Below the pieces are notes generated by a model that was given only the letters and a program-made list of their open reading frames with translations, was not told the DNA's origin and searched no databases. From an uncultured Rubrobacteraceae bacterium (GTDB lineage Bacteria > Actinomycetota > Rubrobacteria > Rubrobacterales > Rubrobacteraceae): a stretch of 64,000 nt of DNA. The stretch is from contig CADCVD010000164.1 of assembly GCA_902806055.1 (NCBI GenBank), forward strand, positions 1 to 64,000. Direction: 5' to 3'. This document shows positions 1 through 64,000 of this stretch, piece after piece (the first letter of the stretch is position 1; every line of letters begins with the position of its first letter). A program made the translations under genes and the position numbers.

Positions 1-734
1 GTCCCGATAAACTGAACTCCTTTAACGGCGTGTTGCACGAGGAGATCTACGACGCCCTGAACGAGGCGGCCGGAGATGAAGAGGTGCGGTGTATCGTGTT
101 GCGGGGGGAGGGCAAGGGCTTCTCGGCCGGGGCGGACCTGGCCGAGGTTGTAGAGGGTGACGGCGACCCGAACGGCCCGGACCTCGGGGAGTACCTGCGT
201 AGAACCTACAGCCAGCTCGTGACGCGGATGGTGGACATAGAGAAGCCGATCGTCGCGGCGTTACACGGTCCGGTTTATGGTGCGGGGCTGGGTATAGCCC
301 TGGCCTGTGATCTGCGCGTCGCGGCCGAGAGCGTGAAGTTCTCGGTGGCTTTCATCAAGATAGGGCTCATCCCCGACGCCGGCGTCTCGTTCTTCTTGCC
401 CAGGATAATCGGGCTCGGGCGGGCGATGGAGATGAGCATGCTCGGGGAGGCGCTCGAAGCGGAAGAGGCCCACCGCGTCGGTCTCGTGAACAGGGTCGTC
501 CCGGACGAGAGGCTGGAGGAGGAGGTCGCAGAGTACGCGGAGCAACTTGCGGGGTTGCCGACCATGGCGATGGGCAGGATCAAGCAGACCCTCTACAAGA
601 GTTTCGAGAGCGACCTCGCCGCTGCCCTCGAAGCCGAGGCCGCAGGCCAGAGCGTCTGTGGCTACACCCGGGACCATAAGGAAGGCGTCGCCGCCTTCAT
701 GGAGAAGCGCGAGGCGAACTTCACCGGGAAGTGA
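1..734 (+). CDS. Enoyl-CoA hydratase/isomerase family protein (5' truncated by window edge)
   Basis: The frame stays open upstream of the listed start at 30 (PDKLNSFNG-VLHEE, typical crotonase N-terminus); GKGFSAGADL and HGPVYGAGLGIALACDLRVA motifs. Confidence 0.9.
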   Translation, partial: PDKLNSFNGVLHEEIYDALNEAAGDEEVRCIVLRGEGKGFSAGADLAEVVEGDGDPNGPDLGEYLRRTYSQLVTRMVDIEKPIVAALHGPVYGAGLGIALACDLRVAAESVKFSVAFIKIGLIPDAGVSFFLPRIIGLGRAMEMSMLGEALEAEEAHRVGLVNRVVPDERLEEEVAEYAEQLAGLPTMAMGRIKQTLYKSFESDLAAALEAEAAGQSVCGYTRDHKEGVAAFMEKREANFTGK

Positions 735-747
735 GGAGGAGAGAGCG

Positions 748-2412
748 TTGAACGAGAGGCACTTCGAGTTCTGGCCGAGACGGATGCCGCGCACCCTGAC
801 GCTTCCGGAGACAAGCGTCTACCAAAACCTGAAGGTCTCGGCGACCCGGTACCCGGAGAAGACGGCCATTGTCTACTACGGGACGGAGGTACCCTATGGC
901 CGCCTACACGACCAGGTGCATGCCCTCGCCGGATACCTGCAACAGGATCTCGGTGTAGAGAAGGGCGACCGGGTCATCCTGTACATGCAGAACAGCCCGC
1001 AGTTCGTGATCTCCTACTATGCTATCCTGCGCGCCGACGCCGTCGTCGTCCCGGTCAACCCCATGCTCGTCACCGACGAGCTGCGCCACTACGCCGAAGA
1101 CTCCGGGGCGAAGGTTGCCCTCGTCGGGCAGGAGCTCCACGGGAACATCTCCCCGCTCGTCGGCGAGAGCGGCCTCGAACACGTAGTCGTCGCGGTCTAC
1201 TCAGACTACCTGGAAGCCGAGACGGACCTCGCCGTACCGGACGTCGTCTCCGCGCCCGAGGAGGAGGCGGAGGGCGCCGTACGTTGGGCCGACGCTCTGG
1301 GGGCGGAACGCTCGCCGGGGGAGCATACGGCCGGTCCCGAAGACCTGGCGTGTCTGCCGTACACCTCGGGTACGACCGGCCAGCCGAAGGGATGCATGCA
1401 TACTCACCGGACGTTGCAGGCGACGCTCGTGAGCGCAGGGTTGTGGGTGAATATGACGCCGGACAGCGTAGCGCTCACCACACTCCCGCTCTTCCACGTC
1501 ACGGGGATGCAGCACAGCATGAGCGCGCCGCTGTACTACGGGGCGAGCATGGTGCTCATAACCCGCTGGGACAAGGAGACGGCGGCGGAGCTGATCCAAC
1601 GAAACCACGCGAACCACTGGATCAACATCTCGACGATGGTCGTCGACTTCCTCTCGAACCCGAAGATCGAAGAGTACGACCTCTCCTCGCTCATGTCCGT
1701 CGGCGGTGGCGGCGCGCCCCTGCCGGCGGCGGTCGGGGAGAAGCTGGAAGACCTGACCGGGTTACGCTATATGGAGGGCTACGGGCTCTCGGAGACCATA
1801 AGCCAGACCCACTTCAACCCGCCCGACAGGCCGAAGCTCCAGTGCCTTGGCGTCCCCTCGTTCGACGTCGACGCGCGCACAGTCAACCCCGAAACGCTCG
1901 AAGAGGTCGGCGTTGGAGAGGAGGGTGAGATCGTTTCGAGCGGCCCGCAGGTGATGAGGGGCTACTGGAACCGTCCGGAGGCCGACGAGGAGTCCTTCTT
2001 CGAGCGGGACGGCAGGCGTTTCTTCAGGACCGGCGATATCGCGACGGTGGACGAAGAGGGCTACTTCTTCATGGTGGACCGGCTAAAGCGCATGATCAAC
2101 GTCTCCGGCTACAAGGTCTGGCCCGCCGAGGTCGAGAGCTCCCTCTACAAACACCCGGCTATCCAGGAGGCGGTCATCATCGGCGTCTCCGACCAGCGTA
2201 GCGGCGAGGCCGCGAAGGCTATGATCGTCCTGCGCGAGGGAGAGGAGATCACGGAGGAGGAGATCATGGAGTGGGCGAAGGGCCAGATGGCCGCCTACAA
2301 GTACCCGCGCTCTGTCGAGTTCATAGCCGAGTTGCCTAAGAGCGGGTCCGGCAAGATCCTCTGGCGCGAGCTCCAGGAGAGAGAGCAGGAGAAGATAGCG
2401 AAGGCTAAGTAA
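748..2412 (+). CDS. AMP-dependent acyl-CoA synthetase / long-chain fatty acid-CoA ligase
   Basis: YTSGTTGQPKGCMHTH, GYGLSE, YKYPRSVEF..LPKSGSGKILWREL motifs. TTG start at 748 with upstream gaggaggagag; the ORF-track start at 547 overlaps the upstream gene and is unlikely. Confidence 0.9.
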   Translation: MNERHFEFWPRRMPRTLTLPETSVYQNLKVSATRYPEKTAIVYYGTEVPYGRLHDQVHALAGYLQQDLGVEKGDRVILYMQNSPQFVISYYAILRADAVVVPVNPMLVTDELRHYAEDSGAKVALVGQELHGNISPLVGESGLEHVVVAVYSDYLEAETDLAVPDVVSAPEEEAEGAVRWADALGAERSPGEHTAGPEDLACLPYTSGTTGQPKGCMHTHRTLQATLVSAGLWVNMTPDSVALTTLPLFHVTGMQHSMSAPLYYGASMVLITRWDKETAAELIQRNHANHWINISTMVVDFLSNPKIEEYDLSSLMSVGGGGAPLPAAVGEKLEDLTGLRYMEGYGLSETISQTHFNPPDRPKLQCLGVPSFDVDARTVNPETLEEVGVGEEGEIVSSGPQVMRGYWNRPEADEESFFERDGRRFFRTGDIATVDEEGYFFMVDRLKRMINVSGYKVWPAEVESSLYKHPAIQEAVIIGVSDQRSGEAAKAMIVLREGEEITEEEIMEWAKGQMAAYKYPRSVEFIAELPKSGSGKILWRELQEREQEKIAKAK

Positions 2413-2432
2413 TCCGGGAAGAGACACAGAGC

Positions 2433-2458
2433 GGGGCCGGCACAGGCCGGCCCCCTTC
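2433..2458 (+). terminator. GC-rich hairpin, weak terminator candidate
   Basis: ggggccgg-cacagg-ccggcccc followed by cttccc; U-tract is poor. Confidence 0.4.
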
Positions 2459-2478
2459 CCTGTCAGGAGGTTTTTGAG

Positions 2479-3528
2479 ATGACGCCAACTAGCATGACGG
2501 CGGCTCGCTTCCACGAGGTGAACGAGCCGCTGCAGATGGAAGAGGTGCCCGTACCGGAGATCCGGGAAGACGAGGTGCTCGTGCAGGTAAAGGCTGTGGG
2601 GATCTGCGGCTCGGACGTACACATCGTCTTCGAGGGCGTAACGCCGACCCCGTTCAAACCAATAATTTTAGGCCACGAGCCGTGCGGCGTGGTGGCGGCG
2701 ACGGGGGCGAGGGTCGAGGGCTGGGAAGAGGGCGACCGGGTCTCAGTGACGCCGCTACTCTTCTGTTCTTCGTGCCGGAACTGCATCACCGGCCACACCA
2801 ACGTTTGTCTTACGCGCAAGATCCTAGGCATTCAGGCGAACGGGGCTTTGGCCGAGTATCTGGCTGTTCCGGCCAAGAACCTGGTGCGGCTCCCCGAAGA
2901 GGTGCCGTTCACGGTCGGTGCGATCATTACCGACGCGGTCGCCACCCCGTTTCAGACAATAGCTGAACGGGCGGCGCTGCGGGCCGGGGAGACCGTGGCA
3001 ATGTTCGGCGCGGGCGGCCTGGGACTGCACGCCGTGCAGATCTGCAGGCTCTTGGGGGCCCAGAAGATCATCGTCGTCGACCCCCGCGAAGGGCAGCTCG
3101 AACGGGCGAGAGAGATGGGCGCGGACCTGACCATCGACCCGCAACAAACGTCGCCGGTAGAGGCTATCCTGGAGGCGACCGGGGGGCTGGGGGTCGACGT
3201 GGCGGCGGAGTTCGTCGGGCTCCAGCAGACCATCTCGCAGTGCGTGGAGTCGGTGGCGAGGGGGGGCAGGGTCGTGGTCGCGGGGCTAGGGGCTGACCCG
3301 ATCAACATAGTTCCCCCGACGATCTTCGTGCGCGACGGGATCTCCCTGTTGGGCTCCTACGGCTTCACGAAGCGCAACATCGAGCAACTTGTCGAGCTCG
3401 CCGCCGCCGGCCGCCTGAACCTCGAGGAGTCGATCACCCATACATTCCCCCTGGACGAGGTGAACACGGCACTCAAGTACCTGCACGAGAAGATAGAGAA
3501 CCCCATCCGTATTGCGGTGACGCTATAG
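2479..3528 (+). CDS. Zinc-dependent medium-chain alcohol dehydrogenase
   Basis: GICGSDVHI, GHEPCGVV, CSSCRNCITGHTNVC structural-zinc cysteines, GAGGLGLHAVQI Rossmann motif. Confidence 0.9.
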   Translation: MTPTSMTAARFHEVNEPLQMEEVPVPEIREDEVLVQVKAVGICGSDVHIVFEGVTPTPFKPIILGHEPCGVVAATGARVEGWEEGDRVSVTPLLFCSSCRNCITGHTNVCLTRKILGIQANGALAEYLAVPAKNLVRLPEEVPFTVGAIITDAVATPFQTIAERAALRAGETVAMFGAGGLGLHAVQICRLLGAQKIIVVDPREGQLERAREMGADLTIDPQQTSPVEAILEATGGLGVDVAAEFVGLQQTISQCVESVARGGRVVVAGLGADPINIVPPTIFVRDGISLLGSYGFTKRNIEQLVELAAAGRLNLEESITHTFPLDEVNTALKYLHEKIENPIRIAVTL

Positions 3529-3610
3529 CAATCGGCGAGCGGCTTCCGGCCAGACGCTCTGCTGCCTGGTCCAGGTGCCGGAGCCACGGTCCCGTTGTTG
3601 CCGAGAGCTA

Positions 3611-4237
3611 ATGGCGGCGCGAGACGAAACGGAACGCGTCCGGCGGCACTACGACCGGAACGCGACGGGCTACGATCAGCTTATCGCCCCTTTCGAGAGG
3701 GTGCTCTTCGGTGGAGGCCGTGAGTGGGTCTGCTCGCAGGCGCAAGGTGAGGTGTTGGAGATCGCCGCGGGTACCGGCCGGAACCTCCCCTTCTACCCCG
3801 AGGGCGTGCGCCTCGTGGGCGTCGAGTTGAGCCCTGGGATGTTAGAGATCGCCCGCCGCCGCGCCCAGGAGCTCGGTGTTCAGGCCGAGCTGCGCGTGGG
3901 CGACGCTCACGATCTCCCCTTCCCGGATGCCTCCTTCGACACGGTGGTTGCCACGCTCGCGCTTTGCACGATCCCGGACGATAGACGAGCCGTGTTCGAG
4001 GCGGCGAGGGTTCTGCGTCCCGGCGGGTTCCTGCTCCTCCTGGAGCACGTCCGAAGCCCGCTTCTGCCCGTGCGCATCCTGCAAAAAGTGCTCAACCCGC
4101 TAGCCGTCCTCATCGAAAATGACCATCTGCTCCGGGAACCGCTGCGTCACATCCAGGACGCGGGCCTCGTCGTCGAGCACCTCGAACGCTCGAAGTGGGG
4201 CGTGGTCGAGAGGCTCGCGGCGCGCAAGCCATCGTAG
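3611..4237 (+). CDS. Class I SAM-dependent methyltransferase
   Basis: VLEIAAGTGRNLPFYP, DAHDLPFPDASFDTVVATL, RVLRPGG motifs; ATG at 3611 preferred over 3575. Confidence 0.85.
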   Translation: MAARDETERVRRHYDRNATGYDQLIAPFERVLFGGGREWVCSQAQGEVLEIAAGTGRNLPFYPEGVRLVGVELSPGMLEIARRRAQELGVQAELRVGDAHDLPFPDASFDTVVATLALCTIPDDRRAVFEAARVLRPGGFLLLLEHVRSPLLPVRILQKVLNPLAVLIENDHLLREPLRHIQDAGLVVEHLERSKWGVVERLAARKPS

Positions 4238-4390
4238 CTATCGGCCTTCGCTTCTCTTACGATGAGCTAGCCTGACAAGCTGCACAGACCGGAACGAGGC
4301 AAGGCTGGAGACACGCGTAACGGGGAGTGGGCGTACCGCTAACACGGGTCGTAAAAGGAGCTTCGGAATCGGTACTATAAGGGGGAACTC

Positions 4391-5380
4391 ATGGAGGTCT
4401 TTAGAGCTTACCGGGTTTATGATGAAGGAGGCATCCGTGGAGAACTGACCGAGATCTCCTTGGATGACCTGGACGAGGGCGAGGTGCTCTTACGAGCGGC
4501 CTTCTCGAGCATCAATTACAAGGACGCTCTGGCGGCTACGGGCGCTGGAAAGATAATGCGCTGCTTCCCTATGACGGGCGGCATCGACGTCGCTGGAGAG
4601 GTCGCTGATTCTACAGATCCTCGTTTTCGGGAGGGCGACGAGGTGCTGGTCACCGGATACGGCATGAGTGAGGATCACGACGGCGGTTACTCGGAGTGGG
4701 CGCGGGTCCCCGCCGACTGGGTGGTGCCCTTGCCCTCCGGATTGAGCTCGTGGGAGGCAATGGGTATCGGTACGGCGGGCCTGACCGCCGCTCTCTCCAT
4801 ACACCGGATGGAGGCGAACGGTTTGCGGCCAGAGAATGGGCCGGTGGCGGTGACAGGAGCCACGGGCGGCGTGGGCAGCCTCGCCGTGAACATACTGGCG
4901 GGGATGGGTTATGAGGTAACCGCCGTCACCGGGAAGGCCGAGGAGCAAGATTTCCTGCGTCGACTCGGCGCGAAGTCGGTGCTCTCCCGGCATGATCTGA
5001 AGATGGGCGAGCGGCCCCTGGAGGGGGCGATCTGGGCGGGGGCCGTGGACCCGGTCGGCGGCGAGATGCTCTCCTGGCTAACCCGTACCACCATGCGGCA
5101 TGGCAGTATTGCGAGCTGCGGGCTTGCCGGAGGCGCCGTACTGAACACCAGCGTCATGCCTTTTATCCTGCGTAGCGTCAACCTGTTGGGCATCAATACC
5201 GGGTACTTCTCGATGGACCTGCGCCGCGAACTTTGGGAACGTCTGGCTAGCGACATGCGTCCCCGCCACCTCGAGGAGATATCGCAGACCATAGATATGG
5301 AGCAGCTTTCGGGCGTCTTTGATCGGTTCCTCGAAGGCTCGGCGAAGGGCCGTACCGTGGTCAAGATAGCATCCGACTGA
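4391..5380 (+). CDS. YhdH/YhfP-family quinone oxidoreductase (acrylyl-CoA reductase-like MDR)
   Basis: SSINYKDALAATG, VTGATGGVGSLAVNILAGMGYEVTAVTGK, AGAVDPVGG. Confidence 0.9.
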   Translation: MEVFRAYRVYDEGGIRGELTEISLDDLDEGEVLLRAAFSSINYKDALAATGAGKIMRCFPMTGGIDVAGEVADSTDPRFREGDEVLVTGYGMSEDHDGGYSEWARVPADWVVPLPSGLSSWEAMGIGTAGLTAALSIHRMEANGLRPENGPVAVTGATGGVGSLAVNILAGMGYEVTAVTGKAEEQDFLRRLGAKSVLSRHDLKMGERPLEGAIWAGAVDPVGGEMLSWLTRTTMRHGSIASCGLAGGAVLNTSVMPFILRSVNLLGINTGYFSMDLRRELWERLASDMRPRHLEEISQTIDMEQLSGVFDRFLEGSAKGRTVVKIASD

Positions 5381-5765
5381 GACCGCGTCTCTTTCGGCTC
5401 GACGACCTCGGGGCAGCCTTCCGCTACTCTCTCACGGCCGCCAAACGTCTGGCTCAAGCACCCTCCTTTAGCTCGGTCTGTAGCGATGTTTAGATACTTG
5501 AATCCCAGGAAAACAGAGGAAGTCGAAAGGCAGGCTGAAAATGGTTTGATGTATGCAGGCAATTTACATAACAAGTTGTAAGGAGCTTTGGGTAAGAAGG
5601 GGGAATTACATTTACAGTACGTAGCGGGTCTGAGGATCGCGAGCCCAATGTCCGGTAGCTGGCAAAGTAGTACGCCTTCTGAGGCCTTCCGCGTTGGCGA
5701 TGAGCACGCGGGGGACCTCCATCGTAGAAGAAGAAATCGGGATCGGACCAGGGGAGGAGCGCCCA

Positions 5766-7700
5766 ATGAACCGTAACAAGGTAATCTCCGTAGACGAGGC
5801 CGTGGACGTAATCCTTGACGGCGATACCGTTGCCACGAGCGGCTTCGTGGGCACCGGCTTCCCCGAGGAGCTCGCCATCGCCCTGGAGAGACGCTTCGTT
5901 GAGACCGGTTCTCCCAAAGACCTGACCCTGATCTACGCCGCCGGACAGGGGGACGGGAAGACGCGGGGGCTGAACCACTTCGGCGGTGAGGGGATGGTGA
6001 AGAGGGTAATCGGGGGGCACTGGGGACTCGTGCCCTCGCTCGGGGCGCTCGCTCTGGAGAATAAGATAGAGGCCTACTGTTTCCCGCAGGGCGTCATCTC
6101 GCTCCTCTTCCGCGAGATAGCGGGGCACAGGCCTGGCTTGATCTCGACCGTCGGGATCAACACGTTCGTCGACCCGCGCCTCGACGGGGGCAAGATGAAC
6201 GACGTTACGACCGAGGACCTGATCGAAGTCCTCGAGCTCGACGGCACGGAGTACCTCTTCTACAAGTCCTTCCCCATAAACGTCGCCCTCCTACGCGGCA
6301 CGACCTCCGACGAGGAGGGGAACGTGACGATGGAGAAGGAGGCGCTGACGCTTGAGGTACTCTCGATGGCTCAGGCGGTCAAGAACTCGGGCGGGATCGT
6401 GATCGTGCAGGTCGAGCGGGTCACGACGGAGCGCATCCTGAGCCCGCAGGCGGTGAAACTTCCGGGGGCGCTCGTGGACTGCGTGGTCGTCGCCTCCTCT
6501 CCCGAGAACCACATGCAGACCTTCGGGGAGGCCTACAACCCTGCATACACCGGCGAGATAAAGGTCTCCAATAAGACCATCGCGCCGATACCGCTCGACG
6601 TTCGGAAGGTCATCGCGCGGCGGGCGGCGATGTTCCTCAAGATCAACGCCGTCGTGAACCTCGGGATAGGGATGCCCGAGGGGGTCGCCTCGGTAGCCAA
6701 CGAGGAAGAGATCCTCAACCTCATCACGCTCACCGTCGAGCCGGGGGGCGTCGGCGGGATACCGGCCGGCGGGCTCTCCTTCGGGGCGGTGGCGAACGCC
6801 CAGGCTATCATCGACCAGCCCTACCAGTTCGACTTCTACGACGGAGGCGGGTTGGACCAGGCTTTCCTGGGGATGGCCGAGGTGGATGGAGAGGGAAACG
6901 TTAACGTCAGCCGGTTCGGCCCGAAGCTCGCGGGGGCAGGCGGTTTTATAAACATCAGCCAGAACGCGAGGTCCGTCTACTTCATGGGGACCTTCGCGTC
7001 GCGCGCCCGGTTCGCGCTGGAGAATGGCAACCTGCGCATCCTGGCTCCGGGCTCGAGCAAGTTCGTGGAGAGGGTGGGGCAGGTGACCTTCTCCGGGGAG
7101 TACGCCCGAAGCCGCGGCCAGACGGTGTACTATGTTACCGAGCGCTGCGTCTTCCGGCTTACCGAGGCGGGGTTGGAGATCATCGAGATAGCGCCGGGGG
7201 TAGTCCTGAACCGGGATATCCTGGCCCACATGGCGTTCCGACCCATCATCCCAGACAACATCCGCTCGATGGACGCGAGGATCTTCCTCGACGAGCCGAT
7301 GGGCCTCAAGGACCGCTCACCTATGAGCCTGAACGAGCGCTTGCAGTACGACTCGGAGAAGAACGTCATGTACGTGAACTTCGAGGGCATGAGTATCGAG
7401 ACTGAAGAGGACGCCAACGAGCTCGCGGACTTTCTGGACGAGAGCCTCGCAAGCTGTGGACGCAAAGTACACGTGATAGTCAACTACGACAACTTCTACC
7501 TCTCGCCTAGGGCCGCAGACAGGTTCTACAAGATGGTCAGGCACAACGAGGAGAACTATTTCCTCTCCTCGATCCGCTACTCGACGGACGCCTTCTTCCG
7601 GCATCAGCTCGGCGAGGACTTCGCCAAGGCGGATCTCGAACAGCGCATCTACCGCGACTTCGACGAGGCCCGCGAGAACCTCAGGCTAACCGACCTGTAG
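5766..7700 (+). CDS. Acyl-CoA:acetate/3-ketoacid CoA-transferase, fused alpha-beta, with C-terminal extension
   Basis: [53 protein letters not shown] at 5766 after ggggaggag. Residues after MDARIF form an extra ~120 aa domain. Confidence 0.88.
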
Positions 7701-7719
7701 AATGTTCAGGCGCGGGTTA

Positions 7720-8550
7720 TCAAGGCGCGTATCGCTCGACAAGCTTGGGCAGGAGGTCCACGGCGTCGGCCTCGACCGTGCCCTCCGGGGAGAAGGTAGT
7801 CGTCTCGATCTCGGCGTGGTACGTGCCCGAGGGCACTACGCCGCAGCCGCCGAAGCGGCGCATCAGGAGGTTCTGGACGACGACGTCCTCGGCCTTGTGG
7901 TAGCGCGGCAGCTCCTTCCAGAACGAGAATTCGCCGACCTGTAGGAGCTTCTCCCGGTCGTAGAGTACGCAAGAGCCGACCCAGGCGACCTTGTAGCGAA
8001 GGAACCTGCCGGGCGGGAGGTCGAGCTTTTGGGCCACGTGGTACAGGTTCGCGGCGCGGTGGAGGTGCCACCTCTCCCAGCCCGTTCCTTCTACCTCTAC
8101 CACCTCCGGTTGTACGGGGCCTTCCCAGAGCTCGATGTTCTGCTGCTCGGGACGCACGTCATCCACGAACGTGAGGCCGGCCGGGAAGGCGCCGGCGAAG
8201 CCGCAGTCCTCGGTCTTTAGTACGGAGAGGAGGCGCTCTATCACCCACGGCTCCATAAAGATGTCGTCGTCGAGGAAGAGAACGCGGTCCGCCTCCGCGC
8301 GGTCCAGGAGGAAGTGGCGCTGCTCGGCGATACCGCGCGGCTCGCGATGATGCCACTCGACGGAGCCGCCACGAGCCGCGATCACGCGCTCTACGGCTTG
8401 TGTTACAGGGGAAGTCTCCGCCCTGTAGTGGCCTTGACTGGAGATGACGACCTGTAGCTCCGCTACCGTCTGCGAGGCGACCCCGGAGAGCGTCATTACC
8501 AGGGACTCGAGGCGTTCGTAGGTGGGGATCAAAACGCTAACCGCCGCCAA
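7720..8550 (-). CDS. Glycosyltransferase family 2
   Basis: SVLIPTYERLESL, VLFLDDDIFMEPWVIERLL. Confidence 0.85.
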   Translation of the reverse strand: MAAVSVLIPTYERLESLVMTLSGVASQTVAELQVVISSQGHYRAETSPVTQAVERVIAARGGSVEWHHREPRGIAEQRHFLLDRAEADRVLFLDDDIFMEPWVIERLLSVLKTEDCGFAGAFPAGLTFVDDVRPEQQNIELWEGPVQPEVVEVEGTGWERWHLHRAANLYHVAQKLDLPPGRFLRYKVAWVGSCVLYDREKLLQVGEFSFWKELPRYHKAEDVVVQNLLMRRFGGCGVVPSGTYHAEIETTTFSPEGTVEADAVDLLPKLVERYAP

Positions 8551-8697
8551 TCGTTCCTCCTGTCGTTCAGCGTGTACAACCTTGCAGAGATTTCCCTGAA
8601 GGGTAAGGTCATACTACGCGACGGACGCCGACCGCGTGCGCGGGTATAAAATCCCGTCGAGGAAGCTGTCCACGAGACGTTCTTCGAGGAGGATACA

Positions 8698-9657
8698 TTG
8701 GATAATATACCGGGCAAGAAGTTCGTAGAGAAAGCTGAGCAGACCGGCAACGAGGTGCCGATCCCCATGACGCGTAGGCGTCTCGGGCTCGTGGAGTTTT
8801 TTAAGCGGTTGGCAAAGGAGATAGGGGAGGACCACCTCGCCGCCTTCGCGGGCAACCTGACCTACAAGGGGCTCTTCGCCCTCTTCCCGCTCTTCGTGTT
8901 CCTGCTCTCCTTGCTCGGGCTCTTCGGGGCGCCAGATCTCCTTACCAACCTACTCGACCAGGCCCGGGCCGTCCTGCCCGCAGAAGCGTTTAGCCTGATC
9001 GAAGACCAACTCGTCGGTATCGCCGGGAGCAAGGCTTCAGGGGCGTTCACGGTAGGCGCGATAGTCTCCATCCTCCTCGCCCTGTGGGGCGTTTCGGGGG
9101 CGTTTCGCTCTATCATGGAGGCGATGAACGTGATGTACGAGGTCGAGGAAGACCGGCCGTTCTGGAAGGTGTACGGGATCTCCATCTTTCTCTCCCTCGG
9201 GGTTGCCGTTCTACTCCTCTCCGCGCTCGTGCTAGTCGTCTTCGGGCCCGAGATCGGGGGGGCTATCGCTAACGTTGTCGGCCTGGGCTCCGTCTTCGAG
9301 CTAACGTGGAACATCGTGAAGTGGCCGGTCCTGCTCGGGGTGGTGCTCTTCGCCTTCGCCCTCGTTTACTACTTCGCTCCAGACGTCGAGCAGCGTTTTA
9401 AGTTCGTTAGCCCTGGTTCGATCTTGGCGGTCGCCTTGTGGCTCGTCTTCTCGCTACTCTTCCGGCTCTACGTAGAGAGCTTCGGCTCCGCTTCCTTCAA
9501 CAAGACCTTCGGCTCATTTGCGGGCATCATCATCCTGATGCTTTATATCTACTATACGTCGTTCATCCTGCTCATCGGCGCCCAGATAAACCAGGTGATA
9601 GAAGATAGCGCCCCCGAAGGTAAGAACGAGGGCGAGAAGACGCTGAACGAAGCTTAG
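8698..9657 (+). CDS. YihY/BrkB-family inner membrane protein
   Basis: DHLAAFAGNLTYKGLFALFPLFVFLLSLLGLFG, multiple TM helices, YIYYTSFILLIGAQINQVIE. Confidence 0.88.
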   Translation: MDNIPGKKFVEKAEQTGNEVPIPMTRRRLGLVEFFKRLAKEIGEDHLAAFAGNLTYKGLFALFPLFVFLLSLLGLFGAPDLLTNLLDQARAVLPAEAFSLIEDQLVGIAGSKASGAFTVGAIVSILLALWGVSGAFRSIMEAMNVMYEVEEDRPFWKVYGISIFLSLGVAVLLLSALVLVVFGPEIGGAIANVVGLGSVFELTWNIVKWPVLLGVVLFAFALVYYFAPDVEQRFKFVSPGSILAVALWLVFSLLFRLYVESFGSASFNKTFGSFAGIIILMLYIYYTSFILLIGAQINQVIEDSAPEGKNEGEKTLNEA

Positions 9658-9677
9658 CGCACCAGGACTTTGAGAAT

Positions 9678-9863
9678 CTAGAACAGGTAGACGACGAGGT
9701 TGAGGAGCAAAGTCAGAGTAACGCTCAGGACGACGCTGACTATTATCCAGAACAGACACCCCCTGCCCGAGCAACCACTGCCGCCGCCGAAGACGATGAT
9801 CCCTGACTCGTCCCCCGCGGGATCCATCTCCTCCCGACCTTGGCGCTCGTTTTCGTAGGTCAA
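9678..9863 (-). CDS. Small single-pass membrane protein with CSGRGC motif, unknown function
   Basis: 61 aa; GGGSGCSGRGCLFWIIVSVVLSVTLTLLLNLVVYLF, one hydrophobic helix. Confidence 0.6.
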   Translation of the reverse strand: MTYENERQGREEMDPAGDESGIIVFGGGSGCSGRGCLFWIIVSVVLSVTLTLLLNLVVYLF

Positions 9864-9904
9864 GATGTTCCTCTCTTATAGAGAGGTGCGGGTCTGTTGC
9901 TCGC

Positions 9905-10759
9905 CTATCCTTGATTCTCGGGTACCTCGAACTGGTAGGTTTCGCCGTGGGTGAGGTACCTCACGCGGTCTTCTAGACCGGCCTGGGCGACCGCTCTCTT
10001 GAAATCCTCTAGAGGCGACTTGAAGACGGTGTAATCGTTGTAGTGGATCGGGATGGCGATCTTCGGGTCTACTATCCGCATGGCCTCCACGCCCTGATCC
10101 GCGTCCATCGTGACCAGTAGGCCCAGAACCCTCGTCCCGCCCAGGTGCAGAAGGGCGAGGTCTATCTGAGGGTAGCGGCGGGGGATCTCTCGCAACCTGT
10201 CGTGGATGAGCGTGTCGCCGGTTATGTAGAGCCGCAGCCGGATGCCGCCCTCGGCGGTCCCGAACTCGAGCATGCTCCCCATAACCGGCGGCAGTACCTT
10301 CCTCAGGGGCCCGGGAGCATGCGTGCCGGGCATGGCGGTTACGCGCAGCACGGCATCTCCCTTTCGGACGAGTATCGACTCCCAGGTGTCGAGCGCCGCG
10401 GGCGGCCGGAAACCTTTCCCTTCGAGGTAGCGGGCCGCGTGGGGGGTCGTGATGATCGGTACTCTCTTGTCGAGCTTCGCCTCGGCGACGCGGTCGAAGT
10501 GGTCACCGTGCAGGTGGGAGAGCAGGACGAGGTCGAGGGGCGGGAGGTCCTCTATCTCTATAGCGGGGTTTGTCTGGCGCTCGGAGCGGAGACCGTAGCC
10601 CAGGTGCACGTGGTCGCCGGCGTGCAGAAAGTTCGGGTCGGTCAGGATGGTGAAACCGGCGTAGCGTAAGATGACCGTCGCCGTTCCAACGAAGAAGATG
10701 GAACCACTCCTTAGATCGGCCTCCTCGCTCGTACCAGCTAGAAAAAGATCCCTCTCCAC
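9905..10759 (-). CDS. MBL-fold metal-dependent hydrolase (UlaG-like)
   Basis: [33 protein letters not shown]. Confidence 0.88.
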
Positions 10760-10934
10760 AACGTACCTCTCCTTCTCGCGTTAGCATGCCGCCATCGTTG
10801 TCTGCGGTACTCTTACCTGCAAAGCGGACTCTTCAATCTTCTTGCTAAAAACTTATACGAAAATGCATATGTTTGGCTAGTAGCGCCCCGGTGCATTTAT
10901 TGGGCCAAAGTATTCGAACGGAAGGGAACGAGGC

Positions 10935-11417
10935 GTGACTCAACAGAGGACGGGGCAGGAGGGGCGGCAGGGCAGCTCGCTACAGAGCGACCGCGGCTCC
11001 ACCAACATAAGCGACAGCGTGGTCCAGAAGATAGCCGGGATCGCCGCGCAGGAGGTCGAGAAAGTTCAGATGGGCGGCGGCACCGCCGCGGCGGTCACTG
11101 GTTTCCTCGGTAGCGTGAGCAGCGCCGTGACGGGCAGCTCAGGCGGCGGGAGCCCCACCACCGGCGTGTCGGTAGAGGTCGGCCAGGAGGAAGCGGCCGT
11201 CGACCTCACGATCGCGGTAGAGTACGGGGTACAGATCCCGCAGACCACGCAGGCAGTACGGGACAGCGTTATAAACCGGGTCGAGAGCCTGACCGGCCTG
11301 AGGGTCACCGAGGTGAACATTACGGTCAACGACGTACAGTTCCCTGAGGAGCGGCCGCAACTGGGGCAGCAGCAAGAGGTGGAGCAACAGGCCAAAGAGC
11401 AGGAACGGCGGGCCTAG
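10935..11417 (+). CDS. Asp23/Gls24-family envelope stress protein
   Basis: ISDSVVQKIAGIAAQEVEKV and VDLTIAVEYGVQIPQTTQAVRDSVINRVESLTGLRVTEVNITVNDV. Confidence 0.85.
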   Translation: MTQQRTGQEGRQGSSLQSDRGSTNISDSVVQKIAGIAAQEVEKVQMGGGTAAAVTGFLGSVSSAVTGSSGGGSPTTGVSVEVGQEEAAVDLTIAVEYGVQIPQTTQAVRDSVINRVESLTGLRVTEVNITVNDVQFPEERPQLGQQQEVEQQAKEQERRA

Positions 11418-11447
11418 GAGGCCTGTCTCAAGGCTGCCTCAAAGTGT

Positions 11448-13373
11448 TCAGGTCCCGGCGGCGACACCTTCGCCGCGCGGGTCTGCCCCTCCGGTAAAGC
11501 TGGATGGGGTTCCTTGCGAGTCGTACTCGATGGTAAGGGCGTGCGCGTTGCCGAGGCCGCGCTCGTCTACCAGCACGTTGTGACCCAGGGACGATAGTTC
11601 GTCGCGAACAGAGTACGGTATGCCGGCCTCGACTACCAAAGCATCCGGGAAAGTGGTACTTACGCGGGGGACGGCGATAGCCTGCTGGATATCCATACCG
11701 AAGTCGATCACGTTGGTCAGCATCTGCGGCGTAGTCTGTTGAATAGTCCGTCCACCGGGGGTGCCTATCGCGATATACGGTCTGCCGTCGCTCATGACAA
11801 TGGTCGGACACAGGGCGTAGAGGCTCTGGCGGCCGGGGTAAACGTCAAAGACGTTACCTGGAGGATCAAAGCGCGACCAGGAGAGGGCGTCGTTCAGCCA
11901 GATTCCCGTACCCTCCGGCATCACCTTGCTCCCGAAGATATTGCCTAGCGTCTGCGTAGCGCTTACCACGTTCCCCTCCTCGTCCGCGACGACGAAATGC
12001 GTAGTATGGCCCTGCTGGGAGCCTCCCTGCTGAGCGTTCTCCAAGTTCTCGGCGCCGGGGGAGGGGGCCCCGTAGGTGGTGTAGCTCTGGGGTATGCAGC
12101 GGGTCGGCTGGCCGAACTGGGCGAAAGGCACGTTCGGCGTCGCCTGAGAGGGGTTCACGGCGGCGGCCTGCTCCGCTAGGAACTCTTGGGAGAACAGCAG
12201 GTCCAGCGGCGTCTCGGCTATCTCGGGGTCGGCTGCGTAGTCTCTGGTCGCCCGCCCGGTCTGCTTGGAGACCTCCGCGAAGGTATGCAGATACGAAGCG
12301 GTGTTGTGGGCGGAGGGCTGCAGATCGAACTGCCCCATCACGCCTAGGCGGACCAGCGCTCCCCAGGAGGTGGACGGAGGAGAGGCCGTAACGACCTCGT
12401 AGCCCTTATGATCCAGGCTGATGGTTTCCCTCCAACGGGCGCGGTTGTCGCCCAGGTCGTCGAGGGTCAGAAAGCCATCATACTCGCGCATGGTAGCGTC
12501 TATAGCCTGCCCCAACTCGCCTTCGTACATCGTGCTCGCGCCCTCGTCGGCTATTAGCCTGAACGAATCGCCCAGGTCCTCCTGCACGAGGGTCTCACCG
12601 GCTCTCAGAGGTGTGCCGTTGCTACCGTAGAAGCTCTTCGCGTTCTCCGGGAAGGCCGGCCATGTCGCGTCGATCCAGGCGGCTGTGATGTCGCCGAGGA
12701 CGATGCCCTCGTCGGCGAGCTCTATGGCGGGCTCGAAGAGGCGGCCCCAACCCAACTCTCCGTAGTCGTTCGAGAGGGTCTCCCACGCGTTCAGGTTGCC
12801 CGGCGTGGCTACGGCCATCGCGCCGCAGCGGTTGTCAACATAACCCGGCGTATACTCGCGAAACACGCTCGGGTCGAGATTTTCCGGGACCCTGCTTCCG
12901 GTGTCGAGGAAGCGCGTCTCGCCGCTCTCGGCGTCGTAAATAACTATGGCCCCGTAGCCGCCGATGCCGCTCATCATCGGCTCGGCTACGTTCAGGGCGG
13001 CGGCGACCGCCACCGCCGCGTCGAAAGCGTTGCCCCCGTTGTTGAGGATCTGCAGCCCCGCCTGGGTGGCGTAAGGGTTGGCCGAGCTGACCATGCCCGA
13101 TCCTCCGACGGCCGGGCTCGCCGTCGTGCTCGAGCTCGGCTCCGGTCCGGTCTCCGCAAGCGTCATCTCGACGGTCGTTTCGGTGGTCTCTGGTAGAGTC
13201 GTTTCCTCGTCTGTTTCGCCTTGCTCCTGAGCCGTTGCCTCCGTGACGGTAACCTTCTCCTCTTCGGAGGCCTTCTGCGAGCCAGCCGATGGCGTGCCGC
13301 AAGAGGTCAAGATCGCGACGACTAACATTACGAAGATCCCAAGAAACATTCTTCTCAAAAATATACTCCTCAA
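11448..13373 (-). CDS. ggt: Gamma-glutamyltransferase, predicted lipoprotein
   Basis: Lipobox-like LTSCG at N-terminus; ANPYATQAGLQILNNGGNAFDAAVAVAAALNVAEPMMSGIGGYGA; catalytic-Thr region GHTTHFVVADEEGNVVSATQTLG. Confidence 0.92.
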   Translation of the reverse strand: MRSIFLRRMFLGIFVMLVVAILTSCGTPSAGSQKASEEEKVTVTEATAQEQGETDEETTLPETTETTVEMTLAETGPEPSSSTTASPAVGGSGMVSSANPYATQAGLQILNNGGNAFDAAVAVAAALNVAEPMMSGIGGYGAIVIYDAESGETRFLDTGSRVPENLDPSVFREYTPGYVDNRCGAMAVATPGNLNAWETLSNDYGELGWGRLFEPAIELADEGIVLGDITAAWIDATWPAFPENAKSFYGSNGTPLRAGETLVQEDLGDSFRLIADEGASTMYEGELGQAIDATMREYDGFLTLDDLGDNRARWRETISLDHKGYEVVTASPPSTSWGALVRLGVMGQFDLQPSAHNTASYLHTFAEVSKQTGRATRDYAADPEIAETPLDLLFSQEFLAEQAAAVNPSQATPNVPFAQFGQPTRCIPQSYTTYGAPSPGAENLENAQQGGSQQGHTTHFVVADEEGNVVSATQTLGNIFGSKVMPEGTGIWLNDALSWSRFDPPGNVFDVYPGRQSLYALCPTIVMSDGRPYIAIGTPGGRTIQQTTPQMLTNVIDFGMDIQQAIAVPRVSTTFPDALVVEAGIPYSVRDELSSLGHNVLVDERGLGNAHALTIEYDSQGTPSSFTGGADPRGEGVAAGT

Positions 13374-13573
13374 GGCATGTCTACGGATGAGCGTATAACA
13401 CGGAAGAAGAAAAACAACTATTAGCGCTCTACAGGGGCGGGCTCTATGCTTCCGCTAGGCTGTCTTCCGAGATGGCGTCGCCGAGGGAGCAGGCTTTAGC
13501 TAAACGGCACTAGTAGGGTGGTTCTGTTTTAATTCGCCGGAGGGATGATCGTGAGAAGGGGGTTTACGCTTCT

Positions 13574-14353
13574 TTGAAGAGGCTACGGGTCTTGATGACG
13601 CGGCAGGAGATCGAACCGGAGAAGCTAACCGACGCGACCGTAGTTGTCATAGACGTACTCCTGGCAACAACGACGCTCCTCACCATCCTTGAGAACGGTG
13701 CCCGCACCGTCCGTCCGGTCGCGAGCCTCGAAGAGGCAGATGAGGTTGGCGCGAAACTCGACCCTGCCTCGCTCCTGCGCGGCGGCGAGCAAGGGGCGAA
13801 GCGGGTAGAGGGTTACGATCTCGGTCCTTATCCCAACGAGTACGCTCCTGAGACGGTAGCGGAGAGAGACGTGATCTTTGTGACCACCAACGGTACCCGT
13901 GCTATCGGTACCGCCTCCGGCGCAAAGGAGCTACTCATCGGCTGTCTCCGAAACGCCCCGGCCGTCGCCCGATACCTTCAGGCCTCCGGTACGGAGTCTG
14001 TCTACATCATCTGCGCCGGCTCGGCGGGCCGCTTCACGATCGAGGACTTCCTGGGCGCCTCGGCCATCCTCTCGCGCCTGAACGGGAGCGGCTACCTTGG
14101 AGACTGGCGGTTGAACGATGCCGGGTGGCTCGCGCTCAACTTCGCTGAGCGCTACGGCGGACGCGAGATGGAGGTGCTAAAGGAGAGCCGGGCGGGGCGA
14201 TGGTTTCTGGAGAACAAGATGGTGGAGGAGCTTGAGTTCGTCGGGGACGTAGGGGCGAGCCAGGTCGTCCCGCGGGTAGCGGCGGGAAAGCTCAGCCCAG
14301 CTTCGCCGGACAACGACGAGCGAGACGCGGACGGCGAGGGTGTGGAACGTTAG
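13574..14353 (+). CDS. comB: 2-phosphosulfolactate phosphatase (ComB) family protein
   Basis: ATVVVIDVLLATTTLLTILENGA, LLRGGEQGAKRVEGYDLGPYPNEY, FVTTNGTRAI, SAGRFTIEDFLGA. Confidence 0.85.
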   Translation: MKRLRVLMTRQEIEPEKLTDATVVVIDVLLATTTLLTILENGARTVRPVASLEEADEVGAKLDPASLLRGGEQGAKRVEGYDLGPYPNEYAPETVAERDVIFVTTNGTRAIGTASGAKELLIGCLRNAPAVARYLQASGTESVYIICAGSAGRFTIEDFLGASAILSRLNGSGYLGDWRLNDAGWLALNFAERYGGREMEVLKESRAGRWFLENKMVEELEFVGDVGASQVVPRVAAGKLSPASPDNDERDADGEGVER

Positions 14354-14463
14354 AGAAGGCGGTTAGGAGAAGAGTAGACTAGCCTTGGTCGTGCAGCGGC
14401 GGCGAGAAGCGCCAAAGAAACCAACGGCCGAAGATCTACAGCTTCCAACCGGAGGGAGGAACA

Positions 14464-15522
14464 GTGGCTGACACCATACAGGTCCGTGAGGGCGAGGACT
14501 TCGACCTCGAAGCGGTCGAACGCCAGATAAGGGAGAACATAGCGGGGGTACCCGAGGGAGAGTTGGAGGTCCGTCAGTTCCCGTCCGGGGCCTCGAATCT
14601 GACCTACCTCGTTAAGATAGGGGACTGGGAGGCCGTTCTCAGGCGTCCTCCACTGGGACCGGTGCCGCCCAAGGCGCACGACATGGGCCGGGAGTCGCGC
14701 ATCCTGATGAAGCTTCACGACGCGTTCCCGCTCGCGCCGAAGCCGTACTTCTTTACGGGCGACGAGTCGATCATCGGGGCGCCCTTCTACGTCATGGAGC
14801 GACGCGAGGGCGTGACCATCGACGCCCAGTTCCCGGAGGATATCGAGCTAAATGAGGAGCTTCACCGGGGCATCTCCCGGATGGTCGCCGACACTCTGGT
14901 CGAGCTTCATGCCGTCGACTGGCGAGAGGCGGGGCTTGGAGAGATCGGGAGACCGGAAGGCTTTCTGGAGCGGCAGGTGGGCGGCTGGATCAAGCGGTAC
15001 GAGGCGGCGAAGACCGACGAGGTCGAGGAGGCTGGTCCCCTGACCGACTGGCTTGCGAAGGACGTCCCCGAGAGTCCCGAGCCGACCATAATCCACAACG
15101 ACTACAAGCTGAACAACCTCGTCCTGAACCCCGATGACCTGACCGAAGTGCGTGCCGTCCTCGACTGGGAGATGGCGACGATCGGCGACCCGCTCTTCGA
15201 TCTGGCCGTCTCTCTCTCTTATTGGGTGGAGGATGGCGACTCGCGGGAACTGAGAGAGGTATTGCCGACTGTGACAGAGGCTCCTGGCTTCATGACCCGC
15301 AAGGAGTTCGTCGACTACTACGCCGAGAAGAGCGGGCGGGACCTCTCTCAGATGCACTGGTACATGGTCTTCGGTTACTTCAAGCTCGCGGTGATCCTGC
15401 AGCAGATCTACGCCCGCTGGCACAAGGGACAGACCAAGGATGAACGCTTCGCCAACTTCAACGAGCGGGTCAGAAACCTGATCCTCCACGCGCACGACCT
15501 CTCTAAAAAGGCAGATCTGTAG
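14464..15522 (+). CDS. Phosphotransferase (APH) family protein, acyl-CoA metabolism associated
   Basis: RQFPSGASNLTYLVKIGDWEAVLRRPPLGPVPPKAHDM; TIIHNDYKLNNLVLNPDD; VLDWEMATIGDPLFDLA. Confidence 0.9.
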   Translation: MADTIQVREGEDFDLEAVERQIRENIAGVPEGELEVRQFPSGASNLTYLVKIGDWEAVLRRPPLGPVPPKAHDMGRESRILMKLHDAFPLAPKPYFFTGDESIIGAPFYVMERREGVTIDAQFPEDIELNEELHRGISRMVADTLVELHAVDWREAGLGEIGRPEGFLERQVGGWIKRYEAAKTDEVEEAGPLTDWLAKDVPESPEPTIIHNDYKLNNLVLNPDDLTEVRAVLDWEMATIGDPLFDLAVSLSYWVEDGDSRELREVLPTVTEAPGFMTRKEFVDYYAEKSGRDLSQMHWYMVFGYFKLAVILQQIYARWHKGQTKDERFANFNERVRNLILHAHDLSKKADL

Positions 15523-16391
15523 TGAGCGGCGCTCCGGCCGTCGGCGTCCTCGGCGTCGGCACGATGGGCGCCGGCATCGTCCAGCTCGCCGCCCAGACCG
15601 GTCACTCCGTAGTTGCCTGCGACCAATCAGTCGAGGCCCTCGAAAAGGCCCAACGCTACATCCGGGAGGGGCTCTCGCGCTTCGCTGACCGGGGCGCGTT
15701 TTCGGCGGCGGAGGCCGACGAGCACTACGATCGCATCCAGTGGACCGTAAACCTGGAGGACATGGCAGGGGCGGAGGCGGTGATCGAGGCTATAGTAGAG
15801 AAGGTTGCGCCAAAGAAGGAGGCCTTCGCTGCGCTGGATGAGATCCTACCTCCTGACGCCCTCTTGCTCACCAACACCTCCTCGATCTCTATTACCGACC
15901 TCGCCTCCGCGACGAACAGGCCCGAACAGGTCTGCGGGACGCACTTCTTTACCCCGCCGCCGGTCCGGGAGGCGGTCGAAGTGCCGCGCGGGCTCCTCAC
16001 GAGCGATGAGACCGTCGAGAGAGCGAAGGCGCTCATAACCTCTTTTGGAAAACTACCCGTAGTCGTCAACAAAGACGTGCCTGGTTTCGTGGCGAACCGT
16101 TTTCTGATGCCGATGATCATTGAGGCGGCGAGGCTGCTGGAGGAGGGGGTGGCGAGCAAGGAGGACATCGACCTGCTGGTCAAGAAGGGGCTCGGGTTCC
16201 CGATCGGGCCGTTCGAGTTGGGCGACTTTATCGGGCTCGACGTGGCCCTTGACGTGACAGCCTACGTCCACGAGGAACTCGGCGAGGCCTACTATACGCC
16301 TCCACGCATCCTCAAAGCGCTCGTCCGAGCCGGCAGACTCGGCCAGAAGACCGGAGCGGGCTTCTACGAGTATCCGGAAGAGACTGAGTAA
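15522..16391 (+). CDS. 3-hydroxyacyl-CoA / 3-hydroxybutyryl-CoA dehydrogenase
   Basis: GVLGVGTMGAGIVQLAAQTGHSVVACD; TNTSSISITDLA; GTHFFTPPPVREAVEV; DVPGFVANRFL. GTG start overlaps upstream stop by 1 nt. Confidence 0.92.
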   Translation: MSGAPAVGVLGVGTMGAGIVQLAAQTGHSVVACDQSVEALEKAQRYIREGLSRFADRGAFSAAEADEHYDRIQWTVNLEDMAGAEAVIEAIVEKVAPKKEAFAALDEILPPDALLLTNTSSISITDLASATNRPEQVCGTHFFTPPPVREAVEVPRGLLTSDETVERAKALITSFGKLPVVVNKDVPGFVANRFLMPMIIEAARLLEEGVASKEDIDLLVKKGLGFPIGPFELGDFIGLDVALDVTAYVHEELGEAYYTPPRILKALVRAGRLGQKTGAGFYEYPEETE

Positions 16392-16400
16392 GGAGGCCGC

Positions 16401-17162
16401 ATGGACAGGCTCGACGGACGGGTAGCGCTGGTGACGGGGGCCGCGCGGGGGATCGGGCTCGCGACCGCCCGGCGCCTCGCGCAAGAGGGCGCCTCGGTGT
16501 GCGTCGCGGACGTCGCCGGTGAGGTAGCGGAGGAGGCAGCCGGGACTTTGAGCGGGGAGGGGCTGGAGGCGTTCGGGGCGCGGCTCGACGTGACGGACCG
16601 CGAGGAGGTAGAGGCGGTCGTCGGCGAGACGGCGGAGCGGTACGGACGTCTGGACATCCTCGTGAACAACGCGGGGATAACGCGGGACAACCTGATCTTT
16701 AGGATGACCGACGAGGATTGGCGCTCGGTCGTGGAGGTACACTTGACGGGCGCCTTTCTGTGCAGCCGGGCGGCGCAGAAGCACATGGTCGAGAACCGTT
16801 ATGGCAGGATCGTCAACGTCTCCTCGACCTCGGCTCTGGGAAACCGGGGACAGTCCAACTACTCGACCGTCAAGGCGGGCTTACAGGGCTTTACGAAGAC
16901 GCTTGCGATAGAGCTCGGACGGTTCGGAGTCACCGCGAACGCCGTGGCCCCCGGCTTCGTCGAGACGGAGATGACGCGGTCTACCGCCGAGAGAATGGGC
17001 TTCGACTTCGAGGATTTCGTCGCCGCGCGCGTGGAGACCATCCCGGTGGGCCGCAGCGGCAAACCAGAGGATATAGCGGCGGCGATCTTATTCTTCGCGA
17101 GCGAGGAGGCGTCGTTTATAAGCGGGCAAGTCCTGTACGCGGCCGGAGGGCCTAGAGCGTGA
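16401..17162 (+). CDS. SDR-family 3-oxoacyl-ACP reductase (FabG-like)
   Basis: VALVTGAARGIGLATARRLA, LVNNAGITRD, YSTVKAGLQGFTKTLAIELG. Confidence 0.92.
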   Translation: MDRLDGRVALVTGAARGIGLATARRLAQEGASVCVADVAGEVAEEAAGTLSGEGLEAFGARLDVTDREEVEAVVGETAERYGRLDILVNNAGITRDNLIFRMTDEDWRSVVEVHLTGAFLCSRAAQKHMVENRYGRIVNVSSTSALGNRGQSNYSTVKAGLQGFTKTLAIELGRFGVTANAVAPGFVETEMTRSTAERMGFDFEDFVAARVETIPVGRSGKPEDIAAAILFFASEEASFISGQVLYAAGGPRA

Positions 17163-17626
17163 ACGTGATCGAGCGGTGGCGCTCGCTGGTTGGGGAGCGC
17201 TCGCGGTCTGTCGTGAACCTCGTCGAGAGGGGGGCGGTGAGGAAGTTCGCAGAGGCGATAGGCGATCCGAGCCCGCTCTACGCGGACGAGGCGACGGCCA
17301 AGAGGAGCCGCTATGGCGGCCTCATCGCGCCGCCGACCTTCCCGCGCACCTTTGAGTACGGTCGGATACAGGATATGTACTGGCCGGAGGCTGGCATGAT
17401 ACACGGCGAGCACCGTGTCTCCTACGAGCACGGCCCTTTGAAGGTGGGCGACGAGGTGCACTGCTACACAAAGTTTAAGAGCTACGACGAGAAGGAGAGC
17501 CGCGGCGGGCTACTCGGCTTTATCGTTCTCGAACGCTTCGGCGAAGGCCTTGGCGGAGAGCGCCTCTTTACTATGAGCGATAACGTCATAGTCACTACGG
17601 CTTTGAGAAAGACGCTCGGAGCATGA
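17159..17626 (+). CDS. FAS1-like dehydratase / MaoC N-terminal-type hydratase (HadA-like)
   Basis: VERGAVRKFAEAIGDPSPLYADEATAKRSRYGGLIAPPTFPRTFEYG; GTGA overlap with upstream CDS. Confidence 0.88.
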   Translation: MNVIERWRSLVGERSRSVVNLVERGAVRKFAEAIGDPSPLYADEATAKRSRYGGLIAPPTFPRTFEYGRIQDMYWPEAGMIHGEHRVSYEHGPLKVGDEVHCYTKFKSYDEKESRGGLLGFIVLERFGEGLGGERLFTMSDNVIVTTALRKTLGA

Positions 17627-18051
17627 GCCTGGAGACGAGCACCAGACCCGCGTGGAAGGTCGGCGATGAGCTGGAAGAACGAGCCTTGCCGCCTATCACG
17701 AGGCTCCAGCTAATAAAGTACGCCGGAGCCTCGGGTGACTTCAACCCGATCCACACCATAGACGCAGCCGCCGAGGAGGCAGGGCTGCCGGGAGTAATAG
17801 CCCATGGCATGTTGACGCTAGCCACCATGAGCCTACTCTTCTCGCCCTATCTGGAACACGGCTACGTAAAGGAGCTAAAGGCCCGTTTCTCGGGGATGGT
17901 TTTCTTAGGCGACGAGTTGGCCATCGGCGGCCGGGTCATAGAGGCGGCGGGTAGCGAGGCGGGGAGCCTCTATACCTTCGAGGTATCCGCGCGTAGGGGC
18001 GAGGACGTAGTCGCCTCCGGTACGGTTGGTTTTCTCGTCTTTAGGGACTGA
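17623..18051 (+). CDS. MaoC-like dehydratase (HadB-like)
   Basis: TRLQLIKYAGASGDFNPIHTIDAAAEEAGLPGVIAHGMLTLATMSLL; ATGA overlap with upstream CDS. Confidence 0.9.
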   Translation: MSLETSTRPAWKVGDELEERALPPITRLQLIKYAGASGDFNPIHTIDAAAEEAGLPGVIAHGMLTLATMSLLFSPYLEHGYVKELKARFSGMVFLGDELAIGGRVIEAAGSEAGSLYTFEVSARRGEDVVASGTVGFLVFRD

Positions 18052-18057
18052 GCCGGA

Positions 18058-18693
18058 TCAGGCGCGCTTGTACGCCTTCCAGCGGCGCCAGATCAGCACG
18101 AATATACCCACGATAAGGAGCGCCAGCACCGAGTACTCGATGATGGAGGAGTACTCTTTCACGACCGGCCAGTTGGAGCCGAGCAGGAGACCAAGGAAGA
18201 TAAAGCCGCCGTTCCAGATCAGGCATCCGAGGATTGTGTAGATCATGAACCGGCCGAATATGGGCATGTGCTTGATGCCCGCCGGGATAGAGATCATGGC
18301 CCCTATCCCCGGGAAGAGGTGACCGGTCAAGATGGCCTTTCCGCCGTGGCGCCCGAAGATTTCGCTCGCCCTCTCCAGGTCCGCGACGAAGATGAGCTTG
18401 AACCGCTCGAAGCGCTTGACCATGCGGTGCAGGTTGCTCTCCCCGATCCAGGCCCCCAGGTAGTACAGGACCAGGGAGGCTGCGACAGCCCCCACCGTCG
18501 AGGACAGAAGTACCAGGGCGAACGTGAACTGCTCCTGGCCGACAAGGAAGCCGGCGAGGCACAGGATCAGCTGGGTGGGGATGGGCAGCACGTGAAGGTT
18601 GATCAGCCCGATGAGGACGGCGATTCCTATGTAGCCGAAGGTGTAGACTGCCTCGACAGCCCAGTACGCGATGTTCCCGATCAGGTCGCCCAT
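18058..18693 (-). CDS. DedA-family membrane protein
   Basis: HVLPIPTQLILCLAGFLVG, LYYLGAWIGE, GHLFPGIGAMISIPAGIKHMPIFGRFMIYTILGCLIWNGGFIFLG. Confidence 0.88.
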   Translation of the reverse strand: MGDLIGNIAYWAVEAVYTFGYIGIAVLIGLINLHVLPIPTQLILCLAGFLVGQEQFTFALVLLSSTVGAVAASLVLYYLGAWIGESNLHRMVKRFERFKLIFVADLERASEIFGRHGGKAILTGHLFPGIGAMISIPAGIKHMPIFGRFMIYTILGCLIWNGGFIFLGLLLGSNWPVVKEYSSIIEYSVLALLIVGIFVLIWRRWKAYKRA

Positions 18694-18876
18694 TGCAGCT
18701 TCTCTCTAACCAACTCTTGCTGACAGGGGACGATTGTACCCCTCCACGACTAGCGAAGCCTACGAAAATCGTGCGCAACCGTCAACGCCTACTGTAGAGA
18801 CCCTCAACCGGCCAGCGAAACAGGTCTCGTTCTTGCGGGTACGATTACCTCGACGAATCCTATCTAGGAGGAATAC

Positions 18877-19326
18877 ATGAGCGAGGGCGGCGTAGGGGCG
18901 TTGGATCGGGAGCAGCTGGATCGGCTGGCGGCGTACTTCGATGAAGAGATCACCTTCTCGAAGCACATAAAGGTCAGGATTGGGGAGGTCGAGCCGGGGC
19001 GGGCCGTTCTGTACATCGACGTCGAGGAGATCCACTTCAACGGCAACAACACCCTGCACGGCGGGGTCTACGCTTCCCTAATCGACAACGCGATGGGCCT
19101 CTCGGTCTCCTCTCTGGTGGGCCTGCGGACGGCGACGACCCAGATGAACGTACACTTCCTGGGTGCGGTCAGAGAGGGGCGCATCACCTGCAAGAGCGAG
19201 GTTCTACACAAGACACGCCGGACGGCGACCGCCGAGGGGCGCGTCTACGACGACGAGGGGAATCTAGTCGCGATGGGGACCGGAGCATTCAGGATCTTCG
19301 AGAAGAAGGGCAACCCGATCGTGTAG
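18877..19326 (+). CDS. PaaI-family hotdog thioesterase
   Basis: NGNNTLHGGVYASLIDNAMGLSVSSLVGLRTATTQMNVHFLGAVREG. Confidence 0.88.
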   Translation: MSEGGVGALDREQLDRLAAYFDEEITFSKHIKVRIGEVEPGRAVLYIDVEEIHFNGNNTLHGGVYASLIDNAMGLSVSSLVGLRTATTQMNVHFLGAVREGRITCKSEVLHKTRRTATAEGRVYDDEGNLVAMGTGAFRIFEKKGNPIV

Positions 19327-19385
19327 CTCTACGCGGCTGCGAGAGGGTATAGTAGGGGCGGGAAAGACAAGGTCAGGAGGACTAC

Positions 19386-21044
19386 ATGTTCCGTACCGAG
19401 AAGCCCTGGGTACACGTCTACGAGGGGCACGTCTCGCCCGAGACAGAGATCTTCGAGGGCTCGCTGCCGGATTTCTTCCGTTCCTCGGTCGAGGAGCACC
19501 GCGACAAGACAGCTATTACGTTCTACGGGACGGCTTTCGACTTCGCCCGTCTCGAAGCCCTCGCAGAGAAGATGGCCGCATCTCTCGCCGCGCGCGGGGT
19601 AAAGAAGGGCGACCGGGTGGCGCTCATGCTCCCAAACTGTCCGCAGTACGTCGCAAGCTTCTTCGCTACCGTGAGGCTGGGGGCGATAGTCACCCAGATC
19701 AACCCGATGTACGTAGAGCGCGAGATCGAGCACATCCTCAAGGACTCGGGCGCCGAGACGATAATCGTCTACTCGGACATGTACCCGCGCGTGCAGAGCG
19801 TGATGGGCAATACGATCCTGAAGAACGTCGTGGTCGTGGACTTGAAGGGCGAGCCCGAGGGCTTGGCGCCCGGACACTCTAGCTTCGGCGAGTTCATCGC
19901 CGCAGACGTCGTGCCCGCGCCGCGCGTAGAGATCGACCCGGCGGAGGACGTGGCGGTCTTCCAGTACACCGGCGGGACGACCGGCGTTTCGAAGGGGGCG
20001 ATGCTAACCCACCGAAACCTCGTCGCAAACGTGCAGCAGACGCTCGACCTCTTCGTGGACGATCCCGCCGCGTTCTCGAACAACCAGTCGATAGTCGCGA
20101 TACTGCCCTTCTTCCACATCTACGGTCTCACCTGCGTGATGCTCTTCGGCATCCGTCAGGGCCTCAACCAGCTCCTCCTGCCCCGGTTCGACCCTCAGGA
20201 GGTAATGGACCTGGTGCGGGACAACGAGCCCGTTTTGTTCGCCGGGGTGCCTACCATGTACATGGCGCTCAACAGCCTGGGGATTGATCTCAAGGAGTAC
20301 GGCTTCGATAAGGTCCGGACGTACAACTCCGGCGGGTCGGCGCTGCCGGTGAACCTCAAGCGCTCCTTCGAGCAGAAGATCGGACGAACTTTGTTCGAGG
20401 GCTACGGGCTCTCCGAGGCGTCGCCGGTCACGCACTTCAACCCGCCGTTCGCGGGGGAGAGCCGCGAAGGGAGCATCGGCATCCCCCTCACGAGCACGGA
20501 CGCGAGGATCGTGGACGTCGATACCGGCGCAGAGGAGTTGCCCATCGGGGAGTCCGGCGAGCTGGTCATAAAGGGGCCGCAGGTGATGAAGGGGTACTGG
20601 AACATGCCCGAGGAGACGGAGGATACCCTAAAGGACGGATGGCTCTACACCGGCGACGTGGCGCGTATGGACGAGGATGGCTACTTCTACATCGTAGACC
20701 GGAAGAAGGACATGATCTTATCGGGCGGCTACAACGTTTATCCGCGCGAGATCGAGGAGGTCCTCTTCGAGCACGAGGATGTCGCCGAGGCGGTCGCTAT
20801 CGGCGTCCCGGACGAGTATAGGGGTGAGACGGTCAAGGCGTTCGTGGTGAAGATGCAGGGGAGCGGTGTGACGGAGAAGGAGATACTCGCCTTCTGCAAG
20901 GAACGGCTCGCTCCCTACAAGGCGCCGAAGACTGTGGAGTTCCGCGAGGAGTTGCCGAAGAGCACCGTCGGCAAGCTTCTGAGACGGGTCCTCGTCGAAG
21001 AAGAGAGGGCGAAGATGGCCTCGTCCACCACGAACCCGAGTTAA
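19386..21044 (+). CDS. Long-chain fatty acid-CoA ligase
   Basis: YTGGTTGVSKGAMLTHRN, GYGLSEASPVTHFNP, DGWLYTGDVARMDEDGYFYIVDRKKDMILSGGYNVYPREIEE. Confidence 0.93.
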   Translation: MFRTEKPWVHVYEGHVSPETEIFEGSLPDFFRSSVEEHRDKTAITFYGTAFDFARLEALAEKMAASLAARGVKKGDRVALMLPNCPQYVASFFATVRLGAIVTQINPMYVEREIEHILKDSGAETIIVYSDMYPRVQSVMGNTILKNVVVVDLKGEPEGLAPGHSSFGEFIAADVVPAPRVEIDPAEDVAVFQYTGGTTGVSKGAMLTHRNLVANVQQTLDLFVDDPAAFSNNQSIVAILPFFHIYGLTCVMLFGIRQGLNQLLLPRFDPQEVMDLVRDNEPVLFAGVPTMYMALNSLGIDLKEYGFDKVRTYNSGGSALPVNLKRSFEQKIGRTLFEGYGLSEASPVTHFNPPFAGESREGSIGIPLTSTDARIVDVDTGAEELPIGESGELVIKGPQVMKGYWNMPEETEDTLKDGWLYTGDVARMDEDGYFYIVDRKKDMILSGGYNVYPREIEEVLFEHEDVAEAVAIGVPDEYRGETVKAFVVKMQGSGVTEKEILAFCKERLAPYKAPKTVEFREELPKSTVGKLLRRVLVEEERAKMASSTTNPS

Positions 21045-21057
21045 GAGAGGGAGTTCA

Positions 21058-21858
21058 TTGAGCACGGAAGCAAACTCGCAGACGAACGCGCTCGACCTGT
21101 TCCGGCTCGACGGCAAGACAGCCGTCGTTACCGGAGGGGGCCGAGGCCTGGGCCAGTACATGGCCGAGGCTCTCTCGGACGCGGGGGCGAACGTAGTTCT
21201 GTGCTCCCGCAAACAGGAGGCGCTCGAGGAGGTAAAGGAGGGCATCGAGACCCGGGGAGGCAAGGCGCTTGCCCTCGCCTGCGACGTCACCGACCCCGAG
21301 GACGTAAACCGGGTTGTCGAGGAGGCCGAGGGGAGCTTAGGTCCCATAGACGTGCTGGTGAACAACAGCGGGGCGACTTGGGGGGCTCCGGCTGAAGAGA
21401 TGCCGGTAGAGAAGTTCGACCAAGTAGTGAGGGTCAACGTGAGGGGGACGTTCCTGATGAGCCAGGCGGTCGGGCGGCGTATGATCGAACGTGGCGAAGG
21501 CGGCCGCATCATCAACATCTCCTCGGTAGCCGGGCTGGTAGGCGGAGACCCCGAGTACATGCAGACCGTCGGCTACAACACGAGCAAGGGAGCCGTGATC
21601 TCCATGACCCGCGACCTCGCCACGAGCTGGGCGAGACACGGCATAAACGTCAACGCCATCGCCCCCGGCTGGTTTCCGACGAAGATGAGCGGCGGCCTCA
21701 TAGCGCAGCACGAGGAGAAGATGCTCGGGGGTATCCCGCTCCACCGCTTCGGCAACCCGGAGGACATAAAGGGTGTCGTCCTGTTTCTCGCCTCTCCCGC
21801 CGCCGCGTATGTAACCGGCCAAACCGTCGTCGTAGACGGGGGCGCTACGGTCTGGTAG
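21058..21858 (+). CDS. SDR-family oxidoreductase (gluconate 5-dehydrogenase-like)
   Basis: TAVVTGGGRGLGQYMAEALSDAGANVVLCSR, LVNNSGATWG, YNTSKGAVISMTRDLATSWARHGINVNAIAPGWF. TTG start. Confidence 0.9.
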   Translation: MSTEANSQTNALDLFRLDGKTAVVTGGGRGLGQYMAEALSDAGANVVLCSRKQEALEEVKEGIETRGGKALALACDVTDPEDVNRVVEEAEGSLGPIDVLVNNSGATWGAPAEEMPVEKFDQVVRVNVRGTFLMSQAVGRRMIERGEGGRIINISSVAGLVGGDPEYMQTVGYNTSKGAVISMTRDLATSWARHGINVNAIAPGWFPTKMSGGLIAQHEEKMLGGIPLHRFGNPEDIKGVVLFLASPAAAYVTGQTVVVDGGATVW

Positions 21859-21969
21859 CCGATAGACGACGGGCCGGACTGGTCGGCCGTGTCCTCGAAC
21901 ACGGGCGTTCCCGGCGGTCCGTGATACCCTCGCATTATTGACGAACTGCTGGCGTAGAAAGAGGATCGT

Positions 21970-22440
21970 GTGGTTGAGAGAGCGACTTTCGGGGCGGGCT
22001 GTTTCTGGGGGGTAGAGGCGGAGTTTCGCAAGGTAGACGGCGTAGTCGAGGTTGCCGTCGGATACTCGGGCGGGACGACCAAGAGCCCGACGTACAAGGA
22101 CGTCTGCTCGGGCGCGACCGGTCACGCCGAGGTGGTCGAGGTCGAGTATGACCCGTCGAAGGTCTCCTACGAGGAGCTGCTGGAGGTCTTCTGGAAGAAT
22201 CACGACCCCACGACTCCAAACCGGCAGGGCTGGGACGTCGGTAACCAGTACCGCTCGGCGATCTTCTACCACTCCCCGGAGCAGAAGGCCGCGGCCCAAG
22301 CCTCCAAAGAGAAGGCGCAAGAGCGATTCAAGAAGCCCATAGTCACCGAGATAACCTCCGCCTCCGAGTTCTACCGGGCCGAGGAGTACCACCAGCGCTA
22401 CTTCGAGAAGAACAGGCTCGCTCGCTTCTTCTCGATGTAA
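21970..22440 (+). CDS. msrA: Peptide-methionine (S)-S-oxide reductase
   Basis: [67 protein letters not shown]. Confidence 0.95.
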
Positions 22441-22528
22441 ACGCCGAGGTCTGGCGACACGGGGTAGGGCTCTCTGGGGCGTTGGTGTCAGCCGTTAGCC
22501 ATCTTATGCTCTCGCTCCTGAAAGCGGG

Positions 22529-22584
22529 GCATAATTATGCTAATGTACTGAACTTGATTCTGAATTGCAGCAGATTATGCAATT
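22529..22584. promoter_or_regulatory. Two palindromes upstream of the PfkB-ahcY pair (putative operators)
   Basis: Perfect 12-bp palindrome gcataattatgc at 22529-22540; 7-bp inverted repeat aattgca-N8-tgcaatt at 22563-22584. Confidence 0.5.
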
Positions 22585-22618
22585 TAGGGGCGCGAATTCG
22601 AAAGATAAAGGAGCCTAC

Positions 22619-23593
22619 GTGCGTATCGTGGTAACCGGGTCGCTGGCCTACGACTACATCATGAACTTTCCCGGGGATTTCAAGGAGCACATCCTGGAAG
22701 AGAAGGTTCACACGCTGACGGTTAGCTTCCTGGTTGACTCGATGCAGCGGATGCGTGGCGGGGTAGCCGGAAACGTCGCGTACTCGTTGGCCTTGCTCGG
22801 AGAGCGCCCGCTGGTTGTCGGAAGCGTGGGGAGTGACTTCGGCGAGTATCGGGAGTGGATGGAGCGTGAGGGGATAGACGCCTCCGGCATCGTCGAGGTC
22901 GAGGACAAGTTCACGGCCTCGTGCTTCATCAACACAGACAGCGAGAACAACCAGATAGTAACGTTCTACGCGGGCGCCATGGCACACTCCGGGGAGATCT
23001 CTCTGGAAAGGATGGGCCTGGGCGCTGACGACCTCGTGGTGATCTCTCCGACCGACCCGCAGGCCATGGCGAACTACGCGGATGAGTGCCGCTCGCTGGG
23101 CGTGCCGTTCCTCTTCGATCCCGGCAAGCAGACGCCCCGATTGACCGGGGAGCAGATACTCGCCGGTCTAACTGGTGCTTTCGTGCTGATCAGCAACGAG
23201 TACGAGTTCGATATGATGGCCCGCAAGACGGGCAAGAGCGAGGAGGACCTGATCTCCTCCGCCAAGCTCTCGGTCATCACGCGCGGGGAGAACGGCTCGA
23301 CCCTCTACGAGAACGGGGGGGAGAGGCTAGACATACCTTCAGCCCCCATCTCCGAGGTCGTTGACCCGACCGGCGCGGGGGACGCTTACCTAGCCGGGCT
23401 CGTCTTCGGGATCGCGCGAGGCTTCTCTCTGGAGGTCACGGGGCGTATAGCGGCGCTGGCGGGAGCCTATGCGGTCGAGCAGGGCGGTCCTCAGGAGCAC
23501 CGCTACACACCGGCGGACTTCGCCGAGCGTTACGTAAACGCCTTCGGGCCGTCCCCGGAGGTCGAGGCGTTTGCCGGATCTGTGACGCGGTAG
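22619..23593 (+). CDS. PfkB-family carbohydrate/nucleoside kinase (adenosine kinase candidate)
   Basis: GTG start at 22619 after aaaggagcc; MRGGVAGNVAYSLALLG, DPGKQTPRLT, VVDPTGAGDAYLAGLVFG. Confidence 0.88.
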   Translation: MRIVVTGSLAYDYIMNFPGDFKEHILEEKVHTLTVSFLVDSMQRMRGGVAGNVAYSLALLGERPLVVGSVGSDFGEYREWMEREGIDASGIVEVEDKFTASCFINTDSENNQIVTFYAGAMAHSGEISLERMGLGADDLVVISPTDPQAMANYADECRSLGVPFLFDPGKQTPRLTGEQILAGLTGAFVLISNEYEFDMMARKTGKSEEDLISSAKLSVITRGENGSTLYENGGERLDIPSAPISEVVDPTGAGDAYLAGLVFGIARGFSLEVTGRIAALAGAYAVEQGGPQEHRYTPADFAERYVNAFGPSPEVEAFAGSVTR

Positions 23594-23638
23594 ACAGAAG
23601 AAGACGTACAAGCCAGATAGAAGGAGGAAGTTGCTTAG

Positions 23639-24901
<1,263 letters not shown>

Positions 24902-24937
24902 AGGTCGGTCAAGACCACGCTCGGTATCTACACGGGT

Positions 24938-24983
24938 GCGGGAGGTTGGGGTAGTCAAACACCCCAACCTCCCGCGCTTTTTC
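24938..24983 (+). terminator. Rho-independent terminator after ahcY
   Basis: Perfect 15-bp stem gcgggaggttggggt / accccaacctcccgc, 8-nt loop, followed by gctttttc. Confidence 0.92.
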
Positions 24984-25033
24984 TCGTGCAAAGAGGAACG
25001 AAGCTCTACTGACCGGTTGTATTAAGCTTCTTG

Positions 25034-25411
25034 CTAGTTGTTACTAAGGCCGCCAAGACCGAACAGGTCATCCTCCTGGCGACCCTGTTCGAGGGCTTCG
25101 ATAAGCTCTTCGAGGCTGCCCATCTCGACCCTCATGCCGCCTTCACTGGCGGGAGGCGGGTCGAGGGCTACGTACTCGACGTGGTCTCTCACGGATTCGA
25201 GCACCGCGATCAGGCCCATGCCGGAGACTTCGACGGGCTTCCAGCCGGGGCCGAAGCCGGCGGAGGAGAGGAACGTTGTAGCCTTCTCGTAGGAACCGAA
25301 GAGGGGTAGGGCGGGACGATCGTCCACGGAGACCATGAGAGGTTCCGCACCCGGTGCTGCCTCCTCGAAGAGGAGTACGTATGGAGGTTGGGGCGCCTCT
25401 CTGGACGGCAT
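25034..25411 (-). CDS. Hypothetical protein; shares a domain with the 42064 ORF
   Basis: LPLFGSYEKATTFLSSAG...WKPVEVSGMGLIAVLESVRDHVEYVALDPPP. Confidence 0.65.
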   Translation of the reverse strand: MPSREAPQPPYVLLFEEAAPGAEPLMVSVDDRPALPLFGSYEKATTFLSSAGFGPGWKPVEVSGMGLIAVLESVRDHVEYVALDPPPASEGGMRVEMGSLEELIEALEQGRQEDDLFGLGGLSNN

Positions 25412-25413
25412 GG

Positions 25414-25764
25414 TCAGGAGGGGCGCGGGGCCATGGTTACGAGAAGTACGAGGTTCTCACCGCTCTCGTTCCGAACTCCGTGAGACTCTCCGGCGCGGGC
25501 GATGACGGCGTGGCCTTGCGTCAGGTCCTGCTCCTCGTCGCTGACGGTGAAGCGACCGGTACCTTCGAGGACGTAGTAGACCTTGTCTGAGCCCTCGTGG
25601 GCGTGGACCTTCTGGCTTTGGCCGGGGAGGAGGCAGTAGGTATCGTAGAAGAGGTGTGGAGAGTCGAAGAGAGCGTTCTTCTGCATCTTCTCCTCCGAGA
25701 AAAAGATATGCTCCTTTACGTCCTTGCTATCCAAAGGGGTTCCTCCTCGTTTACTGGTTAACAC
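25414..25764 (-). CDS. Cupin-domain protein
   Basis: LLPGQSQKVHAHEGSDKVYYVLEGTGRFTVSDEEQDLTQGHAVIARAGESHGVRNES. Confidence 0.85.
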   Translation of the reverse strand: MLTSKRGGTPLDSKDVKEHIFFSEEKMQKNALFDSPHLFYDTYCLLPGQSQKVHAHEGSDKVYYVLEGTGRFTVSDEEQDLTQGHAVIARAGESHGVRNESGENLVLLVTMAPRPS

Positions 25765-25769
25765 TCTTG

Positions 25770-26948
25770 TTAGACTCGAAACTCCTTCGGGAACTCTGTC
25801 AGGTTAAGGCAGCTGCTCTCGGTGACAACGACAAGATCCTCGATGCGGACGCCGCCTATCTCCGGGTAGTAGAGGCCGGGCTCTATAGTGATCACATCGC
25901 CGGGGACCAGCTCCTCGTTAGCTATCGAGACGCGGGGCGCTTCGTGGATCTCCAGCCCTACCCCGTGTCCCGTGCCGTGGATAAAGCCCCGCTGCAGCGG
26001 TTCGCCCGGTCTCTGGTCGTGAACCAGGGTCTCGTAGCCGGCCTCGTGCAAAACGTCAGAGACCTTTTGGTGGATCTCACGTCCGTTGATGCCGGGGCTT
26101 ATCATGGCGAGCGCCGCCTCCTGGCTTTGTAGAACGGCGTCGTACATGCGTTGCAACTCCTCGCCGGGCTCGCCTTTGACGAAGGTGCGGGTCATGTCGG
26201 CGTAGTAGCGGCTCGTCTTGTCCACCGGAAAGATGTCGAGGATTATGGACTCACCGGCTCTCAAGGGACCGCTGCCTCTCTCGTGCGGGTCGGCGGCCTG
26301 GGCACCGCCGGCGGCTATCGTGCCGTCGGCAGCGCAGCCCCGCCGCAGGAGCTCGGAGTCTATCTCGAAGCGCAGCCGCTCGCTGGAGAGGGTTTCGCCG
26401 CCGTATGTGAGCGTGCCGTCCCTGGAAGCCTCCGACCCTTCGAGAATCCTTGCGGCGTGGGCGCAAGCCGCCTCGACCGCTCTCTGGGTCTTCTCTATGT
26501 AGGAGATCTCTTTTCCCGTCTTCCGGCGTCTCAGGCCGGCGAAGAGTTGGGGGTCGGGCGTGACGTCAAGGCTGCGGGCGCGTAGCTCGTCGGCGTAGAC
26601 GATACCTAGAGAGGGCGGCACGGCGACGGGGACTGCGGTCGCGCCGAGCTCGTCGAGGAGTTTTGCGGTCGCGGCTGCCAGCGCCCTGCCGCCGCTCTTT
26701 AGCTCGCGCGCCAGTTGGGTGACGCCGAGCTCGTCAAAGGAGAGTACCTCGTCGGCGCGTGCCTCTCTCTTCGCCCGGCCGTACTCCATCGAGGAGACGG
26801 CGAGGTAGGTCTTGCCCCCGGATTCGTCCCCCAAGCGCAAGGCTACCACCGGGTCGGGCGCGAGGAAGCCTGACAGGTGGTATGCCGCCGCGTCGTGCTG
26901 TGACGCGGCGATAACCAGGAGCGTCCGTGAGTCGTTCTCCTTGTGCAT
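25770..26948 (-). CDS. M24-family Xaa-Pro aminopeptidase
   Basis: DIFPVDKTSRYYADMTRTFVKGEP, FIHGTGHGVGLEIHEAPRV, VITIEPGLYYPEIGGVRIEDLVVVTE. Confidence 0.92.
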   Translation of the reverse strand: MHKENDSRTLLVIAASQHDAAAYHLSGFLAPDPVVALRLGDESGGKTYLAVSSMEYGRAKREARADEVLSFDELGVTQLARELKSGGRALAAATAKLLDELGATAVPVAVPPSLGIVYADELRARSLDVTPDPQLFAGLRRRKTGKEISYIEKTQRAVEAACAHAARILEGSEASRDGTLTYGGETLSSERLRFEIDSELLRRGCAADGTIAAGGAQAADPHERGSGPLRAGESIILDIFPVDKTSRYYADMTRTFVKGEPGEELQRMYDAVLQSQEAALAMISPGINGREIHQKVSDVLHEAGYETLVHDQRPGEPLQRGFIHGTGHGVGLEIHEAPRVSIANEELVPGDVITIEPGLYYPEIGGVRIEDLVVVTESSCLNLTEFPKEFRV

Positions 26949-27080
26949 ACCGTTCCTCTCCTGGTAGTCGTATAGGCTTCGTACTCTCCCTTGCGGCTGT
27001 TATTCTACTACTGCCTTGGACCGATACTCCGCGTGAGCATGCTCCCTTCTGCAAGGCGATACTCCGATATAATCGGGCTA

Positions 27081-27323
27081 ATGAACGAGACCATGAACAT
27101 GAGAAGCCGCATCGAGAGGGCTTTAGACAAGGTCCGCCCGGCGCTCAAAGCCGACGGCGGCGACGCTCGCGTCGTCGAGTGCGACGAGACGAGCGGGAGG
27201 GTCAGTATCGAGATGCTCGGCGCCTGCGGAGGATGTCCTCTCTCCCAGTTAGATTTCGTCTACGCCATCGAGACCCTGATCCGGCGGGAAGTCCCCGAAG
27301 TCAGGGATATAGTGGCCGTCTAG
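27081..27323 (+). CDS. NifU C-terminal-domain-like Fe-S scaffold protein
   Basis: RIERALDKVRPALKADGGDARVVECDETSGRVSIEMLGACGGCPLSQ (CxxC); ATG at 27081 preferred. Confidence 0.88.
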   Translation: MNETMNMRSRIERALDKVRPALKADGGDARVVECDETSGRVSIEMLGACGGCPLSQLDFVYAIETLIRREVPEVRDIVAV

Positions 27324-27405
27324 CTGTTGACTACCGGCAACCACGGAGGCTGTGTATCACGTCGCCGGCGTGAAACAACTACGGGAGAAGGTGTTCGCTG
27401 TTGGG

Positions 27406-27948
27406 TTACTGGTGTTCCTGGCGGGTGGCGCGCAGGGCGCCTGGCGGCATCGCCTCTCTGGCCCCGGAGAGCGAGTCGGTAGCGCGCTGGCGAACCGAGC
27501 GAAGCCTGAGCCGCCTTATCGGGCCCGTGGTCTTGGACTCCTCCTTCACGAGGTGTGTCAGCGTTATAACGTCGTTTACGCACGCCCGGTAGCCCAGGGC
27601 GCACATCTCTACCTGGACCTCGGAGGGAGATTCCAGGAGGGTGCGGCGTATCTCGTCGGACCGCTCGACTATGCTTCGTGAGAGGTCTTCGGGAGTATCT
27701 TCTTTAGGCTCGCGAGCCTGGTAACCCACAATCTCCTCAGGGGAGATCCTGCGCGCCCGGTATGACGGACTGTCCGTGAAATGGCGCAGCAGAAGGGCCG
27801 CCACGAGCGTGAGCGGCAGGATCGGGGCGAGGAGCAGGACGACCCAAAGGGGCGCCTCGTATGAGAGCAGGCCGATTACTAAGGCCTCAGACCCCAATAC
27901 CAACGCCAAGTACAGCTTGCTCATATCTACAGCACCTCTCCGCCACAC
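27406..27948 (-). CDS. Hypothetical membrane protein
   Basis: Long ORF with two N-terminal hydrophobic segments (LALVLGSEALVIGLL, LWVVLLLAPILPLTLVAALLL). Confidence 0.5.
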   Translation of the reverse strand: MWRRGAVDMSKLYLALVLGSEALVIGLLSYEAPLWVVLLLAPILPLTLVAALLLRHFTDSPSYRARRISPEEIVGYQAREPKEDTPEDLSRSIVERSDEIRRTLLESPSEVQVEMCALGYRACVNDVITLTHLVKEESKTTGPIRRLRLRSVRQRATDSLSGAREAMPPGALRATRQEHQ

Positions 27949-28048
27949 CTGTTACCCCTTGTTAGTCTAAGTTTTAGCGGCTCTTTGTGCAAGGAGTATC
28001 GGGAAAACCTTCACTATATGTACTAAAGACGCTCTGTATAATTCTTCT

Positions 28049-28642
28049 GTGCGATCTACTGAGTTCGATACCAAACGTCCTATCGCGAGCATGGCGGAGA
28101 TTCTCCGGGGCATCTTCTTCGCGCCGAGGAGCTTCTACCTGAACTTCCGGGCCGATGGACCGCTACGGGAGGCCGTTCTCTTCGTCTTGCTCGTGAGCAC
28201 TGTATGCGGCGTCTTGAGCGCGGTGGTGAACTTCGTCTTTGCGGCGGTCTCTGGCACGGTCGGCGTGGGCCTGCTGGAGGTGGTGGCGGTCAACCTGGCT
28301 TTCATCGCTCTCGGACCGCTCGTGGTCGGGATCTTCTCCGGGGCTTATCTGCTCTCCGTGCGTACCTTTGTAGGACCGGAGGGAGAGTATCTACAGATCT
28401 ACCGGATCCTTGCGTACGCGTGGGGAGCGGCTGTTCTGTTCTGGATCCCGGGCCTGAACGCCTTCGCTTTTACCTACGCCACGCTCGTCCTCATGCTGCT
28501 CGGGATCCGGTCCGTCTACCGCGTCTCGCTTCTGACCGCCCTCGTGACAGCTCTCGTAGGTTACGTACCCTCGTCCATCCTCTTTATCCTTCTGATCCGG
28601 CTCGGAGTCTTTGCTACCGGCCTCGAACCCGCCGGCCCCTGA
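28049..28642 (+). CDS. Yip1-family membrane protein
   Basis: ILRGIFFAPRSFYLNFRADGPLREAVLFVLLVSTVCGVLSAVVNF, several TM helices. Confidence 0.7.
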   Translation: MRSTEFDTKRPIASMAEILRGIFFAPRSFYLNFRADGPLREAVLFVLLVSTVCGVLSAVVNFVFAAVSGTVGVGLLEVVAVNLAFIALGPLVVGIFSGAYLLSVRTFVGPEGEYLQIYRILAYAWGAAVLFWIPGLNAFAFTYATLVLMLLGIRSVYRVSLLTALVTALVGYVPSSILFILLIRLGVFATGLEPAGP

Positions 28643-28645
28643 TAG

Positions 28646-29434
28646 CTACTTCCTGACGAGAGCACTGTACTCCCGCAGGTCCTTCTCGGCCCGGTCGCGT
28701 ACGTGCTCCGGTATGAGCGCGCCTCCCTTGCCGTAGCGCTTTCGCAGGAGGCTACAGGAGATCTCCAGGTACGCGCTCCGCGTCGCGAGCTCGACCGGTA
28801 CGCTCATCTCTCGCGGAAAGACGCGATAGGCGAGATCTTCTTTAAGACCCATCTCCGGCGGACCCTGCCCGAGCGCTCGCCTCGACGCGAGACGTTCCTC
28901 CCACCTCCGCCGGAGCGCCCGCATCTCCCGCGTATCCGGGGCGACGTTGAGGGGACCGGTCTCGAACGGGTCCTCGGGCATGAAGCCGAAAGCATCCTCC
29001 AGAAGACGAGCCGAACGGAGCGCTCGTCTCGTTCCCCTGCTCCTTAGAAACTCATACTCCGAGCGCAAAAGGACGAGCTGGACGTCGTAGTATGCGCCGA
29101 GACCCGCGAGCGTCGGGCGCCCGGCGTCACGCTTTCGCGCCGCCAGCGCCCGGCTCAACGCGTTACGCTGTTTTATGAACCTCGCGTGCCGCCATCCGAA
29201 GAACCCGCCGCCGAAGACCGAACCCGCCAGGATGGGTAGAGCAGCCGCGAACGGCCCCGCCCAGGAGGTGCCGAAGACCGGCGCCGAGAGCAAGACGGAG
29301 GCGCCGACCAGGCAGGCGACCGCGAACCCGTCCATCGTCGCCCGACGGCTCTCCTCGGCGGCGGCGGCATAGAGATGTCCGAGCTCGTACCACAGCGGGA
29401 CGGTCTCGTCTTCGGGTGTGAGCGGGGAGTACAC
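28646..29434 (-). CDS. Hypothetical membrane protein
   Basis: 262 aa with two TM segments; no recognised family. Confidence 0.55.
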   Translation of the reverse strand: MYSPLTPEDETVPLWYELGHLYAAAAEESRRATMDGFAVACLVGASVLLSAPVFGTSWAGPFAAALPILAGSVFGGGFFGWRHARFIKQRNALSRALAARKRDAGRPTLAGLGAYYDVQLVLLRSEYEFLRSRGTRRALRSARLLEDAFGFMPEDPFETGPLNVAPDTREMRALRRRWEERLASRRALGQGPPEMGLKEDLAYRVFPREMSVPVELATRSAYLEISCSLLRKRYGKGGALIPEHVRDRAEKDLREYSALVRK

Positions 29435-29454
29435 ATGTTAGATTTTACTTCCTC

Positions 29455-30036
29455 GTGTCAACCAAGAGCTCAGCACAGCGCGCGGCCCGGCTCCTCACCA
29501 ACGTCCTGAACCCGTTCTCCATCTTCACCGCGCTCTACGTGCTCGTGGCCTTCTCTCAAGCGGCCACGACGTTTCAGGCTATCCTCTACAGTGGCGTCGA
29601 GATCTTCGCGGCGGCCGTCGTGGCTGGGTACGTACTGCTGCTCCGGCGCAGGAGGAGGGTAGGGGATTTCTGGATCTCTACGAGGAGCCAGCGCATAATG
29701 CCCGCCCTCGTCTTGCTCGCTGCCTTCGTAGCTCTCCTCGCTGTTCTGGCCCTCCTCGCCGCTCCCGGCGCCCTACTCCGAACGAGCCTCTCGATGGGCC
29801 TCGCCAGCGCTACGGTAGCCGCCGTGACCCTCTTCTGGAAGGCAAGCGCCCACGCGGCCGTCGCCGGACACGCCGCCACAGCCGGCCTTCTCGTCCTTGG
29901 CCTGTCCGGCCTTCTCTTCCTGGTGGTACTTCCGGCCGTCTTGTGGTCGCGTGTCGCCGCGAGTGCTCACACCCTCCCGCAGACGCTCGCGGGGGCAGGG
30001 GGCGGCGCGGCTTTCGCGCTCGCCCTTCTGGCATGA
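29455..30036 (+). CDS. Hypothetical multi-pass membrane protein
   Basis: Several hydrophobic helices; its 3' end lies inside the ~110-bp direct repeat. Confidence 0.6.
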   Translation: MSTKSSAQRAARLLTNVLNPFSIFTALYVLVAFSQAATTFQAILYSGVEIFAAAVVAGYVLLLRRRRRVGDFWISTRSQRIMPALVLLAAFVALLAVLALLAAPGALLRTSLSMGLASATVAAVTLFWKASAHAAVAGHAATAGLLVLGLSGLLFLVVLPAVLWSRVAASAHTLPQTLAGAGGGAAFALALLA

Positions 30037-30134
30037 GAAAAGCCCGCCGGAGCGGGCTTTAAGAGTGACCCCACGGGGGTTCGAACTCCGGTTTTCGCCG
30101 TGAGAGGGCAATATCCTAGGCTTCTAGACGATGG
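30025..30134. repeat. Left copy of imperfect direct repeat (offset 1675 bp)
   Basis: cttctggcatgagaaaagcccgcc...tctagacgatgg matches 31700-31809 with a few substitutions. Confidence 0.9.
30039..30060 (-). terminator. Terminator hairpin of the decayed tRNA copy
   Basis: aaagcccgc-cgga-gcgggcttt; minus strand continues ttttctc. Confidence 0.8.
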
Positions 30135-30138
30135 ACAG
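30066..30138 (-). pseudogene. Decayed tRNA-Glu(CUC) copy
   Basis: Nearly identical to 31741-31813, but 5' acceptor reads CTGTCCA opposite TGGGGTC and the T-stem has an A-C mismatch (cggag/ccccg); anticodon loop CTCTCAC kept. Confidence 0.85.
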
Positions 30139-30442
30139 TACACACCGCTTATTTCTCCGCCGCTCTGGGCCAGGAGCCGGAGATAGAGCTGGTGATAGGC
30201 TAGTGGTTAGGCCCTGATACCATGTTCACGGAACTGCCGCTAACGTGTATGCGCAGAAACCCGTCTCCACAGCATCTTTAACTACTACCGCTAGGCGATG
30301 AGATTTCCCACGGCATCATCGAGCGAAGAAGGCTCGAAGGGATAAAGGAGCGAGCAGAACGGGCAGCAGAGTGAACGTTGGCATAGTCCTTTCACCGAAC
30401 GGCCGACACCGTCGATTCTCGGAAGGTGCGCCAGGCCTCGTA

Positions 30443-30479
30443 CCCCATCGCGATAGGCCTGTTAGCTAATGCGATGGGG
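30443..30479. repeat. Stem-loop downstream of metF
   Basis: ccccatcgc / gcgatgggg, 9-bp perfect stem, 19-nt loop, no U-tract. Confidence 0.6.
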
Positions 30480-30542
30480 CTGACTCGCCACGATGGCGAC
30501 CACGTTGATGGCGGAGCTGGAACGTAGCGTCCTGAGTGCCGG

Positions 30543-31433
30543 TTACTCGCCTCGACGCCTGGGCAGCAATGAAGCGTCAGCGACCGGCAGGCCGAGACCG
30601 TTCCAGATCGTCGACGTTGGCTCAGCGCGGTTTAGGGCGTAGAAATGCAGGCCCGGCGCCCCGGCGTCCAGCAACCTTTGACACAGGTCGGTGACGAACT
30701 CGATGCCGAGCTGTCGTTGCGAACTGGCGTCGTCGCCGTATGCCTCCATCTGCTTCTTCAACCACAGCGGGATCTCTGCCCCGCACCCGGCTGAGAAGCT
30801 GGCGACCTTCGGGTAGTCCCAGATCGGCATAATGCCGGGGATGATGGGGATGTCCACGCCTATGCGCTCGACTTGGTCCACGAAGTTGAAATAGGCGTCG
30901 GCATTGTAGAAAAACTGAGTCATGGCCGAGTCGGCGCCCGCCTCCACCTTCTCGCGAAAGTATGCTAGATCTGCGAAGGCTGATTCTGCTTCGGGGTGGA
31001 ATTCCGGGTAGCAACCCACCTCGATATGAAAGTAATCGCCAGTCTGCTCGCGAATGAATTCAACCAGCTCGGTGGCACAGCTAAAGACGCCCGGACTCTC
31101 CATATCACCCGGCAGGTCGCCCCTCAACGCGACGATACGGCGCACTCCGGCTTCCTTGTACCGCTCGAGGAATCCACCGATGCTCTCGCGGGTGCCCTCG
31201 ATGCAGGACAGGTGTGGGGCCACCTCGATACCGGTCTCGTTCATCGTCCTGACCACGGTCTCGATGGTGCCCGAGCGGGTCGTGCCACCGGCGCCGAAGG
31301 TCACCGAGAAGAACGCCGGTTCCAGCATCGCAAGAGGTCCGAGAGCCACGGTGAGGTTCTCCTCTCCCGCGGGCGTCTTGGGCGGGAATAGCTCGACGCT
31401 GAAGACCTTAGAGTGGTTTCGCTGGCTTTGCAT
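30543..31433 (-). CDS. metF: Methylenetetrahydrofolate reductase
   Basis: SKVFSVELFPPKTPAGEENL, PAFFSVTFGAGGTTRSGTIETV, PHLSCIEGTRESI, RRIVALRGDLP, GADSAMTQFFYNADAYFNFVD, GLHFYALNRAEPT. ATG at 31433 preferred. Confidence 0.95.
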   Translation of the reverse strand: MQSQRNHSKVFSVELFPPKTPAGEENLTVALGPLAMLEPAFFSVTFGAGGTTRSGTIETVVRTMNETGIEVAPHLSCIEGTRESIGGFLERYKEAGVRRIVALRGDLPGDMESPGVFSCATELVEFIREQTGDYFHIEVGCYPEFHPEAESAFADLAYFREKVEAGADSAMTQFFYNADAYFNFVDQVERIGVDIPIIPGIMPIWDYPKVASFSAGCGAEIPLWLKKQMEAYGDDASSQRQLGIEFVTDLCQRLLDAGAPGLHFYALNRAEPTSTIWNGLGLPVADASLLPRRRGE

Positions 31434-31699
31434 GAACTTCTCTCCCCTCGAATCAGACCGATAAGCCGTATCAGATGCCGGTACTACTGGCCGAAGCCGG
31501 CGGCGCTGTAGTACGCGCCTCCGGGTCAACGTGCCTACCGGCAGGGCCGTTTGCGTAACACCAAGTATGACGGGACATAGAAACACAGATCACCGTTCTT
31601 GTGCAAGCTGCGGTTGTAGCAAAAGCTGAAGTAGCTGGTAACTATTCTGTAAGCAAAACGCCGTAGATGAAGGCTGACAAGGAGTTTGGAGTAGGGGCT

Positions 31700-31809
31700 C
31701 TTCTGGCATGAGAAAAGCCCGCCGAAGCGGGCTTTAAGAGTGACCCCACGGGGGTTCGAACCCCGGTTTTCGCCGTGAGAGGGCGATGTCCTAGGCCTCT
31801 AGACGATGG
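31700..31809. repeat. Right copy of imperfect direct repeat
   Basis: Same sequence as 30025-30134, including the 11-nt cttctggcatg that is the ORF tail in the left copy. Confidence 0.9.
31714..31735 (-). terminator. Terminator for tRNA-Glu
   Basis: aaagcccgc-cgaa-gcgggcttt; minus strand continues ttttctc. Confidence 0.85.
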
Positions 31810-31813
31810 GGCC
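31741..31813 (-). tRNA. tRNA-Glu (anticodon CUC)
   Basis: GGCCCCA acceptor pairs with TGGGGTC + A discriminator; anticodon arm TCGCC-CTCTCAC-GGCGA; T-arm CGGGG-TTCGAAC-CCCCG; 73 nt. Confidence 0.95.
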
Positions 31814-31928
31814 GGGAGGTTCTCTCGAACCGGGCCAGAGTTTAAACGATGATCGCTCGTTCGTCAAAGGGTTCGTAGCAGGCAGCGTACGATGTTACTG
31901 CTCGATGTTGCGCCGCTGACGGCGGCTC

Positions 31929-33410
31929 TCAGACCGGCAGGTGTTTCATCTCTTTGGCGGCTTTTTCGAGGCGCATCAAGGTACGTTCGCGGCCCAACAG
32001 GGCCAGGGTCTCGAAGAGGCCGGCGCTCACGGTGCGGCCCGTCGCGGCGAAGCGTAGAGGGTGGATCAGGTGCCTAGCACCCTTCTCCTTCTCGGCGGCG
32101 AGACCCCGCACGGCTTCTTCGAGGGTCTCTTCCGTCCACTCCGGCAGGTCTTTGAGGCGTTCGATCAGCTCAGGGAAGTTCTCACGGACGAACTCCTTGC
32201 CGAGCTGCTTCTCGAACTCCTGTCCTTCGTACTCCAGCTCGCCGCCGTAGAAGTAGCCCGCGGCGTCGGGGATCTCCGTGATGCGGCTCAGGCGGTCCCT
32301 GAGAAGCGCCATTATCTGTGTAAGGCGCGGCATGTCGCTCTGCAGCTCGTCTTCGGTCGCGGCGCCCGACTCTACGAGCATGGGGGCGGCTACGAGGGCG
32401 AGCTCCTCGGGACTCTTGCGCCGCAGGTAGATGGCGTTTACGGAGTTCAGCTTCTTCTCGTCGAAGACGGCCGGGTTGCCGCTGACGCGGTCTATGCGAA
32501 ACCGTTCGGCGAGCTCGTCGGGGGAGAAGATCTCCTCGTCCGCCGCGTAGCCGGCCCCCAGTAGCGCCAGGTAGTTGAAGAGGGCCTCCGGCAGGTAGCC
32601 CTGCGCCGCGAAGTCCTCGACGCTCGCCGCGCCGTGTCGCTTGGAGAGCTTCTTCTTGTCCGGGCCGAGGACTTGAGGGACGTGGGCGAAGGCCGGTAGC
32701 TCGCGGCCGAGAGCTTTGTAGATCAGGATCTGGCGCGGCGTGTTCGAGAGGTGGTCGTCGCCCCTTATAACGTGGCTGATCTCCATCCACGCGTCGTCGA
32801 TGGCGGCGGCGAAGTTATAGGTCGGGGTGTCGGTCGACTTCATCAGCACGAAGTCTTCGAGGTTCGCGTTCTCGAAGGTGACGGGACCCCGGATCATGTC
32901 CTCAACAACCGTCTGCCCCTCGCGTGGCGTCTTCATGCGCACGGTGTACGGCTCCCCGGCTTCTATCTTTCTCTTAGCCTCGTCCGGGTCCATCTCGCGG
33001 TACTCGCCGCCAGTGTAGATCGGTTGCCGCTTCTCGGCTCGCGCCTTCTCCCGGAGCTCCGCTAGCTCCTCGGGGGTGGCGAAGTCGTAGTAGGCTGCCC
33101 CCGAGTCGAGGAGCTGCCTCGCCGCCTCGCGATAGAGCTCGAAGCGCTCGGTCTGGCGGTAGGGACCGTAAGATCCATCCACCTCTGGACCCTCGTCCCA
33201 CTCAAGACCGATCCAGCGTAGGGACCGCTTGAGCTGCTCGACCGACTCCTCGGTGGAGCGTTCGAGGTCAGTGTCCTCTATGCGCAAAGCGAACGTGCCG
33301 TTGTTCTTGCGGGCAAAGAGCCAGTTGAAGAGCGCGGTACGCACGCCGCCGACGTGTAGCGAGCCTGTGGGGCTCGGCGCATATCTAACTCTGATCCGAG
33401 AATTATCCAT
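31929..33410 (-). CDS. gltX: Glutamate-tRNA ligase
   Basis: RYAPSPTGSLHVGGVRTALFNWLFAR (HIGH-type), KKLSKRHGA (KMSKS-type), RIEDTDLERST. Confidence 0.97.
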   Translation of the reverse strand: MDNSRIRVRYAPSPTGSLHVGGVRTALFNWLFARKNNGTFALRIEDTDLERSTEESVEQLKRSLRWIGLEWDEGPEVDGSYGPYRQTERFELYREAARQLLDSGAAYYDFATPEELAELREKARAEKRQPIYTGGEYREMDPDEAKRKIEAGEPYTVRMKTPREGQTVVEDMIRGPVTFENANLEDFVLMKSTDTPTYNFAAAIDDAWMEISHVIRGDDHLSNTPRQILIYKALGRELPAFAHVPQVLGPDKKKLSKRHGAASVEDFAAQGYLPEALFNYLALLGAGYAADEEIFSPDELAERFRIDRVSGNPAVFDEKKLNSVNAIYLRRKSPEELALVAAPMLVESGAATEDELQSDMPRLTQIMALLRDRLSRITEIPDAAGYFYGGELEYEGQEFEKQLGKEFVRENFPELIERLKDLPEWTEETLEEAVRGLAAEKEKGARHLIHPLRFAATGRTVSAGLFETLALLGRERTLMRLEKAAKEMKHLPV

Positions 33411-33532
33411 ACGTTAAAGCTAGCATACATCCTGTATGCGGGAAAGCTCGCTGTCCGACTGAAAGCTACCTCCGAAGTGTTTCGGTTCCTACGTATCAGG
33501 GATACAGTAAATATTGAACGTGCTATCGAGAG

Positions 33533-33580
33533 TATGTGGTTCGAAGGAGGAGAGGTTATGTGGTTCGAAGGAGGAGAGGT
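33533..33580 (+). repeat. 24-bp perfect tandem duplication covering the ribosome-binding region
   Basis: tatgtggttcgaaggaggagaggt at 33533-33556 and again at 33557-33580, directly before ATG 33581. Confidence 0.95.
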
Positions 33581-34401
33581 ATGAGCACGCAGCCCCAGAC
33601 GCCCGACCTGGCGGCGATCAAGGAACGCCAGCAGCAGGCGTGGTCTTCGGGAGACTACGGGAAACCCGGCGTTACGTTGCTCCTCATCGCCGAGTTGTTG
33701 TGCGAAGCCGTTGATCTGCGCCCCGGCCGGCGGGTGTTGGACGTGGCGACGGGCAACGGCAACACGGCTCTTGCCGCCGCTCGCCGCTTCTGCGAGGTGA
33801 CCGGATAGATTACGTCCCGGCCCTGCTCAAAGAGGGGCGCGAGCGCGCGTCCGTCGAGGGTCTGGAGGTCGACTTCCGGGAGGGCGATGCTGAAGATATA
33901 CCCTTCCCTGATGCCTCCTTCGACTATGTGCTCACTACCATAGGCGCTATGTTCGCACCTGACCAGGAGAGGGCGGCGAGCGAGTTGCTGCGCGTCTGCC
34001 GACCGGGAGGCAAGATAGGACTCGCCAACTGGACGCCCGACGGCTTCGTCGGGGACTTCTTCCGGATCATCGGCAAGCACGTGCCCCCGCCTCCCGGCCT
34101 GAAGCCGCCCATGCTGTGGGGTACAGAGGAGCGGTTGCGCGAACTCTTCGGCGAAGGCACTAGCTCGCTCCAGACTACGCGGCGCAGCTTCGTTTTTCGT
34201 TACCCGTCGGCGAGATACTACGTGGATTTCTTCCGGGCCTACTTAGGCCCCCTCCAGAGAGCCTTCGAGACGCTCGACAAACCCGGGCAAGATACGCTGG
34301 CGAGCGATATGAAAGACTTGATCCACCGCTACAATCGCTCGGATGACGAGACGGCGGTGTGGCCGGGCGACTATCTTGAGGTGGTGGCGACCAAGCGCTG
34401 A
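33581..34401 (+). pseudogene. SAM-dependent methyltransferase interrupted by a 1-nt frameshift
   Basis: Frame 2 ends RVLDVATGNGNTALAAARRFCEVTG*; frame 1 resumes IDYVPALLKEGRERASVEGLEVDFREGDAEDIPFPDASFDYVLTTIGAMFAPDQE. Junction ~33801-33805. Confidence 0.88.
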
Positions 34402-34543
34402 CTTATCGTGCGCTGTTTGTACAAAAAGGGTATATGCGAGAGCCGGAATACAAAAAGTTCCGGCTCTGCTTGTAGGTCTATTGGGGCAAAGCCATGAGAG
34501 GAAGTAACCTTTGAGGAGAGAAACCGCTCGCTGTCTACTCTCT

Positions 34544-35200
34544 TCACTCGACGATGAGTACCTCTAGAGTGCGCGGGCCGTGCACACCCTCTACCCGGTT
34601 TAGCTCTATGTCCGAGGTCGCCGAGGGGCCGGAGATGAAGGTGATCGCCCGTCCCTCGTCCTTTACGGTCTCTTCGAGCTCCGCGAAAGCCTCGGGTACG
34701 AGCCCCACCACTTGCTCCTCCCGCACGACGCACAGGTGGTAGTCGGGAAGCAGCGTCAGGGCGCGGCGGCCCTGCGCCTCCCCGGCGTCGAGGACGATGG
34801 TGCCGGTCTGGGAGATTCCTAGGGCGCAGCCGGTGAGCACGCCGTCGCTCCGGTCTAGCTCCTCGTTGGAGAGCCGCGTACTCGCGCCGTCGCGTAGCAA
34901 CTCCACGCCGTCGGGGAGCCAGCCATCAGGGAGGCCGGGGGGTACGACGAGCCGCTCTATGCCGCGTCGCTCGCAGGCTTCGACTATGGCGCGGGGCAGT
35001 TCGTCTTCGTTAACGCGGTGGACGGTAGATTCGTACTCGGCGGCTCTCTCGGCGAAGCGCGCGACGATCTCCTCGCGCGAGGCGTCATCCTGCTTGCGGT
35101 AGCCGCGATCGATCGAGAGATCTTCGGGACGCTCGTCCTTGGGGACGTCGTGTGTGGCGCGACGGATGCGCCGCAGGACCTCCTCTCTCGCAGAGGTCAC
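34544..35200 (-). CDS. lutC: LutC/YkgG-family LUD-domain protein
   Basis: LTGCALGISQTGTIVLDAGEAQGRRALTLLPDYHLCVV, ITFISGPSATSDIELNRVEGVHGPRTLEVLIV. GTG at 35200 overlaps lutB end. Confidence 0.88.
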   Translation of the reverse strand: MTSAREEVLRRIRRATHDVPKDERPEDLSIDRGYRKQDDASREEIVARFAERAAEYESTVHRVNEDELPRAIVEACERRGIERLVVPPGLPDGWLPDGVELLRDGASTRLSNEELDRSDGVLTGCALGISQTGTIVLDAGEAQGRRALTLLPDYHLCVVREEQVVGLVPEAFAELEETVKDEGRAITFISGPSATSDIELNRVEGVHGPRTLEVLIVE

Positions 35201-36675
35201 GCGCCCGGCCCTTCCATCGCCGAGCCGTTCCTCGACCTCCACCACTCCCGGAAGGTCTGTTTCGGGACGGGCTTCAGCTCGCGCGCCTCGGTCCATCCGG
35301 CGAGCCTGCCGGGGAGGCGGTGGATCGCGCCGCCTCTCGCCAGCGGCCACTGGCCTATCCTCGCCGCCCTTTGGGCGCCCTCGTATAGCCTGCGATCCGA
35401 GAAAGTCTTGGCCATAGCCTTCATCGCCACGTTCTCCGGGTCCAGCTTACCCTTTACGCCGCCTTCGTCTTGTTTGTGACGCACCACCCTGCCGCGCAGG
35501 TGTATGAGCACCTCCGGGATGTTTATCTTCACCGGACAGACCTCGTAGCACGCGCCGCATAGCGAGGAGGCGTAGGGCAGCGAGTCCGAGCCGGGCTTGC
35601 CGATGCCGACGAGTTGCGGCGTCAGGATGGCGCCTATCGGCCCAGGGTAGACCGAGTTGTAGGCGTGGCCGCCGGTACGCTCGTAGACGGGGCAGACGTT
35701 CAGGCAGGCCGAGCAGCGGATGCAGTTCAGGGTCTGGCGCCCGATCTCATCCGCAAGGACCTCGGTCCGCCCGTTGTCCAAGAGGATAAGGTGGAATTCC
35801 TGCGGCCCGTCGCCCTCCGACACGCCCGTCCAGAACGTAGTGTACGGGTTCATCCGCTCCGCCGTCGAGGAGCGGGGGAGGAGCTGCATAAAGACCTCGT
35901 AATCTCGCCAGGCCGGGATTACTTTCTCGATCCCCATGAGCGTCACGAGCACCGGTGGGAGCGTCGTACACATCCGCCCGTTCCCCTCTGACTCGACTAC
36001 GCACACCGTCCCCGTCTCGGCGACGGCGAAGTTGGCGCCGCTTATGCCGACCTTCGCCTTTAGGAACTTCTCGCGCAGGTACAGACGCGCCACGTTGGCC
36101 AGGTCTGGCGGGCTATCCGAGAGGTCGCGGGCGCCGAGCTTCTGCATAAAGAGCTCCCGGATCTCCGAGCGGTTCTTGTGGATCGCCGGCACCAGGATGT
36201 GCGAAGAGGTCTCCCCGGCGAGCTGTATGATGAGCTCCGCGAGGTCCGTCTCGAAAGCCTCGATGCCCTCTCTTTCCAGGTGCTCGTTTAGCTTGGTCTC
36301 GTCGGTCGCGATCGACTTGACCTTGACCACTTCTCTGGCGCGGTGGCTCTTCGCGATCTCTGCGACGATCCCGTTCGCCTCTTCGGCGTCCCGCGCCCAA
36401 TGCACTTGCCCCCCGGCCCTCTTTACGGACTCTTCGAGCTGAAGCAGGTACTCGTCGAGGTGGCGAAGCGTACGCGCCTTCAGGGCGCGTCCGGCCTCCC
36501 TGAGCTGCTCCCAGTCCGGCATCTCGGCTACAGCAACACCCCGCTTGCGGCGGATGGTCTGGGTCGCCTTACCGAGGTTGCGCCGGAGCTGAGTATCGGC
36601 GAGGCTCTCGCGGGCAGACTGCTCGAAGGATGGTGTCCTGCCGCCCGAGAAGGCGTCGGGCGCTTTGATCTTCAC
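35197..36675 (-). CDS. lutB: LutB-family iron-sulfur LUD-domain oxidoreductase
   Basis: VHWARDAEEANGIVAEIAKSHRAREVVKVKSIATDE, GISGANFAVAETGTVCVVESEGNGRM, CIRCSACLNVCPVYERTGGHAY, CGACYEVCPVKINIPE. GTG at 36675. Confidence 0.92.
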   Translation of the reverse strand: MKIKAPDAFSGGRTPSFEQSARESLADTQLRRNLGKATQTIRRKRGVAVAEMPDWEQLREAGRALKARTLRHLDEYLLQLEESVKRAGGQVHWARDAEEANGIVAEIAKSHRAREVVKVKSIATDETKLNEHLEREGIEAFETDLAELIIQLAGETSSHILVPAIHKNRSEIRELFMQKLGARDLSDSPPDLANVARLYLREKFLKAKVGISGANFAVAETGTVCVVESEGNGRMCTTLPPVLVTLMGIEKVIPAWRDYEVFMQLLPRSSTAERMNPYTTFWTGVSEGDGPQEFHLILLDNGRTEVLADEIGRQTLNCIRCSACLNVCPVYERTGGHAYNSVYPGPIGAILTPQLVGIGKPGSDSLPYASSLCGACYEVCPVKINIPEVLIHLRGRVVRHKQDEGGVKGKLDPENVAMKAMAKTFSDRRLYEGAQRAARIGQWPLARGGAIHRLPGRLAGWTEARELKPVPKQTFREWWRSRNGSAMEGPGA

Positions 36676-36677
36676 GG

Positions 36678-37451
36678 CTACTCCCTTTCCTCTATAGCTT
36701 CGCTGGCGAGTATCTCGGCCAGGTGTACGGCCCTCACGCCGACCCGCTGGCGCTTGAGACCGCCGCCGATGTGCATCAGGCACGAGTTGTCCCCGGCGGT
36801 GCACACTTCGGCCTCGGTCTCCATGACGTGCCGGAGCTTGTCCGAGAGCATCGCGATGGAGGTGTCGGCGTTCTTGACGGCGAAGGTCCCGCCGAAACCG
36901 CAGCACTCCTTCGCCTCCGGCAGCTCGACGAGGTCTATGCCGTTCACGGTTCGCAGGAGCTTCAGGGGCGCGTCGCCGACCTTGAGCATCCGTAAAGAGT
37001 GGCAGGTCGGGTGGTAGGTGACCCGGTGCGGATAGTAGGCGCCGACATCCGTAACGCTTAGCTTGTTGACCAGGAACTCGGAGAGCTCGAAGACCTTTGG
37101 GGCCAGCTCTTCGACGTCAGCGGCGAGCCGTTTGTCGTGCGCGAGCTCGGCGGCCATCGGGTAGAGTTCGCGGACCATGCCGACGCATGAGCCCGAGGGG
37201 GCTACGATAGCGTCGTAGCCCTTGAATACTTCGACGAAGCGACGGACGAGCGGGATCGCCTCGCGCTGGTAGCCGGTGTTGAAATGCATCTGGCCGCAGC
37301 AGGTCTGTTCGAGCGGGAAGTCCACCCGTACCCCCAGCCTTTCGAGCACCTCTACGGTCGCTCGACCGGTCTCTGGAAAGAGCGTATCGTTAAAGCAGGT
37401 GATGAAGAGCGCCACTCGCAAGGTCGACCCCTTCTCTCCGTCCGGGAGCAT
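36678..37451 (-). CDS. lutA: LutA-family (Fe-S) oxidoreductase (CCG domain)
   Basis: VALFITCFNDTLFPETGRATVEVLERLGVRVDFPLEQTCCGQMHFNTGY, YHPTCHSLR, KECCGFGGTFAVKN. Confidence 0.92.
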   Translation of the reverse strand: MLPDGEKGSTLRVALFITCFNDTLFPETGRATVEVLERLGVRVDFPLEQTCCGQMHFNTGYQREAIPLVRRFVEVFKGYDAIVAPSGSCVGMVRELYPMAAELAHDKRLAADVEELAPKVFELSEFLVNKLSVTDVGAYYPHRVTYHPTCHSLRMLKVGDAPLKLLRTVNGIDLVELPEAKECCGFGGTFAVKNADTSIAMLSDKLRHVMETEAEVCTAGDNSCLMHIGGGLKRQRVGVRAVHLAEILASEAIEERE

Positions 37452-38137
37452 AGCTCCGATCCCCCTTAAAGTACTCCCGTATCATAGCTCATCTGCCGGT
37501 CCGGCATCCATCGGCAACGGCTGTTTTATGGTGAAGAAAGCCTCACGGTCGGGTAGATGAGGTCGGCAGCTCGTGCTCAGACCAGGCTGCGGTCGAAGCG
37601 CTAGATCAGGTCGGCGCGGTATTCCCTTGGCCCCTCGACCTCATCGATAGTCTGCGGTCGTAGTCCTCTACCTGCGGGTCTGCAGCCGCGATGTTGGACT
37701 CGTTTCGAGAAGGAGAGAAGGGATGCAGAAGAGACGCGCGCAAGCCCTGAACGGCCAGGATCCCGTGTGTGATCCCCTTTTATACTACCGGTTCGCCTCT
37801 GGCCGGATTCGCCGTGTCGATCCTCACGTCGGTCATGAGACTTCCTGTTACTGCTCGTCTCTCAAACGACCGCCCGCAGATCGATGCATCACCGAAGAAG
37901 AGTCGTAAAGCACCGATCCGCGGGTGGTAAGCCCTTTCCCATTACTCACCACCTCTCGGCGGCGCACTATATGTTACATCTTTTGGGCCAAGAGTACATA
38001 CTATTATGTAGGTTTCTCAAGAATTTCGTGCTAGCGGGCCAGAGACGGCGTCCGTGTTATCGTCGTTTATCTCTCTGCCTCTGCGCGGATCATGTCGCGG
38101 GCAGAGATCCAACCCGTCGCTATAAGCCTTGCTGGTG

Positions 38138-38399
38138 GCTTCCCCGCGCCGGGCACGCCTACACTGCCGAAGCATGCTAAACGAGAAGGCCGAGGCCCTG
38201 GATAGCGGGTTGTACGTGGCGCTGAATACCCTGTAGGAGAACGGGGCAATGTCGAGGAAGCTCGCCACCCGGGCGAACACAAGAAGATCACGCGGCGCCG
38301 TGCATCGAGGAGCGAGCGAGGAAAGCGAACGAGCAGACCAACCTGATCTGCGAGGCGCTGAACAATGCTGCGCACAGTACGACCAGAGACATTATCTAG
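38138..38399 (+). pseudogene. Decayed CheB-like (chemotaxis methylesterase) C-terminal fragment
   Basis: Three successive frames give RAGHAYTAEAC / LNEKAEALDSGLYVALNTL*ENGAMSRKLATRA / CIEERARKANEQTNLICEALNNAA, matching the CRVGHAYS..AL..ALW.AL..LEE...LARRLAERA...FEERA.EAE..A.LIR pattern as I recall it. Confidence 0.55.
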
Positions 38400-39067
38400 C
38401 TCACATTCGACCGCGTGGCCTACTGATTCGCGACGTGAACAGAGCCGGCGCCCGGGGATGGTGGGAAAATGGGAAAGAGAGCGCCGGCTCGGAAACTGTG
38501 GCGACGCAAGTATAAACTGGCACGCATGAAGAAACATTACACACTTTTGTGCAATTTTGTGTGCGATGTAGGTAACTGTCGCATGATAAGCGCGCTCGCC
38601 GCTCTTCTAAACCCTCTTACGAGCTGTATGGTGCGACCAACCTGATGTAGCCCGTTCTACGGACCCGCCCCCTCTTGATGATACGGGGCTTGTCGCGCCT
38701 TCGAGGTTAAGAGAGCGCCTAGACATCTCTCAACGAGGTCTAGCCTTCTAGCGAGAACTGGGGGAGCGCATCGTTCGGCGGCCTTGGGTTCGTCTTGCCT
38801 GTCGCCCCCGACGCTACCGGATTCCACAGCGTTCGTCGACCGGTCTGCCCTTGCGCTCTCGGCTTCGGTCCTGACCCGCCGATCGTACTGCCAAAGTCAG
38901 GGTGCTTGCAGCGGTCCTCTCCGTCGTTCCTGAGCTCCGTCAGTCTCATCTAGATCAGGGACTGATCTTCGATAACCAGCGACTCCATCTTCTCCGGTAG
39001 TTAGTGTGGGATGGCCGAACACGCGCAGGTTGAGATAAGCGTTTGGGCACAGCCTGTGATTCGTGGG

Positions 39068-39559
39068 CTACTGCTTTAGAGAGAGCGCCCCGAGACCTTC
39101 GGCGAAGACGTCCTCTAGCAGGCCCAGAGCCCAGTTCGGGAGGTTAGATCTCTCCAGCAGCCCGACCCGTAAGTAGTACGAGGGGTAAGAGGCCGCCACG
39201 GCGGAGATCAGGCCGAGCGCAGCACCACTCTTTCCCTGACGACCCGAGGAGGCGAACAACGCTGCCCCGACGAGGGCGCCCGAGGCAGCCCTTCCGAAGA
39301 GGCCGGGAGTCGAGACTCTATCCGGCGCTCCGGAGTACTTGTCCGCGATCATCTCGCCCACGGCCAGGACCGTGAGAAGTCGGGATACTCTGGTCGAGGC
39401 GAGCGACGCGAACAGCGTCTTCTCGATACCGTCGATCCTGCCGCCTGAGGCCGCCCGGCTCAACTGAGCCGGCGCGCTCATGGACCGGATCCCAGCAACC
39501 GCGCCGAGACCTAGCGTACGCAAGACGAGCTGGCCCGTGCTAATCCTGGTCTCGAACAT
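39068..39559 (-). CDS. DUF4126-like membrane protein
   Basis: LGLGAVAGIRSMSAPAQLSRA, LLTVLAVGEMIADKYSGAPDRVSTPGLFGRAASGALVGAALF. ATG at 39559. Confidence 0.75.
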   Translation of the reverse strand: MFETRISTGQLVLRTLGLGAVAGIRSMSAPAQLSRAASGGRIDGIEKTLFASLASTRVSRLLTVLAVGEMIADKYSGAPDRVSTPGLFGRAASGALVGAALFASSGRQGKSGAALGLISAVAASYPSYYLRVGLLERSNLPNWALGLLEDVFAEGLGALSLKQ

Positions 39560-39566
39560 AGCTCGT

Positions 39567-39917
39567 CTATCGGGTCTTAGTCGTCGCGGCGGCGAGGACT
39601 TCGGTAGCCCCGACCAGCACGTGCGGCAGCCAGTAGCGCGATCCCTTGTCGGCAAAACCGAAGAGCCAGGGCGAGGAGGCGAGCAGCACGCCGCTAGCGG
39701 TGTCCAGGGCCAGGTGTAGCGGCATCGGCAGTACCTTGACGAGACCGAGCTCGTAGTCGGTGAGCAGACTGTAGGCGGTCGCGCCGCCCCCTGCCATCCT
39801 GAGAACGCGCGCCGCGGAGGGCTCGTCCTCTATTCCAAGCAGCTTGGGGGCCGTGAGTAGGCTCGCCCCCGTCAGGTAGTCGAGTATCCCGTGTGTCTTT
39901 GTCGAGACTATCCGCAC
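39567..39917 (-). CDS. Small membrane protein (SPW-repeat-like)
   Basis: KTHGILDYLTGASLLTAPKLLG, LDTASGVLLASSPWLFGFADKG. Confidence 0.6.
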   Translation of the reverse strand: MRIVSTKTHGILDYLTGASLLTAPKLLGIEDEPSAARVLRMAGGGATAYSLLTDYELGLVKVLPMPLHLALDTASGVLLASSPWLFGFADKGSRYWLPHVLVGATEVLAAATTKTR

Positions 39918-39920
39918 TTC

Positions 39921-40790
39921 TTACTCCTCTCGTGGGCCGTACTTGCCGAACTCGTATTCGACCCGGTTCGCCCACCTGTATCTCCCGAGGGCAAAGAAGA
40001 ACGACAAGAGCATGTACCTCAGCAGCATGTTCCCGATGCCGTACTTCCTGTAGCGCCGATCGGAGACGTATACCCGCTCCGCGACGATTCCGAAACGTCG
40101 TCCCTTTGCGAGGCGACGGATCAACTCTATATCGTCAAACTTCAGGGTGGTATCGAAGCCTTCGCTCAGTCGGAAGACCTCTCCTCTTGCCGCGATGCAG
40201 TGACCGGCCCCCGAGGGCATGAGCTTCTCCGTGGCCTTGAAGAGCAGGTTGAAGAAGGTGAAGACGCCCCTTATCGCCGGCGTCGAGCGGTACGGGACGT
40301 ACAGGGGGCACGCGACATCCAGCCGCCTCATTTCGAACTCCCCAACGAAACGCTCCAAGGATTTCTCCGGGAGCCGCGTGTCGGCGTCGAGGAAGATCAG
40401 AAGGTCCCCCTGGGCTCTCCGGCCGCCCAGATTCCTGCCCGCCGCCACGGGGGGGGAGCCGGCCAGTAGCGTAGTATCCGGGAAGCCCCCGACAATCTGA
40501 ACGGTATCGTCCTCCGAGCCCGCGTCTACGACTATAACCTCATCCTCCTCCCTCACCTGCCCGAAGACGTCCGAGAGCAGCGTACCGACGTGGCGCTCCT
40601 CGTTGAGGGCGGGTATGATCACGCTTACCGAAGGACGTCTACGAGACCCAACATATGAGTCCTGGACTTGTTCTGAGAGTCCCTCAGACTCACCGGGCTC
40701 TACCGGCGCCTCTGAGCTGCCCGATGTATCCCTCATAAGCCTCTCAAACCCTCCTCGATCTGTTGACCGGGCTTCTCTACCCTGCAACAT
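39921..40790 (-). CDS. Glycosyltransferase family 2
   Basis: SVIIPALNEERHVGTLLSDV, VDAGSEDDTVQIVG, LLIFLDADTRLP. Confidence 0.88.
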   Translation of the reverse strand: MLQGREARSTDRGGFERLMRDTSGSSEAPVEPGESEGLSEQVQDSYVGSRRRPSVSVIIPALNEERHVGTLLSDVFGQVREEDEVIVVDAGSEDDTVQIVGGFPDTTLLAGSPPVAAGRNLGGRRAQGDLLIFLDADTRLPEKSLERFVGEFEMRRLDVACPLYVPYRSTPAIRGVFTFFNLLFKATEKLMPSGAGHCIAARGEVFRLSEGFDTTLKFDDIELIRRLAKGRRFGIVAERVYVSDRRYRKYGIGNMLLRYMLLSFFFALGRYRWANRVEYEFGKYGPREE

Positions 40791-41062
40791 CGAGTTATAT
40801 ATGCCAAAGAGGCGTACGATCGAAGAAATCGAGTTAGGTATGACGCGACCAGAGTATAGAGTCGCCTAGCATCTCAACCTATCCGCGCTAGCCAAAAAGG
40901 AGGATGCATATTTTGGACCATTTTGGCATTTAGCAAGGGTTTTGTGGACCTTCGAACACATGGTATCCGATATGATGGCTAGCGCAACGGGGAAGTTGAA
41001 GGGAGCCTAACCATTTAGGGAGGTGGTACCGCCAGATGCTGAGACCGACATGTTGTACCGAT

Positions 41063-41092
41063 TTGACAGTCCGGGTAGTCTGGAGTTATGCA
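41063..41092 (+). promoter_or_regulatory. Candidate sigma70-type promoter for the padR-like gene
   Basis: ttgaca - 17 nt - ttatgc/tatgca; overlaps the ORF-track ATG at 41088, so translation probably starts at 41124. Confidence 0.5.
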
Positions 41093-41123
41093 TGTTGCTT
41101 GCCACCGTGTCGCGGTGCTGCGG

Positions 41124-41477
41124 ATGAGCGGTAACGTGTTGGGGGCGCCCTCTAGCGTCTGGCTTGTACCCTTCTTGCTACTCGGTCTACGACGGGGCGT
41201 CTCCCTCGGGCAAGAGTTGAGGCGGAGAATGTCCGAACTCGGCTTCCGTGAAAGGCGGCGAGGGGACTTGTACCGGGCCTTAAACCAGATGGAGGACGAG
41301 GGCATGGTCTTTTGTAACCGTGACGGGGACGATCATGAGGCACCGGAGCGGAGCTACGCGATCACGGAGGACGGCGGGTCGTATCTAGCTTTTTGTGCGG
41401 AGTCCCTCGTGCGGTGCCAACAGGAGATCAAGTCGTTCTTCGATGCCTACGAGAGGATCGGTCAAAGGAGTGTCTGA
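41124..41477 (+). CDS. PadR-family transcriptional regulator
   Basis: FLLLGLRRGVSLGQELRRRMSELGFRERRRGDLYRALNQMEDEGMVFCNRDGDDHEAPERSYAITEDGGSYL. Confidence 0.82.
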   Translation: MSGNVLGAPSSVWLVPFLLLGLRRGVSLGQELRRRMSELGFRERRRGDLYRALNQMEDEGMVFCNRDGDDHEAPERSYAITEDGGSYLAFCAESLVRCQQEIKSFFDAYERIGQRSV

Positions 41478-41711
41478 TAAGAGAAGGGGTTCGCTACACC
41501 TTACCTCGGCTTCGACGTCTCCTCGCTCAGGCATAGACTCGAGCTAACCGCACCCTGGGAGAAGGTCGAGAGCGAAAGGCCTTCGGAGCATCTGTGGTTC
41601 TTCGGCGTCGGGTGGCCTACCTGCTCTTCCCGCTCTGGCGGAGAAACAGGCGGTTTGATCGACGAAGGCCTAGCTGTACCAGGGGGATACGACGGCTGTA
41701 CTGGAGGCAAG

Positions 41712-42044
41712 ATGGAAGACGAGAGACGGCGGACGAGCGAGGACTACGAGCAGTTGGACCGGATTCTGTTGGGGGCAGAGGAAGCTCTTGAGAAGGAAGA
41801 TCTGCGCGGGACCAACGAGGTGCTCAAGAATGCGAACGTCAAAGCCGCATCGATGTGGGGTGAGGTCGGTCAGCCTACGCTGCCGGGGCACACTAGGCGT
41901 CTGATCGGGCTTATCTGGGGGCTCCAGGAAGACCTAGGCCGCGCCGAACCAAATCATGCGGTGAGCTTACGAAACAACCTTCACGAACTACGCTCATGGT
42001 TCGAGATCGAGGCACGCAGGGACGCGGAGAACGTCAAGTTTTAG
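41712..42044 (+). CDS. Hypothetical protein
   Basis: ATG at 41712 after tggaggcaag; helical 110-aa ORF. Confidence 0.5.
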   Translation: MEDERRRTSEDYEQLDRILLGAEEALEKEDLRGTNEVLKNANVKAASMWGEVGQPTLPGHTRRLIGLIWGLQEDLGRAEPNHAVSLRNNLHELRSWFEIEARRDAENVKF

Positions 42045-42063
42045 AGAAAGCGGTAGGTGGCTA

Positions 42064-42642
42064 GTGATAGGAAACGGGGCGAGACCACTCTGGGTAATAG
42101 CAAGACAAGACGACGGGCAGATGCAGGTGTTGACTCTTCGCCATAGGAATAGAGAGACTCTACCGATCTTCAGCTTCGAGGATGAAGCCGAGATGTTCCT
42201 CCAACTGGAGACGCCGGAGACGTATTGGCGGGCCAGGGAGACGACCCTGGGGGAGCTAGTCTCGCTGCTCTACGGCCCCTGCGCGAGCGTGAAGAGCGTG
42301 GCTCTCGATCCGCTGCCGCTCGTGGACCAAAACCTTATGTGCAGGGGCAGGAACGAGTTCGTACGGTACATCCTGAACGGGCACAAGACCTGCAATAGCT
42401 CGTTTCAGACATACCCGAAGACACCGGCCCCTCCATCCTGCGAGGAGAAGATAGGATGCGAGACGCGAACGAGCAGCGCGAAGGCTGCCCGGCACAAAAC
42501 TGTGGAGTCCGTAGGAGAGGCCGCTAACGGCAAGAACGAAGCGCTCATCCCGGATTACACTGTGCTCGACTTCGACCCTATCCACGAGCCGCGCGGTCTC
42601 TCGGGAGTCCGTAAGAGCGGGGACCACGACGACCTTGCCTGA
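42064..42642 (+). CDS. Hypothetical protein; N-terminal half related to the 25034 ORF
   Basis: LPIFSFEDEAEMFLQLETPETYWRARETTLGELVSLLYGPCASVKSVALDPLP; C-terminal half is low-confidence coding. Confidence 0.55.
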   Translation: MIGNGARPLWVIARQDDGQMQVLTLRHRNRETLPIFSFEDEAEMFLQLETPETYWRARETTLGELVSLLYGPCASVKSVALDPLPLVDQNLMCRGRNEFVRYILNGHKTCNSSFQTYPKTPAPPSCEEKIGCETRTSSAKAARHKTVESVGEAANGKNEALIPDYTVLDFDPIHEPRGLSGVRKSGDHDDLA

Positions 42643-42987
42643 AGAGCCCTCACGAACGCGATAACCAAGCCTGCCTTCTATCATGGCTCGCTAAATTAGT
42701 CCTCTAGGACACACGCCGGTCCGTTATGGGAGAGAAGTGTTGGGATGCTGCGCCGTACGTAGTTACTAGATACGAGTAGCTCTCCAGAGGACCGATCGAA
42801 ACGCCAGCCCCTGGGGAGAGGCGCCGTGTGGGCAGGGCAAGGATCGTACCAAACGGCGCGTTTGAAGACGGTCTAGAACGAGACGATGGAGAAAATCGGC
42901 CAGCCCCGACGCTGCATTGTGTGAAGGACTAAATAGCCTCAGCATCTAAACCGGTAAGCAGGTTTGCTTGGAGAGTACAAGCAACAA

Positions 42988-43025
42988 ACGAGAAGGGGGC
43001 AGATGCTAGACTGCCCCCTTCTCGT
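42988..43025 (-). terminator. Terminator of the lactate permease gene
   Basis: Perfect 15-bp stem acgagaagggggcag / ctgcccccttctcgt, 8-nt loop; minus strand continues ttgttgct. Confidence 0.85.
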
Positions 43026-43041
43026 GGTTCGAATGTTGACG

Positions 43042-44778
43042 CTATCCTCCGACTAGAGGCGGAATAATCCAGGGGATCAGATACGCCTGGATCATAGCGA
43101 GGATGCCCATCGCGACCGTGAGGACCAGCGACCACTTGATGCACAGGCGGAAGATTTCCGGCTCGCGGCCCACCTGGCCGATCGCCGAGGCGCCGACGGA
43201 GAGATTCTGAGGACTGATCATCTTGCCCATTACGCCGCCCGATGAGTTGGTCGCTCCGGCGAGTGCCGGTTCGATGCCGAGGCTCTGGGCGGTGACGGTC
43301 TGCATCGGGCCGAAGAGGGCATTCGCCGAGGTATCCGAACCCGTCAACACTACCCCGAGCCACCCGATAAACGCCGAGAAGAACGGGAAGAAAAAACCCG
43401 TGCCGGCGAACGCTAGGCCCAAAGTCGAAGTCGCCCCCGAGTAGTTCATAACATAGGCGAGAGCCAGGATCAGGGCGATGGTCAAGATGGCGAGCTTGAG
43501 CTGGTTGAGCGTCCGCCCGTAGACCCTGAGCTGGGTGCCCAGGCCCGCGCCCATCACGAACCCTGCAATGATCGCCGAGAAGAGCACCACGGTCCCGGCT
43601 GCGGAGAGAATGTTGAACGTGAACTCGGCGGTGTACGGTGACTCAGAGGGAACTATAGGAGGTTGGCGGATAACCAGTCCGTCGAGGCCCGGCCACTTAA
43701 ACACGAAGGTCGCCTTGTTGAGGAGCGCGGGTATATCCAGCGCTGTGCCCTTGAGGCCTGAGGCGAGGTCGGTTATTCGTGAGAGAACAACGATCACGAT
43801 GAGGATTATGTACGGCAGAAAGGCCTGGAACGTCCCCCCAGACCTTGAATCATCCCGGTCCACCGAAGGCGTACCCGCTGCGAACCCGCTCCCGGCAGGC
43901 TCCTCCTCCGGCTCGTCCGGGAAACGCCAGGTCGTCTGTGGCTGCCAGACGCGCAGGAGCAGGTACAGGGCGCCCAGCGCGAAGAGCGCTGCGAGTACGT
44001 CCACCAGAACCGGCCCGAGGAAGTTAGCCGCTAGGAACTGGCCGACAGCGAAGGAGACGCCGGCGGTCAGGACGGCGGGTAGAACCTGCATCATGCCGCG
44101 CCAGCCGGCCATCACGTAGATCATGAACCCCGGAACGATAAGCGAGAATACAGGAAGCTGACGGCCAATCATCGCCGAGAGCGCGTTGGTTACCTCGCCC
44201 GTCTCGCCGCCTACGATCGGCGCTACGAGACCACCCAGAGTGGTCACCGGCACGCCCAGGGAGCCGAAAGCCACCGGGGCTGTGTTGGCGAGCAACGCTA
44301 TAGCGGCGGCGTAGAGCGGATTGAAGCCCAGACTGGCCAGAATCGCCGCCGTGATCGCCACGGGAGCCCCGAAGCCCGCGATGCCTTCGAGGAGCGCTCC
44401 GAACGCGAACGCGATGATGAGCGCCTGTATCCTGCGGTCGGTTGTCAGGTTGGCCAGCGAATCTCTCACGATGTCGAACTTGCCGGTCTCCACGGTGAGG
44501 TTATGCAAGAAGAGCGCGTTTATTACGATCCAGACAATAGGCCACAACCCGAAGAGCGCCCCCAGAACCGCCGAAGAACCAGCCAGACCGATAGGCATCC
44601 CGTAGAAGAGGACGGCGAGCAGAAGGGATGCGACTAGCCCCACGAGCGCGGCCCAATGCGCCTTGGTACGCAGAACCCCGAGCATTACCAGAATGAGGAC
44701 CACTGGTATTGCGGCGAAGATCGCCGAGACGTACACATTCCCCAGAGGAATGTAATTTTGGGTGAATTGCTCGAACAT
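43042..44778 (-). CDS. L-lactate permease (LctP/LldP family)
   Basis: FGALLEGIAGFGAPVAITAAILASLGFNPLYAAAIALLANTAPVAFGSLGVPV, GSDTSANALFGPMQ, NSSGGVMGKMISPQNL. ATG at 44778. Confidence 0.93.
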   Translation of the reverse strand: MFEQFTQNYIPLGNVYVSAIFAAIPVVLILVMLGVLRTKAHWAALVGLVASLLLAVLFYGMPIGLAGSSAVLGALFGLWPIVWIVINALFLHNLTVETGKFDIVRDSLANLTTDRRIQALIIAFAFGALLEGIAGFGAPVAITAAILASLGFNPLYAAAIALLANTAPVAFGSLGVPVTTLGGLVAPIVGGETGEVTNALSAMIGRQLPVFSLIVPGFMIYVMAGWRGMMQVLPAVLTAGVSFAVGQFLAANFLGPVLVDVLAALFALGALYLLLRVWQPQTTWRFPDEPEEEPAGSGFAAGTPSVDRDDSRSGGTFQAFLPYIILIVIVVLSRITDLASGLKGTALDIPALLNKATFVFKWPGLDGLVIRQPPIVPSESPYTAEFTFNILSAAGTVVLFSAIIAGFVMGAGLGTQLRVYGRTLNQLKLAILTIALILALAYVMNYSGATSTLGLAFAGTGFFFPFFSAFIGWLGVVLTGSDTSANALFGPMQTVTAQSLGIEPALAGATNSSGGVMGKMISPQNLSVGASAIGQVGREPEIFRLCIKWSLVLTVAMGILAMIQAYLIPWIIPPLVGG

Positions 44779-44806
44779 AAGCTGGGTGTTCTCCTCTCCC
44801 TCACTA

Positions 44807-44884
44807 GCGCAGATCCGCCCCTTGCAGCAGATTAACCGCGCGGCGATATCTGCGCAACTCCTAACCTCGCGCGGACGCGCGAGG
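44807..44884. promoter_or_regulatory. Structured leader/operator region upstream of the lactate permease gene
   Basis: 8-bp inverted repeat gcgcagat (44807-44814) / atctgcgc (44848-44855), then hairpin cctcgcgc-ggac-gcgcgagg (44865-44884). Confidence 0.5.
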
Positions 44885-45444
44885 TGGATCGCGCCGCCGA
44901 GAATTCGAAAGCGCTGCGCTGGAGAGGAGGAGGGTAATAGGCGACCAAAAGGCACGCGAGAGCGACAGAGTGAGCCCGGACTCTGCTCGCCGCAGGAGGA
45001 GATGACTGCGGGTCAGACGCTGGAGGGTATCGACCGGGCGAAGCCGAGTTCCGCCTGCCTTAGGCGCCATCCATCTTAGACTGCATGCTAGGAGCCTGAG
45101 CTTCGCCCGCCGCTAGCCGCTGCCGATTCTAAGACCGACCCCTACGAGAGGTACCTCCTCTTGCGCCTTATATCTTCTCGCTCGTTATCTTCTGCAACAG
45201 GACTTCGTCTTCTTTCTGGTCTCCTCGTTCGCGGCAAGCTTCTTAATGGAGTGAATATTCCCGCTCTTCCTTATGGAGAGCATCTAACAGCTGCCCAGAT
45301 GTGAGCTTAGCTCTGTTCCCGTCTGACCTGTCTTACAGCTGTTTTACTTCGTCTATCTGCCTGCCCAGCGGCTGCTCTACACATGCGAATTCAGGCTTCG
45401 ACGCGAACCATCCTCCGCTCTCTCGCGAGGCTTCCTCGGCATCC

Positions 45445-45471
45445 GCATGACGCCGCTAGCGGACGTCATGC
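45445..45471. repeat. 27-bp near-perfect palindrome
   Basis: gcatgacg-ccgctagcgg-a-cgtcatgc. Confidence 0.85.
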
Positions 45472-45497
45472 GCGCCCGCCGGTAGAGCGGACTTTTT

Positions 45498-45983
45498 CTA
45501 GACACTCCTCGCCTGATCTGCGGCGGTCGTCGTTCCTTCTGTCATCGGGTCCCTATCTAAGCCGAGCGCGTAGTCGAGCGAGAGCTTGCCCGGCCCCGCG
45601 AAGAGGACCACGAGTAACCCCGCTATAAGGGCCAGGTCGAGCTCTGCGCCGGCTCCGCTGCCCTGGGGGGCGATGAGGCCCGTGTTGACCTTCACGAGCA
45701 GGATAGCCACGGCGAGGTCGATCGTGAGCAAGAGGGCGGCGAGCCGCGACAAGAGCCCGATAATAAGCAGTATGCCGCCGATCAGCTCCACGAACGTCAC
45801 TACGTATGCCATGAGCACCGGTAGGGGTACGCCCATCCCCGCAAGGCCTTGACCGAAGTTCGCCGGCCCCCCGGTGAGCTTCTGCAGCCCGTGCGCGATC
45901 ATTATTATCCCGACTATCGCCCGCACGGCGAGCGGGGCGAGGCTCGCGAGCCGGGCCATCGGTGCGAGACTTAATGCTTTCAT
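45498..45983 (-). CDS. DoxX-family membrane protein
   Basis: LAVRAIVGIIMIAHGLQKLTGGPANFGQGLAGMGVPLP, FVELIGGILLIIGLLSRLAALLLTIDLAVAI. Confidence 0.88.
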   Translation of the reverse strand: MKALSLAPMARLASLAPLAVRAIVGIIMIAHGLQKLTGGPANFGQGLAGMGVPLPVLMAYVVTFVELIGGILLIIGLLSRLAALLLTIDLAVAILLVKVNTGLIAPQGSGAGAELDLALIAGLLVVLFAGPGKLSLDYALGLDRDPMTEGTTTAADQARSV

Positions 45984-46068
45984 GCTTACCTCCTGTATAT
46001 AACTGCCCTACGCCATCTAAGTACGCCGTATAACCGAGACCAGATGGCGCGAAGGCTCTACCAAAGGT

Positions 46069-47109
46069 TCAGGGAACTTCGATCTCGGAGACCGTGAACG
46101 GCAGCTCCGGGTCCTCGCCAGACTGGCGCTTGTCGAACTGGGAGTTGACCACGAGCAGGTGATCGTCGTGTTTGGCTATCGTGGTCGGGTAAGCCAACGA
46201 GGAGTTCGTGAAGCCCTGACCGACCTCGCCGCTCGCGAAGTCCTGCGAGAGCTCGACGGGGAAGACCAGGCTCTGCCGGTTGCGTACCACGTACAGGGTT
46301 CTACCGTCAAGCAGGATACCGTCACCGTTCTCCAGCGACTCACCACCGAGGTCTATCTCCACAACCTCCTGGCTCTGAGTATCTATGCGGAAGAGCTTCC
46401 CCGTGTTCGACTGCACCGTAACCAGGTATCGCCCGTCCTCGGTTGCGGTGATGCCGTTGAGGTTGAAACCCTCCCCGTACTCTACGGCCGTCTCTTTGAG
46501 GTCCAACCACGGCTCGACGTCGCCTACCGCTGTGCCAGAAGAAGATGCCCTGAACAGTACGGGCCGCATCGAGTCAGTGAAGTAGGCGCTTCCGTCGGGC
46601 GTTACGGTCACATCGTTGATGAAAGTCGCCTCGGTGCTCGGCGTCTCTAATACCTTTAGTAGGTCCCCCGAAGAGGTGTCGTAGACGAAGGCTTGGCCCG
46701 TATCACCGCCGGCTATGAACAGCCGTCCGAGCGCGTCTACCTTCATGCCAACGGCGGTCTTTCGCCCGTCGCTCCCTGGTTCCAGAAATACCTCGGCCTC
46801 GCCGCCGGTCTCTACGTTGCCCCTGAAGATCGTGCCGTCCGTGGTGCTGCCGACGAAGAAACTGTCGTTCTGGGGCTGGTAGGCGACTCCCTCCGGGTAG
46901 ACCACCGCTCCCGGAAGCGTGTACTGTCCGGCATTCGAAGCCATCTGAGTAGGCTCGCTTTGTTCGGGGGCGTCTGCAGACTCGCTACCACCGTCACCTC
47001 CGGCATCCGTCCCGCCTCCGCAGGCGGCGAGGATCAGGGTGAGGGCGAGAAGGAGGATAATAGATAGAGGTTGTACTCTGTTGTCGTGCTTTGTTCTAGC
47101 ATGAACCAT
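46069..47109 (-). CDS. Predicted lipoprotein, SMP-30/gluconolactonase-like beta-propeller
   Basis: Signal peptide with lipobox LILAAC; repeated propeller strands (YPEGVAYQPQNDSFFVGSTTDGTIFRG, FINDVTVTPDGSAYFTDS, LNGITATEDGRYLVTVQSNTGKLFRID). ATG at 47109. Confidence 0.75.
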   Translation of the reverse strand: MVHARTKHDNRVQPLSIILLLALTLILAACGGGTDAGGDGGSESADAPEQSEPTQMASNAGQYTLPGAVVYPEGVAYQPQNDSFFVGSTTDGTIFRGNVETGGEAEVFLEPGSDGRKTAVGMKVDALGRLFIAGGDTGQAFVYDTSSGDLLKVLETPSTEATFINDVTVTPDGSAYFTDSMRPVLFRASSSGTAVGDVEPWLDLKETAVEYGEGFNLNGITATEDGRYLVTVQSNTGKLFRIDTQSQEVVEIDLGGESLENGDGILLDGRTLYVVRNRQSLVFPVELSQDFASGEVGQGFTNSSLAYPTTIAKHDDHLLVVNSQFDKRQSGEDPELPFTVSEIEVP

Positions 47110-47497
47110 AGTCTCCCTTCCCGGAGCGGGCACTGACGAGCCGCTATCGACCCTGCCAACTCTTTGTACGCGTCAAAGCCGCCACGTGGATTGCTTCTCG
47201 GGGCGAAGATGTTGCTCTCGCCAGATATCGAGCGTAACAGGCGGGTTTGGAGGCTCTGGCGGGGCGAGGAGTACCCGAGCCGTTATCCCGCTCCAAGCTT
47301 TAAGGTAGAATTGCGGCTAAAGGTTCGGGTGATTATGGAGGCGGAGAGGATGGGGCGCCGTCGCCGTTTATGGTCATCGTGGATCAAGTATTGGAGGAAT
47401 CGAAGGGACAACAGACAACGTACAAACCTCCTCACCCTCGTAGAAGAAGGGGCATAGCGCGGATGAGGAGGACTGGGGACTCCCCGAGGAGGAGCTT

Positions 47498-48952
47498 ATG
47501 GAGCGCGGGCAACTTATAAGGACGATGGAGTCCATACTCGGTACGGAGGGCGTGATCCACGAGCGCGAGCAACTCCGTTCCTACGAGTGCGACGGTTTGA
47601 TGAACTACCGCGTCATCCCGGACCTCGTCGTCCTCCCCGAGACCGCCGAACACGTCCAGCAGATAGTCCGTACCTGCTACGAGGAGGGGATACCGTTCGT
47701 CGCGCGCGGCTCCGGTACCGGGCTCTCAGGCGGCGCCCTGCCGGTCGAATCGGGCGTGTTGGTCGTCCTCTCCCGGATGCGCAGGATCCTCGAAGTGGAC
47801 ATCCCAAACCAGCGCATCGTCGTCGAGCCGGGCGTAATAAACATCTGGGTTAGCCAGGAGGTTGCCGGAGAGGGCTATTACTACGCTCCCGACCCGGCGA
47901 GCCAGATCGTCTCTTCGATCGGCGGAAACCTGGCGGAGAACTCTGGCGGTGTCCACTGCTTGAAGTACGGCTTTACCACGAACCACGTCATGGGCGCGGA
48001 GGTCGTCCTTGCCGACGGATCGGTCGTACACATCGGTGGCGGCAAGTCGCCGGATGCCCCGGGCTATGAGCTGCTCGGCGCGCTCGTCGGGTCCGAGGGC
48101 ACTCTAGGGATAGCGACCAAGATCACGCTTAGGCTCCTCAGAAAGCCGGAGGCGGTGAGGACGTTGCTCGCAGCGTTCCAGGATACCGAGGCTGCGGGGG
48201 ACGCGGTCTCGGCGATCATAGGCGGCGGGATCGTCCCTGCCGCCATCGAGATGATGGACGCCCTGTGCATCGAGGCGGTGGAGACGGCGGTCCACCCGGG
48301 CTTCCCGGAGGCCGAAGCTATCCTCATCGTCGAGCTCGACGGGCCGGAGGCTGAGGTCGAGGACCAGTTCCAGAGGACCATAAAAGCCTGCGAGGAGGCG
48401 AACGCCTCGGAGATAAGGATCGCCGAGGACGACGCCGAGCGGGCGCTGTTCTGGAAGGGACGCAAGGCGGCGTTCGCGGCGATGGGACGTATCAGCAACG
48501 ACTACTACGTGCAGGACTCGGTCGTCCCGCGCACGGAGCTCGGGGCGGTCTTGAAGAGGATCAACCAGCTCGGCGAGGAGTATGGGATGCGCGTCGCGAA
48601 CGTCTTCCACGCCGGCGACGGCAACCTCCATCCGCTCGTCCTCTACAACAACGACAACCCCGGCGAGGCCGAGAAGGCCGAGAAGCTGGCGGGGGATATC
48701 GTCTTCACCTGTCTGGAGCACGGCGGCTCGCTCACCGGCGAGCACGGCATCGGCGAGGACAAGAAGAAGTTCATGCCGAAGATGTTCACCGACGACGACC
48801 TCGCCACGATGCAGCTTCTCCGGTGTGCCTTCGACCCGCACAACCTGTGCAACCCCGGCAAGATCTTCCCGACCCCCCGCCTCTGCGGCGAGCGCCCCGG
48901 CCCCTTCCGCATGCACCCGGTCCAGAAGGCCGGCCTGGCTGAGAACTTCTAG
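47498..48952 (+). CDS. glcD: FAD-linked oxidase, glycolate oxidase subunit GlcD-like
   Basis: PFVARGSGTGLSGGALPVESGVLVVLSRM, SIGGNLAENSGGVHCLKYGFTTNHV, VFHAGDGNLHPLVLYN, SLTGEHGIGEDKK. Confidence 0.93.
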   Translation: MERGQLIRTMESILGTEGVIHEREQLRSYECDGLMNYRVIPDLVVLPETAEHVQQIVRTCYEEGIPFVARGSGTGLSGGALPVESGVLVVLSRMRRILEVDIPNQRIVVEPGVINIWVSQEVAGEGYYYAPDPASQIVSSIGGNLAENSGGVHCLKYGFTTNHVMGAEVVLADGSVVHIGGGKSPDAPGYELLGALVGSEGTLGIATKITLRLLRKPEAVRTLLAAFQDTEAAGDAVSAIIGGGIVPAAIEMMDALCIEAVETAVHPGFPEAEAILIVELDGPEAEVEDQFQRTIKACEEANASEIRIAEDDAERALFWKGRKAAFAAMGRISNDYYVQDSVVPRTELGAVLKRINQLGEEYGMRVANVFHAGDGNLHPLVLYNNDNPGEAEKAEKLAGDIVFTCLEHGGSLTGEHGIGEDKKKFMPKMFTDDDLATMQLLRCAFDPHNLCNPGKIFPTPRLCGERPGPFRMHPVQKAGLAENF

Positions 48953-48967
48953 GAGGCGTCGAAGACG

Positions 48968-50248
48968 ATGGAAACACGTACGAAAAACGTCTCTCTAGAA
49001 GACCTGCAAGAGATAGTCGGCGAAGAGCACGCCCGCGAGGCAACCTCCGAGGATGCCGTGGACGGTGTCGCTCCCTCTTTCGTCGTCGAGCCCGGCTCTA
49101 TCGAGGAGACGAGCAGGCTGATGAGGCTCGCAAACGACGAAGGCCTCACGGTCGCGCCCCGTGGCGGCGGGACCAAGAGGGGGTGGGGTAACCCGCCGCG
49201 GGAGCTGGACCTGATCCTAAGCACCGTGCGGATGAACGAGGTCATCGAGCACGTCCCCGGTGACCAGGTGGTGAGGGTACAGGCCGGGCTGAACCTGGAG
49301 GCCTTGCAGGAGCGGCTCGGCCGTTCCGATCAGATGCTGGCTCTAGACCCACCCGAGAAGGGCGCGGGGGCGACGGTCGGTGGGGTGGTCGCCGCGAACT
49401 CTTCGGGGCCGCGCAGGTACCGGTATGGGACTGTTCGGGACCTTATTATCGGGATCACCGTCGTCCTCCCGGATGGGACGGTGGCGAAGGCCGGCGGCAA
49501 GGTCGTAAAGAACGTCGCAGGCTACGACCTCGGCAAGCTCTTCACGGGCTCGCTCGGGACTCTGGGAGTCTTGGCGACGTGCAACTTCCGGCTGCACCCG
49601 AGGCCCGAGGCGGCCCGGACGGTAGCGGTCGAGCTGAACGACACCCTGGCGGCGGGGCAGGCGGCTCAGACACTTATGCACTCGCAGGTCTTCGCGAGCG
49701 CGCTCGAGCTGCACTGGAGCGAGGACGCGAGGCTTCTGACCGTCCTGATCGAAGGTATCTCTAAGGGCGTGGACGCGCAGGCGGAGACGACGTCTTACCT
49801 GTTGAGGGGCTTCGGCGAGGTCCGAACGCTCTCGGATGAGGAGGCGGATCACCTCGGGCCGCTAACGCCGCCGGGTGCCGGCGACGAGGTAGCCATAAAG
49901 ATAGCGCACCCCCCGGCGGAGCTCACGGGCGTGCTCGACTCGGCTCTGGGGGCGGCGGAGCGCAGGGGTGTCGCTCCCCGTATCACCGGCCACGCCGGGG
50001 CCGGCGTTACCTACCTCGCCCTCTCCGGGGGGGAAGAGGAGGCGCGGGCACAGGTCGTCGAGGAGCTGCGCGAGATCTGGGTTCGCAGGGGCGGGAGCGT
50101 CGTCGTGCGCCAGGCTCCCGTTCCAGTAAAGAAGAGGTTGGACGCGTGGGGGCCGGCGGGAGACTACCTCGGCCTCACGCGGCGCGTAAAAGAGAAGTTC
50201 GATCCCCGGGGCATCCTTAACCCCGGTCGCTTTCTAGGAGGCATCTAG
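48968..50248 (+). CDS. glcE: FAD-binding subunit GlcE-like
   Basis: GLTVAPRGGGTKRGWGNPP, GATVGGVVAANSSGPRRYRYGTVRDLIIGITVVLPDG, KVVKNVAGYDLGKLFTGSLGTLGVL. Confidence 0.92.
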   Translation: METRTKNVSLEDLQEIVGEEHAREATSEDAVDGVAPSFVVEPGSIEETSRLMRLANDEGLTVAPRGGGTKRGWGNPPRELDLILSTVRMNEVIEHVPGDQVVRVQAGLNLEALQERLGRSDQMLALDPPEKGAGATVGGVVAANSSGPRRYRYGTVRDLIIGITVVLPDGTVAKAGGKVVKNVAGYDLGKLFTGSLGTLGVLATCNFRLHPRPEAARTVAVELNDTLAAGQAAQTLMHSQVFASALELHWSEDARLLTVLIEGISKGVDAQAETTSYLLRGFGEVRTLSDEEADHLGPLTPPGAGDEVAIKIAHPPAELTGVLDSALGAAERRGVAPRITGHAGAGVTYLALSGGEEEARAQVVEELREIWVRRGGSVVVRQAPVPVKKRLDAWGPAGDYLGLTRRVKEKFDPRGILNPGRFLGGI

Positions 50249-51789
50249 TGACAGAGCAGGACAGGCCGGACCCCCGGCAGTCGGGCAACCGCTACGACGC
50301 GACCGACGCCGCCGAGCGGCGTGACGACCAGTCGGGGACCACGCGCGAGCAGGCAATGGCCGGAGCCATCGGCGCCGGGAACCCACAAGACATCGGTCAG
50401 AGCACGCTGGCGGCGACGACGGAATCGCTCCAGCACACGGTGGGCAAGGACCGGCCCGAGAGCGGGAGCTACACCTTCCCGGCCTTCGATAGCCATCACC
50501 CGCCGGAGAAGGACCTCATCGACGACTGCGTCCACTGTGGTTTCTGCTTGCCGACCTGCCCGACTTACGTCCTCTTCGGCGAGGAGATGGACTCCCCGCG
50601 CGGGCGCATCTACCTGATGAACAAGGGCCTCACCGAGGAGCCGATGAACGACACGATGGTCCGCCACTGGGACCTATGTCTCGGGTGTATGGCCTGCGTG
50701 ACCGCCTGTCCCTCGGGCGTGCAGTACGACAAGCTCATCGAGGCGACGAGGGCGCAGGTCGAGCGGCGCTACGAGCGCCGGGCCGACGACAAGGCTTTCC
50801 GCGAGATGATCTTCCAGCTCTTCCCCTACCGGAGCCGTCTGCGCCTCGCGGCCGGACCTCTACGTCTCTACCAGCGCTTCGGCATAGACAAGAAGCTAAG
50901 GAGGGCCGGCATCATGAGCCGTCTCCCCGCTCGGATGAGGGCGATGGAGGCGCTCATGCCGAAGCTCGGGAAGGAAGAGAAGATCCCCGAGCACACCTCG
51001 CCCACCGGCGAGAGGCGCAGGCGCGTAGGCTTCCTCACCGGCTGCGTCCAGCAGGTCTTCTTCTCCCAGGTCAACTCCGCCACCGTGCGCGTGCTCGCCG
51101 CCGAGGGCTGCGAAGTAGTCGCGCCGAAGAGCCAGGGGTGCTGTGGAGCGCTCTCGACCCACGCCGGGCGCGAGGAGGAGTCGCTGAACTTCGCGCGCAA
51201 GACGATAGACACTTTTGAGAGGGAGAACCTCGATCACGTGGTCGTCAACGCCGCCGGGTGCGGCTCAACGATGAAGGAGTATGCTTACCTCCTGCGTGAC
51301 GACCCCGAGTACGCCGCTAGGGCGAAGAAGTTCTCCGCAAAGGTCAAGGACGTCTCGGAGTTCCTGCAGGAGATAGGCACAGTCTCCGAGCGGCACCCGT
51401 TGCCGGTAGCTGCGGCTTACCACGACGCCTGCCACCTCGCGCATCAGCAGGGGATCCGCCAGCAGCCGAGGAAGACGCTCAAACAGATACCGGGAATGGA
51501 GGTCAAGGAGATCACCGAGGCCGAGGTATGCTGCGGGTCAGCCGGCATCTACAACATGGTCGAGCCTGAGCCCGCCGCGGAGTTGGGCGAGCGCAAGGCG
51601 AAGAACGTCCTCAAGACCGGCGCGCAGATGATCGTCACCTCCAACCCCGGTTGCATGCTCCAGATCCAGGCGAGCCTAAAGAAGATGGACCGCGAGATAC
51701 CGATGGCCCATCCGATGGAGGTCCTCGACGCCTCCATCCGGGGCGAGCCGGTCGAGACCCTGCTGGATGGTAGAGGCTTGCAGGGGTGA
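50248..51789 (+). CDS. glcF: Fe-S subunit GlcF-like with extended N-terminus
   Basis: DDCVHCGFCLPTCPTYVLFGEEMDSPRGRIYLM, LCLGCMACVTACPSGVQYDKLIE, SQGCCGALSTHAGR, CCGSAGIYNMVEPE. About 90 aa precede the first Fe-S cluster motif. Confidence 0.92.
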   Translation: MTEQDRPDPRQSGNRYDATDAAERRDDQSGTTREQAMAGAIGAGNPQDIGQSTLAATTESLQHTVGKDRPESGSYTFPAFDSHHPPEKDLIDDCVHCGFCLPTCPTYVLFGEEMDSPRGRIYLMNKGLTEEPMNDTMVRHWDLCLGCMACVTACPSGVQYDKLIEATRAQVERRYERRADDKAFREMIFQLFPYRSRLRLAAGPLRLYQRFGIDKKLRRAGIMSRLPARMRAMEALMPKLGKEEKIPEHTSPTGERRRRVGFLTGCVQQVFFSQVNSATVRVLAAEGCEVVAPKSQGCCGALSTHAGREEESLNFARKTIDTFERENLDHVVVNAAGCGSTMKEYAYLLRDDPEYAARAKKFSAKVKDVSEFLQEIGTVSERHPLPVAAAYHDACHLAHQQGIRQQPRKTLKQIPGMEVKEITEAEVCCGSAGIYNMVEPEPAAELGERKAKNVLKTGAQMIVTSNPGCMLQIQASLKKMDREIPMAHPMEVLDASIRGEPVETLLDGRGLQG

Positions 51790-52679
51790 GGGTCTCCCGC
51801 TCCGTGCTGGCCGTCCCCGGCTCGAAGTGGAAGATGATAGAGAGGGGTCCGCTCTCCGGGGCGGACCTCTTCTTCCTCGACCTCGAAGACGCCGTCGCCC
51901 CGAACGAGAAGGCCGCCGCCCGGGAGAACGTCGTCCGGGCGATAAACGAGCTCGACTGGGACGGGCCGACCTTCTACCGCATGAACTCGCTCGACACGCC
52001 GTACTGGTACAGGGACGTCCTCGAGGTCGTGGAGGAGGCGGGGGAGAGGCTCGACCTGATCCTGGTCCCCAAAGTGGAACGCCCCGAAGACCTCGTAACG
52101 TTAGACACTCTCCTCAAGAGCGTAGAGGCGAGCGCCGATCTAGAGCCCGGAGAGATAAAGCTCGAAGCCCAGATAGAGACGGCCAGGGGTCTGACCAACA
52201 TCGACGCTATAGCCCGTGCCACCGACCGCCTCGAAGCCCTCGTCTTCGGTCCCGGAGACTACGCCGCGAGCGTCAGGATGCCGCATACGAGCATCGGCAC
52301 GATGGACGAGTGGGACGAGGTCTATCCCGGCCACCGTTTCCACTACGCGATGCACCGTATCGTCGTCGCCGCCCGCGCCGCAGACCTGCGGGCCATAGAC
52401 GGCCCCGTCGCCGACTACCGGGACGAGGAGGGATTGCGCAAGAGTTGTCTCGCCGCCCGTTCTGTGGGCTTCGACGGCAAGTGGTGTATCCACCCGGGGC
52501 AAGTGGAGATCGTAAACGAGGTGTTCTCGCCGACCGAACGAGAGCTGGAATGGGCTAAGAAGGTAGTCTCCGCCTACGAGGAGGCAAACGCTGCCGGGAG
52601 CGGTTCCATAAGCGTGGACGGGCAGATGGTTGACGCCGCCTCCATAAAGATGGCGCAGAACACCCTTGACCTCGCCTAA
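51786..52679 (+). CDS. HpcH/HpaI aldolase / citrate lyase beta-like (CitE-like) lyase
   Basis: VSRSVLAVPGSKWKMIERGPLSGADLFFLDLEDAVAPNEKAAAREN, IETARGLTNIDAIARATDRLEALVFGPGDYAAS, GKWCIHPGQVEIVNEVFSPT. GTGA overlap with glcF. Confidence 0.92.
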   Translation: MRVSRSVLAVPGSKWKMIERGPLSGADLFFLDLEDAVAPNEKAAARENVVRAINELDWDGPTFYRMNSLDTPYWYRDVLEVVEEAGERLDLILVPKVERPEDLVTLDTLLKSVEASADLEPGEIKLEAQIETARGLTNIDAIARATDRLEALVFGPGDYAASVRMPHTSIGTMDEWDEVYPGHRFHYAMHRIVVAARAADLRAIDGPVADYRDEEGLRKSCLAARSVGFDGKWCIHPGQVEIVNEVFSPTERELEWAKKVVSAYEEANAAGSGSISVDGQMVDAASIKMAQNTLDLA

Positions 52680-52917
52680 GGGGCAGATGCGAATCAGAAG
52701 AGCAAGCCAAGCGAGCCGGTAAGTCACAGAAAGCCCTAAGGCGTGCAGAGCCCGCGCCTAGGGTTAGAGGTTGGGGTAAGCGAGGGGTTCTAGAGGCGGT
52801 TATCCGTGGCACCAGTAGCGTGCCGGCGCGAGTAGAACCGGGCTTAGCGAGCCGGAAGCGTCTGGCGATCGGAGAAGCTATACCCACTTATTTGTAAGAA
52901 CTTACGACGGGAGGCGC

Positions 52918-53861
52918 GTGCACAGAACGATCGAGATCACATCACCTCAGGATTACACGGACTCGTTGCTCCGCGAGCTGGAGAAACTGGAACAAGTGAT
53001 CAACCTGTCCGTCGTGCGTGGGGCGTCGGTCAAACCGCCGGGCGACGTGGCGACGGTGCACGCGCTCAACCGCGGAGCGGATCAGGTGATGAGGCTCGCC
53101 GACGCGGCACGCAAGCGGGGGCAAGTCTCGGTCTCGACCTCCGAGCTGTCGAGCATAGTAGACCCCGAGCACGAGCGGAAGGTCGCCAACGATGTCGACG
53201 AGGCGCTCTGGGAGGAGGCGGAGACCGGTCTGCGCCACCAGAGCCAGATAACGGTGAACTATCTGGTCTTGATGGCCCTCGGCGGCGCGGTCGCCGCTAC
53301 CGGCCTGATAGTGGAGTCGGCGTCTCAGGCTATCTCGGTAATCGCGGCCGCGATCATCGCGCCTGGGTTTGATCCGCTCGCCAAGATCCCCAAGATCCCC
53401 AAGATCCCTATAGGCTTGGCGCTGAGACGATGGGACGTGGCGAGGAGCGGAGTGACGTCGGCGGCGCTCGGCTACCTGACTTTGGTAATCTCCGCGGCGC
53501 TGGCCTTTCTGGTGATGCGCTGGGCGGGCGTGGTAACGACTGGGAAGTTCGTCGGTAACTCTCAGGTGCAGGAACTGGCCGAGCCTACCCTGCGCGACAT
53601 ACTCTTGTCAGCCTGCGGCGCCCTGGCCGGGGTGGTGATGATGCTCTCGTACCGACGCTACCTGATCCCCGGGCGTTGGTAGCGCTGATGATAATAGAGG
53701 CCGTCGCGATGATAGGCATGGCGCTTGCGGCCGGGGAAGCGGCGTTGGCGTACGAAGGGGTAGAGCGACTCGGTCTCGACGTCCTGCTGATCGTCGTGGG
53801 AGGCGTGCTCGTCGTGATGTTCAAGCAAATCGCCTTTCACCGTCGAGCACCGATGGTGTAG
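52918..53861 (+). pseudogene. DUF389-family membrane protein split by a 1-nt frameshift
   Basis: Frame 1 ends SYRRYLIPGRW*; frame 0 continues LVALMIIEAVAMIGMALAAGEAALAYEGVERLGLDVLLIVVGGVLVVMFKQIAFHRRAPMV. Junction ~53674. Confidence 0.82.
53382..53408 (+). repeat. 9-bp unit x3 tandem repeat inside the DUF389 gene
   Basis: (caagatccc)x3, encoding AKIPKIPKIP. Confidence 0.95.
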
Positions 53862-54061
53862 TAGGCTGGCCCGAAACCGCGGCGACTACGCCGACGAAGG
53901 CTTCTTGGTGGGTTTACCTACAACTACTGCCAGAAGCGGCACCAAAGGTTCGAGCAATTTTGGCAGCGTAAGCTCTCTGGCCGACGGTGTTCGGAGTTCT
54001 CCGGTTTCGGGTAGAAACAGATCGAAGCAGTCGTTGGGAGAAGCTTTCGGAAGGAGAAACT

Positions 54062-54460
54062 ATGGCGAACCCCGATCCCAAAACTATCGTCAAAGAGGCA
54101 GGAACCGTCGCGGTCGTCGGGCTCTCCAACGACCCGGAGAAGGCCAGCAACGAGGTCGGCGCTTACCTCATGGAGCAGGGATACCGCATTATTCCTGTGA
54201 ACCCGAAAGAGGATGAAGTACTCGGGGAGCGCGCCTACGATACCGTAGCTGACATCCCCGAACAAGTCGATGTAGTGGACGTCTTCCTACCGTCTGAGAA
54301 GACCCCCGAGATCGCCGAAGATGCCGTCCGGGCCGGAGCCAAAACCCTGTGGCTCCAGGAAAGCATCGAGAGCTCGGAGGCGCGCCGGATCGCCGAAGAA
54401 GGGGGGCTCAACTATGTGGAGAACAGGTGCATGCGTAAGACTCATGAGGGAATGCAGTAA
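54062..54460 (+). CDS. CoA-binding domain protein (YccU-like)
   Basis: VAVVGLSNDPEKASNEVGAYLMEQGYRIIPVNPKEDEVLGERAYDTVADIPEQVDVVDVFLPSEKTPEIAEDAVRAGAKTLWLQ. ATG at 54062. Confidence 0.9.
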   Translation: MANPDPKTIVKEAGTVAVVGLSNDPEKASNEVGAYLMEQGYRIIPVNPKEDEVLGERAYDTVADIPEQVDVVDVFLPSEKTPEIAEDAVRAGAKTLWLQESIESSEARRIAEEGGLNYVENRCMRKTHEGMQ

Positions 54461-54872
54461 GAGGGCGCCTGGTAGAATCGCATGATGAGATTGTTTAACA
54501 AGGTCTAGTCTCTGACGTGCGGGCGGAGAGACGCCCCGCACGGCGTCAAGGACCTGAAGTACTACTAGGACGACAATACGACTACCCTACGATAGCTAGA
54601 GATATAGAGAGCGTTGTCGCCACGACGCGAAGAGTCCACGCGCTCCTGTATCTTCTGCCGAGCGTCCATGCGTCTCTTATTGCAATATCTCCTACGTAAC
54701 CCAATCGCCAAGTAAGCGTAGCTTCGTAGCACGAGCGAATTTGTACAAGAGAGGTGGAGTCTCACGCTACCTTTGATGTCTCTCTGCTAGGGATCCATCG
54801 TCGACAATCGGCTCGTCTAGCATAGAATAGGCCCGCAATAGCATGAGACGTACGATTTCTTTGGATGGTGAT

Positions 54873-56198
54873 ATGGCTGACGTCACGGTTATAGGAGGCG
54901 GGCTCGCGGGGAGCGAGGCGGCCTGGCAGGCGGCGGAGGCGGGCTGCTTTGTCGAGTTGTGGGAGATGCGGCCGGTAAAGGAGACCCCGGCCCACCGCAC
55001 AGACTCTTTCGCCGAGTTGGTCTGCTCGAACTCGCTCGGAAACACGGCGCTGGAGACGGCTTCGGGACTTCTCAAGGAGGAGTTGAGGCGTCTGGGGTCC
55101 GTGATCCTGCGCTGCGCGGAGGCCAACAGGGTGCCGGCCGGCGGAGCCCTGGGGGTCGCCCGCGAGGACTTCCCCCGGGCTGTCACCGAGACCGTGTACG
55201 CGCACCCGAACATAGAGGTGATCCGAGGGGAGGCAACGGAGCTGCCTGAAGGACCGACCGTTATTGCCACTGGTCCTCTGACCTCCGACTCCCTGGTCGA
55301 GAAGATAGAGAGGCTCTCCGGCGAGACGCTCTACTTCTACGACGCGGCCTCCCCGATACTCCACCGCGAGTCGCTTGACGAGGAGATCATTTACCTCGCC
55401 TCCCGCTACGGTAAGGGCGAGGCGGCCTACCTTAACTGCCCAATGAACAGGGAGCAGTACTACTCCTTTGTCGAGGCTCTAGCGACCGCGGAGCTCTCTC
55501 CTATAAAGAACTTCGAGGAGGATATGTACTTCGAGGGCTGTCTCCCCGTGGAGACCATAGTCCGCCGTGGCGCCGAGACCCTGCGATTCGGCCCGATGAA
55601 GCCGGTCGGGCTGCCGGATCCGAGGACCGGCGAGGAGCCCTACGCCGTCGTACAGCTGAGGCAGGACGACGCCGAGGGCCTGCTCTTCAACATGGTCGGG
55701 TTCCAGACGCGCCTGAAGTGGGGCGAGCAGAGGCGCGTCTTCAAGACCATCCCCGGCCTCGAGAACGCGGACTTCGCCCGTATGGGCGTTATGCACCGCA
55801 ACACCTACCTCCCCGCTAACCGCATGCTCGAAGCCACGATGAGGATAAGGACCGGTGAGGAGCCTCTGTTCTTCGCCGGTCAGCTAACCGGCGTGGAGGG
55901 CTACACCGAGAGCACCGCGATGGGTCATATCGCCGGGACCAACGCGGCGAGGCTCGCGAAAGGCGAGGAGCCCATTACGATGCCGCGCGGCACCATGATG
56001 GGCGCCCTGGCCCACTACATCACCACTAAGGAGGGCACCCTCCAGCCTATTAACTCCAACTGGGGTCTGGTCCCCGCAGTCCCCAAGAAGGAGAACGGGC
56101 GCAGGATCCCCAAGCCGGAGCGGAGGCAGCGGCAGGCACAGACGGCTCTCGGCACGCTCGACGGGTTTCTCGGTGCGAGCGTCGGGGTCGCCGGTTAA
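54873..56198 (+). CDS. trmFO: Methylenetetrahydrofolate-tRNA-(uracil-5-)-methyltransferase
   Basis: [87 protein letters not shown]. Confidence 0.95.
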
Positions 56199-57375
56199 GC
56201 TCCCCGTTTTACGGCCCGTTGCAGGGCGTCTGTCTGGCCGGGTTACCGCGGTGTTGCGCAGCATCGCGCCGGGCACGCGAGCAGTGCTCGCGGCCGCTCA
56301 AACGTTCCTCGTCGACAGGACGGTACCACCGCGGCGCTCTGCATATATACAGAACGTCTCCACCGATTCGGCAACGATTGCCTGGGTGAGCGAAGAGCCG
56401 GAAAGGGGCATCGTGGAGTACGGGGAGGGACCGGACCTCGGGCGGATGGTGACAGAGGATCTGGTAAGCAGGCGCCACGCGGTGACGCTGTGCGGCCTCG
56501 ACCCTGGTTCGGATTACCATTACAAGGTGAACGGAGGGGCGACGGGTAGCTTTCTCACCGCCCCCGAGAGCGGTGTCGCCTTCACGTTCGCCGTGATCGG
56601 AGACACCGGAAACGGGGGTAAGCACCAGATGGCGGTGGCCGGGTTGCTAGAATGCGTGAAGCCCGATTTGATCCTACACACCGGCGACGTGGTCTACCCG
56701 AGCGGCGAGGACAAACACTACGACAAGCGTTTCTTCGCCCCTTATCGCGGTGTTATAGGATCGGTGCCTCTCTTCCCGGTCCTCGGCAATCACGACGTGC
56801 AAGAGGACGACGGCGCCGCTTTCTTGAAGAATTTCCACCCGCCGCGCAACAACCCGCTGGGCACCGCCCGCTACTACTCCTTCGACTGGAGCGACGCTCA
56901 CTTCGTAGCACTGGATAGCGAGCTGTATCATGAGGATGCCGGAGGCGACGCCGAGCAGCAGAGGCTCTGGCTGGAGGAGGACCTCTCAGCTACGCGCAAG
57001 CCCTGGCGGTTCGCCTTTTTGCACAGGCCCCTCTACAGTTCTTCCAGGCACGGTGGTGACCAGAAGATACGGGCCGACCTCGCGCCTATATTCTCCCGCC
57101 ACGGCGTACACCTAGTCTTCAGCGGCCACGATCATGTCTACGAGCGTACCCTGCCTATGGATGGAGTGACCTATCTCGTCACCGGAGGGGGCGGCAAGCG
57201 CCTCTACAAGGCTCGCAATAAGGGGTGGACGGCCGCCTCTGCCTCCGCCCATCACGCCACCTTCGTCCGCGTAACGAGAGAGTCCCTTAAACTGGAAGCG
57301 GTGAAGCCCGATGGCACGATACTCGACTGCCTCGATATGCGGGTCGACACGAGAGGTGAGCCGAGCCGAGCCTGA
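56173..57375 (+). CDS. Metallophosphoesterase with N-terminal purple-acid-phosphatase-like domain
   Basis: [55 protein letters not shown]. Exact start uncertain. Confidence 0.87.
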
Positions 57376-57425
57376 CAGTGACGACGTTACGACGCGCTGC
57401 GGTCGGGACGCTGGCCGCTTCTAGG

Positions 57426-58382
57426 CTACAGTTTCGCTGGAGCTTCCGCCTGTAAAGCGGCTTCGAGGATAGTCTCGACGAGCTCCTCGAATCTCATCCC
57501 GGCGGCTTCGGCTGCGAGCGGCAACGTGGAGGTCTCAGTGAAGCCGGGGACAGTGTTCGCATCGAGCACCCATGGGACATCACCGTCGAGGATCATATCT
57601 ACCCGTCCGAAGCCGGAGCAGCCTAAAGTGCGGAAGGCGGCCAGAGCGGTCTCTTCGGCCCGGTCGGCGGCGCTGGCGGGGATCTCGGCGGGGATGGCGA
57701 AGTCGGTGGCGCCAGGGGTGTATTTCGCCTCGAAGTCGTAGGAGCCGTCGCGCGGACGCACCTCGACGAGGTTGAGTACGTGCGGTCCCTCGGTGGCAGG
57801 TTCGAGGATGGGGGCTGTGATCTCCGCGCCGGTTACGTATTTCTCCAGCAGGATCTTGCCGTCATAGCCGAACGCTTCGTAGACGGCCTCTAGCAGCCCC
57901 TCGGGGTCTTCGACTTTGGTGAGCCCGAAACCTGAGCCCTGGCGAGCGGGCTTGACGATGAGAGGGTAGCCTAGAGAATCGGCGGCAGGTCTGAGGGCCG
58001 CCGCCGCGCCCATCTCGTGCATCGCCCGACGTAGAAAGGTGCGGAAGGGCGGCGTGGGGACGTCGGCGGCGAGCATCGCGCGCTTTGCGTAGTCCTTATC
58101 CATCGAGCGGATGGAGGAGAGCGGGCCGCTACCGGTGTATGGTATCCCCAGCGTTTCGAGGAGCGCCTGCACGGTCCCGTCCTCGCCGCCGAGGCCGTGC
58201 AGGCAGACGAAGGCGGCCTCAGGGTCGAGCTCCATGAGCCTCTCGGTCGTGCTCTCCTCGACGTCTAGCGGGTGTACCTCGTGGCCGAGGCGTTCGAGCG
58301 CGTGTGTTACCCTGCGGCCCGTGACGAGCGAGACGTCTCGCTCCATGGAGTGGCCGCCTCGCAGGACTACCAGGCGCGCCAC
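57426..58382 (-). CDS. ddl: D-alanine-D-alanine ligase
   Basis: LRGGHSMERDVSLVTGRRV, LHGLGGEDGTVQALLETLGIPYTGSG, VKPARQGSGFGLTKV, VLDANTVPGFTETSTLPLAAEAAGM. Confidence 0.93.
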   Translation of the reverse strand: MARLVVLRGGHSMERDVSLVTGRRVTHALERLGHEVHPLDVEESTTERLMELDPEAAFVCLHGLGGEDGTVQALLETLGIPYTGSGPLSSIRSMDKDYAKRAMLAADVPTPPFRTFLRRAMHEMGAAAALRPAADSLGYPLIVKPARQGSGFGLTKVEDPEGLLEAVYEAFGYDGKILLEKYVTGAEITAPILEPATEGPHVLNLVEVRPRDGSYDFEAKYTPGATDFAIPAEIPASAADRAEETALAAFRTLGCSGFGRVDMILDGDVPWVLDANTVPGFTETSTLPLAAEAAGMRFEELVETILEAALQAEAPAKL

Positions 58383-58385
58383 GGG

Positions 58386-59699
58386 CTATCGCTCCGAATT
58401 GCCGACGGCCGAGCGCGAGGCGCCGTGCTGGGCGCCAAGTTGCGAGCCGCGTTCGAGGTCGCTCCTAAGCTCCATCCGCTCACGCACGACCTCGGCGAGG
58501 AGCTCGATGCCGCGTCTTATCTTTGCCGGCTCCACGAAGGAGAAGTTCAGGCGCATGCAGTTCTTGCCCGCTCCGCCCGAGTAGAAGCCCTCACCCGGTA
58601 CGTAGGCGATGTTGCGCGAGATCGCCAGCGGCAGCATCGAGGTCGCATCCACGTACGAAGGCAGCGTCGCCCATACGAAGAGGCCTCCCTCCGGATGGGT
58701 CCAGTGGACCTCCTTCGGCATGAACTCCGCCAGAGCGTCGAGCATCGCGTCGCGCCGCTCCTTGTAGAGGGCGGTCAGGTGCCTGACGTAAGCCCGCCAG
58801 TTGGCGTGGCGGAAGTAGGAGTGGATGAGCATCTGTGTCAGGTTCGACGAGCAGAGGTCCGCCCCCTGCTTGCCTATGTTGATCTTATGCAGGATTCCCG
58901 GCTGAGCGTGGACCCATCCGAGCCTAACCCCCGGCGCGAAGATCTTGGAGAACGTACCCAGGTAGACTACCCTGTCCGTACCCCCGGTCGACTCCTGCTC
59001 CAGCGCGGCTATGCTCGGTAGCGCCTGACCGTCAAAGCGCAGCATCCCGTAAGGGTTGTCTTCGAGGATGATCAGGTCATACTCCTCCGCTATCTTCAGC
59101 AGCTCACGCCGCCGATCGGCGGCCAGCGTCACTCCGGTCGGGTTCTGAAAGTTGGGGACGGTATAGATGAACTTGACCCGGATGCCTTGCTTGCGGGCTT
59201 TCTTGAGCGCCTCGCGGGCTGGGACGGGCATCATGCCCGCGCGGTCCATCGGGACGTGGATGATCCTGGGCCGGTAAGCGGCGAAGGCGTTCAACGCGCC
59301 TGCGTAAGTCGGTCCCTCGCAGAGCACGGCATCTCCTTCGTCGAGAAAGACCTTCGCGACGAGGTCGAGGCCCTGCTGAGCCCCAGTGGTGATAAAGACG
59401 TCCTCCTGGTTGGCGCGCGTTCCTTCAGCGGCCATAACGTCTACGATAATATCTTTGATGCCTTCGAGCCCGGCGGTTGGACCGTACTGCAGGGCTTGGG
59501 CGCTCTCGGTAGCTACCTGGTCGGAGATCTCGCGGAACGCCTCCTCGCCGAAGGCCCTGGTGTCCGGGAAGCCGCCAGCGAGCGAGATGATGCCGGGCCG
59601 CGAGAGGGTAGCCATCAGGTCGCGGGTCGCCGCGCTCTTCATCCCCTTGACGCGGTTGGCGTACAAGAAATCGAAGCGATCAAGGTCTACGAGCGGCAA
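58386..59699 (-). CDS. PLP-dependent aminotransferase (class I/II, 2-aminoadipate-transaminase-like)
   Basis: ISLAGGFPDTRAFGEEAFREI, LQYGPTAGLEGIKDII, VPNFQNPTGVTL, LGTFSKIFAPGVRLGWVHA. Confidence 0.92.
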   Translation of the reverse strand: MPLVDLDRFDFLYANRVKGMKSAATRDLMATLSRPGIISLAGGFPDTRAFGEEAFREISDQVATESAQALQYGPTAGLEGIKDIIVDVMAAEGTRANQEDVFITTGAQQGLDLVAKVFLDEGDAVLCEGPTYAGALNAFAAYRPRIIHVPMDRAGMMPVPAREALKKARKQGIRVKFIYTVPNFQNPTGVTLAADRRRELLKIAEEYDLIILEDNPYGMLRFDGQALPSIAALEQESTGGTDRVVYLGTFSKIFAPGVRLGWVHAQPGILHKINIGKQGADLCSSNLTQMLIHSYFRHANWRAYVRHLTALYKERRDAMLDALAEFMPKEVHWTHPEGGLFVWATLPSYVDATSMLPLAISRNIAYVPGEGFYSGGAGKNCMRLNFSFVEPAKIRRGIELLAEVVRERMELRSDLERGSQLGAQHGASRSAVGNSER

Positions 59700-59702
59700 C
59701 TG

Positions 59703-60311
59703 TTATCCCTCTTTTCTGAGATCCGTGTCCATCGGCGCCACGGGTTCGACGTTATTCCAACCAAGCTTTTCGGAGAGTACCTGCCAGAGCTCGGGCGCGA
59801 GCTCGAACCGGCTCGAACTGCACCTTTTACCCCGTACCGAGAGCACTTTTACGCCCTCGCTCCCGGCGGTGAGAGCCTCGGCCTCCGCTGCCGCCCCGAT
59901 TATATACGCCCCTTCGATGAAGGTCTCTCCCTCCATGCTCTCTTTGAGCCGGGAGACGTGTTCCGGCGAGACCACCGGTACGAAGAGGTAACCGGTAGTC
60001 GCCGCGAACATCCCGGCGGGACGCAGCACGAGATCCAACTGCTCTCCCGTCTCCCCTTCCCCGCACAACACATCTTCCAACACGGTCGCGAAGGAGTTCT
60101 CGCCGCCATGGTCTTTTAGCTGCCGCTTCAGAGCCTCCAACTCCTGGAGCTCCGAGACGGAGGGCTCCATAGGGGCAGGCGTCTCCGCGAGAGCTTGCTT
60201 CCAGAGAGCGCGGGGAAAGACGAGCGCGAGATCGCCGGAGTTGGCGAGGATACGAACCTCGCCGTCGGACGCCTCGATCTTCTCAAGGCTCGTCAGCCTT
60301 ACCTCATGCAT
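59703..60311 (-). CDS. Hypothetical protein
   Basis: 202-aa ORF directly upstream of the aminotransferase on the same strand; no recognised family. Confidence 0.6.
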   Translation of the reverse strand: MHEVRLTSLEKIEASDGEVRILANSGDLALVFPRALWKQALAETPAPMEPSVSELQELEALKRQLKDHGGENSFATVLEDVLCGEGETGEQLDLVLRPAGMFAATTGYLFVPVVSPEHVSRLKESMEGETFIEGAYIIGAAAEAEALTAGSEGVKVLSVRGKRCSSSRFELAPELWQVLSEKLGWNNVEPVAPMDTDLRKEG

Positions 60312-60358
60312 ACGCCCGACTCTACCACAAAGGATGCGCGGGTTGTAGACTCCGTGGC

Positions 60359-60913
60359 GTGGATGCCCTCTTCGTCACCTCCAACCACAATAAGGCCCGC
60401 GAGGCGGCTGAGATCCTGAAGCTAGAGCTGCACACTGTCGCCCTCGAACTCCCCGAGCCACAGGGCCTCGACGTCGCAGAGGTCGCCGCCCAGAAGGCCC
60501 TCGTCGCTCGCGGCGTCCTGGGAGACCCGGATCAGCCCGTACTCGTCGAGGACTCGGGGCTCGTCTTCGAGGCCTGGAACGGGATGCCCGGTGCGCTGAC
60601 GAAGTGGTTCCTGAGGAGCGTCGGCAACGAGGGCCTGCTTCGGATGCTCTCCTTCTACGACGATCGCTCGGCCCGGGCGGTCTGTGCCGTCGCGGTCTCC
60701 TTTACCGGGGGCGACGTGCAAACGTTTATCGGCGAGGTGGAGGGGAGCATAGCGCCCGAGACCTGGGGCGAAGGCGGTTTCGGGTGGGACCCTATCTTTG
60801 TTCCACACGGCCACACGAGAACCTATGCTGAGCTCGGACCGGAGAAGCATAAGGACTCTCACCGCGCCCGCGCCCTGCGCGCCGCTCGGGAGGCGCTCCG
60901 AGCAGAGCACTAG
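60359..60913 (+). CDS. RdgB/HAM1-family non-canonical purine NTP pyrophosphatase
   Basis: LFVTSNHNKAREAAEILK, PVLVEDSGLVFEAWNGMPGALTKWFLR, EGSIAPETWGEGGFGWDPIFVP. Confidence 0.9.
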   Translation: MDALFVTSNHNKAREAAEILKLELHTVALELPEPQGLDVAEVAAQKALVARGVLGDPDQPVLVEDSGLVFEAWNGMPGALTKWFLRSVGNEGLLRMLSFYDDRSARAVCAVAVSFTGGDVQTFIGEVEGSIAPETWGEGGFGWDPIFVPHGHTRTYAELGPEKHKDSHRARALRAAREALRAEH

Positions 60914-61041
60914 ACTAGCCACACTTTGCATAGATACGCGTTGTAGTGTGCTTCGATGGCATGTTACCGGCGTGTTTAGCGAGGAACAGGGTCGTGGTAT
61001 TCTTCACGCAGAACGTACCTCAGTCAGGGAAGGGGACGACA

Positions 61042-62130
61042 GTGTCGGCAGAGAGCCAGCGCACGGAAGAAGAGAGCGTAGAGGCTCGCGAAGAGGTCCG
61101 TGAGGAGCCTAGCGAGAACGGCGCCGCAGCCTCCACAGATGGCGAGCATCTTGTAGAGCTTTACAAGAAGATGATTCTCATCCGAACCTTCGAGGAGGCG
61201 ACCCAGAGAGGATTCAGGCAGGGCAAGATCGGTGGCTACCTCCACGTCTACATCGGGCAGGAGGCCGTCGCCACGGGTTTCCTCGACGCTTATAAAGAGG
61301 GCGATAGGGTCATTACCGCTTACCGGGATCACCCGCACGTCCTACTCTTGGGAAGCGATCCCAAGAAGGTCATGGCCGAGCTCTACGGCAAGGGGACCGG
61401 TATCGTCAAGGGCAAGGGCGGCTCGATGCACCTCTTCGATGTCGAGAGAGGTTTTATGGGCGGTTACGGTATCGTGGGAGGTCACATACCGCTCGGGGTC
61501 GGCTTCGCCTACGCCATGCGCTACCAGCAGACTGACAACATTACCCAGCTCTACCTGGGCGACGGCTCGATGCACAACGGCGCCTTCCACGAGGCGGCCA
61601 ACATAAGCGGGCTCTGGGGCAAGGACGGGATGAACCCGTGTCTCTTCATCGTCGAGAACAACCAGTACGGGATGGGCACGAGCGTGGCCCGCTCGACGGC
61701 GATGACGGATCTCGCCGCCAAGTTCGACGCCTACGGCATCGAGAACGAGAAGGTCGACGGGATGGACCTCGAAGCCGTCCTCGAAGCCGCCCACCGGACG
61801 GCCGAGAAGGTGCGCGAGACCGGCAGACCCTACGCGGTCGAGGCCCTTACGTATCGAACCGCGCCGCACGGGGCGGCTGATTTCTTCGAGAAGTACCGCA
61901 CCAAGGACGAGGTCAAGAAGTGGCGCGAGCGCGACCCGATCGGTCTTCTAGAGCATAAGCTACTTGAGAGGGACATACTCGATGAGGAGAAGCTGGAGGA
62001 GATAAAGGGCGAGATGAAGGAGACCATAAACGAGGTCGTGAGCTTCGCGAACGAGAGCGAGGAGCCGCCCATCGAGGAGCTCTACTCCGACGTCTACGCG
62101 GGCCAAGACGAGTACCTGGGGGAGGAGTAG
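61042..62130 (+). CDS. pdhA: Pyruvate dehydrogenase E1 component, alpha subunit
   Basis: GQEAVATGFLDAYKEGDRVITAYRDHPHVL, GKGGSMHLFD, LYLGDGSMHNGAFHEAANISGLWG, FIVENNQYGMGTS. GTG at 61042 preferred. Confidence 0.93.
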   Translation: MSAESQRTEEESVEAREEVREEPSENGAAASTDGEHLVELYKKMILIRTFEEATQRGFRQGKIGGYLHVYIGQEAVATGFLDAYKEGDRVITAYRDHPHVLLLGSDPKKVMAELYGKGTGIVKGKGGSMHLFDVERGFMGGYGIVGGHIPLGVGFAYAMRYQQTDNITQLYLGDGSMHNGAFHEAANISGLWGKDGMNPCLFIVENNQYGMGTSVARSTAMTDLAAKFDAYGIENEKVDGMDLEAVLEAAHRTAEKVRETGRPYAVEALTYRTAPHGAADFFEKYRTKDEVKKWRERDPIGLLEHKLLERDILDEEKLEEIKGEMKETINEVVSFANESEEPPIEELYSDVYAGQDEYLGEE

Positions 62131-62134
62131 GGTA

Positions 62135-63127
62135 ATGCCCGAGAAGACCTACCGCGAGGCCCTGCGCGAGGCTATGACCCACGAGATGGAGAGCGACGAG
62201 TCGGTCATCCTGATGGGCGAGGACATCGGCGTCTACGGCGGTACCCACCTTATCACTGACGGCCTCATAGACCGCTTCGGGCCGAAGAGGGTCATCGATA
62301 CTCCCATCGCCGAGGGCGGGTTTACCGGCGCGGCGATAGGGATGGCGATGATGGGCATGAAGCCCATCGTGGAGATGATGACCTGGAACTTCTCGTTTCT
62401 GGCGTCCGATCAGATCATCCAGAACGCTGCCAAGGTGCGTTACTTCTCCGGCGGCCAGGTGGAGGTACCGCTCGTAATCCGCGGTCCCAACGGCGGCGGT
62501 GTGCAGCTCTCCGCCCAGCATACCCACTCTTTGGAGAACATGTACGGTCACTTCCCCGGTCTCAAGGTCGTCTCCCCGGTCACGCCGCATGACGTGAAGG
62601 GGATGATGCTCACCGCCATCCGGGACCCGAACCCGGTCATCTTCCTCGAGGCCGGCGCTCTCTACGGCACCAAGAGCGAGGTGCCGGAGGGGGACAACGC
62701 CGTACCGTTCGGGAAGGCGCGGATCGCTCGCGAAGGAACGGACGTAACGCTTATCTCCTACGGTCGTCAGGTCAACCTCTGCATGCGGGTAGCGGACAGG
62801 CTGGAGGAAGAGGACGACGTTTCTGCCGAGGTCATAGACGTGCGGTCTATACGGCCGCTGGACGAAGATACGCTTGTAGAGTCGGTCAAAAAGACGCACC
62901 GGGCGGTCGCGGTGCAGGAGCAGTGGCGTTTGTTCGGGGTCGCGAGCGAGGTAGCTTCGATCATCCAGGAGAAGGCGTTCGATTACCTCGACGCGCCCGT
63001 AATAAGAGTGAGCGGGGCGGAGGTGCCCGCGCCGTATGCGAGAAATCTGGAGGTTGCGGCGTTCCCGAGCGAGCAGCAGGTGGCGGACGCGGCGCGGCAG
63101 GTTTTGTATCAGGAGGTGGGAGCGTAG
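62135..63127 (+). CDS. pdhB: Pyruvate dehydrogenase E1 component, beta subunit
   Basis: YREALREAMTHEMESDESVILMGEDIGVYGGTHLITDGLIDRFGPKRVIDTPIAEGGFTGAAIGMAMMGMKPIVEMMTWNF. Confidence 0.95.
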   Translation: MPEKTYREALREAMTHEMESDESVILMGEDIGVYGGTHLITDGLIDRFGPKRVIDTPIAEGGFTGAAIGMAMMGMKPIVEMMTWNFSFLASDQIIQNAAKVRYFSGGQVEVPLVIRGPNGGGVQLSAQHTHSLENMYGHFPGLKVVSPVTPHDVKGMMLTAIRDPNPVIFLEAGALYGTKSEVPEGDNAVPFGKARIAREGTDVTLISYGRQVNLCMRVADRLEEEDDVSAEVIDVRSIRPLDEDTLVESVKKTHRAVAVQEQWRLFGVASEVASIIQEKAFDYLDAPVIRVSGAEVPAPYARNLEVAAFPSEQQVADAARQVLYQEVGA

Positions 63128-64000
63128 TGCCTGAAGTGATCATGCCCAAGATGGGCGACGCGATGGAGGAGGGCACCCTACTTCAGTGGCTCAAGAGCGA
63201 GGGCGACGATGTCTCCGAGGGGGATCCGATCGCGGAGATCGAGACCGACAAGGTCACCCTGGAGCTCGAAGCCGAAGACTCCGGTACCCTGGCCCAACTC
63301 ATGGCCGATGAGGGCCAGAGCATCCCCGTCGGTGAGGCGATAGCCTTTATCCAGGGCGAGGGCGAGGAGGTTCCAGAGAGAGACGGCAGCGGGGGCGCCC
63401 AGGCGGAAGCCGAGCAAGAGGCCGAAGGCTCCGACGAGGGCGGGGAAGACCAGGGCCAAACCGCCACGCAGACCGAACAACAGCAGGATCAGGCCTCCGG
63501 CGGCGGGGCGCAGGCCGGCGACGACGGTGCCAACGGCCACTTCCGTGCCTCGCCGATAGTCAAACGGCTCGCGCGCGAGAACAACCTGGACCTCTCGCAG
63601 GTAGAGGGCTCTGGCCCGCAGGGGCGCATCGTCGAGCGCGACGTGCGGGCGGCGATGGAGAGCGGCGCGGCGCAGGCTGACGGACAGGCGGAGCAGACCG
63701 ACGGGCAGGCTCAGGTCGAGGCGCCCGAGGAGGCGCAGCCCGAGCAGGCCGCCCAGCAGGGCTTCCAGCCCGCACACCTGCCGGAGCCGACGGATGCCCC
63801 AGGAACTACGCTCATGGAGCCCACCCGGATGCAGCGGGTTATAGGCGAGCGCATGACGGAGGCCAAGCAGCACGTCCCGCACTTCTACGCCTCTGTCGAG
63901 GTTAATATGGACGCGACGATGGCGCTGCGCAAGCAGCTCAACGAGCAGCTTGAAGAGGAAGGTGTAAAGCTCTCCGTCAACGACTTCGTGATGAAGGCGT
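63127..64000 (+). CDS. Dihydrolipoamide acyltransferase (E2), 3' truncated by window edge
   Basis: GTG 63127: VPEVIMPKMGDAMEEGTLLQWLKSEGDDVSEGDPIAEIETDKVTLELEAEDSG (lipoyl), FRASPIVKRLARENNLDLSQVEGSGPQGRIVERDV (E3-binding). Missing from the ORF track because no stop falls in the window. Confidence 0.93.
   Translation, partial: MPEVIMPKMGDAMEEGTLLQWLKSEGDDVSEGDPIAEIETDKVTLELEAEDSGTLAQLMADEGQSIPVGEAIAFIQGEGEEVPERDGSGGAQAEAEQEAEGSDEGGEDQGQTATQTEQQQDQASGGGAQAGDDGANGHFRASPIVKRLARENNLDLSQVEGSGPQGRIVERDVRAAMESGAAQADGQAEQTDGQAQVEAPEEAQPEQAAQQGFQPAHLPEPTDAPGTTLMEPTRMQRVIGERMTEAKQHVPHFYASVEVNMDATMALRKQLNEQLEEEGVKLSVNDFVMKA

Follow-up and report, generated by a model that had tools for sequence, protein, structure and literature searches.

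In the 64,000-nt stretch of DNA from an uncultured Rubrobacteraceae bacterium that we analyzed (hereafter the window), metF lies between two copies of a tRNA-Glu(CUC) gene. The segment spanning 30022-31809 is likely to be an integrase-less remnant, or a mini-island, in a tRNA site used by tyrosine-integrase elements of the Rubrobacteraceae. That DNA was inserted at this tRNA gene is well supported; that the insert used the integrase family found at the same site in two relatives (G007 and G034), and that its integrase was removed by deletion, is what we infer. The insert adds one more case to a well-known class of features, and each of the three alternatives weighed below explains less than insertion by an integrase element does. 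The window genome (G000) is a Rubrobacteraceae MAG of 192 contigs, 91.8% complete with 5% contamination, and the relatives used for comparison, found via gltX, are Rubrobacter and Rubrobacteraceae.

An intact and a decayed tRNA-Glu copy bracket metF

From left to right, the locus consists of a membrane-protein ORF, the left repeat copy, 319 bp, the metF segment, 39 bp, the right repeat copy with its tRNA, and gltX, with the following features:

29455-30036, + strand: membrane-protein ORF without a Pfam or NCBIfam family, bordering the tRNA where the site is empty
30022-30134, - strand: left repeat copy (tRNA and terminator), displaced and decayed (Rfam, repeat search, alignment, folding)
30037-30060, - strand: terminator of the displaced copy (hairpin, -16.6 kcal/mol)
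30135-30453: 319 bp of the insert, with no homologues by sequence comparison except a dispersed repeat
30153-30238, + strand: copy of a dispersed Rubrobacter repeat, 18 bp inward of the left repeat (sequence comparison)
30454-31657: metF segment, 87% homologous to a different place in G006 (contig 14; sequence comparison)
30543-31433, - strand: metF, 5,10-methylenetetrahydrofolate reductase, 296 aa, cargo (TIGR00676)
31658-31696: unmatched 39 bp from the metF segment to the right repeat, the expected place of an element end (no element motif detectable)
31697-31809, - strand: right repeat copy (tRNA, terminator, and membrane-ORF tail; repeat search, alignment)
31712-31735, - strand: intact-tRNA terminator (hairpin of 9 bp at -15.6 kcal/mol, followed by a U run)
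31740-31813, - strand: intact tRNA-Glu(CUC) on the gltX side, presumably the restored target (ARAGORN, Rfam, identity to the single copy in L024)
31929-33410, - strand: gltX, glutamyl-tRNA synthetase, upstream neighbor of tRNA-Glu (TIGR00464, 521.5 bits)

The structure confirms the original prediction, made from the sequence, of an imperfect direct repeat of ~110 bp offset by 1675 bp. The repeat is 113 nt long, its copies are spaced by exactly 1675 nt, and they are identical at 107 of 113 aligned positions (94.7%), with six differing sites. No other repeat in the 9-kb region comes close in length: the families that rank next are 29 nt long at ~75% identity. The DNA between the copies, 1562 bp at 30135-31696, lies 3' of (downstream of) the intact tRNA, with the tRNA fragment on the side where the Islander definition places it.

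The two copies have had different fates. As predicted, the right copy folds as a tRNA-Glu followed by a terminator: ARAGORN calls a tRNA-Glu(CUC), which scores 56.8 bits against Rfam RF00005 and folds into a cloverleaf at -31.9 kcal/mol. In the left copy, ARAGORN calls no tRNA; the match to RF00005 at 30071-30134, with 27.1 bits, misses the gathering score of 29, and the folding (-16.7 kcal/mol, z +0.81) has no cloverleaf. The left copy retains nearly the whole tRNA, but the first 4 nt are missing and four positions are substituted, including one in the T stem. Its acceptor stem is broken and its T stem mismatched, also as predicted, while the terminator hairpins are intact in both copies. Two further differences lie in the terminator and tail. 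Since the right tRNA is identical to the single tRNA of the closest relative at 74 of 74 positions, the four tRNA changes are assigned to the left copy, in line with the proposal that the displaced copy is decaying. One detail of the prediction needs adjusting. A partial tRNA had been expected at the far junction, and the first 4 nt are indeed missing, but what remains is nearly a whole tRNA and not half of one. The repeat does include the end of the membrane-protein ORF, namely its last 15 nt (30022-30036), of which 11-12 are mismatch-free.

Beyond gltX, two 24-nt tandem copies (of the GAGAGTATGTGGTTCGAAGGAGGA type) lie at 33528-33575, just upstream of the next ORF, where they duplicate a ribosome-binding-like stretch.

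The site is empty in the closest relative

The closest relative, uncultured Rubrobacteraceae AVDCRST_MAG14 (G006), has a gltX 92% identical to that of the window. Its locus (L024) has the order gltX, tRNA-Glu, terminator, membrane ORF, all contiguous and with a single tRNA copy. The window flanks at 29404-30134 (85%) and 31697-32000 (88%) match L024 as one contiguous stretch. L024 thus offers what had been sought in relatives, the membrane ORF, tRNA, and gltX contiguous without metF, and with its one tRNA copy it shows that the two-copy arrangement is not common to all of them. An empty site in a close relative is a supporting feature of integrative elements, and three more relatives have an uninterrupted site (L143, L149, and L148). 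Because L024 is uninterrupted, the window insert is an addition relative to the nearest relative.

The decay of the left tRNA gives an idea of when this happened. Four changes in 69 nt amount to ~0.06, as compared with the ~0.2 per branch expected at neutral sites after divergence from G006, the latter being half of the corrected gltX fourfold distance (0.315 uncorrected); this is a rough estimate, from four events and without a dated tree. As the left tRNA has accumulated about one third of the neutral expectation, the duplication is probably younger than the divergence from G006.

The same site is occupied by different DNA in other relatives

Six relatives (G007, G034, G003, G033, G035, and G008) have, besides an intact tRNA, a displaced tRNA copy at the same site, in each case on the membrane-ORF side, and the DNA that the copies enclose differs. 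The displaced copy is whole in G007 and G034, nearly whole and decayed in G003, and starts from tRNA nt 18 in G033, ~nt 25 in G008, and ~nt 28 in G035. Repeat length is 112 nt in G007 and in G003, at least 110 nt in G034, and 100 nt in G033, near the 113 nt of the window; the repeats of G007, G034, and G003 cover the tRNA and its terminator just as the window repeat does. The two copies in G034 are identical except for a 1-nt deletion.

Integrases are found at two of these sites. In G007, which belongs to the same genus as the window, a 395-aa tyrosine integrase with PF00589 (Phage_integrase, 67 bits) and PF14659 (SAM-like N-terminal, 40 bits) domains lies 54 nt from the displaced tRNA. A sortase gene comes next, and deeper inside lies a DDE transposase at 10214-10867 (L131, 6733-10867). 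G034 has, in the same position, an interrupted integrase 71% identical to that of G007. In both genomes, the two sides of the site are on different contigs. Elsewhere, the cargo consists of a 570-aa protein common to G035 and G008 and of a small PGPGW protein in G033, and a PASTA-domain protein adjoins the tRNA in G001; cargo is mostly unrelated between genomes. The sequence adjacent to the tRNA on the gltX side is, however, shared by G007, G001, G035, and G008 (leave-one-out E values of 2e-6, 6e-5, 3e-4, and 4e-3, respectively), as expected for an element end. Since the same site is occupied by different DNA, with integrases in two relatives, the tRNA-Glu(CUC) site is an integration hotspot. 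The earlier proposal of tRNA-associated integration therefore stands as far as the insertion itself is concerned, with L024 providing the empty site and integrase-bearing relatives the same duplication, while for the window insert itself these relatives suggest the mechanism.

In the majority of family genomes examined, some DNA separates the tRNA from the membrane ORF, and an element-end sequence on the gltX side is common to several of them. Both observations would also be explained if the occupied site were ancestral in the genus or family, with a single old insertion followed by turnover of cargo, homogenization of the two window tRNA copies by gene conversion, and loss of the G006 insert by recombination between copies. 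Direct repeats 1.6 kb apart can undergo mutual gene conversion, and those in the window have this spacing. Yet the left and right copies share states in the terminator region that are unlike those of L024 (TTAAAG, TTCTC), the 5' flanks of displaced tRNAs vary between genomes, the shared element-end sequence is undetectable in the window, and there is the mostly unrelated cargo. We thus consider an ancestral occupied site unlikely, though not far-fetched.

In another member of the family (G016), a cluster of tRNA-Lys, Glu(UUC), Val, Asp, and Phe genes (L154, 547-1406) adjoins a match to a related integrase at 1501-2613; other tRNA genes of the family may thus be integration targets.

metF has changed position within the genus

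The metF product matches TIGR00676 with 314.4 bits (cut-off 293.7) over model positions 1-274 of 275, as expected of MetF, and the window genome yielded no other canonical metF. Of 40 Rubrobacteraceae genomes, five have a canonical metF that reaches the family cut-off, and these five belong to the genus of the window, although several of the 40 are incomplete, which makes absence from any single genome uncertain. The remaining genomes have only more distant relatives of metF, many of which are open frames of ~600 codons or more. The five metF genes have five different neighborhoods: tRNA-Glu in the window, an IS4/5-type transposase in G006, and a further gene context in each of G003, G001, and G007. 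What is conserved between the window and G006 is a unit of ~1.2 kb corresponding to the metF segment. The G006 gene also neighbors an arylsulfatase-like gene, whose likely orthologue in the window genome, sought as a marker of an earlier metF position there, starts at a contig edge (C39:1-665).

That the metF segment arrived from outside we find unsupported. Fourfold-site differences between the closest pair (G000 and G006) are 0.19 for metF vs 0.315 for gltX, and those between other pairs are 0.29-0.35 vs 0.38-0.55, so that metF divergence ranks roughly like that of gltX, though metF is somewhat less diverged. Because the two track each other, import explains the data no better than relocation within the lineage or exchange between members of the genus. 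Across these genomes, metF has changed position repeatedly, yet it does not clearly stand out as foreign to the genus.

The dispersed repeat in the 319-bp stretch is ~85-144 nt long. Several genomes of the genus have 4-14 copies each (9 in G000, 13 in G006, 14 in G007), none having been found in G002 and G003. Besides the window copy, examples are found in L068 (5229-5372) and L059 (108-198, 3888-3953, and 7700-7790). Many copies keep a short frame ending in ...FSATLGEEPEVELALV-stop, while the frame upstream is broken. We considered this repeat as a cause of mobility since a copy is also near the G006 metF (L059, 3888-3953), but it lies on the other side of the gene and no consistent story emerges.

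The insert has no recognizable integrase

The attachment site and the extent of the repeat are the same in the window and in the G007 and G034 elements. In contrast to these elements, and to the Islander definition, the window insert (30135-31696) has no integrase ORF, as the original prediction had noted, and no convincing similarity to the G007 integrase. Comparison of the integrase side of the window with those of the two elements gave no clear match, and the element-end motif of the gltX side was not found by profile in the window flank, so that a shared end was not detected. Two candidates were rejected. An element-end motif in the window flank (CTTGTCAGCC), plausible by eye, gave no profile match and was equaled in score by 455 of 2000 shuffles. 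A possible integrase remnant in the 319-bp stretch came down to one alignment of 20 residues (E 0.002) on the strand opposite to that expected, which we take as chance. No close relative of the G007 integrase was found at E 1e-40 in the window genome (91.8% complete); the relatives that it does have are only 41-43% identical, one being a fragment near a contig edge and another split. The split gene, a related tyrosine integrase in two open pieces (L182; contig 160, 20105-20621), is probably a decayed element elsewhere in the window genome.

These absences count against integration by an integrase element, as do a length of 1.6 kb, far below usual island sizes, and a 15-nt ORF tail in the right repeat that exceeds a minimal crossover core. 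Some of the same features would follow from Campbell-type insertion, in which a fragment carrying metF and a tRNA-terminator stretch, whether circular or linear, enters by homologous recombination and no site-specific recombinase takes part: the insert lacks a recombinase, the repeat is long and includes the ORF tail, and the context of metF changes within the genus. However, the integrase elements of relatives generate repeats of equal extent at the same tRNA, which makes a second mechanism unneeded, and no other genome examined yielded a fragment in which metF is joined to tRNA-Glu. Campbell-type insertion is thus very unlikely. Hardly credible is an assembly artefact in which two MAG contigs were misjoined between tRNA copies, perhaps concealing a larger element: although the MAG is fragmented and partly contaminated, and the G007 and G034 sites are split over contigs, the copies differ at six sites, the insert has no long exact repeat for misjoining, the contig continues for ~30 kb on both sides, and no second canonical metF was found in the genome.

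A probable integrase-element origin in the light of known systems

If the window insert derives from an integrase element, as we favor, an element carrying a nearly whole tRNA copy and terminator would have entered by recombination at the chromosomal tRNA that separates gltX from the membrane ORF. A working tRNA would have been kept or regained on the gltX side, and the redundant copy left on the other side would since have lost its acceptor stem. The integrase module would have been lost by deletion, or would never have been part of the insert, in which case an integrase acting in trans would have moved a cargo-only insert; what remains is metF and ~0.35 kb of other DNA.

Insertion of tyrosine-integrase elements into tRNA genes is known to restore the tRNA and leave a displaced copy behind (PMC4383910). 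The window resembles such Islander-type islands in that its ends are an intact and a displaced tRNA in the same orientation, and in that tyrosine integrases occur at the same tRNA site in relatives. It differs by having no integrase, by a displaced copy that is a nearly whole tRNA with terminator, and by a single gene in only 1.6 kb, genomic island sizes peaking at 13.6 and 39.9 kbp (PMC4383910). Closer to the window are the G007 and G034 elements, with the same target, repeats of 110-113 nt, and a displaced copy adjoining the membrane ORF; unlike the window, they have kept an integrase next to the displaced tRNA (in G034 an interrupted one) and have no metF, and the G007 element has a sortase and would exceed 9 kb if both contigs belong together. 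Tycheposons, recombinase-associated tRNA islands of 4-200 kb with a XerD-type recombinase (PMC10872708), similarly have cargo genes beside a tRNA and variable content at a fixed place, but neither their size nor their recombinase is seen in the window insert. Finally, tRNA remnants from mobile element integration are widespread (PMC9897764), and the window likewise has a low-scoring, non-canonical second tRNA copy across the insert, although no mobility genes remain in it.

A broader possibility, which we regard as quite unlikely, is that the site repeatedly captures cargo-only inserts of ~1.5-2.2 kb moved in trans by the integrases of larger elements, in a cassette-like relocation of single host genes. 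Candidates would be the inserts with metF in the window, the 570-aa protein in G035 and G008, and the small PGPGW protein in G033.

We found no earlier description of a Rubrobacteraceae tRNA-Glu(CUC) hotspot, a weak negative given partial literature coverage. For annotators, the left tRNA copy is a remnant. For the family, empty, integrase-occupied, and decayed states of this hotspot are now documented side by side, with the window illustrating that an enzyme of one-carbon metabolism can end as lone cargo between tRNA copies.
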